Source: Saprospiraceae bacterium (GTDB lineage Bacteria > Bacteroidota > Bacteroidia > Chitinophagales > Saprospiraceae). From it: DNA of 34,571 nt. Position numbers and translations under genes: made by a program. Under the pieces are notes generated by a model that saw only the letters and a program-made list of their open reading frames with translations, searched no databases and had not been told where the DNA came from. Positions 1 to 34,571 of the stretch are shown in pieces. The DNA is taken from assembly GCA_018224445.1 (NCBI GenBank), contig JAGTVA010000114.1:1-34571 (forward strand). Direction: 5' to 3'. Every line of letters begins with the position of its first letter. The first letter of the stretch is position 1.

Positions 1-92
1 AAAAAAAGAAACCCGACCTGGAAAAACTGGCCGGGGGGGCAGGCATCTCCATAGATACGGCATTGGATATTTACAGCATAGTAAAAACCTGA
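1..92 (+). CDS. C-terminal tail of a truncated protein, possibly helix-hairpin-helix type
   Basis: The third frame is open from the window edge to a TGA at 90-92 and encodes about 29 residues ending in ALDIYSIVKT. The tail is helical, with a Gly-Gly-Ala-Gly turn between two helices. That resembles the helix-hairpin-helix that ends some DNA-repair proteins such as UvrC, but the fragment is too short to assign and this is only a guess. The other two frames read less like protein. The gene runs in the same direction as recG, which starts 262 bp downstream. Confidence 0.4.
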   Translation, partial: KKKPDLEKLAGGAGISIDTALDIYSIVKT

Positions 93-354
93 GATCGATT
101 ATTCTAACTCGCATAAAAAAATGTAAATCAATGCTTTTTAAATATTGTAAAACTAAAATCGTATTGATGTAACCTATTTTTTAACTTTTTAATCTTTGGG
201 AATCTAACTATCCATAGAATTATTCCCTATACGTCGTTGCTTTTCTTTGGTTTAGCCCGCTAAACCTTCAGAAAGGCGTCTAGTCTAGGCAATCTTCTAT
301 GAATTATGTGTCGCGACAATAATCGAACCCAGGTTTTTACAGAAATAAACATTT

Positions 355-2478
355 ATGCTGCGGAGTAGTTCTTCAAAGTTGTTAAATCCAGTAACCTACA
401 TCAAAGGGGTCGGTCCTTCCAGGTCGGATTTACTACTGAAGGAAAAAGGCATAAAGTCCCAGTGGGATATGTTGCTTGACTTTCCTTTCAGACACATCGA
501 CAGAACCCGTTTTGGCACGATCAAAGAATCAGCAGACGATGGATTCCCCGTTCAACTAAAAGGGGTCATTACTCACGCAAAAATTGCCGGAACCGGAAGG
601 GGGAAACGACTCACTGCCAATTTCACCGACGGTACGGGAAGTCTTTCGCTCGTTTGGTTTCAGGGAGTAAGCAGAATCGATAAAATGATAACTCCCGGAA
701 TAAAGGTGATTCTTTTCGGTAAGTTATCCCTGTACAACGGGAAAAAAACAATGGCTCATCCCGAAATGGAAATTGTTGAGGATGGGGCCCTACCCCCCTC
801 CCAAAGAACGGGCTTACAACCGGTCTACAGTACTACTGAGAAACTGAGTTCCAGGGGATTGGATGCCAGGGGACTTCGACGGATTATCAAAAACATCTGT
901 TCACAGCTCACCGAGAGGGACATCCGGGAAACTCTGCCTAAATATTTGTTGAACAAACTCAAGCTAATAGGTAGATATCAGGCATTTATGTGGATTCACT
1001 TCCCTCAAAACCAGGAGCAGCTGAAGGCAGCCAGAAAACGCCTGGCCTTTGAAGAACTCTTTGTCCTCCAACTGCGCATGCTGTTCAGGATGTCCGCGAG
1101 AAAAATGCAGCTTAAGGGTTTTAAATTTGATCAGGTAGGCCAATACTTTCACGATTACTTCTCAAAAGAACTCCCCTTTGAACTCACCCGCGCTCAAAAA
1201 AGAGTGATTAAAGAAATCCGGAGCGATACCAGAACGGGGATTCAAATGAATCGCCTGGTGCAAGGGGATGTGGGCAGCGGAAAAACAATAGTCTCTGTAA
1301 TGGCCATGCTATTAGCCATAGACAATGGATTTCAGGCTTGTATGATGGCCCCCACAGAGATTCTGGCCACCCAACACTATCTCAAAATTTCTGATCAACT
1401 CGAAAGAATTGGCTTAAAGGCAACTTTTCTGAGCGGTAACGTCAAAGGTAAAAAGAGAAAAGAAGTTTTAGAAAATCTTCGCGAAGGGAATATCCATGTA
1501 TTGATTGGTACCCACGCCCTAATTGAAGACTGGGTTGTATTTCACAAATTGGGATTGGTAGTCATAGACGAGCAACACCGCTTTGGGGTACATCAGCGTG
1601 CGAAGTTATGGAAAAAGTCGGGTAATCTCCCCCCCCATGTCATGGTGATGACCGCCACGCCTATTCCCCGGACGCTGGCCATGACACTCTATGGCGACCT
1701 CGACATATCGACCATAGACGAACTGCCTCCCGGGAGAAAACCCGTAAAGACAACCCGAACCAACGACCGCTATCGGGGGCGTTTAAACAATTTTTTGAAA
1801 AGTGAAATTGCCAAAGGCAGACAGGTGTATATTGTATATCCCTTGATTGAAGAATCCTCCAAACTGGATTTAGCCAATCTACAGCAGGGATATGAGGATT
1901 TGCTCGGGCAGTTTCCCAGGCCCCAATATCAAATCGGCATAGTTCACGGAAAATTGAAAGCCGAGGACAAAGACATGGAAATGAGAAAATTTGTCGAGGG
2001 TAGGACCAACATTCTGGTATCTACCACCGTAATTGAAGTGGGCGTTAATGTACCCAATGCATCGGTCATGGTGATAGAAAATGCGGAGCGCTTTGGGCTT
2101 TCTCAACTCCACCAACTCCGGGGGAGAGTGGGCAGGGGCGCGGATCAGAGCCACTGTATTTTGGTCACCGGATATAAACTAACCAAGGTGGCCCGAAAGA
2201 GGATGGAAATCATGTGCAGCACCAACGATGGTTTTGTGATTGCGGAAGAGGATTTGAAGATACGAGGACCAGGTGAGATAGAGGGAACCCGTCAAAGTGG
2301 AGATATTGAATTAAAGGTTGCCAATATGGCTCAGGACGGTTTAATTTTACAAACCGCTCGCAAATTGGGAAAAAAGATACTGGAAAAAGATCCCACCCTT
2401 TCGCACCCTGTAAACGAATTGCTCAAAAAAATAGTAGAATCAGATAGTGCGTCGAGATTACTCGGCAGAATTGGCTAA
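355..2478 (+). CDS. recG: ATP-dependent DNA helicase RecG
   Basis: RecG is a superfamily 2 double-stranded DNA translocase that regresses stalled replication forks and branch-migrates Holliday junctions. The 707 residues match the family's usual length. The N-terminal wedge/OB-fold region covers about residues 1-250. The helicase core follows: Walker A GDVGSGKT near residue 304, DEQH box in DEQHRFG near 405, motif III TATPIPRTL near 433, and motif VI QLRGRVGRG near 587. The C-terminal RecG tail has the GPGEIEGTRQSG stretch, which corresponds to the conserved GPGE-GTRQSG signature. The ATG at 355 follows an A/T-rich leader without a Shine-Dalgarno site, as is usual in Bacteroidota. It is the first gene of a same-strand run leading to era. 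Confidence 0.97.
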   Translation: MLRSSSSKLLNPVTYIKGVGPSRSDLLLKEKGIKSQWDMLLDFPFRHIDRTRFGTIKESADDGFPVQLKGVITHAKIAGTGRGKRLTANFTDGTGSLSLVWFQGVSRIDKMITPGIKVILFGKLSLYNGKKTMAHPEMEIVEDGALPPSQRTGLQPVYSTTEKLSSRGLDARGLRRIIKNICSQLTERDIRETLPKYLLNKLKLIGRYQAFMWIHFPQNQEQLKAARKRLAFEELFVLQLRMLFRMSARKMQLKGFKFDQVGQYFHDYFSKELPFELTRAQKRVIKEIRSDTRTGIQMNRLVQGDVGSGKTIVSVMAMLLAIDNGFQACMMAPTEILATQHYLKISDQLERIGLKATFLSGNVKGKKRKEVLENLREGNIHVLIGTHALIEDWVVFHKLGLVVIDEQHRFGVHQRAKLWKKSGNLPPHVMVMTATPIPRTLAMTLYGDLDISTIDELPPGRKPVKTTRTNDRYRGRLNNFLKSEIAKGRQVYIVYPLIEESSKLDLANLQQGYEDLLGQFPRPQYQIGIVHGKLKAEDKDMEMRKFVEGRTNILVSTTVIEVGVNVPNASVMVIENAERFGLSQLHQLRGRVGRGADQSHCILVTGYKLTKVARKRMEIMCSTNDGFVIAEEDLKIRGPGEIEGTRQSGDIELKVANMAQDGLILQTARKLGKKILEKDPTLSHPVNELLKKIVESDSASRLLGRIG

Positions 2479-2539
2479 TAAAAAAAAATCACGTACTTTT
2501 AACCAACGTAATAATACGCAATAAAGAATTGAAAAAAAT

Positions 2540-2875
2540 ATGAGAAGGAAATATAAGCTTACCGGTTGTGCCAGATTTTTAATTTTTTTATTGATAGCCA
2601 TACCGGTTGTGTACATTGCAGCCACAATGGTGACAGGCACCAGCCCGCTGGAAGAAATCAACAAACTCCTGGGCAAAGATGGAGACACCCGCGAAATTCA
2701 GACTTCCACTCCATCTAACAGCGACACCACTACCCTGGATGCCCCTATTCCCGGTGAACAAGTCACCAAAATTGAAGAGAAAGATGCCGAACCCATAATT
2801 TCCAATAGAGAATTACTCGACAGAATAGAACAGTTGGAAAAACGATTGAGTGTACTAGAGCAAAAAATGGAATAG
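2540..2875 (+). CDS. Small single-pass membrane protein with C-terminal coiled coil, unknown function
   Basis: This 111-residue protein is not recognised as a named family. A basic N-terminus (MRRKYKLTG) is followed by one hydrophobic segment at about residues 11-33, which fits a membrane anchor or uncleaved signal. A low-complexity acidic/Thr/Ser linker spans about 40-80. The last 25 residues form a leucine-heptad stretch (LLDRIEQLEKRLSVLEQKME), a probable short coiled coil for oligomerisation. The positive-inside rule puts the coiled coil outside the cytoplasm. It starts 61 bp after recG and lies 122 bp before the next gene, so co-transcription is plausible. The function is open. Confidence 0.7.
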   Translation: MRRKYKLTGCARFLIFLLIAIPVVYIAATMVTGTSPLEEINKLLGKDGDTREIQTSTPSNSDTTTLDAPIPGEQVTKIEEKDAEPIISNRELLDRIEQLEKRLSVLEQKME

Positions 2876-2997
2876 CCGGGTTAAAAGAACTACCTCTGCG
2901 AAATTTTAGTTAGCAATTTTAAGAAAAGGATATAAATAATTGCACTTCTTCGCGGGCAATGTTTCTCAAAAGAAGAGGTTAGATAAAGAAAAATTAA

Positions 2998-3585
2998 ATG
3001 CACGATATAGAACCATACTATTTCTGGCGGGATGAATACATAGCTTCAGAGGACAGCGATTCTCCATTTTTCAATAGAGAGTACAACGAGTTTTTCTTCG
3101 AGAACAAAATTTACAATTATTACATTCACCCACAATGGGACCCCTTCGGATCTCCTACCCTCTACACCAAAGTACTCTATGTAGATTACGACATGGAATT
3201 TGCTATTTTGGAAATGTTTGGAGAATGGAACGATTGCATTCAGAACGACATCATGTTTCTCAAAAGGAATTTGGCTGAACCGATGATGGACAAAGGCATA
3301 AAAAAGTTTATTCTCATCTGTGAAAACGTATTGAACTTTCACGGTCACGAGGATTGCTACTACGAAGAGTGGCACGAAGAGGTTCAAGATATGGGTGGAT
3401 ATGTGGCACTGATAAATACCCTGAGTCACGTAACCGATGAATTAAAGGCCACCTATTTAGATTACTACATGTTTTTTGGTGCTCCACTCGACGAATTGAA
3501 TTGGAGAAAATTAAAACCCTCTCAGGTTGTGACTTCCGTTGAGTTTGCCCTCAGCCGACAAAATAATAAAAGGATCGCCCAATGA
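2998..3585 (+). CDS. Uncharacterised acidic/aromatic cytoplasmic protein, translationally coupled to era
   Basis: This 195-residue protein has no signal peptide or membrane segment and is rich in Tyr, Phe, Trp, Asp and Glu. A central stretch (about 55-165) alternates beta-like and helical segments. A His/Cys/Glu-rich patch lies near residues 118-132 (HGHEDCYYEEWHEE). I do not recognise the family; my impression that similar proteins sit beside era in related Bacteroidota cannot be checked here. Its stop overlaps the era start as ATGA (3582-3585), so the two are probably translationally coupled, which hints at a link to ribosome or 16S rRNA maturation. That link is inference from position only. 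Confidence 0.75.
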   Translation: MHDIEPYYFWRDEYIASEDSDSPFFNREYNEFFFENKIYNYYIHPQWDPFGSPTLYTKVLYVDYDMEFAILEMFGEWNDCIQNDIMFLKRNLAEPMMDKGIKKFILICENVLNFHGHEDCYYEEWHEEVQDMGGYVALINTLSHVTDELKATYLDYYMFFGAPLDELNWRKLKPSQVVTSVEFALSRQNNKRIAQ

Positions 3586-4472
3586 AGCACCATTCCGGAT
3601 TTGTAAATATCATAGGAAAACCCAATGTGGGGAAATCTACCCTGATCAATGCGTTGGTGGGAGAAAAGATGTCCGTGATCAACAACAAGCCCCAAACTAC
3701 ACGCCACCGAATTTTTGCTATACTCAACGGGCCTGAATTTCAAATTGTATTTTCGGATACTCCCGGACTGATTAAAACTCCGGCATATAAGATGCAATCG
3801 GCCATGAATAAATTTGCCTACTCTACCTTTGAGGACGCCGATATTTTTCTGGTGGTTTCCGATGGCGGCAATCCGGATGAAATTCCCGAATCCGCCTTAA
3901 AAAAACTCAAACGCAGCAGTGTTCCCATAATTCTGGTAATCAATAAGGCAGATAAACTTTCGGACGAGGAAATTGAAAAATCCATATTCGAGTGGGAAAA
4001 GGAACTCAGTTTTTCAAAAACCATCATCATCTCGGCACTTCATAAAATAAATACCGGGTTGGTGCTCGACCACATCCTCAAACACCTGCCGGAAAGTCCG
4101 GCCTACTACCCCAAGGATCAGTTGACGGACCGGCCGGAGCGTTTTTTTATCAGCGAAATTATCAGGGGACAGATTTTATCTCTCTACCACCAGGAAATCC
4201 CTTACTCCACCGAGGTGGTCGTCACCGGGTTTGTGGAGGAGCCGGATAAAAGGCTCACCAAAATTGCGGCGGAAATTTTTGTTTCCAGAAAATCTCAAAA
4301 ACCCATCATCATAGGAAAAAATGGGAAGTCCATCAAGCAACTGGGGATTCAGTCGAGAAAAGAAATTGAAGAATTCCTCGATTGCAGGGTCTATTTAGAG
4401 TTGTTTGTGAAAGTCAAAGAAGATTGGAGAGACAGCGAAACCTTGCTCAAGCAATTTGGCTATCAGCCCTGA
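3582..4472 (+). CDS. era: GTPase Era
   Basis: Era is an essential Ras-like GTPase that binds the 3' end of 16S rRNA during 30S assembly. The 296 residues are the normal length. The G1 loop GKPNVGKST is at about residues 12-20, G3 DTPG at 60-63, and G4 NKAD at 121-124. The C-terminal KH RNA-binding domain has its GXXG loop in IIGKNGKSIKQLG near 245-257. The ATG at 3582 overlaps the previous stop by four bases. The gene ends 7 bp before the convergent hemD end, leaving almost no room for a separate terminator. Confidence 0.97.
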   Translation: MKHHSGFVNIIGKPNVGKSTLINALVGEKMSVINNKPQTTRHRIFAILNGPEFQIVFSDTPGLIKTPAYKMQSAMNKFAYSTFEDADIFLVVSDGGNPDEIPESALKKLKRSSVPIILVINKADKLSDEEIEKSIFEWEKELSFSKTIIISALHKINTGLVLDHILKHLPESPAYYPKDQLTDRPERFFISEIIRGQILSLYHQEIPYSTEVVVTGFVEEPDKRLTKIAAEIFVSRKSQKPIIIGKNGKSIKQLGIQSRKEIEEFLDCRVYLELFVKVKEDWRDSETLLKQFGYQP

Positions 4473-4479
4473 CAAATTA

Positions 4480-5253
4480 TCACTTATTGGATTTGTCCAG
4501 GTAATTCCTGAGAGCCATGGTCATGGAGGGGCAATCCTTTGACGGGGCTTTAATATTGATGGTCAAACCGTAATCCTCGACAGCTTTTTGCGTACTCTTT
4601 CCAAAGACCGCAATTCGCGTTTCATTTTGCTTGAAATCCGGAAAATTTTCGTACAGGGAGGTAAGGCCCAAGGGACTGAAAAAGACTAATATGTCGTAAG
4701 TTATATCAGACAAATCAGATAGGTCGCTGCTCACGGTTCGATACATCATGGCTTCCTGAAAGTCGAATTCCTTTTCCTTCAGGTAATTGACCACGGGAAT
4801 ACTTCCCAAATTGGAACAGGGCAGAATAAATTTATTTCCCTCCCGGTGCTTCATCAAGCTGGTGGTGAGGTCCTGAATGGTTCTCTTTCCGTAAAAAACT
4901 TTTCGCTTTCTGTACAGAATAAATTTTTGCAAATAATTGGCAATGGCCTCGGTCAGGCAAAAATACCGGGTGGCCTGGGGCATCTTGATGCGCATTTCTT
5001 CACATATTCTAAAAAAATGGTCAATGGAATTCAGACTGGTAAAGATCACACAGTTGTATTCATCGGGTCGAATACGCGATTTGCGGAACTCCTTTTCTGT
5101 AACTTCTTCCACGTGAATAAAGGGCCTCCAGTCAATTTTTATTCCGTATTTTTCTTCTAATTCAAAGTAAGGCGACCTGGCCGGCTCCGGCTGAGATACT
5201 AATATTGACTTTACTCTTCGATGCTTTTCTTTCGTCTTAGCGTTTGCTACCAT
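4480..5253 (-). CDS. hemD: Uroporphyrinogen-III synthase (HemD family)
   Basis: HemD cyclises hydroxymethylbilane with inversion of ring D to give uroporphyrinogen III, the branch point of haem and sirohaem synthesis. The 257 residues fit the family. The sequence has the two-lobed HemD pattern: an early VSQPEPARSPYFELEEKYG segment, a mid-protein ILPCSNLGSIPVVNYL segment, and the late FFSPLGLTSL and IAVFGKSTQKAVEDYGL segments, where the canonical motif is TSxxxv...iGxxTa. HemD is poorly conserved in sequence, so the call rests on this pattern and on the adjacent DUF4271 gene, a frequent Bacteroidota partner. It starts at an ATG 25 bp after the DUF4271 reading frame ends. Confidence 0.88.
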   Translation of the reverse strand: MVANAKTKEKHRRVKSILVSQPEPARSPYFELEEKYGIKIDWRPFIHVEEVTEKEFRKSRIRPDEYNCVIFTSLNSIDHFFRICEEMRIKMPQATRYFCLTEAIANYLQKFILYRKRKVFYGKRTIQDLTTSLMKHREGNKFILPCSNLGSIPVVNYLKEKEFDFQEAMMYRTVSSDLSDLSDITYDILVFFSPLGLTSLYENFPDFKQNETRIAVFGKSTQKAVEDYGLTINIKAPSKDCPSMTMALRNYLDKSNK

Positions 5254-5278
5254 GCAGAACTCCTAGTTTTTATCCTGG

Positions 5279-5752
5279 TTAAAAAAAGATGGATATAAAA
5301 AACTTCCCCAAAATTACCATAGGGGCGATTTCAACGGTGCAAAGATAGATAAAAAAATGAAACTGATTATTTATTAAAAATTTACTTCCTATAAAAAGGC
5401 CTCTGAATTGTCTCAATAAATATATTGCCACCACCATAAACAAACCAATATACATGGCAACGCCACCACTGACTGAAGAGGCAAAGGCCGCAAAGGCATT
5501 TAATGGAAAGATTACCAATCCAATAAAGATATTAAATATAACTATGGTAAAATAGAATTGCCGGAGCTCTTTCCTGGCTTTTATAAACAACAATTGATAT
5601 TGAGTGAAAAAATAGCGTGCCAGATAAATCAAGCCTACACCTCCAATGCAGTGCCATAACTTAATTTCCCTTTCTAGACTGAAGATTCCGTTGAAAAAGA
5701 AATAAGCAAAAAGGCCCAAATTAACCACAAAGAATATATAGAGAAAAAACAA
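5279..5752 (-). CDS. C-terminal membrane part of the split DUF4271 protein
   Basis: This segment encodes about five hydrophobic helices in 157 residues, beginning FFLYIFFVVNLGLFAYFFF and containing the RxFFTQYQLLFIKARKELRQFY and AMYIGLFMVVAIYLLRQFRGLF segments typical of the DUF4271 core. The frame is open back to the TAA at 5791-5789. The only nearby start would be a TTG at 5752 inside a membrane helix, which is a poor start. Independent translation is therefore doubtful. DUF4271 has no established function; its regular placement next to hemD suggests an envelope or haem-related role, but that is inference. Confidence 0.55.
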   Translation of the reverse strand: MFFLYIFFVVNLGLFAYFFFNGIFSLEREIKLWHCIGGVGLIYLARYFFTQYQLLFIKARKELRQFYFTIVIFNIFIGLVIFPLNAFAAFASSVSGGVAMYIGLFMVVAIYLLRQFRGLFIGSKFLINNQFHFFIYLCTVEIAPMVILGKFFISIFF

Positions 5753-5788
5753 CTGCAGCGAAGTTCCCCCTTTCTGTTCCCGTAAAAA

Positions 5789-6334
5789 TTAATTGAGAAA
5801 CTTGTCGTTGTTCGAGGACCGGTATAGCTTACTCATAATAGATCGGTCGGCAGCTACGATCAAAGCGAGAAAAATGGTAAGGGTCAGGAAAATAATTAAC
5901 AATAAATTGTTTTTTTTCGGGGGGGAGTAGGGAGTGAAAACACGGTCACTTTTTTCGACTTTTTCAACCTCTTCCGTAGGCTTCTCGTCCATGGCCTCCT
6001 CCTCCATGCGCTCTTCCTCTATGGGCTCTTCCCCCACAACGTCCTCCACTCTGTCAAAGGGGTTATCTGTATACTCTTCACTCAATCGCACCGTATCCAA
6101 TTCCCCATCCGGCGCTACTGTATCCAGTTCAACTGTGGGGTCTGTTTCATCTTTCGGGCCTAAGACATCCCTCAATGCCGGAATTTCTGTTGCTGTATCA
6201 GATTCAGGCCTGGGATCGTGGATAAGTGTATCTTTACCCAATCTGTGTTGCAGGTCAAAGGGATTCTGCGCAACAATCGAAGCGGGAATCACCAATAGAA
6301 GGACGAAGATATACTTAAACCAACAACCTCTCAT
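5789..6334 (-). CDS. N-terminal part of the split DUF4271 protein
   Basis: This 181-residue open frame starts at an ATG (6334) and encodes a signal peptide (MRGCWFKYIFVLLLVIPASIVAQ). A long acidic, Pro/Thr-rich extracytoplasmic linker follows, with NPFDLQHR and NPFDRVEDV motifs and Glu/Met-Glu-Glu repeats near residues 100-125. A hydrophobic helix covers about 143-163 before the frame ends at TAA in ...NNDKFLN. On its own it would be a single-anchor secreted stub; the membrane core lies downstream in the same frame. It is probably the promoter-proximal gene of the unit leading into hemD. A -7-like TATATTTG at 6474-6467 lacks a matching -33 box. Confidence 0.6.
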   Translation of the reverse strand: MRGCWFKYIFVLLLVIPASIVAQNPFDLQHRLGKDTLIHDPRPESDTATEIPALRDVLGPKDETDPTVELDTVAPDGELDTVRLSEEYTDNPFDRVEDVVGEEPIEEERMEEEAMDEKPTEEVEKVEKSDRVFTPYSPPKKNNLLLIIFLTLTIFLALIVAADRSIMSKLYRSSNNDKFLN

Positions 6335-6857
6335 CTGATTTTTTTACATTCCAAATAAGGCAGAAGTGCATTCTACAGAGTCACCCCGGTGCCGAGCAGT
6401 AGATATGGCGAACCGACCATAATATTTGAAGCCGATTTTGGACTCCTGCCCTTTACATTAAAATTTCAAATATATTACATATTTTAATATTGCTGCACTT
6501 TTGGACGGGATAAAAAAAGAAATGTACCAATTCGTGCCTGCCAATCTGTAAATTACTACAGTTTCAGGGTTTGCATTTTTGTACTGAGTACTTGACAAAA
6601 TTTTAGAACCCTGATAAATTCAAATTAATCTAGGGCTGGTGGAGAACCTAATGTTGGTTTAATCATGGGGATTTATATGGGGCTTCGAGAGCCTCAGCCA
6701 CCAGATATCAGGTAGAAATAGACAAAGTCCATGGCAAATAATATATATAAATTCATGCAAAAGGCCGCTCCGAAAAATCATTTCCCAATTCAAACCTATA
6801 ATTTAAAGCAAGTGGCAAGTCAAAGAGCGATCCAAGGTAGGTACCTTTTTCAGCTTA
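6335..6857. other. Intergenic region without a recognisable gene
   Basis: No open frame here resembles a protein. The stretch is AT-rich, except for a GC-richer segment at 6635-6705 that can fold: CTGGTGG (6636-6642) pairs with CCACCAG (6698-6704), enclosing an AACC/GGTT hairpin and a GGCT/AGCC hairpin. No known riboswitch class was recognised. A TATATTTG box on the minus strand (6474-6467) could serve the DUF4271 gene but has no clear -33 partner. Confidence 0.4.
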
Positions 6858-7172
6858 TTAAAGATAAGGGTTAATTTGCGCCTGTAGCTGTGCAGCACTC
6901 ATATACCCGGATTGCCTCCAGACGGATTTGCCCTTTTTAAATACCATCAAGGTGGGTACTCCCCTGACCTGAAGGGCCTTGGCTGCAGCCGGATTTTTAT
7001 CTACATCTATTTTTACCACCTGAATTTTACCTGAATTTTGAGTGGCAAATTCCTTTAATACGGGATTCAGCATTTTGCAAGGGCCACACCAGGTAGCATA
7101 AAAGTCGATCAAAACGGGCTTGTCGCTATTAATCAATTCCTGAAGACTGGTTTTATTTGTTTTGGTAGTCAT
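6858..7172 (-). CDS. trxA: Thioredoxin
   Basis: Thioredoxin reduces protein disulfides in the cytoplasm and is itself reduced by TrxB, encoded at 32050-32994. The 104 residues form one thioredoxin fold with the WCGPC active site at residues 28-32, the KIDVDKNP strand-helix near 55-62, and the cis-proline loop VRGVPT near 73-78. There is no signal peptide. The ATG at 7172 is preceded by a run of about 12-13 A (on the gene strand), a common leader type in Bacteroidota in place of a Shine-Dalgarno site. The gene stands alone on its strand with long intergenic regions on both sides. Confidence 0.96.
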   Translation of the reverse strand: MTTKTNKTSLQELINSDKPVLIDFYATWCGPCKMLNPVLKEFATQNSGKIQVVKIDVDKNPAAAKALQVRGVPTLMVFKKGKSVWRQSGYMSAAQLQAQINPYL

Positions 7173-7803
7173 TTTTTTTTTTTTATTTAGTTTATTAACA
7201 TCTAAATTGTTTTACTATAATTGTTTTATAAAATAACTGATTATATCGAATTAAATCCTATGACTCAATTAATTATTCATTACTCCTAAATAATTAATCA
7301 ATTTTCCTGCAAACTGAAAAATGGAGGGCGCACGTGTCCCCAACGAGCTGGAAGAAAGCGAGGCCGCATTGGGTTGTATCGCGCTCGACAAATTATTCAT
7401 GTCAAAATGCGTTGTATTAATCCTATCGAAGTAAAACCTTTGCAACGCCCAGGGCGTGATTAAACCCAGTGGAATACGATCAAGATTGTAAAAAATGAAG
7501 ATTTTTATCCCACCGGATAAACTCCATCTTTGCGAAATCTTTGCGTCCCTGGCTTCTCAGCAGTGAGATATTATTTTCACCATTCCCCAATTCACCCACT
7601 CGTTAGGGTCGCAGCAGGTAACAATGGGCCCCGTGCACTCTTTTAATGAGAAACTCAACTATATTTCAATTTTTATCACATGAATCTTTTTATTATTTTA
7701 TCAAAGAATACCCAGCACAATATTAAGAAGACTTGTAATAGCCGTTCTAAAGAATAATCCTGGTTTTATTACCACAAAGATAAACCCACTGCGCGTAACC
7801 GCC
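7173..7803. other. Intergenic region, remnants only
   Basis: The trxA-menG gap has no convincing gene. A 37-codon ATG frame at 7321-7434 begins MEGARVPNELEESEAALG. Its first ~30 bases (7326-7354) resemble a segment at 20467-20497, suggesting a dispersed remnant rather than a gene. A TATCTTTG box on the minus strand (7782-7775) could drive a long trxA leader, but its -33 spacing is poor. Confidence 0.35.
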
Positions 7804-7819
7804 TGTGACCAATGTCACA
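7804..7819. promoter_or_regulatory. CRP/FNR-type palindrome TGTGA-N6-TCACA
   Basis: The site TGTGACCAATGTCACA is a perfect match to the classical CRP half-site pair TGTGA-N6-TCACA. It lies about 72 bp upstream of the -7 box for menG/ubiE. Bacteroidota carry Crp/Fnr-family regulators, but which one would bind here is unknown. The match is seen directly; regulation of menG-porT is inference. Confidence 0.45.
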
Positions 7820-7890
7820 TTGGCTCTCGTCATTCAAATCCGAGCTAAATTCAAAAACATACAAAACATACATTTTCTCTATGGGTATAT

Positions 7891-7898
7891 TATCTTTG
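7891..7898 (+). promoter_or_regulatory. Bacteroidota -7 box (TATCTTTG) of menG/ubiE
   Basis: TATCTTTG matches the -7 consensus TAnnTTTG exactly and lies 19 bp before the chosen menG ATG at 7917. No good -33 TTTG lies at the expected distance. Its position inside the longer possible reading frame (from 7812) supports the later start. Confidence 0.5.
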
Positions 7899-7916
7899 CA
7901 CCTCACAAGACAACTC

Positions 7917-8642
7917 ATGGAAGAAATCAAACCCTACCGGGAAGAGGGCGGAAAAAAACAACAGGTTGCAAAAATGTTTGACAACATCGCCTGGAAGTAC
8001 GATCTTCTCAATCGTTTACTCTCGCTCGGCATCGATAGAAGATGGAGAAAGAAAGCCATTTCCCTATTGGACCACGACCGTCCTGGGCTGGTGTTGGATG
8101 CAGCGACCGGGACCGCAGACGTCGCTATTGAAATTGCGGAGCGCATGCCGGATGCCAAAGTAATTGGCGTGGATATATCCACCAAAATGCTGGAAATAGG
8201 GAAAAGCAAAATTGCCAAAAAGAATTTGGAGAAAAATATTGAGTTGGCCTATGGAGACTCAGAATCCCTCGACTATCCGGACAATCACTTCGATGCGGTA
8301 ACGGTAGCTTTTGGGGTGAGAAATTTTGAAAATTTAGAAAAGGGGCTGAGGGAAATTTACCGCGTAGTAAAGCCTGGTGGGACCACCGTAATACTGGAAT
8401 TCTCAAAGCCGAGAAGATTTCCTCTCAAGCAATCGTTCAACCTGTATTTTAAACACATACTCCCCACCATCGGTAAACTCACCTCCAAAGACCCCCGCGC
8501 TTATAAATATTTATACGAATCTGTACAAGCTTTTCCGGATTACGAGCGTTTCCTCTCTGTTCTCAGGGAGGTAGGATATAAAAAAAGCGAATATATAATA
8601 TTAACAGCAGGTATTTGTTGTATTTATAAAGCACAAAAATAA
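7917..8642 (+). CDS. ubiE: Demethylmenaquinone methyltransferase (UbiE/MenG)
   Basis: The enzyme transfers a methyl group from SAM to demethylmenaquinone, the last step of menaquinone synthesis. The 241 residues begin MEEIKPYREEGGKKQQVAKM. The family signature VAKMFDNIAWKYDLLNRLLSLGID is in the first 40 residues, the SAM-binding motif I DAATGTADVA is at about 61-70, and FGVRNFENLEKGL is near 131-143. The frame is open back to 7812, but the extra 35 residues are not family-like and a -7 box lies inside them, so the ATG at 7917 was chosen. It precedes porT by about 86 bp, the same gene pair seen in many Bacteroidota. Confidence 0.95.
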   Translation: MEEIKPYREEGGKKQQVAKMFDNIAWKYDLLNRLLSLGIDRRWRKKAISLLDHDRPGLVLDAATGTADVAIEIAERMPDAKVIGVDISTKMLEIGKSKIAKKNLEKNIELAYGDSESLDYPDNHFDAVTVAFGVRNFENLEKGLREIYRVVKPGGTTVILEFSKPRRFPLKQSFNLYFKHILPTIGKLTSKDPRAYKYLYESVQAFPDYERFLSVLREVGYKKSEYIILTAGICCIYKAQK

Positions 8643-8728
8643 ACCCGCCTGGAATGTGGGATAAAAAGAGGCAGTAAGAGGGGAAGTTCCCTTTCAAAGT
8701 CTCAGGTTAATTGTTTAAAAAATTATCC

Positions 8729-9433
8729 ATGAATTGTTTAAGATTATTTGGATTCCTGTTATTGGGATTCTTTTTGACTACTGAAATGCAAGCGCAAACC
8801 TTGCAGAATTACAATTTCAATCAATTTCAGAACCGCCCGTACTACTTTGGAATCTCGTTGGGATACAACAGTTCCAATTTTAAGATTAGCCATTCTACCG
8901 ATTTTATAAAAAACGACTCCTACCGCCTCACCGAGGCCATCAATGGACCGGGTTTTGAAATTGGGGTCATCGGAAATTTAAAATTTGGAGACTATTTCGA
9001 TTTCAGAATGGTTCCCACTTTTGTTTTTACTGAAAGAACCATACAGTACACCGCAGTGAACAGCGACGATACCCACACTGAAAGGCTGGAGTCGGTTTTT
9101 GTAGAAATACCATTCCTCCTCAGGTTTAAATCTCATCCGTACAAGGATAAGAGATTTTACGTGATCGCAGGGGTTAAATACAATTACGATCTGCAAAATA
9201 ACTCGCGAACCAGACAGGCGGAAAACATTATTCAGATATCTCCTCACGATTATCAGGCAGTAGCAGGTTTTGGAATGCAGATATTCCTGCCCTATTTTAT
9301 CCTATCGCCTCAGATTACTTTTTCCCATGGCCTGAGCAACTCCTTAATCATAAACAAATCACTGGAGGAGGCCTCTGTGCTCGAAAAAATCCTCTCCAGG
9401 ACCATTAGCTTTTCCATTTTATTCGAGGGTTAG
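8729..9433 (+). CDS. porT: Type IX secretion protein PorT/SprT family
   Basis: PorT is an outer-membrane-associated beta-barrel protein needed for type IX secretion and, in gliders, surface motility. The 234-residue product has a signal peptide (MNCLRLFGFLLLGFFLTTEMQAQ), then an eight-strand-like porin fold with alternating hydrophobic segments (YYFGISLGYNSSNFKI, FEIGVIGNLKFGDYFDFRMVPTFVFTERTIQY, VEIPFLLRFKSHPYKDKRFYVIAGVKYNYDL). The position directly after ubiE is the usual porT location in Bacteroidota and strengthens the call. The ATG at 8729 gives a cleaner signal peptide than the in-frame TTG at 8711. The end overlaps the convergent acpH-like gene by 29 bp. Confidence 0.82.
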   Translation: MNCLRLFGFLLLGFFLTTEMQAQTLQNYNFNQFQNRPYYFGISLGYNSSNFKISHSTDFIKNDSYRLTEAINGPGFEIGVIGNLKFGDYFDFRMVPTFVFTERTIQYTAVNSDDTHTERLESVFVEIPFLLRFKSHPYKDKRFYVIAGVKYNYDLQNNSRTRQAENIIQISPHDYQAVAGFGMQIFLPYFILSPQITFSHGLSNSLIINKSLEEASVLEKILSRTISFSILFEG

Positions 9434-10016
9434 AAAGCCCGAGTTCATCCTCCTGAAGCACTTGCCTCATTTCGTTTATAAAAAAATTAAATTCACTGTC
9501 TAATAGCCCCCGATTCCGGTGGTATATGTCCAATACCATCTCTACCTCCAGAGTAGGTACTATTTTTTGAGACAATTTATTAAAAACACGAATCAACCCC
9601 TCCCGGCTTTTATACACATCCAACCACTGATTTTGCGCCATTCTGCTTATGTTACTTTGGGCGGGTTGTGGAAGTTGATCGGACTGATCTAAAATACCCC
9701 TGTAAATTGAATTCAAATACCCCGAATATGAGTCCTCGAATAGTTTTTTCCAATGTAGGGCTATGAGGTGATCGATAAATACATCTAAAATCACCGGACT
9801 GTATTTTGAAAAATGAGGTCTGAAGCATTGGACCATCCTCCTGAAGTGCACATTATTGTCGGTAGTGGTATCTATAAACCGATGCAACCTCACTCCCTTC
9901 AATACCTTCTCCTCCAATAGGGGATGAAATCGGTTTTTCAACATATCTCCGGCCAAATTTCCCAGCGTTATTTCGTCGTCCTTTGGTGAGAATACCGCAT
10001 GTCCAAGGTAATTCAA
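9405..10016 (-). CDS. acpH: Acyl-carrier-protein phosphodiesterase (AcpH/DUF479 family)
   Basis: AcpH removes the 4'-phosphopantetheine arm from holo-ACP and is a metal-dependent HD-type hydrolase. The 203 residues carry the family pattern: MNYLGHAVFS at the N-terminus, LGNLAGDML at about 18-26, GVRLHRFIDTTTD near 41-53 and DVFIDHLIALHW near 77-88, which supply the His/Asp metal ligands. The start is TTG: an in-frame TAA lies only three codons upstream and the homologous N-terminus begins exactly here. It converges on porT with a 29-bp overlap, so the two genes probably limit each other's 3' ends. Confidence 0.88.
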   Translation of the reverse strand: MNYLGHAVFSPKDDEITLGNLAGDMLKNRFHPLLEEKVLKGVRLHRFIDTTTDNNVHFRRMVQCFRPHFSKYSPVILDVFIDHLIALHWKKLFEDSYSGYLNSIYRGILDQSDQLPQPAQSNISRMAQNQWLDVYKSREGLIRVFNKLSQKIVPTLEVEMVLDIYHRNRGLLDSEFNFFINEMRQVLQEDELGLSNPRIKWKS

Positions 10017-10092
10017 TTTGTTTTATTTTATATTTAAAAAGTTCAATCTAGCATTCTTATAACAGTTTAAATTTTTTAGTTGTTAAATTTCT

Positions 10093-10390
10093 TTATATAA
10101 ATTCTTTACAAATAATATAATTGTGCTGACTTGAATTATTTAGGTTACTTTTTGCCTGTCCCCAAGCGGCCAATATGTATTCGATAATCACTTTTGAAGT
10201 ACCCAAAAGCATCCTTTGAAAATAATCTACCTCGCTGTAATACTAAACTTCAATGATGATTAATTCACCTCGATCATTATCGCAAAGCAGGTCTAATTGA
10301 TTGTGCCGGTCACTTTCGTCGGTTTTGATGCTTTCCGACTCCAGCAGGCTTTGAATCGCCACATCCTGCATCAATAAATCTAACAAAAAA
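10093..10390 (-). pseudogene. Remnant of a PD-(D/E)XK nuclease family transposase (Rpn-like)
   Basis: Read on the minus strand from 10390, the frame gives GFLLDLLMQDVAIQSLLES, then an NQLDLLC segment and GELIIIEV, a TAG at 10245-10243, then SEVDYFQRMLLGTSKVIIEYI before the match fades. The pattern D-LL-x-GELIIIEVQ-x-YF-RML-GTSK-I-EYI is characteristic of PD-(D/E)XK/Rpn-type recombination-promoting nucleases. The TAG replaces the Q expected in the catalytic E-x-Q (CAG to TAG), so the fragment is dead. Both the N-terminal start and the C-terminal half are missing. It abuts the MITE-like element at 10404. Confidence 0.6.
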
Positions 10391-10391
10391 C

Positions 10392-10439
10392 CCTCTAACC
10401 ACAATTATTCATGAGAACTGCGTCAGGAAAGGTTAGAGG
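10392..10439. repeat. 9-bp perfect inverted repeat at the edge of the MITE-like element
   Basis: CCTCTAACC (10392-10400) is the reverse complement of GGTTAGAGG (10431-10439), with a 30-base loop that contains the left end of the MITE-like element. It can form a stable hairpin but has no following T tract, so it is not a typical terminator. Confidence 0.5.
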
Positions 10440-10555
10440 CCGCTTCGACAGTCGCATTTCGACGGCGCTTGTTTCGGCAGCGCTTGTTTCGGCTCAGTAC
10501 ATCGTATTTATGAACTTATGTAGCCTTGTAATAAAAGCCCTCATGAATAATCCGA
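10404..10555. mobile_element. MITE-like element, copy B (short)
   Basis: The ends are perfect 12-bp inverted repeats, ATTATTCATGAG (10404-10415) and CTCATGAATAAT (10540-10551). Both ends match the larger element at 23202-23551 well beyond these 12 bp. Reversed, 10502-10555 aligns over about 50 bases with 23206-23260 (shared GGATTATTCATGA, AGGC-ACAT and TTCATAAAT blocks). The stretch 10404-10436 aligns with the reverse of the other end of that element (shared AAAGGTTAG). The copy is inverted relative to 23202-23551. It has no ORF. The interior is a 15-bp tandem repeat rather than the palindromic insert of the other copy. Confidence 0.6.
10442..10495. repeat. 15-bp tandem repeat inside MITE-like copy B
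   Basis: Two near-identical 15-bp units (TTTCGACGGCGCTTG at 10457-10471 and TTTCGGCAGCGCTTG at 10472-10486) are flanked by a degenerate unit before and a partial unit after, about 3.5 units in all. GC content is well above the surrounding DNA. No protein is encoded. Confidence 0.55.
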
Positions 10556-10689
10556 GCTAAGTTATCAAAATGGCTTTCTACCTTAACAGTCTTTTAATGG
10601 TCCATTCAAAGCTAACCAACGTTCTTTTTATCTGTTTAAATTTGTTTGTGAACCATTGACTGCCGACGAGAAATTTGCCAACCCGCCCG

Positions 10690-10960
10690 CTTTTAGGCTG
10701 ACCCACCCTCTTCGAGGTTCGGTCATTTGGAGATCCCCCGGATCTCCATCCTTTGGAACCATTCCCTCACTCACTTGAAGGTCCCCCGGAGCCAACCCTC
10801 CCACTATCGTGGTTCACTCTCTTGGAGGTTCCTCGGAGCTAGCCCACCCACTGTCGTGGTTCTCTCACTGGAATATCCCATGGATCTTCAGCCTCTGGGA
10901 TTGTTGGTTCACCTTTCAGGGTCGTTCGTTCACCCTTCGGGTACGTTCGCTCATAGGCCG
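10690..10960. repeat. Degenerate tandem repeat, unit about 47 bp
   Basis: Units begin GGTTC (or a variant) at 10716, 10761, 10811, 10858 and 10906, i.e. spacings of 45-50 bp. The shared core is CTTGGAGGTTCCTCGGAGC followed by a CCCACCCACTGTCGT-type linker. The first unit holds a perfect hairpin, GGAGATCC-CCC-GGATCTCC (10729-10747). The last unit decays into shorter GTTCG/CACCCTTCGGGT-like repeats. A 100-codon frame crosses the repeat (10727-11029) but looks like a by-product of the repeat composition. Confidence 0.55.
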
Positions 10961-11029
10961 TTTCAGCCGGCAATCTTTCTCTTATCACCTAAGATAAGGA
11001 AAAAATACTATTCTGCTAAATCAGTATAA

Positions 11030-11399
11030 GATTTATTGTCTCAGGATACATAAAAACAGTAACTTCCAGCCCAGTTACATTCCACACTGATCAACCCATT
11101 TTGTGCTAAATACAGCTTATTCTTTCCTCTAAATTTACCTGTGAAACTTGAAATAATTTTTTCCTCCCCCAGAGTTTTTCACCTTTTTACCTCACCGTTC
11201 ATCCTACTGCAATTTTACCCCTATCAATACCCGGGCCGGATTGTGTTATTCTGCACCGAAATAAAATTGTTCCTTCTAAATTCTATCTTTGCAGTAAAAA
11301 AAATCTTCTAAAACCAGTCTTGGCCTCTCAAGTACAAAGAGAGTACCGGCTTACTTTAGATTTTTTTCGTCAGCAAATACTGGTAATAAAAAATAGAAA
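11030..11399. promoter_or_regulatory. hutI upstream region with -7 box at 11284-11291
   Basis: This stretch has no gene. TATCTTTG at 11284-11291 matches the Bacteroidota -7 consensus exactly. The nearest TTG upstream is only 14 bp away, so the -33 element is unclear. Transcription from here would give a leader of about 100 nt before the hutI ATG at 11400. No riboswitch fold was recognised. Confidence 0.4.
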
Positions 11400-12647
11400 A
11401 TGAAAAGTAAAAAATTATATACCCACATCGGGAAACTGATTCAGGTCCGGGAAGGACTTAAAGGGCCGCTGAAAGGAAATGAAATGGCCGAATTGCCGTA
11501 TATGGAACAGGCTTGGTTGCTGGTTGAAAACGGAAAAATAGCAGATTACGGGAAAATGCGTGACAAACCGGGTGTTGGAGAAGCGGAGGAGATAGACCTG
11601 AAGGGCCGAATAGTTTTGCCGTCATGGGTGGATTCTCATACGCATATCGTCTATGCTCAAAGCCGGGAGGAGGAGTTCGTAATGCGGATTAAGGGCCGGA
11701 CCTATGAGGAAATAGCTGAAAGCGGAGGGGGGATACTAAACTCGGCCATTAAATTGAGAAAAACAGCGGAAAGCGAGTTGTACGAATCGGCTGAAAAAAG
11801 GTTATTGGAAGTGATATCTCTTGGTACGGGAGCCATAGAGATCAAGAGTGGATACGGATTGGACACTGAGAGCGAACTCAAAATGCTACGCGTCATAAAG
11901 AAATTAAAGGAAAATTATCCCGGAATTCCCATTAAAAGTACCTTTCTGGGTGCCCATGCAATACCCGCAGAATATAAAAACAGGAGATCGGAATTTATTG
12001 AGCTAGTCATTGGTGAAATGATCCCGCAGGTGGCTGCTGAAAAACTTGCAGATTACTGCGATGTGTTTTGTGAAAGGGGCTTTTTTACCGTGGAGGAAAC
12101 GGATCAAATACTCAAAGCTGCTGCCAAATACGGAATGAGGGCAAAAGTCCACGCCAACGAGTTGGCCCTTTCGGGGGGAGTCCAGGTAGGTGTAAAAAAC
12201 CGCGCAGTTTCAGTGGATCATTTGGAGTGTATGGGAGAGGAGGAAATCGAATCCCTAAAAAACTCCGATACCATCGCTACCCTATTGCCCTCCACTGCCT
12301 TTTTCCTGGACCTGGAATACGCCCCCGGCAGAAGGCTTATCGACGAGGGACTTCCGGTAGCGCTCGCATCGGATTACAACCCGGGATCCACACCCTCCGG
12401 CAGAATACCACTGGTACTTTCGCTGGCCTGTATAAAAATGAAAATGACTCCGCAGGAGGCCATCAACGCAGCTACCATCAATGGAGCCTATGCCATGGAG
12501 GTAGCAGATCGGTGCGGTAGCATTACCAAAGGGAAACAGGCCAATCTGATATTTTTAAAAGAGGTACCCTCCCTGAATTTTTTACCCTATGCCTTCGGAT
12601 CAGATTGGATTGATCAGGTGATTGTAAATGGGAAGAGGGTCCATTGA
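11400..12647 (+). CDS. hutI: Imidazolonepropionase
   Basis: HutI hydrolyses 4-imidazolone-5-propanoate to N-formimino-L-glutamate, the third step of histidine degradation. The 415 residues form an amidohydrolase-fold metalloenzyme. The metal ligands H80 and H82 are in DSHTHIVY. GAIEIKSGYGLD near 142-153, KVHANEL (H251) and VDHLECM near 273-279 follow, then ASDYNPGSTPSG near 324-335 with the catalytic Asp. These are the characteristic HutI signatures. No hutH, hutU or formiminoglutamase gene lies in the window, so the pathway partners are elsewhere. The gene stands alone, between a repeat island and the SprB genes. Confidence 0.96.
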   Translation: MKSKKLYTHIGKLIQVREGLKGPLKGNEMAELPYMEQAWLLVENGKIADYGKMRDKPGVGEAEEIDLKGRIVLPSWVDSHTHIVYAQSREEEFVMRIKGRTYEEIAESGGGILNSAIKLRKTAESELYESAEKRLLEVISLGTGAIEIKSGYGLDTESELKMLRVIKKLKENYPGIPIKSTFLGAHAIPAEYKNRRSEFIELVIGEMIPQVAAEKLADYCDVFCERGFFTVEETDQILKAAAKYGMRAKVHANELALSGGVQVGVKNRAVSVDHLECMGEEEIESLKNSDTIATLLPSTAFFLDLEYAPGRRLIDEGLPVALASDYNPGSTPSGRIPLVLSLACIKMKMTPQEAINAATINGAYAMEVADRCGSITKGKQANLIFLKEVPSLNFLPYAFGSDWIDQVIVNGKRVH

Positions 12648-13099
12648 AAAAAATGGGCTTTGTCATTGAGACTTATTTGGAAAAAAAGTCCTTGCGCTGG
12701 TAGTTTAGGGTAAAGGTAAACCAAGGGTGGTGGTGAAAATTTCTAATTTAACTAATTGCCAACCCTCAGGCAGCCATTTGTATCCCTTATGCGGTCTTCT
12801 CAACAAATTCATATAATCTCACGGGGGTAGGAAACAGTCCAGGGTCGTAAATTTTAAGGTGCTTTACTTATGAAATGAATAATCCTTTATAAATTCACCG
12901 TAAGAAACCAAATGTTCAGAAAACTTTAACAGGCAAAAAGTATAAAATATAAATCATCTTATATAAATTATTGCAATTCGTTTAATTATTTGCTTACTTT
13001 TGCCTCAGTTTTAGTTGTAAAAAAGCATGGGCAATGGCCGCACAAGACCATATTTAAAAAATTGACTAACAATATTTTAAACATTCAAAAAACAATACA
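12648..13099 (+). promoter_or_regulatory. Upstream region of the first SprB-repeat gene with -33/-7 promoter at 12970-13002
   Basis: The region is otherwise gene-free. TACTTTTG at 12995-13002 matches the -7 consensus TAnnTTTG, and ATTG at 12970-12973 sits at the -33 position with a 21-bp spacer. The predicted start point, near 13008, leaves a leader of about 90 nt before the ATG at 13100. Confidence 0.5.
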
Positions 13100-15604
13100 A
13101 TGAATAAGAATTCCTTTACACTGATTTTTACCACCATTTGTTTTTTTCTCACACTTCCCCACTTTTCAGCATTAGCCCAATCAGATGACGACGTTCATTT
13201 CTATATTGAAGAGGCTACTGTTGCCATGGGTGAGGGAGTTTGTCTGACAATCAGCGTGACCAATTTTGAAGATATTGTATCCACTCAAGCCTCCCTACAG
13301 TTCAATCCCTTTCTACTCCAATTTGATTCCATTTCAGCTCCGGCTCCTGAATTGAATTTATCCGAGAATAGTTTTGGGTTTGACTTTGTGGAACAGGGCC
13401 ACCTGAGATTTAATTTTTTCGACGCCAGTAATCCCTATACATTAGAGGACAGCAGCAGTATGTTTTCAGTTTGCTTTACTGCAATAGGAGAACCCGGGGC
13501 TTTTGCTCATGTAAACCTAGGTGACTTCCCGATAGAGGTGGAAATCATAAAAGAAATAGACAATGAGTTTGTAGAAATTGGCTACAGCCTTGAGAATGGA
13601 GGGGTTTCAATTGAGCAGCCCGAGTCTTTCCAATACTACACCAGAAGTTGTGCGACTGATACACTTGAAAATGACGGACAGCTCAGCTTTACTTTTTTTG
13701 CTGACAGCAGCTTTTTTCCACTACTTCTGGAATACTCTCATTTGACAGATACCAACAGCACAGGAATCGTCCAGGTTTCTCAAGCGGAGAGTGAGGCAAC
13801 CATAGGTGATTTACCCCCGGGAGATATAGTTTATACTCTCAGTTATTCGGGAGGAATTCTTTCCTCGGACACGGCCACCGTTTACGATTTTGAATCGGTA
13901 ACCACTTCATTCACAGTGGAAAACCCCTCTTGTCACGACACTTCTGATGGTGCTATAGAAATCGAGGTCAACAATCCCGACAGCATTTTCTATTTTGGCA
14001 GTTGGGGGAATCAAACTCTTTTTCAAGAGCGATTGGAGGGACTTTCCAACGGGGTTTACTACCACTTTTTGACTGAGCAGGGCGGCTGCGAGAGAATTGA
14101 TACCGTTGAACTCTTTACTTCGGAAATCACCCTTACCGCAGAAAAAGAAAACAATTCCTGTCCCGGAGACTCGCTCGGACTAATAACAGCTTCTGCCGCA
14201 GGAGGAACCCCCTTTGCGGGCAACACCTATGAATATACCTGGGAAAATGGACAAATGCAAACCACCATCAATGCCCTCAGACAAAACCTGGTCAGCGGTA
14301 CTTATTTTTTAACCGTCGAGGACCGTAACGGATGTAGTATAGACCGCGAATTTGATATAATCAATGAATTCGAGCTGGTTATTGAGTCCCTGTCTATTGA
14401 ACACGTAGGTTGCGAAGGAATAAATCTGGGTTCTGCCTCTTTTGAAGTATCCTATAGCCACCTGGCTGATACTCCCGGGTTCACCTACTCACTAAACGAC
14501 ACTTCCGCAACTGTTCAGGTGGACAGCAATACTATCAGCATTGCCGAATTAAACGGCGGCACCTACACCCTGATAGTAACTGATACCCTCAATGGGATGT
14601 GCAGTGCTGAATACAATTTCACCATATTGGAGGCAGACACTCTTTTATCAGTAACTGCTGTGGCCGTGGTAGATGAGACCTGCCAAGGGGATTCGGATGG
14701 GTTTATTGAAATCGCGGTATCCGGTGGACTTCCCGATGGAGATGGAAATTATACTTTTGAATGGAATACCGGAAGCGATCAACCCGCAATCGATAGTCTA
14801 TTGCCGGGAGATTACAGCGTTACAGTCAGCGATATTGTCGGTTGTGAAGAGGTACTGGAATTTTCTATTGGAACTACCCTCCCCCCCTCAGTCGATTTAA
14901 CAGAGTCCAATGATCCGACTTGTTTTGGTGAGACCAATGGTAGTATCCTCGTTGAGGTCACTGAAGGAACCGGTGGCTCCCCTGAAATTGTGTGGAATAC
15001 GGGTGAACAGAGTACCTTACTCACTGATCTCGGACCGGGATCTTATCAAGTGATAGTCACAGATAGTGTGGGTTGCTCCGACCAATTGGAAGTCAGCCTG
15101 ACCGAACCGGATTCCATTGTACTCACTGCAGAGATAGTTGATGAAAGCACTTCCGGATCAGAGGATGGAAGCATTACTTTAACGGTCGAAGGCGGAACCG
15201 GATCCTTTTCTTATGATTGGAGTACAGGTGATTCAGAGGCGAGTTTATCAAATTTAGAAGGCGGTGAATATTGCGTTACGGTAATGGATGCGAATGGTTG
15301 TACAGCCAGTGCGTGTTACGAGGTTGAGATAACTACCTCCACCAGAAACCTGTCGGAATTTATAGGAGTTGAAACTTATCCCAACCCTACTAAATCTGAG
15401 TTAATAATAACTTTAGATAACCACCAATTCGAATTGAGAGCCATTGAAATTATCGCTTTGGACGGTTCACTTGTAAGGTCGATCAGGCAGGATTTCACCG
15501 AAGAGATAACGCTTCAATTGGGAGACCTGAGTGCCGGTCAATATTATGTGCGATTGAGATTTAATGAGGGCACTGTAGTTAAGCCCATTGGCGTTATAAA
15601 ATAA
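13100..15604 (+). CDS. Secreted SprB-repeat protein with cohesin-like domain and type A T9SS sorting tail
   Basis: This 834-residue protein is predicted to be exported through Sec and then the type IX system. A signal peptide spans about 1-27 (ends SALAQ). Residues ~32-175 resemble a cohesin fold (VAMGEGVCLTISVTNFEDI, ASLQFNPFLLQFDSI, GHLRFNFFDA, SMFSVCFTAIGEPG). About five SprB-type repeats follow from ~275 to 745, each with C-x-DG-I at the front and a G-Y-V-V-D-GC end; the last (near 683) has lost its first Cys. The tail from ~760 (YPNPTKSELIITL ... LSAGQYYVRLRFNEG) is the Por secretion-system C-terminal domain. It probably acts at the cell surface in adhesion; the ligand is unknown. The next gene encodes a similar, larger protein. 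Confidence 0.85.
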   Translation: MNKNSFTLIFTTICFFLTLPHFSALAQSDDDVHFYIEEATVAMGEGVCLTISVTNFEDIVSTQASLQFNPFLLQFDSISAPAPELNLSENSFGFDFVEQGHLRFNFFDASNPYTLEDSSSMFSVCFTAIGEPGAFAHVNLGDFPIEVEIIKEIDNEFVEIGYSLENGGVSIEQPESFQYYTRSCATDTLENDGQLSFTFFADSSFFPLLLEYSHLTDTNSTGIVQVSQAESEATIGDLPPGDIVYTLSYSGGILSSDTATVYDFESVTTSFTVENPSCHDTSDGAIEIEVNNPDSIFYFGSWGNQTLFQERLEGLSNGVYYHFLTEQGGCERIDTVELFTSEITLTAEKENNSCPGDSLGLITASAAGGTPFAGNTYEYTWENGQMQTTINALRQNLVSGTYFLTVEDRNGCSIDREFDIINEFELVIESLSIEHVGCEGINLGSASFEVSYSHLADTPGFTYSLNDTSATVQVDSNTISIAELNGGTYTLIVTDTLNGMCSAEYNFTILEADTLLSVTAVAVVDETCQGDSDGFIEIAVSGGLPDGDGNYTFEWNTGSDQPAIDSLLPGDYSVTVSDIVGCEEVLEFSIGTTLPPSVDLTESNDPTCFGETNGSILVEVTEGTGGSPEIVWNTGEQSTLLTDLGPGSYQVIVTDSVGCSDQLEVSLTEPDSIVLTAEIVDESTSGSEDGSITLTVEGGTGSFSYDWSTGDSEASLSNLEGGEYCVTVMDANGCTASACYEVEITTSTRNLSEFIGVETYPNPTKSELIITLDNHQFELRAIEIIALDGSLVRSIRQDFTEEITLQLGDLSAGQYYVRLRFNEGTVVKPIGVIK

Positions 15605-15648
15605 ATTAGATTGCAATGAAATGCAGTAAGTAAATATAGATTCGAATA

Positions 15649-15691
15649 GGAGACGCTGTGTTCAAAAATAGAATTTGACTACAGCGTCTCC
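15649..15691. terminator. Long intergenic hairpin between the two SprB-repeat genes
   Basis: Bases 15649-15666 pair with 15674-15691 at 16 of 18 positions, including a perfect 11-bp GGAGACGCTGT/ACAGCGTCTCC base, around a 7-base loop. Only four T follow (GGTTTTAAC), so it is a weak intrinsic terminator. It could instead be a partial terminator or a 3'-end stabiliser that sets the expression ratio of the two genes. Confidence 0.5.
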
Positions 15692-15767
15692 GGTTTTAAC
15701 TCAGAGATCAAATTATTTGATCATCCAAGCCCGCTGAATAAATTTGCGGGTTATTAAAATAACATTG

Positions 15768-18700
15768 ATGAAATTTTTGAGAAGTACCCCATACCTCATT
15801 TTAATCCTGTTTGTATTCCAGACAGGTTTAATAGCCCAAACTCCATCTTCCATTTTAATCGACGAAACCCACACGGGAGCTACTTTCAGAACTTGCACCA
15901 ACGAAGCGGGAAGTATCAGTCTGGGGCAAATCGATGCCATGAGTAACGACATCGATCTGGACACCATGTTTCTCTGTTTTGGAGACCGCGTTTTTATCGA
16001 TCACAACGGGGATTTTAGTCTCACCGGGGACCCAGAACCTACTTCTGATGGGGGGATAGGATATGCCTGGTACAGATGCCCACCCACGGTTGAGGGGCCA
16101 ACCCTTCAGGAAATTGTGGCAGACCCATGTGTGCTTTCAGATCCTCCACCAATTAACGACCTGTGGGTTTACGTGGACAATCCCAACGGTGATGCATGGT
16201 TTGAAAATGGGTTCAATATCAACGACACTACTACCCTTCAAGATTTTTTTAACTCGGGTAATCCGGTACAAATGTTTTTTGCCCCCATTACTTTTGATAA
16301 CCTAATGGGAGACTCTGTAGTTTATGAGGGTTCTCCGGCAGGAGAATGTGTAAATGTTTCGGTCGATCAGGCCTTCAGCATCGTATACCTCAATCCGATT
16401 TCTATAAGTGATCTAACACACGATGGAGGCAACAGCGATATAGAGGGTAGTTTCACTGTGGATGGTGGCCTGCCTGAATTTGATGGCAGTGAATACAACA
16501 TCAGCATTCAACTAAAGGGTACGACGCAAACTGCTACGGTGACATCGGGCCCTGCCACCTCCGGAGAGGTGGTTGAATTTATTGCAGAAGAACCCGGAAC
16601 CTATATATTTACAATATCAGACGGCAAGAGTTGCACTTATTTTGCTGAGTTCTGCATTGGGGAGTGTGTGGAGCTCATTGTCGAAAGTGCGGATGTAGAT
16701 GAAGGAGAGGAATTCTGTCTGGAAGTTTCTATCGTCAATTTTCAGGGGATGCTTGCGCTCACCGGAGCCATAACCTGGAATCCCAACATTATTGAACTAA
16801 TCAGCGCTACTAACCTAGCTTTACCCCAGCAACTAATTTTGAATACAGCATTTTCACAAAACGGTTGGCTTACCTTACTGTGGTTTGACGAAGATAATGG
16901 CGACACCGGAGGACAGTCACTCCCTGACAGCACCGCTATTATTGAGCTTTGTTTCAGAGCTGTTGGCAACCCGGGACAGAGTTCTCCGGTTACCTTAACG
17001 GAGCGACTGACAACCGACCTCATTGCCTTGAAAGCCAACGATGTTCCCATTGGCGTCGGAACCACACATGGTGTAGTAAATATCTTGTACCCTGAAGAAT
17101 TGGGATTGGTCGCCACGAGCTGTGGAACTTTACCCGGCACCACTGAGGGCACCATAATCGTTACAGCCTATGGGGGAGAACCACCCTATGAAATCTTTTT
17201 TGAAAAATCAGATGACCCCGGAATCAATGGGACTGCTGATATTGATCAAATTGGAGGAATGGTAAACTTTGAAAATTTACCTCCGACATCGGGTGTCGGC
17301 GTATTTTATAACGTAGGAGTGGTGGATGCGCTGGGTGATACCGTCACCATAGAGGTAATTATAGATCCGGATGGCCCACCAATGGTAGATTTAACAGGTA
17401 CGGAACCTACCTGCCAAAATGCTATAAATGGTAGCATCTCGGCCGAAATAGACGGACAGGGCCCCTTCGTCATCGAATGGTCCAACGGAAGTTTTACCGA
17501 TAGCATCCTCAATAACATCGGCATAGGAAATTACACCATTTCAGTAACAGATGACTTTGGATGTCAGACTTCAGCGTCCATTGAACTGGGATTTACCCCA
17601 ATGGAAATCAATGTTAATATTACCCCCGCCACTTGCGAGGGTGTTCCCAATGGATCCATAACGGTTAATGCCAGTGGAGGGGAGCCTATCAACGGTAACG
17701 AATACCGGTACCGTTGGGAGGGACGAAGTCCTCAAACTGCAACGGTTTCTACCTTGTCCAATCTCAATCCGGGCACCTACCGGCTCACTGTCACCGACGC
17801 CAATGGTTGTAGGGTAGAAGATTCTTTTGAGGTTGGATTTGGAACTGGAATTGAAATTTTCGATTTAAACATTGTGGATGAAAGTTGTGCCGGAGCAATG
17901 GATGGATCCATAAGTATTACGGCGCAATTATCAGGAGGAGCGGGTTCTACTTTCTTTTTATGGACGTGGAGAGATGATAATAACAATATTCTTCCTTCCA
18001 TTGGGATCGGCTGTTGCCAAAGTGTTCTGGAAGATCTCGGACAGGGAAGCTATACCGTTACCGTTGCCGACACCTCCGGTTGCGAGGCTAACTTTGAATA
18101 TGTGGTTGGAGCTCCCGAACCTATTGTAATTGAATTAATAGAGATACAGGATGAATTTTGTGATACTCCACAAAGTGGGTCTATTCAAATTGAAGTTTCT
18201 GGAGGAGAAGTTAACGATTCTTCAGATTACACAGTAATATGGGATCATGGAGACAATGGTACTTTTATTGAGAACCTGGCCTCCGGTCAATATACAGTGA
18301 GGGTTTCTGATCTCACCGACTGCGAAGAGGTAGCCACTTTTAATGTAGAGAATGCCGATGCTCCGGTAATTGATTCTATTGCTGTAGTTCCCGCCTCGTG
18401 TTCGGGCAATGGCCAGGGGGAGCTGACCGTATTTTTTACCCCCGGTTCAGGAAACGTAATTTCTATAGATTGGGAGGATCAGGACCAAAATAATTACGGT
18501 GGATCAACGATTACGGGACTTAATGCTGGGACTTATACCGTTTATATCCTCAGTGCTGACGGATGCGTAGCTATGGAAACCGTGGAATTGGAGATCGAGG
18601 GAGAACTCGTTTTAGACGAGATCGTATTCAATAGTCCTTCCTGCCCCGGTGATTCAGATGGAAGAATTTCCGTAATTCTTGAGGGTAATCCCGGCTCACT

Positions 18701-20327
18701 CGATTACGAATGGTCTAATGGAAGTACCAATCAAGGGGTTTTAACAGATATTCCAGCAGGAACTTATTCTGTTACAGTCAGTCAGGAAGGTGGAGATTGT
18801 GATCCACTGGAAATTGAAGGTATTCTCTTGGAAGACCCGGATCCTCTATCTGCTGAATTTATTAATGTAGTGGGAACCAATTGTTTTGATTCCTGTGAAG
18901 GACGAGCAGAAATTTCTGTGAGTGGTGGCACAGGTGGTGTGTATACCTATCTCTGGGAAAGTGGCCTGGTTGGCCCCTTCAACCCTTCACTGTGTGGAGG
19001 GGACAATAGCGTAATAGTCAGTGATGGTTTATGTACAGATACTTTTTTTGTCAATATACCGACTCCGGAACAGGTGGGAATTGACCTGATTGAGGTGCGC
19101 GATCCCTCTTGTCACGGGAGACCCGATGGAGAAATACAGATTGAAGCTACAGGAGGCACAGGCCCCAATTACGCATTTACCTGGGACGACCCCGATGGAA
19201 CAATGGGAACTGTACTCTCCAATGTGAGTGGTGGCACCTACAGTGTAGAAGTTATTGATATGAACAATTGCAGAGACACTTTCTCTGTGGTATTGGAAGA
19301 GCCCGACAGTTTAGTTTTGCTGGTGAATACTGTAAATACAAGGCCAATTAGTTGTTCCAACAGAGCAGACGGGCAGATTGGATTGTCTGTTTCCGGGGGA
19401 AATGGCAACAACCAATTTAACTGGCAGCCCGATGTCAGCAATAGCCTAGTCGCAGAAAACCTGAGTGCGGGCTTGTATGAAATTCAGGTGGTCGATCAAA
19501 ACGGATGTACAGATACCACCTCCTACCTGATGGAAGAAGCTACTTCCATTAATTTTTCTTTTGATCAACCCGGCCAGGTAAATTGCTTTGGGGATACTTT
19601 TGAATTTACAGTGGAAAATGCATCCGGCGGGTCTGGAGGTCCCTATCAATATGCTATAAATTTCGGAGGATTGATGCCACTTGGAGAGACAATCGATCTA
19701 TTTGCCGGGAATTATGTAGTCAGTGTATTTGACGGTGCGGGATGCTCAGCAATCGATTCTTTTACGGTGGATCAACCCCAAGAGATAATCGTTAATTTGC
19801 CTCCTCAAATTGAAATCCAATTGGGGGAAAGCATTCAACTGGATCCTGAAATAATTGATCCTGTACCCGTATCTACTTATCAATGGGTTACTGAAAATGA
19901 CATTTTGGATTGCTACGATTGCCGAGACCCCCTTGCCACCCCGATCATTGAGGAAGAAATCACACTGGTAATTGAAAATCAAAATGGATGTCAGGCTTCA
20001 GCAAGTACAACTTTCATCCTGGAATCCATAAGAAATGTCTACATTCCCACTGCCTTTTCGCCCAATAACGACGGGGTAAATGACCTCTTCAGGGTCTTTA
20101 CAGGCATCGGTGTCCTGGAGGTTCCCACCTTTAGGGTTTTTGACCGCTGGGGCAGAAAAGTCTTTGAGCGAATCAACATCCCGCTATCTCAACTGGATGA
20201 CATCGGATGGGACGGATTGATCAATGGAGAACTAGCTAACCCAGGAGTATTTATTTATATGGTAGAAGTTGAATTTACCGATGGTTTTGTAGAGGTCTAT
20301 ACCGGAGAAGTGGTTTTGGTAAGGTAA
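15768..20327 (+). CDS. Giant secreted SprB-repeat adhesin-like protein with cohesin-like domain and CHU_C tail
   Basis: This protein has 1519 residues. The ATG at 15768 was chosen over an in-frame TTG at 15744 because it starts the signal peptide (MKFLRSTPYLILILFVFQTGLIAQ). After a unique N-terminal region, a cohesin-like domain lies at about 300-440 (VDEGEEFCLEVSIVNFQG, GAITWNPNIIELISA, AIIELCFRAVGNPG). About eleven SprB-type repeats follow to ~1340, each ending in a variant of GTYSVTVTDANGC. An Ig-like stretch comes next, then the CHU_C/gliding-motility C-terminal domain from ~1423 (IPTAFSPNNDGVNDLFRVF ... FDRWGRKVFE ... NPGVFIYMVEV). CHU_C is a type B sorting tail for type IX secretion. 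SprB of Flavobacterium is a gliding adhesin; motility here is not shown by the sequence. Confidence 0.87.
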   Translation: MKFLRSTPYLILILFVFQTGLIAQTPSSILIDETHTGATFRTCTNEAGSISLGQIDAMSNDIDLDTMFLCFGDRVFIDHNGDFSLTGDPEPTSDGGIGYAWYRCPPTVEGPTLQEIVADPCVLSDPPPINDLWVYVDNPNGDAWFENGFNINDTTTLQDFFNSGNPVQMFFAPITFDNLMGDSVVYEGSPAGECVNVSVDQAFSIVYLNPISISDLTHDGGNSDIEGSFTVDGGLPEFDGSEYNISIQLKGTTQTATVTSGPATSGEVVEFIAEEPGTYIFTISDGKSCTYFAEFCIGECVELIVESADVDEGEEFCLEVSIVNFQGMLALTGAITWNPNIIELISATNLALPQQLILNTAFSQNGWLTLLWFDEDNGDTGGQSLPDSTAIIELCFRAVGNPGQSSPVTLTERLTTDLIALKANDVPIGVGTTHGVVNILYPEELGLVATSCGTLPGTTEGTIIVTAYGGEPPYEIFFEKSDDPGINGTADIDQIGGMVNFENLPPTSGVGVFYNVGVVDALGDTVTIEVIIDPDGPPMVDLTGTEPTCQNAINGSISAEIDGQGPFVIEWSNGSFTDSILNNIGIGNYTISVTDDFGCQTSASIELGFTPMEINVNITPATCEGVPNGSITVNASGGEPINGNEYRYRWEGRSPQTATVSTLSNLNPGTYRLTVTDANGCRVEDSFEVGFGTGIEIFDLNIVDESCAGAMDGSISITAQLSGGAGSTFFLWTWRDDNNNILPSIGIGCCQSVLEDLGQGSYTVTVADTSGCEANFEYVVGAPEPIVIELIEIQDEFCDTPQSGSIQIEVSGGEVNDSSDYTVIWDHGDNGTFIENLASGQYTVRVSDLTDCEEVATFNVENADAPVIDSIAVVPASCSGNGQGELTVFFTPGSGNVISIDWEDQDQNNYGGSTITGLNAGTYTVYILSADGCVAMETVELEIEGELVLDEIVFNSPSCPGDSDGRISVILEGNPGSLDYEWSNGSTNQGVLTDIPAGTYSVTVSQEGGDCDPLEIEGILLEDPDPLSAEFINVVGTNCFDSCEGRAEISVSGGTGGVYTYLWESGLVGPFNPSLCGGDNSVIVSDGLCTDTFFVNIPTPEQVGIDLIEVRDPSCHGRPDGEIQIEATGGTGPNYAFTWDDPDGTMGTVLSNVSGGTYSVEVIDMNNCRDTFSVVLEEPDSLVLLVNTVNTRPISCSNRADGQIGLSVSGGNGNNQFNWQPDVSNSLVAENLSAGLYEIQVVDQNGCTDTTSYLMEEATSINFSFDQPGQVNCFGDTFEFTVENASGGSGGPYQYAINFGGLMPLGETIDLFAGNYVVSVFDGAGCSAIDSFTVDQPQEIIVNLPPQIEIQLGESIQLDPEIIDPVPVSTYQWVTENDILDCYDCRDPLATPIIEEEITLVIENQNGCQASASTTFILESIRNVYIPTAFSPNNDGVNDLFRVFTGIGVLEVPTFRVFDRWGRKVFERINIPLSQLDDIGWDGLINGELANPGVFIYMVEVEFTDGFVEVYTGEVVLVR

Positions 20328-20644
20328 AAATAAATTAGCTTTTACAGAATTTAAAAAGGCCATTGGCGTAATCGAAATACAACTACTATTTCCAAAGATT
20401 CAGATCGCACTGGAGGCACTCACCTGCCTTAAACTCAAATACAAAAGCTGCAACACTGAAATAAGGAGAGCGCAGGTGTCACTCCCTAACAAGTTGGTAT
20501 TTAGAGCGGCGACCCGTGTGTCTATGTGTTAAAAAAAAGAGTCAATTGGAACCACCCAATTTTCCATTTTCAATTCCCTCAGCGCCCTCCGTTCATCTTC
20601 AGTGAATAAAAAACTCAACCGCATTACGCAATTCATCCATTGAA
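20328..20644. other. Convergent intergenic region, possible hairpin and remnants
   Basis: No gene is supported. GGAG...CACCTGC (20412-20427) can pair with GCAGGTG...CTCC (20472-20485) and might end transcription from either side, but the loop is long (44 bases) and no T tract follows. The stretch 20467-20497 resembles 7326-7354. A minus-strand ATG at 20640, just after the LamG gene, opens only 13 codons before a stop. Confidence 0.35.
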
Positions 20645-21853
20645 TTAACGCATTACCATCACCTGGCCGGATTTAATAAAAACCTCTCCGCCACATCTGA
20701 ATTGAACCTTGTATAGGAACACTCCGGGATTGACAGGTTCACCCCTAAAATATCCATCCCAACTGTCGCTTGGATTTGCAGTGTAAAAAACAGTGCCTCC
20801 CGAGCGATCGAAAATCTCAAAGGACAATAGTTCTTCGACTAAAAAGGGATTGGAAATAAAGAAGCGATCGTTCAGTCCATCCGCATTCGGGGAAAAGGCC
20901 GACGGAAGTGAAAGGTCGTCACAGGTCACCTCGTTTGGATCGACCACAATTATAGATATACTATCTGTGGTCGTACAATTGAATTCGTTAAATTCCAAAA
21001 CATAAACCTGAGATTCCATGGGCCGCAGGGTGGTATTTCCTGTGAAAATATCCTCTACCCCACTGACCGGAGACCAGGTATAAGACTCTGTACAATCGTC
21101 CGTAACCCTAACGTTCACCTCTGAATTTAATAAAATGACCGTATCCCGACTCACAATTTGATTGACCTCTCTCCGAAGGTTAAACTTCTCCTGTGCGTTC
21201 AGGATGCGATCGTATATCCTGAATTCGTCTATAAGTCCCGAAAGAGAAGCCCGCGAATCCGGCACACAGGGTCCCCCTCCAATGACAATAGGAGCAGGAT
21301 TAAAGAAGTCAATTAACCCTCCGGAATTCACCTCACCCAGTTTAACCCCGTCAATAAAGAGACTGTGCCGGCCGCCTGACCTTTCAAATACTATGTGGTA
21401 CCAACATTTATTTTCGGGCAAGTCAACCGTCAGTAATACTCGTCTTCCTATGTCCCTGGAGAGTTCAATGTCGATTTGATGGTTGTCCGCCAAATAATTC
21501 ATTGTAAACCCGTGCAGTGAATTGCACTCTTCCCGATGAGACAGCATCACATAGTCTCCTGACTGCCGATCGGGTTGAAAGTAAAAGGCAATACTGAATG
21601 TCAGCAAATTAAAAGCACTGGTATCGGCTATCTCAATGGCATCTCCATCTCCGTAAAATCGGAATGAATTTCCAAAAACCCCACATTCACAAGTCGGTGA
21701 GCCAATGATTTCTCCGTCCGGGCTATTGGGCCCAAGATTTACAGCATCGCAATCGTCAAAGGATAGATTTAAAATCGGAGCCTGCGAGTGAAGTCCGGAC
21801 CACGCAGTGAGAAAATAGATACATAGTAAACATACTAGAATTGTATTTTTCAA
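20645..21853 (-). CDS. Secreted LamG/concanavalin A-like lectin domain protein with CHU_C sorting tail
   Basis: From the chosen start the product is 402 residues. A signal peptide (MKNTILVCLLCIYFLTAWSGLHSQ) is followed by a LamG-type jelly roll at about 26-215 (LNLSFDDCDAVNLGPN, FRFYGDGDAIEIAD, FSIAFYFQPDRQ, CWYHIVFERSGGRHSLFIDGVKLG, GLIDEFRIYDRILNAQE). A short Ig-like linker and a CHU_C type B sorting tail from ~310 follow (LPSAFSPNADGLNDRFFI ... FEIFDRSGG ... NPGVFLYKVQF). LamG domains usually bind glycans; the ligand is unknown. No ATG is available: TTGs at 21889, 21862 and 21853 are the candidates, and 21853 gives the best signal peptide. The frame from 21889 would overlap ybaB by 8 bp. 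Confidence 0.83.
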   Translation of the reverse strand: MKNTILVCLLCIYFLTAWSGLHSQAPILNLSFDDCDAVNLGPNSPDGEIIGSPTCECGVFGNSFRFYGDGDAIEIADTSAFNLLTFSIAFYFQPDRQSGDYVMLSHREECNSLHGFTMNYLADNHQIDIELSRDIGRRVLLTVDLPENKCWYHIVFERSGGRHSLFIDGVKLGEVNSGGLIDFFNPAPIVIGGGPCVPDSRASLSGLIDEFRIYDRILNAQEKFNLRREVNQIVSRDTVILLNSEVNVRVTDDCTESYTWSPVSGVEDIFTGNTTLRPMESQVYVLEFNEFNCTTTDSISIIVVDPNEVTCDDLSLPSAFSPNADGLNDRFFISNPFLVEELLSFEIFDRSGGTVFYTANPSDSWDGYFRGEPVNPGVFLYKVQFRCGGEVFIKSGQVMVMR

Positions 21854-21881
21854 GGTAATCAATTTAAAATTAATAATGGAA

Positions 21882-22199
21882 TTAACCAAAAAGGCCTTTC
21901 AATCCACCTAAACCACCGGGCATAACTTCTTTTGCCACATCTTCCATCACCTCTCTTTCCCTATCTGCGGCTTCTGTAAATGCATCGTTTAGTACATTGG
22001 TCATTACATCCTCGACCAATTCAGGTTCGCCTTTGTCAATCAATTCCTTAGAAATGCTGATATCTAAAATCTGTCTCAATCCGGAAACTTCAACTTTTAC
22101 CCAACCGTTGAGGTCGCTTTTCGAAATCACCATTCGTTTTAATTTTTCCTGCGCCTCCAATTTAGCGCCTTCAATTCGATTCATAAGGTCTCCCAACAT
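21882..22199 (-). CDS. ybaB: YbaB/EbfC family nucleoid-associated protein
   Basis: This 105-residue protein belongs to the small YbaB/EbfC DNA-binding family, which forms tweezer-like dimers and coats DNA. The N-terminal helix (MLGDLMNRIEGAKLEAQEKLKRM), the central sheet (VKVEVSGLRQILDISISKELI) and the C-terminal helix (VEDVMTNVLNDAFTEAADREREVMEDVAKEVMPGGLGGL) follow the family order. The Gly-rich GGLGGLKGLFG end is typical. It lies 12 bp after the exchanger gene and just before the LamG gene, so the three are probably one transcript. In many bacteria ybaB pairs with dnaX-recR, which are not in this window. Confidence 0.92.
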   Translation of the reverse strand: MLGDLMNRIEGAKLEAQEKLKRMVISKSDLNGWVKVEVSGLRQILDISISKELIDKGEPELVEDVMTNVLNDAFTEAADREREVMEDVAKEVMPGGLGGLKGLFG

Positions 22200-22211
22200 A
22201 AATGTGTTTTT

Positions 22212-23129
22212 TTAAATGAATAAATAATATACAAAGTACAGATAGAAAAGCAAATAAAGATATCCCTCCCATCGGGTAATCTGTTTAGATAACGAACTGA
22301 CAGCCAAAATAACTGTGGCTGCAACCATGAGCGGCAGACTAAAATCTGCCAGAGACTCCGTTAAACTGAGGGGCCCTACCAAAGCGGCCACGCCGACTAC
22401 AAAATAGGTGTTGAAAATATTAGACCCTATAACGTTTCCCACCGCAATTCCTGCATTTCCTCTTTTGGCTGCTGTGAGGGAAACAGCGACCTCGGGAAGA
22501 CTGGTTCCCAAAGCCACTACTGTCAAACTGACCACGTCCGTTCCCAAATTCAGCCCATTGGAAATTAGAACGATAGAGTCCACTGTATATTTTGCACTAA
22601 AATATACTAAAGTGCCACCAAATATCAGCAATAAGTAGCTCTTCCACCCCGCCTTGATTCTGTATTCTTCCTCTACCACCATATCGGAAAACGAACTCCA
22701 AACGAAAACACCGAGGGCCAGAATCATAATCAATGCTTCCATCGTATTGATATCTCCATCCTGAATCATAAACCAAAACAAAAAAGCAGAGATAACCAAT
22801 GCGGGAATATCACTCCTAAATAAATCAAAATCGAGATCGATTTTAGACGCAAAAACAGCCAACAAGCCCAACACTAAAAAGATATTGGTAATATTGGATC
22901 CAATTACATTTCCCAATGCAATTTCAGATTGGCCTTCCAGGACTGCAAATACTGCCGTGGCCAATTCCGGTAGAGAGGTACCAAAAGCCACGATTGTCAA
23001 CCCGATGATAAATGGAGAAGCCCCCCAACTCTTGCCAATTGCTTCCGCAGCCATGACAAACCAATCCGAGGATTTTATTAATGCCCCCAGGGATACAAAA
23101 AACATAAGAAAATAAAGAATTATTTCCAC
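22212..23129 (-). CDS. yrbG: Calcium/sodium antiporter, YrbG-like CaCA family
   Basis: This is an inner-membrane cation exchanger of about 305 residues with roughly ten hydrophobic helices. The two inverted alpha-repeats that define the family are clear: GLTIVAFGTSLPELATAV with ALGNVIGSNITNIFLVLG, and SLTVVALGTSLPEVAVSL with AVGNVIGSNIFNTYFVVG. The Glu in each GTSLPE is the ion-binding residue in structurally known members. The start is GTG at 23129 (MEIILYFLMFF). The frame can be extended to a TTG at 23159, but that adds MHLCRTKVKP, which is not family-like and covers a -7-like CATCTTTG. The exact ion specificity cannot be read from the sequence. Confidence 0.92.
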   Translation of the reverse strand: MEIILYFLMFFVSLGALIKSSDWFVMAAEAIGKSWGASPFIIGLTIVAFGTSLPELATAVFAVLEGQSEIALGNVIGSNITNIFLVLGLLAVFASKIDLDFDLFRSDIPALVISAFLFWFMIQDGDINTMEALIMILALGVFVWSSFSDMVVEEEYRIKAGWKSYLLLIFGGTLVYFSAKYTVDSIVLISNGLNLGTDVVSLTVVALGTSLPEVAVSLTAAKRGNAGIAVGNVIGSNIFNTYFVVGVAALVGPLSLTESLADFSLPLMVAATVILAVSSLSKQITRWEGYLYLLFYLYFVYYLFI

Positions 23130-23201
23130 AGGTTTAACTTTCGTCCTACAAAGATGCAAAAATGAATTTGACCATTTGCCATGATTTTAAAAAATATCCG
23201 G

Positions 23202-23551
23202 GTTTAACCCGGATTATTCATGAAGGCTCCTACTATAAGGCCACATGCCTTCATAAATGGGCACTTGTTCGATTTTCTGTCCTCATCGTAGCTGGGCTAC
23301 GTCTGCGGAAAAAAATACTCACAAAGCCCCCATTTCTATTGGCCTCTAGTGTCAAGTCAAGTGTACTGTGTCGGTTAAGTCGCCGGTATTTTATTCATTT
23401 TCAAGGCGGAAAAACGTAGCATAGCTTTAGCTACGTGAGGCTTTTACAACGCTGAAAAGGGATAAAAGGCCAAGATTTGGGCCGGCTAAAGTATGCGTGA
23501 CTTGACACTAACCTTTCACAACGAAACCCTCATGAATAATCCGGGTTTAAC
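23202..23551. mobile_element. MITE-like element, copy A (350 bp)
   Basis: Terminal inverted repeats of 22 bp match at 21 positions: 23202-23223 (core ACCCGGATTATTCATGA) and 23530-23551. The left end, extended by CCGGGTTTAACCCGG, is itself nearly palindromic. The interior has no real gene; an 85-codon frame from 23162 to 23419 only reads through the repeat. A hairpin CGTAGC-TGG-GCTACG lies at about 23288-23302. The ends match copy B (10404-10555). A second inverted-repeat element (23347-23510) is inserted inside. No transposase is encoded, so movement would need an enzyme from elsewhere. Confidence 0.65.
23347..23510. repeat. Nested palindromic element with 13-bp perfect terminal inverted repeats
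   Basis: TAGTGTCAAGTCA (23347-23359) and TGACTTGACACTA (23498-23510) are perfect reverse complements. The inner arms keep pairing imperfectly (TTTTAT...TTTTCA...GCG against its complement). The centre is ACGTAGC (23414-23420) and GCTACGT (23430-23436), so the whole 164 bp can fold as one long hairpin. The outermost TA at each end may be a TA target-site duplication. No ORF. Confidence 0.6.
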
Positions 23552-23712
23552 AAATTGAAGAATGATTATCAGTTTTGAAATGAGAGCGGCCATACACAGC
23601 AGACCGATGTGGCAGCCGGCCTCATGAAAGTAAAAATAAAACTCACTTCAAAATCTTGAGAGATACCGCCCATACAGTCAGCAGCCTAGAATAATATGGG
23701 GAATTGGAAAAA

Positions 23713-23862
23713 GTGAATTCTTCAAAAACCACTTATTATTTCCTTAAAGACGACCCAGTATTTGCTTTCGAGAAGAGAAGCAGTGTGGAAGCCAATGGTA
23801 ATGGAATTACAAAAATGTGGTTCGTTTCCAAAAAAATAAAGGGTGAACTCTCAATTTATTGA
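23713..23862 (+). pseudogene. Short coding-like remnant, about 49 codons
   Basis: An open frame from a GTG at 23713 to a TGA at 23860-23862 encodes VNSSKTTYYFLKDDPVFAFEKR and continues to SKKIKGELSIY. The composition looks protein-like and resembles the C-terminal end of a longer beta-rich protein, but the frame is closed by TAA a few codons upstream of the GTG and no homologous N-terminus is visible. Its end overlaps the convergent PorV-like gene by 7 bp. It may be a relic of a gene lost next to the MITE-like element, or chance. Confidence 0.25.
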
Positions 23863-24962
23863 TCTTCACGACCTCCACCCCAATTGATATCGAATGATAG
23901 CGAGAAGAGGTGGGACACCTCCACTGCTGAAACTTGCCCCAGATTACCCAGTGCATAATCAATCCTGACACTTCCAATTTTTAGTCCTATACCAAAATTG
24001 GGTTGTGCTGTCCAAACTTCAGAATTTCCATTAATTTCTTCCAGGGCTTTTTGAAAATTATAAACTCCTGCCCGGAGGTAAACCAACTCATTGTACCCCA
24101 CTTCAAACCCAATCCTCGGGTCCAGGCTCACCGTTTCCGAGCTCACCAATGTATTTCGCTTTCCATCTGTAGTGAAATGAAAGTCAGTGGCCAAAAGAAA
24201 AGAAAAATCCTCGCTTATATTTCCGGAATAGGCAATGCCTAAAATTAATTGAGGTAGAGCTATCTCGGTTGAGTTTTCCGGTACTGTATTGTTGGTCTGC
24301 TCCAAAATGGCTTTTTCCTCCTCAGAAAAAGAAAACGACCAACTGTTATAGGTAGTCGTAACATCTCTGGCCATCAGGCCAAATCTCCATCGCTCTGTTC
24401 GAAAGGTAGCCCCGAGGTCCAATCCAACGCCCCAGGCATTTGCGAACTTTCCAGCCGATCGGTGAATAATTTTGATATTACCCCCCACGCCAAATCGCTC
24501 GTCGTTTAATTTCCTTCCATAGGATATCAAACCGGCGTAATCGCCCACTGAAAATCGCTCTATCCGATTGTAATCCACACTGCCATCCGGGGCGTATAGC
24601 CTCAGTGTATTTTGAATCTGGTCTACCCCCAACCTAATGATACTCAAGGCTCCGTAACTGTCTGTAGTGGAATTTAATTTTTTACCAATGGACAGGTAAT
24701 CGTAATTTACAATGCCCCCAAACCACTCGGCGTGCATGGCTGAAACCTGGAAAGTAGAACTGTTGAAAGCCAGCCCTCCTGTATTCCAATAAGCTGCGGA
24801 ATTGTCGCTTACATGCCCGGCCATCGCTCCACCCATTCCGTGGGAACGCGCCCCCACTCCGATATTCAAAAACTCGTTGACAAATTTTGGAGTTTGTCCT
24901 CGCGCATCGGTGTACATTAATAGACTGATAAAAATAATTAAGGAAGTGAGTCGATAGATCAT
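23856..24962 (-). CDS. PorV/PorQ-family outer-membrane protein (PorV2-like, type IX sorting)
   Basis: The 368-residue product has a signal peptide (about 1-22, ending DARGQ) followed by the FadL-like barrel signature of the PorV/PorQ family: FVNEFLNIGVGARSHGMGGAMAGHVSDNSAAYWNTGGLA. Alternating barrel strands run to the end. PorV carries or binds type IX cargo tails at the outer membrane; the family also includes PorV paralogues often named PorV2. Here the gene stands alone, away from a porU neighbour, so PorV2 rather than canonical PorV is the better guess. The ATG at 24962 gives the expected signal peptide. Confidence 0.83.
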   Translation of the reverse strand: MIYRLTSLIIFISLLMYTDARGQTPKFVNEFLNIGVGARSHGMGGAMAGHVSDNSAAYWNTGGLAFNSSTFQVSAMHAEWFGGIVNYDYLSIGKKLNSTTDSYGALSIIRLGVDQIQNTLRLYAPDGSVDYNRIERFSVGDYAGLISYGRKLNDERFGVGGNIKIIHRSAGKFANAWGVGLDLGATFRTERWRFGLMARDVTTTYNSWSFSFSEEEKAILEQTNNTVPENSTEIALPQLILGIAYSGNISEDFSFLLATDFHFTTDGKRNTLVSSETVSLDPRIGFEVGYNELVYLRAGVYNFQKALEEINGNSEVWTAQPNFGIGLKIGSVRIDYALGNLGQVSAVEVSHLFSLSFDINWGGGREDQ

Positions 24963-25263
24963 AGCTGGGTATGTATCGTTTATGGCAGATCAATTTTAAC
25001 AATCAAAAAACGAGCCTCTTCTAAAGTAAATTGTTTGTGTTAACGTATAATAATTTTTTGTTATATGTGTCTAGGCTTGTTCACACATTAGATTATAAAA
25101 TGGGACTTATCATAATTTCTTTTGTTACACATTGAAAAAACTCTGTACATAATCGGGCTAACATTAAACAATTGGGACTGAATTTTATTAAATCGTATTT
25201 ACGTGTCGTTAACGGGTGACCTCTGCTCCTCCTCTGGCGAGTCTAAAATGAAAAAAAGTAAAA
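24963..25263. other. Divergent AT-rich intergenic region
   Basis: This 301-bp gap lies between the PorV2-like gene (-) and bshC (+). It must hold both promoters, but I found no exact TAnnTTTG box on either strand and no strong hairpin. Confidence 0.35.
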
Positions 25264-26865
25264 ATGAATAAATTTAAAATCCCCTACGATGAAAACCTTC
25301 ACTTCTCAAAAAAGGATTTGTCTTATATCCAATTGGATGAGGGACTCAAGCCCTTTTATAAATACCCACCTGATTTAGATTCAGTTGAAAAGGTCATTTC
25401 CGATAAGACCAGAGAATATTCCCGAGAAAGACGCGAAGTTTTGGTGTCGGACCTTAGGAAACAATACCTGGATATGCCGAAAGATTCAGCAGCTGAAGAG
25501 CAACTGGATCTCTTGGAACAGGACCGCACTTTCACCGTTTGCACCGCCCATCAACCTTGTTTACTCACCGGGCCTCTGTACGTAATCTATAAGATATGCA
25601 GCACCCTGCGGCTCGCCGGGGAATTGAAACAGAAATATCCCAATTTCAATTTTGTTCCGGTATTTATTTCCGGAGGTGAAGATCACGACCTGGAGGAGAT
25701 CAATCACTTTTACCTGTACGGCAAAAAAATAGAATGGGATACCTCCCAGGAAGGATCCGTGGGGCGGATGTCCCTTGAGGGTATAGATGAAATCATCGGT
25801 CAGGTCAAAGAGTTTGCCGGAAATTCCAATTACGCTGCAGAGGCAGTTGATTTATTACTGGCCGCAAAATCAGGAACTAACAATTACGGGGCTTTTTTCA
25901 GGAGGCTCATTTCCCTAATTTTTAAAGAAAGTGGCTTATTGATCTTGAACATGGATCGTTTTCATCTCAAAAAGTCTGCCTCAGAAATTTTTAGAGAAGA
26001 CCTGGTGGACCAGACCTCCAAAAAATTAGTTACTCAAACCCAGGAAGAACTGCAGGATTTAGGATTTTCTATGCAGGCCTACGCGAGAAAAATCAATTTA
26101 TTCTATTTTCACGAAGGCCAAAGACTCCGTATCGAAAAAATCAACGATCAATATCAGCTGGTGGATACCTCCATCGTTTTTTCTGAATCTGAATTATTGA
26201 ATATACTTGAAAAGCACCCCGACAGATTCAGTCCCAATGTGGTATTAAGGCCCTTGTACCAGGAGTACATCCTGCCCAACCTCGCCTATGTGGGCGGCGG
26301 TGGAGAACTCGCTTATTGGATAGAAAGGAATTCGCAATTTGAGCATTTCGGAATCAACTTCCCCATGCTTATCAGGCGAAACTCCGTGTTTTGGATAGAC
26401 CATATCGGCACCAAAAATTTAAAACAATTGGAATTGAATGGGCCGGAAATATTCAAGGGCTTAGATCACGTAATCAACGATTACGTCCTGGAGGAAGCGG
26501 AAGAAGAGATTTCTCTATCCGAAGAAAAAAATGAATTAAACGATCTTTTTGAGCGGATCGAAAAGAAAGCTGCCAAGTTGGATCAATCCATTCTAAAAAC
26601 CATACGCGCCGAGGAGGTCAAACACTTAAAATCCATAGATCACCTGGAGCACAAATTACTCAAGGCCAAAAAGCAACAGCTCGAAATAAAAATAAACAAG
26701 ATCAAAAAAGTGCACGAGAAGCTTTTTCCAATGAACAAGCCCCAGGAACGGGTGGACAACTTTTTAATGTACTACTTTAGAATGGGACCGGAATGGATAT
26801 CGCTGTTGACAAACTCTCTCAATCCAATGGATAAGGAGGTATTGGTTTTTCAGGAGGAGGGTTGA
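25264..26865 (+). CDS. bshC: Bacillithiol biosynthesis cysteine-adding enzyme BshC
   Basis: BshC joins cysteine to glucosaminyl-malate in the last step of bacillithiol synthesis, the low-molecular-weight thiol used in place of glutathione in many Bacteroidota. The 533 residues are the family length. Recognisable stretches are CTAHQPCLLTGPLYVIYKI at 93-111 (canonical TGHQPGLFTGPLY), VPVFISGGEDHDLEEIN at 131-147, and the YVGGGGELAYWIERNSQFE segment near 345-363. A long charged coiled coil at about 430-495 is typical. Its end overlaps convergent accD by 16 bp. The presence of bshC implies bshA and bshB elsewhere in the genome. Confidence 0.94.
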   Translation: MNKFKIPYDENLHFSKKDLSYIQLDEGLKPFYKYPPDLDSVEKVISDKTREYSRERREVLVSDLRKQYLDMPKDSAAEEQLDLLEQDRTFTVCTAHQPCLLTGPLYVIYKICSTLRLAGELKQKYPNFNFVPVFISGGEDHDLEEINHFYLYGKKIEWDTSQEGSVGRMSLEGIDEIIGQVKEFAGNSNYAAEAVDLLLAAKSGTNNYGAFFRRLISLIFKESGLLILNMDRFHLKKSASEIFREDLVDQTSKKLVTQTQEELQDLGFSMQAYARKINLFYFHEGQRLRIEKINDQYQLVDTSIVFSESELLNILEKHPDRFSPNVVLRPLYQEYILPNLAYVGGGGELAYWIERNSQFEHFGINFPMLIRRNSVFWIDHIGTKNLKQLELNGPEIFKGLDHVINDYVLEEAEEEISLSEEKNELNDLFERIEKKAAKLDQSILKTIRAEEVKHLKSIDHLEHKLLKAKKQQLEIKINKIKKVHEKLFPMNKPQERVDNFLMYYFRMGPEWISLLTNSLNPMDKEVLVFQEEG

Positions 26866-27707
26866 ATGTGAAAAAGGTCGAGTAATTCTGTCAATTTGGC
26901 TTTGAGGTCTTTTCTGTCTACAATAAAGTCCAGGAAGCCATTGTCCATTAAAAATTCGGAGGTTTGGAAGCCTTCCGGCAAATCCTTCTTGATGGTTTCT
27001 TTGATTACCCTCGGCCCGGCAAATCCAATCAATGCCTTGGGTTCGGAAAAATTGACATCTCCCAACATCGCAAATGATGCGGTCACTCCCCCGGTGGTGG
27101 GATCGGTGAGAAAGGAGAAGTAGGGAATTCCCGCCTTGGCCAACAAGGTGAGTTTGGCCGATGTTTTGGCCATTTGCATAAGTGAAAAAGCGGATTCCAT
27201 CATCCGGGCTCCCCCGGATTTGGATATTATCATTAGGGGTTGTCGATGCTCGATGGCATAGTCGATGGCTCTGGATATTTTTTCGCCAACTACCGACCCC
27301 ATACTTCCACCAATGAAGCTGAAGTCCATAGCGGCTATTACTAATTTGTGCCCGTTGACTTCCCCGGTAGCCACAGCCATGGCGTCCTTTAAACCGGATT
27401 TGACCGCCGCTTCTTCCAGCCTTTGCTCGTAGGGCTTGATGTCTTTAAAGTTGAGAAAATCATAGGACACCAAATTGTCAAAAAGGGTCTCGTATTTGCC
27501 CTCTTCAAACAACAGGTCAAAATAGTCATGTGAACCTATGCGAACATGATAGTTACAGGCAGTACACTTGTAGTGATTTTCTCTCAATTCCTTTATGGTA
27601 CTGAGATGACTGCACGATTTGCACTTGTGCCACAAACCGTCCGGAGTCTCCTTTTTAAATTTGGTGGCGGTCTGTATACCGTCCTTTAGTCGTTTAAACC
27701 AACCCAT
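26850..27707 (-). CDS. accD: Acetyl-CoA carboxylase carboxyltransferase subunit beta
   Basis: AccD pairs with AccA to transfer the carboxyl group from carboxybiotin to acetyl-CoA, giving malonyl-CoA for fatty-acid synthesis. The 285 residues start with the AccD zinc ribbon, with C29, C32, C48 and C51 (CKSC and CTAC pairs). The crotonase-fold core follows, with AMDFSFIGGSMGSVVGEKI, ISKSGGARMMES and LTDPTTGGVTASFAMLGD, which bind acetyl-CoA. The ATG at 27707 fits the family N-terminus. The gene is transcribed alone and its 3' end overlaps bshC. Confidence 0.97.
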   Translation of the reverse strand: MGWFKRLKDGIQTATKFKKETPDGLWHKCKSCSHLSTIKELRENHYKCTACNYHVRIGSHDYFDLLFEEGKYETLFDNLVSYDFLNFKDIKPYEQRLEEAAVKSGLKDAMAVATGEVNGHKLVIAAMDFSFIGGSMGSVVGEKISRAIDYAIEHRQPLMIISKSGGARMMESAFSLMQMAKTSAKLTLLAKAGIPYFSFLTDPTTGGVTASFAMLGDVNFSEPKALIGFAGPRVIKETIKKDLPEGFQTSEFLMDNGFLDFIVDRKDLKAKLTELLDLFHIQPSS

Positions 27708-27806
27708 TCCTAACTTTTGATTTACAAGGTTTTTTTCAGAAACCGTTTAAATAATTTTAAAACTCAGTCACTGGCTTTAAACAGACGGATTAAATTCACG
27801 GGACTA

Positions 27807-27814
27807 CAAATGTA
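27807..27814 (-). promoter_or_regulatory. -7 box of accD (TACATTTG)
   Basis: On the minus strand TACATTTG (27814-27807) matches TAnnTTTG exactly, about 100 bp before the accD ATG. A TTTG lies at 27843-27840, giving a 25-bp spacer, somewhat longer than the usual ~20. The rest of the accD-yebC gap (27708-28059) is AT-rich with no gene. Confidence 0.4.
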
Positions 27815-28024
27815 CGCAATACCTCAAAAATAAATAAATCAAAAAATAAATAAAAATAAAATTAGATGTGTTGATGGTTTAAAATCAATACGTACAATCT
27901 TTAAGCGTGAGTAATTTATTTTAATTACTTATTCCGTTGAGCTTTTAACTCATAATAATAGCTAAATTCAATACCCCTTTTGAATCCTTATAAAATGGGA
28001 TTTTATTTATGACAATTGAATTTG

Positions 28025-28032
28025 TATCTTTG
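28025..28032 (+). promoter_or_regulatory. -7 box of yebC (TATCTTTG)
   Basis: TATCTTTG matches the Bacteroidota -7 consensus and lies 27 bp before the yebC ATG. A TTTT at 28001-28004 is at the -33 position (20-bp spacer) in place of the ideal TTTG. Confidence 0.5.
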
Positions 28033-28059
28033 TTTGCTGATTACTAAAAGTTAAATATC

Positions 28060-28812
28060 ATGGCAGGACATAATAAATGGTCGAAAATAAAGAGAAAAAA
28101 AGGGGCGGCAGATACCAAACGGTCCGCCGTTTTCTCAAGAATAATTAAGGAGATCAATATTGCTGTTAAAGAAGGAGGAAGCGACGATCCGGATTTTAAT
28201 CCGAGGCTGAGGTTGGCCCTGGCCAATGCCAAAGGGGCCAATATGCCCAAAGACAATATTGACCGCGCCATCAAAAAGGCAGTTGACAGCGGGAGCGAAG
28301 CCATTTTACAACCTACCTACGAGGGGTACGCTCCTGGAGGAGTGGCTGTTTATGTAGAGTGTGCCACAGATAATCTCAATAGGACCGTGGCCGCAGTGAG
28401 GGCTGTTTTTAATAAAAAGGGAGGCAGTCTCGCCACTTCGGGTTCCGTTGATTTTTTGTTTGAGCGAAAGGGAATTTTTGTGATCGAAAGCAATGCCGAG
28501 AAGGCCGATAAGCTTGAACTGGAATTGATTGACGGGGGAGCTGAAGACATTGAGGTGGACGACGAGAATGGGGAAATCACCATAACGGTGGATTTCGAAG
28601 ACTTTGGGAATATGCAAAAAAAATTGGAAGATCTGAACATCGAACCAAAAAGTGCAAACCTGGAGCGAATCCCACTCAATACGGTAGAACTGGAGGTGGC
28701 TGAAGCCAAAAAAGCCATTCAACTTATCGAGGCATTGGAAGACGAAGAAGATGTGCAGAATCTATTTCACAATTTGGAGATGACGGAAGAATTAGAGGCT
28801 GCACTGGAATAA
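28060..28812 (+). CDS. yebC: YebC/PmpR/TACO1-family regulatory protein
   Basis: YebC-family proteins act as DNA-binding regulators in some species and, in others, as ribosome-associated translation factors that relieve stalling; which applies here cannot be read from the sequence. The 250 residues carry the hallmark N-terminus MAGHNKWSKIKRKKGAADTKR, then FSRIIKEINIAVKEGG, PRLRLALANAKGANMPKDNIDRAIKKA and YEGYAPGGVAVYVECATDNLNRT. The C-terminal acidic region ends in ELEAALE. It is followed within a base or two by the terminator-like hairpin of the minus-strand sRNA candidate. Confidence 0.96.
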   Translation: MAGHNKWSKIKRKKGAADTKRSAVFSRIIKEINIAVKEGGSDDPDFNPRLRLALANAKGANMPKDNIDRAIKKAVDSGSEAILQPTYEGYAPGGVAVYVECATDNLNRTVAAVRAVFNKKGGSLATSGSVDFLFERKGIFVIESNAEKADKLELELIDGGAEDIEVDDENGEITITVDFEDFGNMQKKLEDLNIEPKSANLERIPLNTVELEVAEAKKAIQLIEALEDEEDVQNLFHNLEMTEELEAALE

Positions 28813-28843
28813 AAAAACCTCGTTGCCGAAGATGACAACGAGG
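28811..28843 (-). terminator. Intrinsic terminator of the sRNA candidate
   Basis: The stem CCTCGTTG/CAACGAGG (28818-28825 with 28836-28843) has a 10-base loop. On the minus strand it is followed by seven T. On the plus strand it follows the yebC stop but has no T tract after it, so it would terminate yebC poorly. Confidence 0.7.
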
Positions 28844-28903
28844 CCGAACACACTATGAGAACACCCTAAATTCTTTGAGTAAGATTACTATTAACTATCT
28901 TAC
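28811..28903 (-). ncRNA. Candidate small RNA between yebC and dnaG
   Basis: On the minus strand a strong promoter (28940-28908) is followed by about 93 nt with no open frame. A 7-bp hairpin GTAAGAT/ATCTTAC lies at 28903-28879 with an 11-base loop. A mostly unpaired stretch of ~35 nt follows (28878-28844). The RNA ends with an 8-bp GC-rich hairpin CCTCGTTG/CAACGAGG (28843-28818) directly followed by seven T (28817-28811), a textbook intrinsic terminator. Promoter, structured body and terminator all point the same way, while no minus-strand gene is present. It lies antisense to the yebC-dnaG intergenic transcript. I suspect it belongs to a conserved Bacteroidota RNA family but cannot verify this. 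Confidence 0.6.
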
Positions 28904-28907
28904 GATG

Positions 28908-28940
28908 CAAATATAACATAACTTAAAATTAACGTCCAAA
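28908..28940 (-). promoter_or_regulatory. Consensus -33/-7 promoter driving the sRNA candidate
   Basis: On the minus strand TTTG (28940-28937) and TATATTTG (28915-28908) match the Bacteroidota -33 and -7 boxes with a 21-bp spacer. The predicted start is about 28903, the first base of the 5' hairpin. The promoter overlaps the dnaG leader on the other strand, so the two may interfere. Confidence 0.6.
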
Positions 28941-28948
28941 TATATCCT

Positions 28949-30883
28949 ATGATTTCTTCAAAAAAAATTGATAAAATTTTTGACACTCTACAAATAGAGG
29001 AGATCATAGAGGATTTTGTAAGTCTAAAAAAAAGGGGGACCAACCTGCTTGGCCTCTGTCCCTTTCACAACGAAAAAACACCCTCCTTCACGGTATCGCC
29101 CTCCAAAGGGATCTTTAAGTGTTTCGGTTGTGGTAAAGGGGGCAACGCCATACACTTTCTCATGGAGCACGAAAATTTCACCTATCCGGAAGCGCTGAAG
29201 TACGCCGCTGATAAATACGGTATTACCATAGAAGAGGAAGTTTACAGCCCGGAGCAACAGGAGAAGGAAAAAGAACGAGCCAGCCTTTACATCGTGAATG
29301 AGTTTGCCAAAAAATTTTTCAAATCCCAATTACTCAAGACAGGAGAGGGCAAATCGGTTGGACTGGAGTATTTTGAAGGCAGAGGATACGATCTAGAATT
29401 GATAGAAAAGTTCGATCTCGGCTACGCACCCAGATCGGGAAACGCCTTAAAAAGTGCTGCACTGAGGGCCGGACACGAACTGGACCGCATCAAAGCCCTG
29501 GGTCTCGTATCCACCCGGGGAAATGATTTTTTTCGCGAACGGGTGATGTTTACCATTCACAACCTGAGTGGAAAACCCATTGCCTTTGCGGGTAGAATGT
29601 TGGGGGAGAACAAGAAAATGCCCAAGTATATCAATTCGCCCGAAACGGATATTTACAATAAAAGCGAAATACTTTACGGTATTTATCAGGCCAGGCAAGC
29701 CATACGCAAGGAGAACCACTGCCTGTTGGTGGAGGGTTATACGGATGTTATAAGTCTTCATAAATACGGTATAGAAAATGTGGTAGCTGTATCGGGCACC
29801 AGCTTGACTCCGGGCCAAACGAGATTGATCAAGAGGTTCACCCGACAGGCCACCCTTATTTTTGATGGAGACCCCGCCGGTATCAAAGCTGCTGACCGAA
29901 GCATCGACTTGTTGCTTGAACAAGAACTCAATGCCAAAGTGGTCATTCTGGATAGTGAAGACGATCCGGATTCCGCAGTAAAAAAAATGGGAAAGGATGG
30001 CTTTCTCGAATTCATTGAAAAAAATCAGCAGGATTTCCTGGAGTTTAAAATTTCTCATCTATACGACAAAGCTTCTGACGACCCCTTTGAAAAGTCTAAA
30101 GCCATAAAGGAAATAGTAAAAACACTCAGTCTTATCTCAGATCAACTGAGCAGGAGCTTATTTGTAACCCGGGCGGCTAATCTGCTCTCCATCCCTGAAG
30201 ACGTAATTATAGGGGAGGTGAATAAAGCCCTCAGGTCAAAAATGTGGGAGGCAAAAGGAAGGGGTAAAAGGGAAAGGGAAAAATCTGAACAGCGAGGAGA
30301 AATCAGTCCAAAGTCTCCCTCTGCCGGGCAATCCAAGGTCGGAACTCAGGATTATTTTCAGGAGGAAGCGCTCATTCAATTGTTGCTTAAATTTGGAAAT
30401 GAGACCCTCGAAAGTGGTGAATTGTTACATCAATACGTATTTGAATACCTAGAGGATGTTTACGACACCCTAAATGACCGGCTCGTTTTAAAAATGTTGA
30501 GTTTGATAAAAACTTCCCTGGAAAAAAACGGTAAAATCAACACCCATGACCTGATCAATACTACCGACAAGGATGTTTCGGAATTGGCGGTTCAACTCAT
30601 CTCTGAAGAATATGAATACAGCGAAAATTGGCAGAAACGCTGGAACATTGTCCTGCAGAATCAAAAAAGCCCTGAAGAAAACTACGAATTAGACGCGGAA
30701 CAGATACTGGTAACCCTCAAACTGCGAAAAGTAAGGCGAGTAATCAAGGAAGTAATACAGGGCCTGACCGATACCCCTGCCGATGGCAGTGAACAGACCA
30801 ATGAAAATCTTGAGGTCTATATGGAACTCAAAAATCTGGAGCAGAAATTAGCAAAAAAACTCAGAACGATCGTCTACGGATAG
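28949..30883 (+). CDS. dnaG: DNA primase
   Basis: DnaG synthesises RNA primers for leading- and lagging-strand replication. The 644 residues have the three expected parts. The CHC2 zinc finger uses C37, H40, C58 and C61 (CPFHNEKTPSFTVSP, FKCFGCGKGGN). The RNA polymerase core with the Toprim fold has EGYTDVISLHKYGIENVVAVSGTSL near 262-286 and FDGDPAGIKAADRSID near 310-325. The C-terminal region that contacts DnaB runs to the end and includes a charged low-complexity linker near 430-460. The ATG at 28949 gives the standard N-terminus. It converges on fba with 44 bp between the stops. Confidence 0.97.
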   Translation: MISSKKIDKIFDTLQIEEIIEDFVSLKKRGTNLLGLCPFHNEKTPSFTVSPSKGIFKCFGCGKGGNAIHFLMEHENFTYPEALKYAADKYGITIEEEVYSPEQQEKEKERASLYIVNEFAKKFFKSQLLKTGEGKSVGLEYFEGRGYDLELIEKFDLGYAPRSGNALKSAALRAGHELDRIKALGLVSTRGNDFFRERVMFTIHNLSGKPIAFAGRMLGENKKMPKYINSPETDIYNKSEILYGIYQARQAIRKENHCLLVEGYTDVISLHKYGIENVVAVSGTSLTPGQTRLIKRFTRQATLIFDGDPAGIKAADRSIDLLLEQELNAKVVILDSEDDPDSAVKKMGKDGFLEFIEKNQQDFLEFKISHLYDKASDDPFEKSKAIKEIVKTLSLISDQLSRSLFVTRAANLLSIPEDVIIGEVNKALRSKMWEAKGRGKREREKSEQRGEISPKSPSAGQSKVGTQDYFQEEALIQLLLKFGNETLESGELLHQYVFEYLEDVYDTLNDRLVLKMLSLIKTSLEKNGKINTHDLINTTDKDVSELAVQLISEEYEYSENWQKRWNIVLQNQKSPEENYELDAEQILVTLKLRKVRRVIKEVIQGLTDTPADGSEQTNENLEVYMELKNLEQKLAKKLRTIVYG

Positions 30884-30927
30884 GGGTAATCCTCTACCTA
30901 CCAACGATCGCATTCAAAAAAAACAGG

Positions 30928-32004
30928 CTAGGAATTGGTATTTACACAGTTCAAATCCTCGAAAGCCAATTTCAGTCTCTCTACAAATGATTCTTCGCCC
31001 TTTCTTAGCCAGACTCTGGGGTCGTAATTCTTTTTATTGGGTTTGTCTTCTCCTTCGGGATTGCCGATTTGACTCTGTAGGTAATCCTTTTTATCTGCGT
31101 AGTAATTTTTAACCCCGTCCCAGAAAGCCCATTGGAGGTCGGTATCTATATTCATCTTTATCGCTCCGTATTCAATGGCTTCCCTGATTTCCTCTCTGGA
31201 AGACCCCGAACCTCCGTGAAATACAAAATTCACCGGATGGGATGAAGTTTTAAATTTTTCAACTATATGGTCCTGAGAATTTTTTAGAATAATGGGTTTT
31301 AAACTCACATTTCCAGGCTTATATACGCCGTGAACATTCCCAAAAGCTGCCGCAATGGTAAATTTGTCGCTCACCTCCATCAGTTTTTCGTAGGCGTAGG
31401 CCACTTCTTCAGGTTGGGTGTATAATTTGGAGCTGTCGACCTCTGTATTGTCCACCCCGTCTTCTTCTCCCCCGGTAACTCCCAATTCGATCTCAAGGGT
31501 CATGCCAATTTTTGACATTCTTTTGAGGTACCTAACACAAGTTTCCACATTCTCCTCCAGCGGCTCTTCTGAGAGGTCTAGCATGTGACTGCTGTAAAGT
31601 GGGAAACCTCTCTTCCGATAGAACTCCTCTCCGGCGCCCAGCAATCCATCTACCCAGGGAATGAGCTTTCTCGCGCAGTGATCGGTGTGCAATACAACGG
31701 TAACCCCATAGGCCTCAGCCATGGTATGAATATGGGATGCTCCTGAAATACCGCCGTAAATGGCAGCCTTTTGATCTTTATTGTCCAATCCCTTGCCTGC
31801 AAAAAAGGTCGCGCCCCCATTGGAAAACTGTATGATGACCGGGCTGTTAACTTCCCGGGCCGTTTGCATTACCGAATTAATGGAATTGGTACCAATTACG
31901 TTGACAGCGGGTATCGCAAAATTGTTCTCATTGGCATAATTAAACAGGTCTGTAACTTCATCCCCGTGCAATACGCCAGCTCTGAATCTTTTCTTTTTGG
32001 ACAT
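30928..32004 (-). CDS. fbaA: Class II fructose-bisphosphate aldolase
   Basis: The enzyme cleaves fructose-1,6-bisphosphate to DHAP and glyceraldehyde-3-phosphate in glycolysis, and works in reverse in gluconeogenesis. The 358 residues are the length of class IIA (E. coli FbaA-like) enzymes. Zinc-site and catalytic residues are in HTDHC at 106-110. LEIELGVTGGEEDGVDN near 171-187 is the class IIA signature. The second zinc His lies in AAFGNVHGVYKPGNV, and FVFHGGSGSSREEI binds the phosphate. The sequence starts at an ATG at 32004. It lies 45 bp downstream of trxB on the same strand, so the two may share a transcript. Confidence 0.96.
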   Translation of the reverse strand: MSKKKRFRAGVLHGDEVTDLFNYANENNFAIPAVNVIGTNSINSVMQTAREVNSPVIIQFSNGGATFFAGKGLDNKDQKAAIYGGISGASHIHTMAEAYGVTVVLHTDHCARKLIPWVDGLLGAGEEFYRKRGFPLYSSHMLDLSEEPLEENVETCVRYLKRMSKIGMTLEIELGVTGGEEDGVDNTEVDSSKLYTQPEEVAYAYEKLMEVSDKFTIAAAFGNVHGVYKPGNVSLKPIILKNSQDHIVEKFKTSSHPVNFVFHGGSGSSREEIREAIEYGAIKMNIDTDLQWAFWDGVKNYYADKKDYLQSQIGNPEGEDKPNKKNYDPRVWLRKGEESFVERLKLAFEDLNCVNTNS

Positions 32005-32049
32005 AATTGATCATTTTTATTAAAAAAATCGTTTTATTCAGTCTTTATT

Positions 32050-32994
32050 TTAAATAATGCCGATGTCAGTGAGATAACGCTCCGCATCCAAAGCAGCCAT
32101 ACATCCCGTGCCCGCCGCAGTTACGGCTTGGCGGTAAATTTTATCTGCGGCATCTCCACTCACAAACACACCGTCGACATTGGTTTTGGTCGATTTTCCT
32201 TTGGTGATTAAATAATTGGTCTCATCCATTTCCAACCAATCTTTAAAAATGTCGGTATTGGGTTTGTGACCGATGGCCACAAAGAAACCACGAATGTCTA
32301 TTACATTCTTTTCACCGGTCTGATTATTAACTACCCTTACGCCGGTGACTTCTTCCTCACCTAAAATTTCCTCGGCCTCGGTGTGCCAGTGCATTTTAAT
32401 ATTGGGGGTTTTGAATACCCTTTCCTGCATGATTTTGGAGGCCCGCATTTCGTCTCTCCTCACCAGCAGGTGGACTTCAGGACAGAGTTTGGCCAGGTAT
32501 TGCGCCTCCTCTGCCGCTGTATCTCCCCCACCGACAACTGCTACTTTGGTGCCCTTGAAAAAGAATCCATCGCAAACCGCACAGGCCGAAACCCCCTTGT
32601 TCATAAATTTCTTTTCCGATTCAATTCCAAGCCATTTGGCACTTGCTCCTGTAGAAATAATAACAGAATGTGCGTGAATTTCCACCCCTCCTTCTGTCCA
32701 GGCCTTATGCACAGGACCCGTAAAATCAACTTTTACTACCGTGTCGTAATGTACCTGAGTGCCAAATCTTTCGGCTTGTTTTCTAAAGTCCTCCATCATT
32801 TCCGGCCCCTTGACTCCATCCGGATAACCGGGATAGTTTTCCACATCGGTGGTTATCATCAATTGCCCTCCCGGTTCCAATCCTGTGTAGAGCACCGGAT
32901 CCATATTGGCTCTGGCTGCATATATAGCAGCAGTATACCCTGCCGGCCCTGACCCTATAATCAGGGTTTTTAAAATTTCTTTGTCTTGACTCAT
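32050..32994 (-). CDS. trxB: Thioredoxin-disulfide reductase
   Basis: TrxB uses NADPH through FAD to reduce thioredoxin (trxA at 6858-7172). The 314 residues show the FAD-binding GSGPAG at 14-19, the redox pair C138-A-V-C141 followed by DG, the NADPH-binding VVGGGDTAAEEA near 153-164, and the C-terminal FAD-contacting VFVSGDAADKIYRQAVTAAGTGCMAALDAERYL. It is a standard low-molecular-weight bacterial enzyme. The ATG at 32994 is 232 bp from the end of aroK. A GTGA-N6-TCAC palindrome lies in that gap. Confidence 0.97.
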   Translation of the reverse strand: MSQDKEILKTLIIGSGPAGYTAAIYAARANMDPVLYTGLEPGGQLMITTDVENYPGYPDGVKGPEMMEDFRKQAERFGTQVHYDTVVKVDFTGPVHKAWTEGGVEIHAHSVIISTGASAKWLGIESEKKFMNKGVSACAVCDGFFFKGTKVAVVGGGDTAAEEAQYLAKLCPEVHLLVRRDEMRASKIMQERVFKTPNIKMHWHTEAEEILGEEEVTGVRVVNNQTGEKNVIDIRGFFVAIGHKPNTDIFKDWLEMDETNYLITKGKSTKTNVDGVFVSGDAADKIYRQAVTAAGTGCMAALDAERYLTDIGII

Positions 32995-33160
32995 TCTTTG
33001 AAAGTGGTTTTTTTAAAAAAAGAAAATTCACAACTCGGGTTAACGGTAAAAATAGAACGAATACCCGAAGGTTTCATTACAACCGCAATATTAAGAAAAA
33101 GCGGGCAAAATTCAGTGGAATGGGGAGTTAAATAAATAGCATTTCCAAATCTCTTAACCC

Positions 33161-33174
33161 GTGACTTATATCAC
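33161..33174. promoter_or_regulatory. CRP/FNR-like palindrome upstream of trxB
   Basis: GTGACTTATATCAC has the GTGA-N6-TCAC core, 8 of the 10 bases of the classical CRP half-site pair. It lies about 167 bp upstream of the trxB ATG. No strong -7 box was found between them; TAATATTG on the minus strand is one base from consensus. Regulation of trxB is inference. Confidence 0.3.
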
Positions 33175-33226
33175 TTGTCAATCAATTTATAAAAATTAAA
33201 AATCTGTGATTTCATCTGCATCCGGC

Positions 33227-33736
33227 CTAATACTCCACCTTATCTGAATTGAGTTTTTCGATGAGTAAATCGGTTTGATCCATTGCATCGTGGGTTATGT
33301 GAGCCCGCTGGTAGTGGTGCAATCGGTTTTCGTAAAGTTGGATTAACTCCTCGTCCTTCATTTTCTTGAGCAGGGGCCTTTGTATGATCGCGGGATCCTT
33401 TTTGAGCCTGTACAAAAACAACTCTTTAGAGATTTTCAAAAACACCACCGTTCCGTGCTCCAGCATGAAGTCCATATTGTCGCTAAAACAAGCGGTACCA
33501 CCACCGGTAGCCATGATAAATGGTGGCGTGAGTAAGGACCGCAACAACTTTCCCTCAATTTCGCGAAAATAATCCTCTCCCTGATTTTCAAAAATTTCTC
33601 CTATAGCACCGTAATTATTTGCAAGAATTTCATCGGTGTCGTAAAATCTCCATTTGAGCTCTTTAGACAATTGTCTTCCCAAAGTACTTTTCCCTGCGCC
33701 CATAAATCCTACCAAGTAAATCCTTTTTCTCCTCAT
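33227..33736 (-). CDS. aroK: Shikimate kinase
   Basis: Shikimate kinase phosphorylates shikimate at O3 in chorismate synthesis. From the ATG at 33736 the product is 169 residues, the family length. Walker A GFMGAGKSTLG is at 10-20, the shikimate-binding DTDE is near 34-37, and EGKLLRSLL, MATGGGTACF and the lid region with IIQRPLL follow. The frame extends upstream to a TTG at 33820, but the extra 28 residues (MQFYLFKKYLNN...) are not part of the family and overlap the divergent promoter of the DUF1573 gene. Confidence 0.94.
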   Translation of the reverse strand: MRRKRIYLVGFMGAGKSTLGRQLSKELKWRFYDTDEILANNYGAIGEIFENQGEDYFREIEGKLLRSLLTPPFIMATGGGTACFSDNMDFMLEHGTVVFLKISKELFLYRLKKDPAIIQRPLLKKMKDEELIQLYENRLHHYQRAHITHDAMDQTDLLIEKLNSDKVEY

Positions 33737-33745
33737 TTGTATATC

Positions 33746-33779
33746 TTTGTGATTGTATTGTTCGTTCAACTTACTTTTG
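33746..33779 (+). promoter_or_regulatory. -33/-7 promoter of the DUF1573-yajC unit
   Basis: TTTG at 33746-33749 and TACTTTTG at 33772-33779 match the Bacteroidota boxes with a 22-bp spacer. The start point near 33785 would leave a leader of about 75 nt before the ATG at 33860. Confidence 0.5.
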
Positions 33780-33859
33780 AAAATGTTATTTAAATACTTT
33801 TTAAATAAATAGAACTGCAAAAGTATTACAAATATTAAGCAAAACTAAATAAAAGTGAA

Positions 33860-34351
33860 ATGAGAATACCTTTATTAGTCACAATTCTTATCATTTTGAT
33901 TTCATTCATTATCGCCTGTCAGGTTGACGAACAAAAGAAGGTTGAATCCATCGAGGGTCCCTCCGCTTCTGAGCTTATTAGAAATCCCATGACACTCAGT
34001 GGTGATGCAGATACCACCAATATTCCAGTAATTTCTTTTGATCGGGAGGTCATTTATTTCGATACCATTCCGGAAGGAACCGTAATAGAAGAAACCTTTA
34101 AATTTACCAATACTGGAAAGCCCCCCTTGTGGATAACAGACGCCCGATCTACCTGCGGGTGCACAGTTCCGGATTACCCCAAAGAACCCATCCCTCCTGG
34201 TGAGGGAGGAGAAATTAAAGTCCGGTTTAATACGGCGGATAAATATTACCTTCAAGACCGACCAATTAGTATCTTTGCAAATACAATCCCGGGAAGATCT
34301 GTAGTGAGACTTCGAGGGTATGTTCAACCTGTAAACGAATCTGAAAATTAA
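33860..34351 (+). CDS. DUF1573 domain lipoprotein
   Basis: The 163-residue product has a lipoprotein signal peptide (MRIPLLVTILIILISFIIAC) with the lipobox Cys at position 20, so it is probably anchored to a membrane on the periplasmic side. The DUF1573 core starts near 60: ISFDREVIYFDTIPEGT, then FKFTNTGKPPLWITDARSTCGCTVPDYPKEPIPPGEGGEIKVRFNT. This immunoglobulin-like (MSP/ASH-type) fold has the hallmark CGCT motif. Function is unknown. The next gene, yajC, starts 10 bp after the stop, a linkage common in Bacteroidota that suggests a role near the Sec translocon. Confidence 0.9.
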   Translation: MRIPLLVTILIILISFIIACQVDEQKKVESIEGPSASELIRNPMTLSGDADTTNIPVISFDREVIYFDTIPEGTVIEETFKFTNTGKPPLWITDARSTCGCTVPDYPKEPIPPGEGGEIKVRFNTADKYYLQDRPISIFANTIPGRSVVRLRGYVQPVNESEN

Positions 34352-34361
34352 CCTATTAGCT

Positions 34362-34571
34362 ATGAATTTAATGTTTTTTCTCGAAGGGGGTGCCGGAGCC
34401 CTTATCGGCATGTGGCCGATAATTTTGATGTTTGTGGTAATTTATTTTTTTATGATCAGGCCTCAGGCCAAAAAAACCAAAGAACAAAATAATTTCATCA
34501 AGGGCCTGGAGAAGGGAGATGAAGTAGTGCTGTCCAGTGGAATTGCTGGTAAAATCACCAAATTAGAGGAC
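34362..34571 (+). CDS. yajC: Preprotein translocase subunit YajC (3' truncated)
   Basis: The first 70 codons are present and run off the window. A single membrane helix (GMWPIILMFVVIYFFMIRP) is followed by the strongly conserved RPQAKKTKEQ and FIKGLEKGDEVVLSSGIAGKI, the YajC signature. YajC is an inner-membrane accessory of SecDF-YajC. It starts at the ATG at 34362, 10 bp after the DUF1573 gene. Confidence 0.95.
   Translation, partial: MNLMFFLEGGAGALIGMWPIILMFVVIYFFMIRPQAKKTKEQNNFIKGLEKGDEVVLSSGIAGKITKLED

Follow-up and report, generated by a model that had tools for sequence, protein, structure and literature searches.

The Bacteroidota are not known to possess much of the established sRNA machinery, and few trans-acting small RNAs (sRNAs) of this phylum have been described from genera other than Bacteroides and Flavobacterium. 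The Qrr sRNAs of Vibrio, in the Gammaproteobacteria, exist as several near-identical RNAs per genome that share an unpaired block, depend on Hfq and are transcribed from sigma-54 promoters, with one copy adjoining a conserved gene. Within the Bacteroidota the closest systems are GibS and FopS of Bacteroides thetaiotaomicron, which, in the parts of the reports considered here, combine a conserved single-stranded block with an intrinsic terminator, FopS being present in 14 copies (PMC11697453, PMC7366714). The same parts describe housekeeping promoters for FopS, its occurrence in a phage as well, its association with the RRM protein RbpB and its deposition in Rfam (PMC11697453, PMC7366714), and the conserved single-stranded part of GibS and FopS was shown there to pair with translation-initiation regions (PMC7366714, PMC11697453). 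Two further RNAs of the phylum are relevant, again to the extent of the passages considered: MasB, described as narrowly conserved (PMC10994844), and Rfp18 of Flavobacterium psychrophilum, a strongly structured, free-standing sRNA that is conserved beyond its species in Bacteroidota and pairs through its third stem-loop (PMC9723704).

The locus analyzed here lies in a 34,571-nt stretch of Saprospiraceae DNA (the window, whose positions are used throughout). On its minus strand, from 28940 to 28811, a promoter of the Bacteroidota kind (TTTG-N21-TATATTTG) leads into a short body, and a strong intrinsic terminator closes the unit, in the following arrangement:

28937..28940, minus strand: −33 box TTTG of a Bacteroidota sigma-ABfr-type promoter, as read from the sequence
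28908..28915, minus strand: −7 box TATATTTG, separated from TTTG by a 21-nt spacer
28879..28903, minus strand: 5' hairpin of 7 bp by folding, its sequence not conserved, with the predicted transcript start near 28903
28845..28871, minus strand: block kept in the genus, where five congeners match it at 26-27 of 27 bases
28849..28865, minus strand: invariant core of 17 nt, GGTGTTCTCATAGTGTG, for which little or no pairing is predicted, a proposed seed or protein-binding site
28816..28845, minus strand: terminator hairpin of 12 pairs, 6 of them G-C, 28-29 of 29 bases identical in the genus
28811..28817, minus strand: T7 run and predicted RNA 3' end, sharing bases with the end of the yebC stop codon, which lies on the opposite strand
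28949..30883, plus strand: dnaG (DNA primase; PF01807, PF08275, Toprim), the divergent neighbor conserved across the family
28060..28812, plus strand: yebC (TACO1/YebC; PF01709, PF20772), the convergent neighbor, which is not constant

An earlier note on this DNA had proposed a free-standing, independently terminated sRNA gene at this place, with both promoter boxes, a hairpin followed by T7 and no gene to explain them. Our analysis confirms the observation, as promoter, body and terminator are all present, and supports the proposal of an sRNA-like gene with its own promoter. The TTTG box, named in the note as well, is what we take to be the consensus of sigma-ABfr-type promoters. Among the open reading frames of at least 20 aa that overlap 28811-28945, none covers the whole core; these are only yebC and two minus-strand frames, one of 28 aa (28767-28853) that overlaps the terminator and five bases of the core's 3' edge, and one of 47 aa (28900-29043) that overlaps the promoter and the start of dnaG. 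No tRNA or tmRNA was found in the window analysis either. The segment 28811-28903 folds at −26.8 kcal/mol, and none of 200 dinucleotide shuffles was as stable (z −4.41); most of this stability is owed to the terminator, and the middle of the RNA, between the two hairpins, is weakly paired. Terminator-like sites number 18 over 24000-34571, vs 12.0 in shuffles, and a lone promoter and terminator in 34 kb could arise by chance.

Comparison within the genus defined the part of the locus that is kept. A 231-nt query matched 6 of the 8 genomes of the genus, including the own genome, which is 85.6% complete and holds one core copy. When this copy was aligned with those of five congeners, the core was identical at 17 of 17 positions, the terminator at 28-29 of 29 and the block 28845-28871 at 26-27 of 27, whereas the 5' hairpin region (28879-28903) matched at only 8-11 of 25 bases, which is near chance. 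This contrast between a near-invariant 3' part and a 5' hairpin near chance indicates that the functional unit is the last ~60 nt. The earlier note's ~93-nt unit is therefore conserved over ~28811-28871 and not over the remainder, so that the 5' hairpin has to be given up as a defining element; of the two hairpins and the middle segment, whose joint conservation in relatives the note had put forward as a check, the terminator and the middle are conserved and the 5' hairpin is not. The emphasis that it placed on an unpaired middle (28844-28878) was well directed, the invariant core falling inside that segment, and its interpretation as a whole is partly supported. Some 5' hairpin of different sequence was found in 3 of the 5 modeled genus copies (L009, L011 and L046), and such a hairpin may possibly serve to stabilize the 5' end. 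The segment 28811-~28903 on the minus strand is probably the gene for a ~93-nt intrinsically terminated sRNA, and a member of a multicopy family of the Saprospiraceae.

Searching for the core GGTGTTCTCATAGTGTG at up to one mismatch retrieved 167 of 398 Saprospiraceae genomes (~42%), 123 of the 275 good ones, and 55 of 112 genera. This recurrence, and the contrast in five congeners between drifting flanks and a near-invariant core and terminator, lift the locus above chance. The reversed pattern matched 9 of the 398 genomes, counted among the matches listed, and a handful of the single-mismatch core matches will therefore be chance. Up to six copies were found per genome (G294), often in tandem, and a 71-nt BLAST query matched 62 of 199 genomes. 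Outside the family, the core was seen in 0 of 292 genomes of a class sample of Bacteroidia at up to one mismatch (295 genomes, 3 of them in-family), and in 0 of 290 genomes of a phylum sample of Bacteroidota at zero mismatches (296 genomes, 6 of them in-family). The exact 19-mer occurred on 23 named contigs, 19 of which are labeled Saprospiraceae, Saprospirales or Lewinellaceae and the remaining four only Bacteroidetes, Bacteroidia or Bacteroidota; from these labels we infer that the GTDB family searched (f1) is Saprospiraceae.

The loci studied in detail, 125 in all, are those among the matches listed or fetched, and thus come from a subset of the 167 genomes. They yielded 169 distinct copies, each counted once per distinct 70-nt context with near-identical copies of close species merged; 138 have the exact core and 31 have one change, figures that are conditional on detection at no more than one mismatch. 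The most variable core position is the ninth, where C is replaced by T in 12 copies, by A in 3 and by G in 1 (n = 169). Counted from the core start, information is confined to about −13 to +27 and almost vanishes beyond (156 of the 169 copies). Eight loci (L063, L075, L090, L150, L153, L180, L184 and L186) were excluded from the position statistics and folds because they looked like chance matches or had no terminator. L063 held no copy; the copies of the others stayed in the promoter analysis and in the terminator count, where they account for 7 of the 9 failures. Two of them, L150 and L153 (G131:C537 and G026:C166), show a one-change core-like site with a long hairpin that has no T-run and with a downstream ATG; this site resembles a 5' UTR element and may be a chance match.

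An energy test finds a terminator behind the core in 156 of 165 copies, vs 67 of 673 positions drawn at random from these loci; with the stricter test applied first, the counts were 116 of 167 and, for the control, 67 of 1670. Of the 116 copies in which the strict test placed a hairpin, 104 have the core 0-8 nt before it. Terminator stems differ widely between genera, as expected if selection acts on the terminator and not on its letters, and many type-B copies share a CTGCC..GGCAG-like stem base. The core family is almost certainly a conserved terminated element. By the two bases before the core (AG for type A, TG or AA for type B, AT for type C) the 169 copies fall into 30 of type A, 118 of type B, 11 of type C and 10 others; type A, to which the window copy belongs, has TAG before the core, type B has NTG and is often in tandem, and type C has GAT. 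In one genus (8 copies) the predicted RNAs are 70-79 nt long, with an unstructured 5' portion of 36-41 nt followed by the terminator. Over 42 modeled transcripts the predicted unpaired probability of the core is moderate (mean 0.51, as against 0.56 for the part 5' of it).

The exact core was also found in seven contigs of a viral collection. Since a few exact 17-mers are expected by chance on a rough estimate, the hairpin context is what counts, and a hairpin lies directly behind the core in four contigs, which represent three distinct elements:

L208, 5729-5745: core in a phage-type contig with baseplate wedge, tail collar and helicase/primase families
L212, 11941-11957: core in a contig identical to L208 over the ~170 nt compared
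L210, 2131-2147: core in a 5.2-kb contig, where one of four proteins is a DNA methyltransferase and the other three have no match
L213, 4306-4322: core in a Mu-like contig with a transposase and a DNA transposition protein

No hairpin was seen behind the core in L207, L209 and L211, and these look like chance matches. In L208 the core comes just after the stop of a 117-aa open reading frame that adjoins a tail-fiber-like gene on the same strand. Collections of phage and plasmid records gave only weak matches (E 0.5-7).

Promoters were scored on the 165 of 169 copies that were usable, apart from 8 that belong to none of the three flank types. Of 30 type-A copies, 18 have TAnnTTTG between 15 and 150 nt ahead of the core, where shuffles gave 3.3; among 116 type-B copies there are 7, where shuffles gave 7.8. 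A sigma-54 score of at least 9/10 was reached by 11 of 11 type-C copies (0.1 in shuffles) and 13 of 116 type-B copies (0.3 in shuffles), and by none of the 30 of type A, the window copy having a best score of 6/10. These matches are not independent, as 8 of the 13 in type B come from genus g21 and 9 of the 11 in type C from genera g4 and g6; one, in L191, lies so near the core that transcription would begin almost within it, and is not a sensible promoter. By the test used, at least 96 of the 116 type-B copies carry neither promoter type, and some of them lie inside tandem arrays. Seven type-B loci (L084-L089 and L194) share an upstream block, GTTAAAAACWATAAC, at a distance from the core of 165 nt in L194 and 94-96 nt in the others; this block is possibly a regulator site or another promoter.

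In our judgment, the family very probably consists of transcribed sRNAs. An accessory element of 3' ends and terminators, acting in termination or RNA processing, or a repeat that works at the DNA level, would instead make it no regulatory RNA; the short distance between core and hairpin would fit this, as would the core placed directly after an open reading frame in L208 and the many type-B copies that have no recognized promoter. We nevertheless consider it very improbable: many copies of types A and C have their own upstream promoters, the neighboring genes in the window are on the other strand, a site for a general termination factor would be expected at many gene ends whereas the own genome has one copy, and the core does not have the dyad symmetry often expected of a DNA site.

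The position of the family in the genome is marked by its link with primase. Wherever dnaG was found (78 of the 125 loci), it is divergent from the core, except in one codirectional case (L031). The earlier note had placed the RNA between yebC and dnaG; dnaG holds as the constant partner, and yebC varies and is incidental. By gene names assigned by eye, the far-side gene is yebC in the own genus and in L015, L021, L022, L029, L050, L053 and L059, among the matches listed, and elsewhere it is one or another different gene. At the divergent loci the core lies 79-1369 nt from dnaG, with another open reading frame in between at the largest distance (L101), and the gap holds up to five copies (G201:C267); a simple mechanism based on overlap with the dnaG leader, from which the note derived a possible effect on primase expression, therefore cannot be general. 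The DNA retrieved for the other 47 loci contained no dnaG, and for 5 of these it extends under 900 nt on that side. Some of the 47 are dispersed extra copies with long flanks that lack dnaG on that side (7.6 kb in L040, 4.9 kb in L060).

In genomes without a core match dnaG was located in 41 of 41 cases (35 in the family and 6 in a sister family), and 30 of these loci (27 and 3, respectively) were inspected over 650 nt upstream, or less at contig ends. None of the 30 has an intact core. Upstream of dnaG, L135 has a weak core-like site with 5 mismatches and no terminator; in L122 (G015) a 5-nt insertion after GGTGTTCTCATA splits the core, and the terminator there is intact. The element is present or absent by lineage, and it is dispensable, as 29 of the 30 dnaG loci of non-carriers show nothing resembling an intact core and one has a split one.

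One could argue from the divergent orientation in 77 of 78 loci, and from an sRNA promoter that in the window comes as close as 9-41 nt to the ATG of dnaG on its upstream side, that the RNA is a cis partner of dnaG, its divergent transcription tuning primase through promoter interference or as antisense to the dnaG leader. The variable distance and the intervening frame in L101 speak against this, as do the dispersed copies that have no dnaG for several kb and the genomes that retain dnaG without a core, and plain vertical inheritance can explain the linkage. We also looked for cis-antisense pairing with dnaG itself and rejected it, as a CTATGA match at the dnaG start of the window is not kept in two congeners, where it shrinks to 4-5 bases. 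Overall, such a cis role at dnaG seems improbable.

The core may act in trans. By analogy with the GibS/FopS architecture (a conserved, largely unpaired block and a terminator, in several copies), it is most likely a shared seed, and we assign a probability of about 0.6 to the reading that the family is a set of base-pairing, trans-acting sRNAs. The core would then pair with several mRNAs, the terminator would protect the 3' end of the RNA, and copy number and promoter type would set dose and timing. For a seed, an invariant block of 17 nt is long, and this favors either many targets or a protein ligand.

Several candidate targets were searched for. An 18-nt search of the own genome at up to 3 mismatches returned only the locus itself and one site with 3 mismatches. 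Pairing to start codons by way of the AUG that the reverse complement contains was rejected, as CTATGAGAA matches the own genome 13 times, its own locus counted, and the reversed control does so 23 times; one of the 13 lies at the start of a long open reading frame (470 aa, beginning MRRGPQSL; L217), presumably rodA. Across 196 translation-initiation regions, called mechanically from 308 kb that include the window, general pairing was not clearly in excess: six percentiles were compared, for which 4 to 20 of 60 shuffled cores were as good, all six leaned slightly to stronger pairing, and several shuffles beat the best single duplex. Two of the top-scoring regions, which carry no statistical weight, belong to a TPR/CHAT protein and to a collagen/YadA-like protein with a Peptidase_S74 domain. 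Pairing to 23S rRNA was no better than shuffles (86 of 200) in the one genome used.

Two other roles were considered and set aside. A leader peptide is hinted at by the NTG that precedes GGT GTT CTC ATA GTG in most type-B copies, and by position 9, the most variable one, which is a third codon position in that frame; it was rejected, as third positions other than this one are nearly constant and, in type A, a TAG lies in frame directly ahead of the core. A tRNA or anticodon mimic was, on inspection by eye only, rejected or unsupported.

Because the target tests were negative, a protein ligand stays a serious rival. The core would in that case be a protein-binding site and the RNA a decoy or scaffold (6S- or CsrB-like) titrating a family-specific RNA-binding or replication protein, with multiple copies raising the number of sites. 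Identity over 17 nt amid freely changing surroundings, the presence of up to 6 copies, the lack of detectable complementary targets and a tolerant ninth position that looks like a non-contacted base are all consistent with this. The distribution of known RNA chaperones speaks against it. Hfq (PF17209) was found in 0 of 12 Saprospiraceae genomes, with the control search positive in 5 of 14. RRM_1 (PF00076) is present in 6 of the 12, the core carriers G201, G010 and G011 among them, and was found neither in the three own-genus genomes (G000, G005 and G007; 85.6, 98 and 99% complete) nor in the core carriers G251 and G128. RbpB-type proteins are thereby excluded as the ligand in these five genomes, and an RRM partner in the own genus is unlikely. 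Base-pairing sRNA families, too, typically have tandem copies that each end in a terminator. Taken together, we regard the decoy as unlikely; if the family does act by base pairing, neither Hfq nor an RRM protein would be needed in the own genus, and because neither was found in three genomes of that genus the family is a test case for sRNA action without chaperones.

The family offers a simple sequence handle, 17 nt and a terminator, with matches in ~42% of the sampled Saprospiraceae genomes. Its fixed place beside dnaG and its phage-type copies lead to specific, testable predictions, and these links with primase and phages are the interesting part. A bolder and rather doubtful reading is that of a Saprospiraceae-specific RNA regulon, in which a phage-borne 17-nt element, head-to-head with primase and free of Hfq and RRM proteins, has been rewired between housekeeping and sigma-54 promoters from genus to genus. 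Such a regulon, if true, may tie the state of growth or of replication to a set of targets, or to a protein, that host and phage have in common.

How does the family compare with what has been described? The covariance search against Rfam 15 that had been suggested for this locus returned no match at the gathering score in the window, and only a tRNA in 18 related loci. Below threshold there were six matches for the window region (E 0.23-8.5), the highest being trpB with 21.6 bits vs 59, and others in related loci, such as Thr_leader with 32 vs 55 bits in L182. The type-B copies of L035 and L020 are like MasB/BTnc201 (RF04177) in having a UG-rich unpaired stretch followed by a terminator; they score 34.8, 34.0 and 28.8 bits (L035) and 26.5 bits (L020) against a gathering score of 105, and the core is not matched base for base, which makes this a resemblance and not membership. 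The window region itself has no MasB/BTnc201 match at E ≤ 10. The literature searched does not contain the 16 nt of the core string in DNA, RNA or reverse-complement form, and we recognized no earlier description of the core family there.

Rfp18 is likewise a free-standing Bacteroidota sRNA conserved beyond one species, and is set apart, so far as the accessible description of it goes, by its anatomy and its genus, Flavobacterium; the core was not seen in the sampled non-Saprospiraceae Bacteroidia. The family is also set apart from the Hfq-dependent sRNAs, no Hfq having been found in any of the 12 genomes searched. With Qrr, by description, it shares multiple copies, a common block, sigma-54-like promoters in types C and B and a conserved neighbor gene; the −24/−12 promoter itself is missing from the window copy and all 30 copies of type A, and is found in 11 of 11 of type C and 13 of 116 of type B, in few genera.

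FopS and GibS, as portrayed in the accessible parts of their reports, are likewise multicopy RNAs of Bacteroidota with a conserved block, an intrinsic terminator and phage copies. The Saprospiraceae family differs in its taxon, in the dnaG linkage and tandem arrays, in the sigma-54-like promoters of two subtypes, and in the own-genus genomes, of which 0 of 3 have an RbpB-type RRM protein; it has no Rfam match at gathering. The family shows what characterizes multicopy, intrinsically terminated sRNAs, namely a partly unpaired block, then a terminator, in several copies, the own genome having one. It is therefore an sRNA-type family of a known kind, found neither in Rfam nor in the literature searched.
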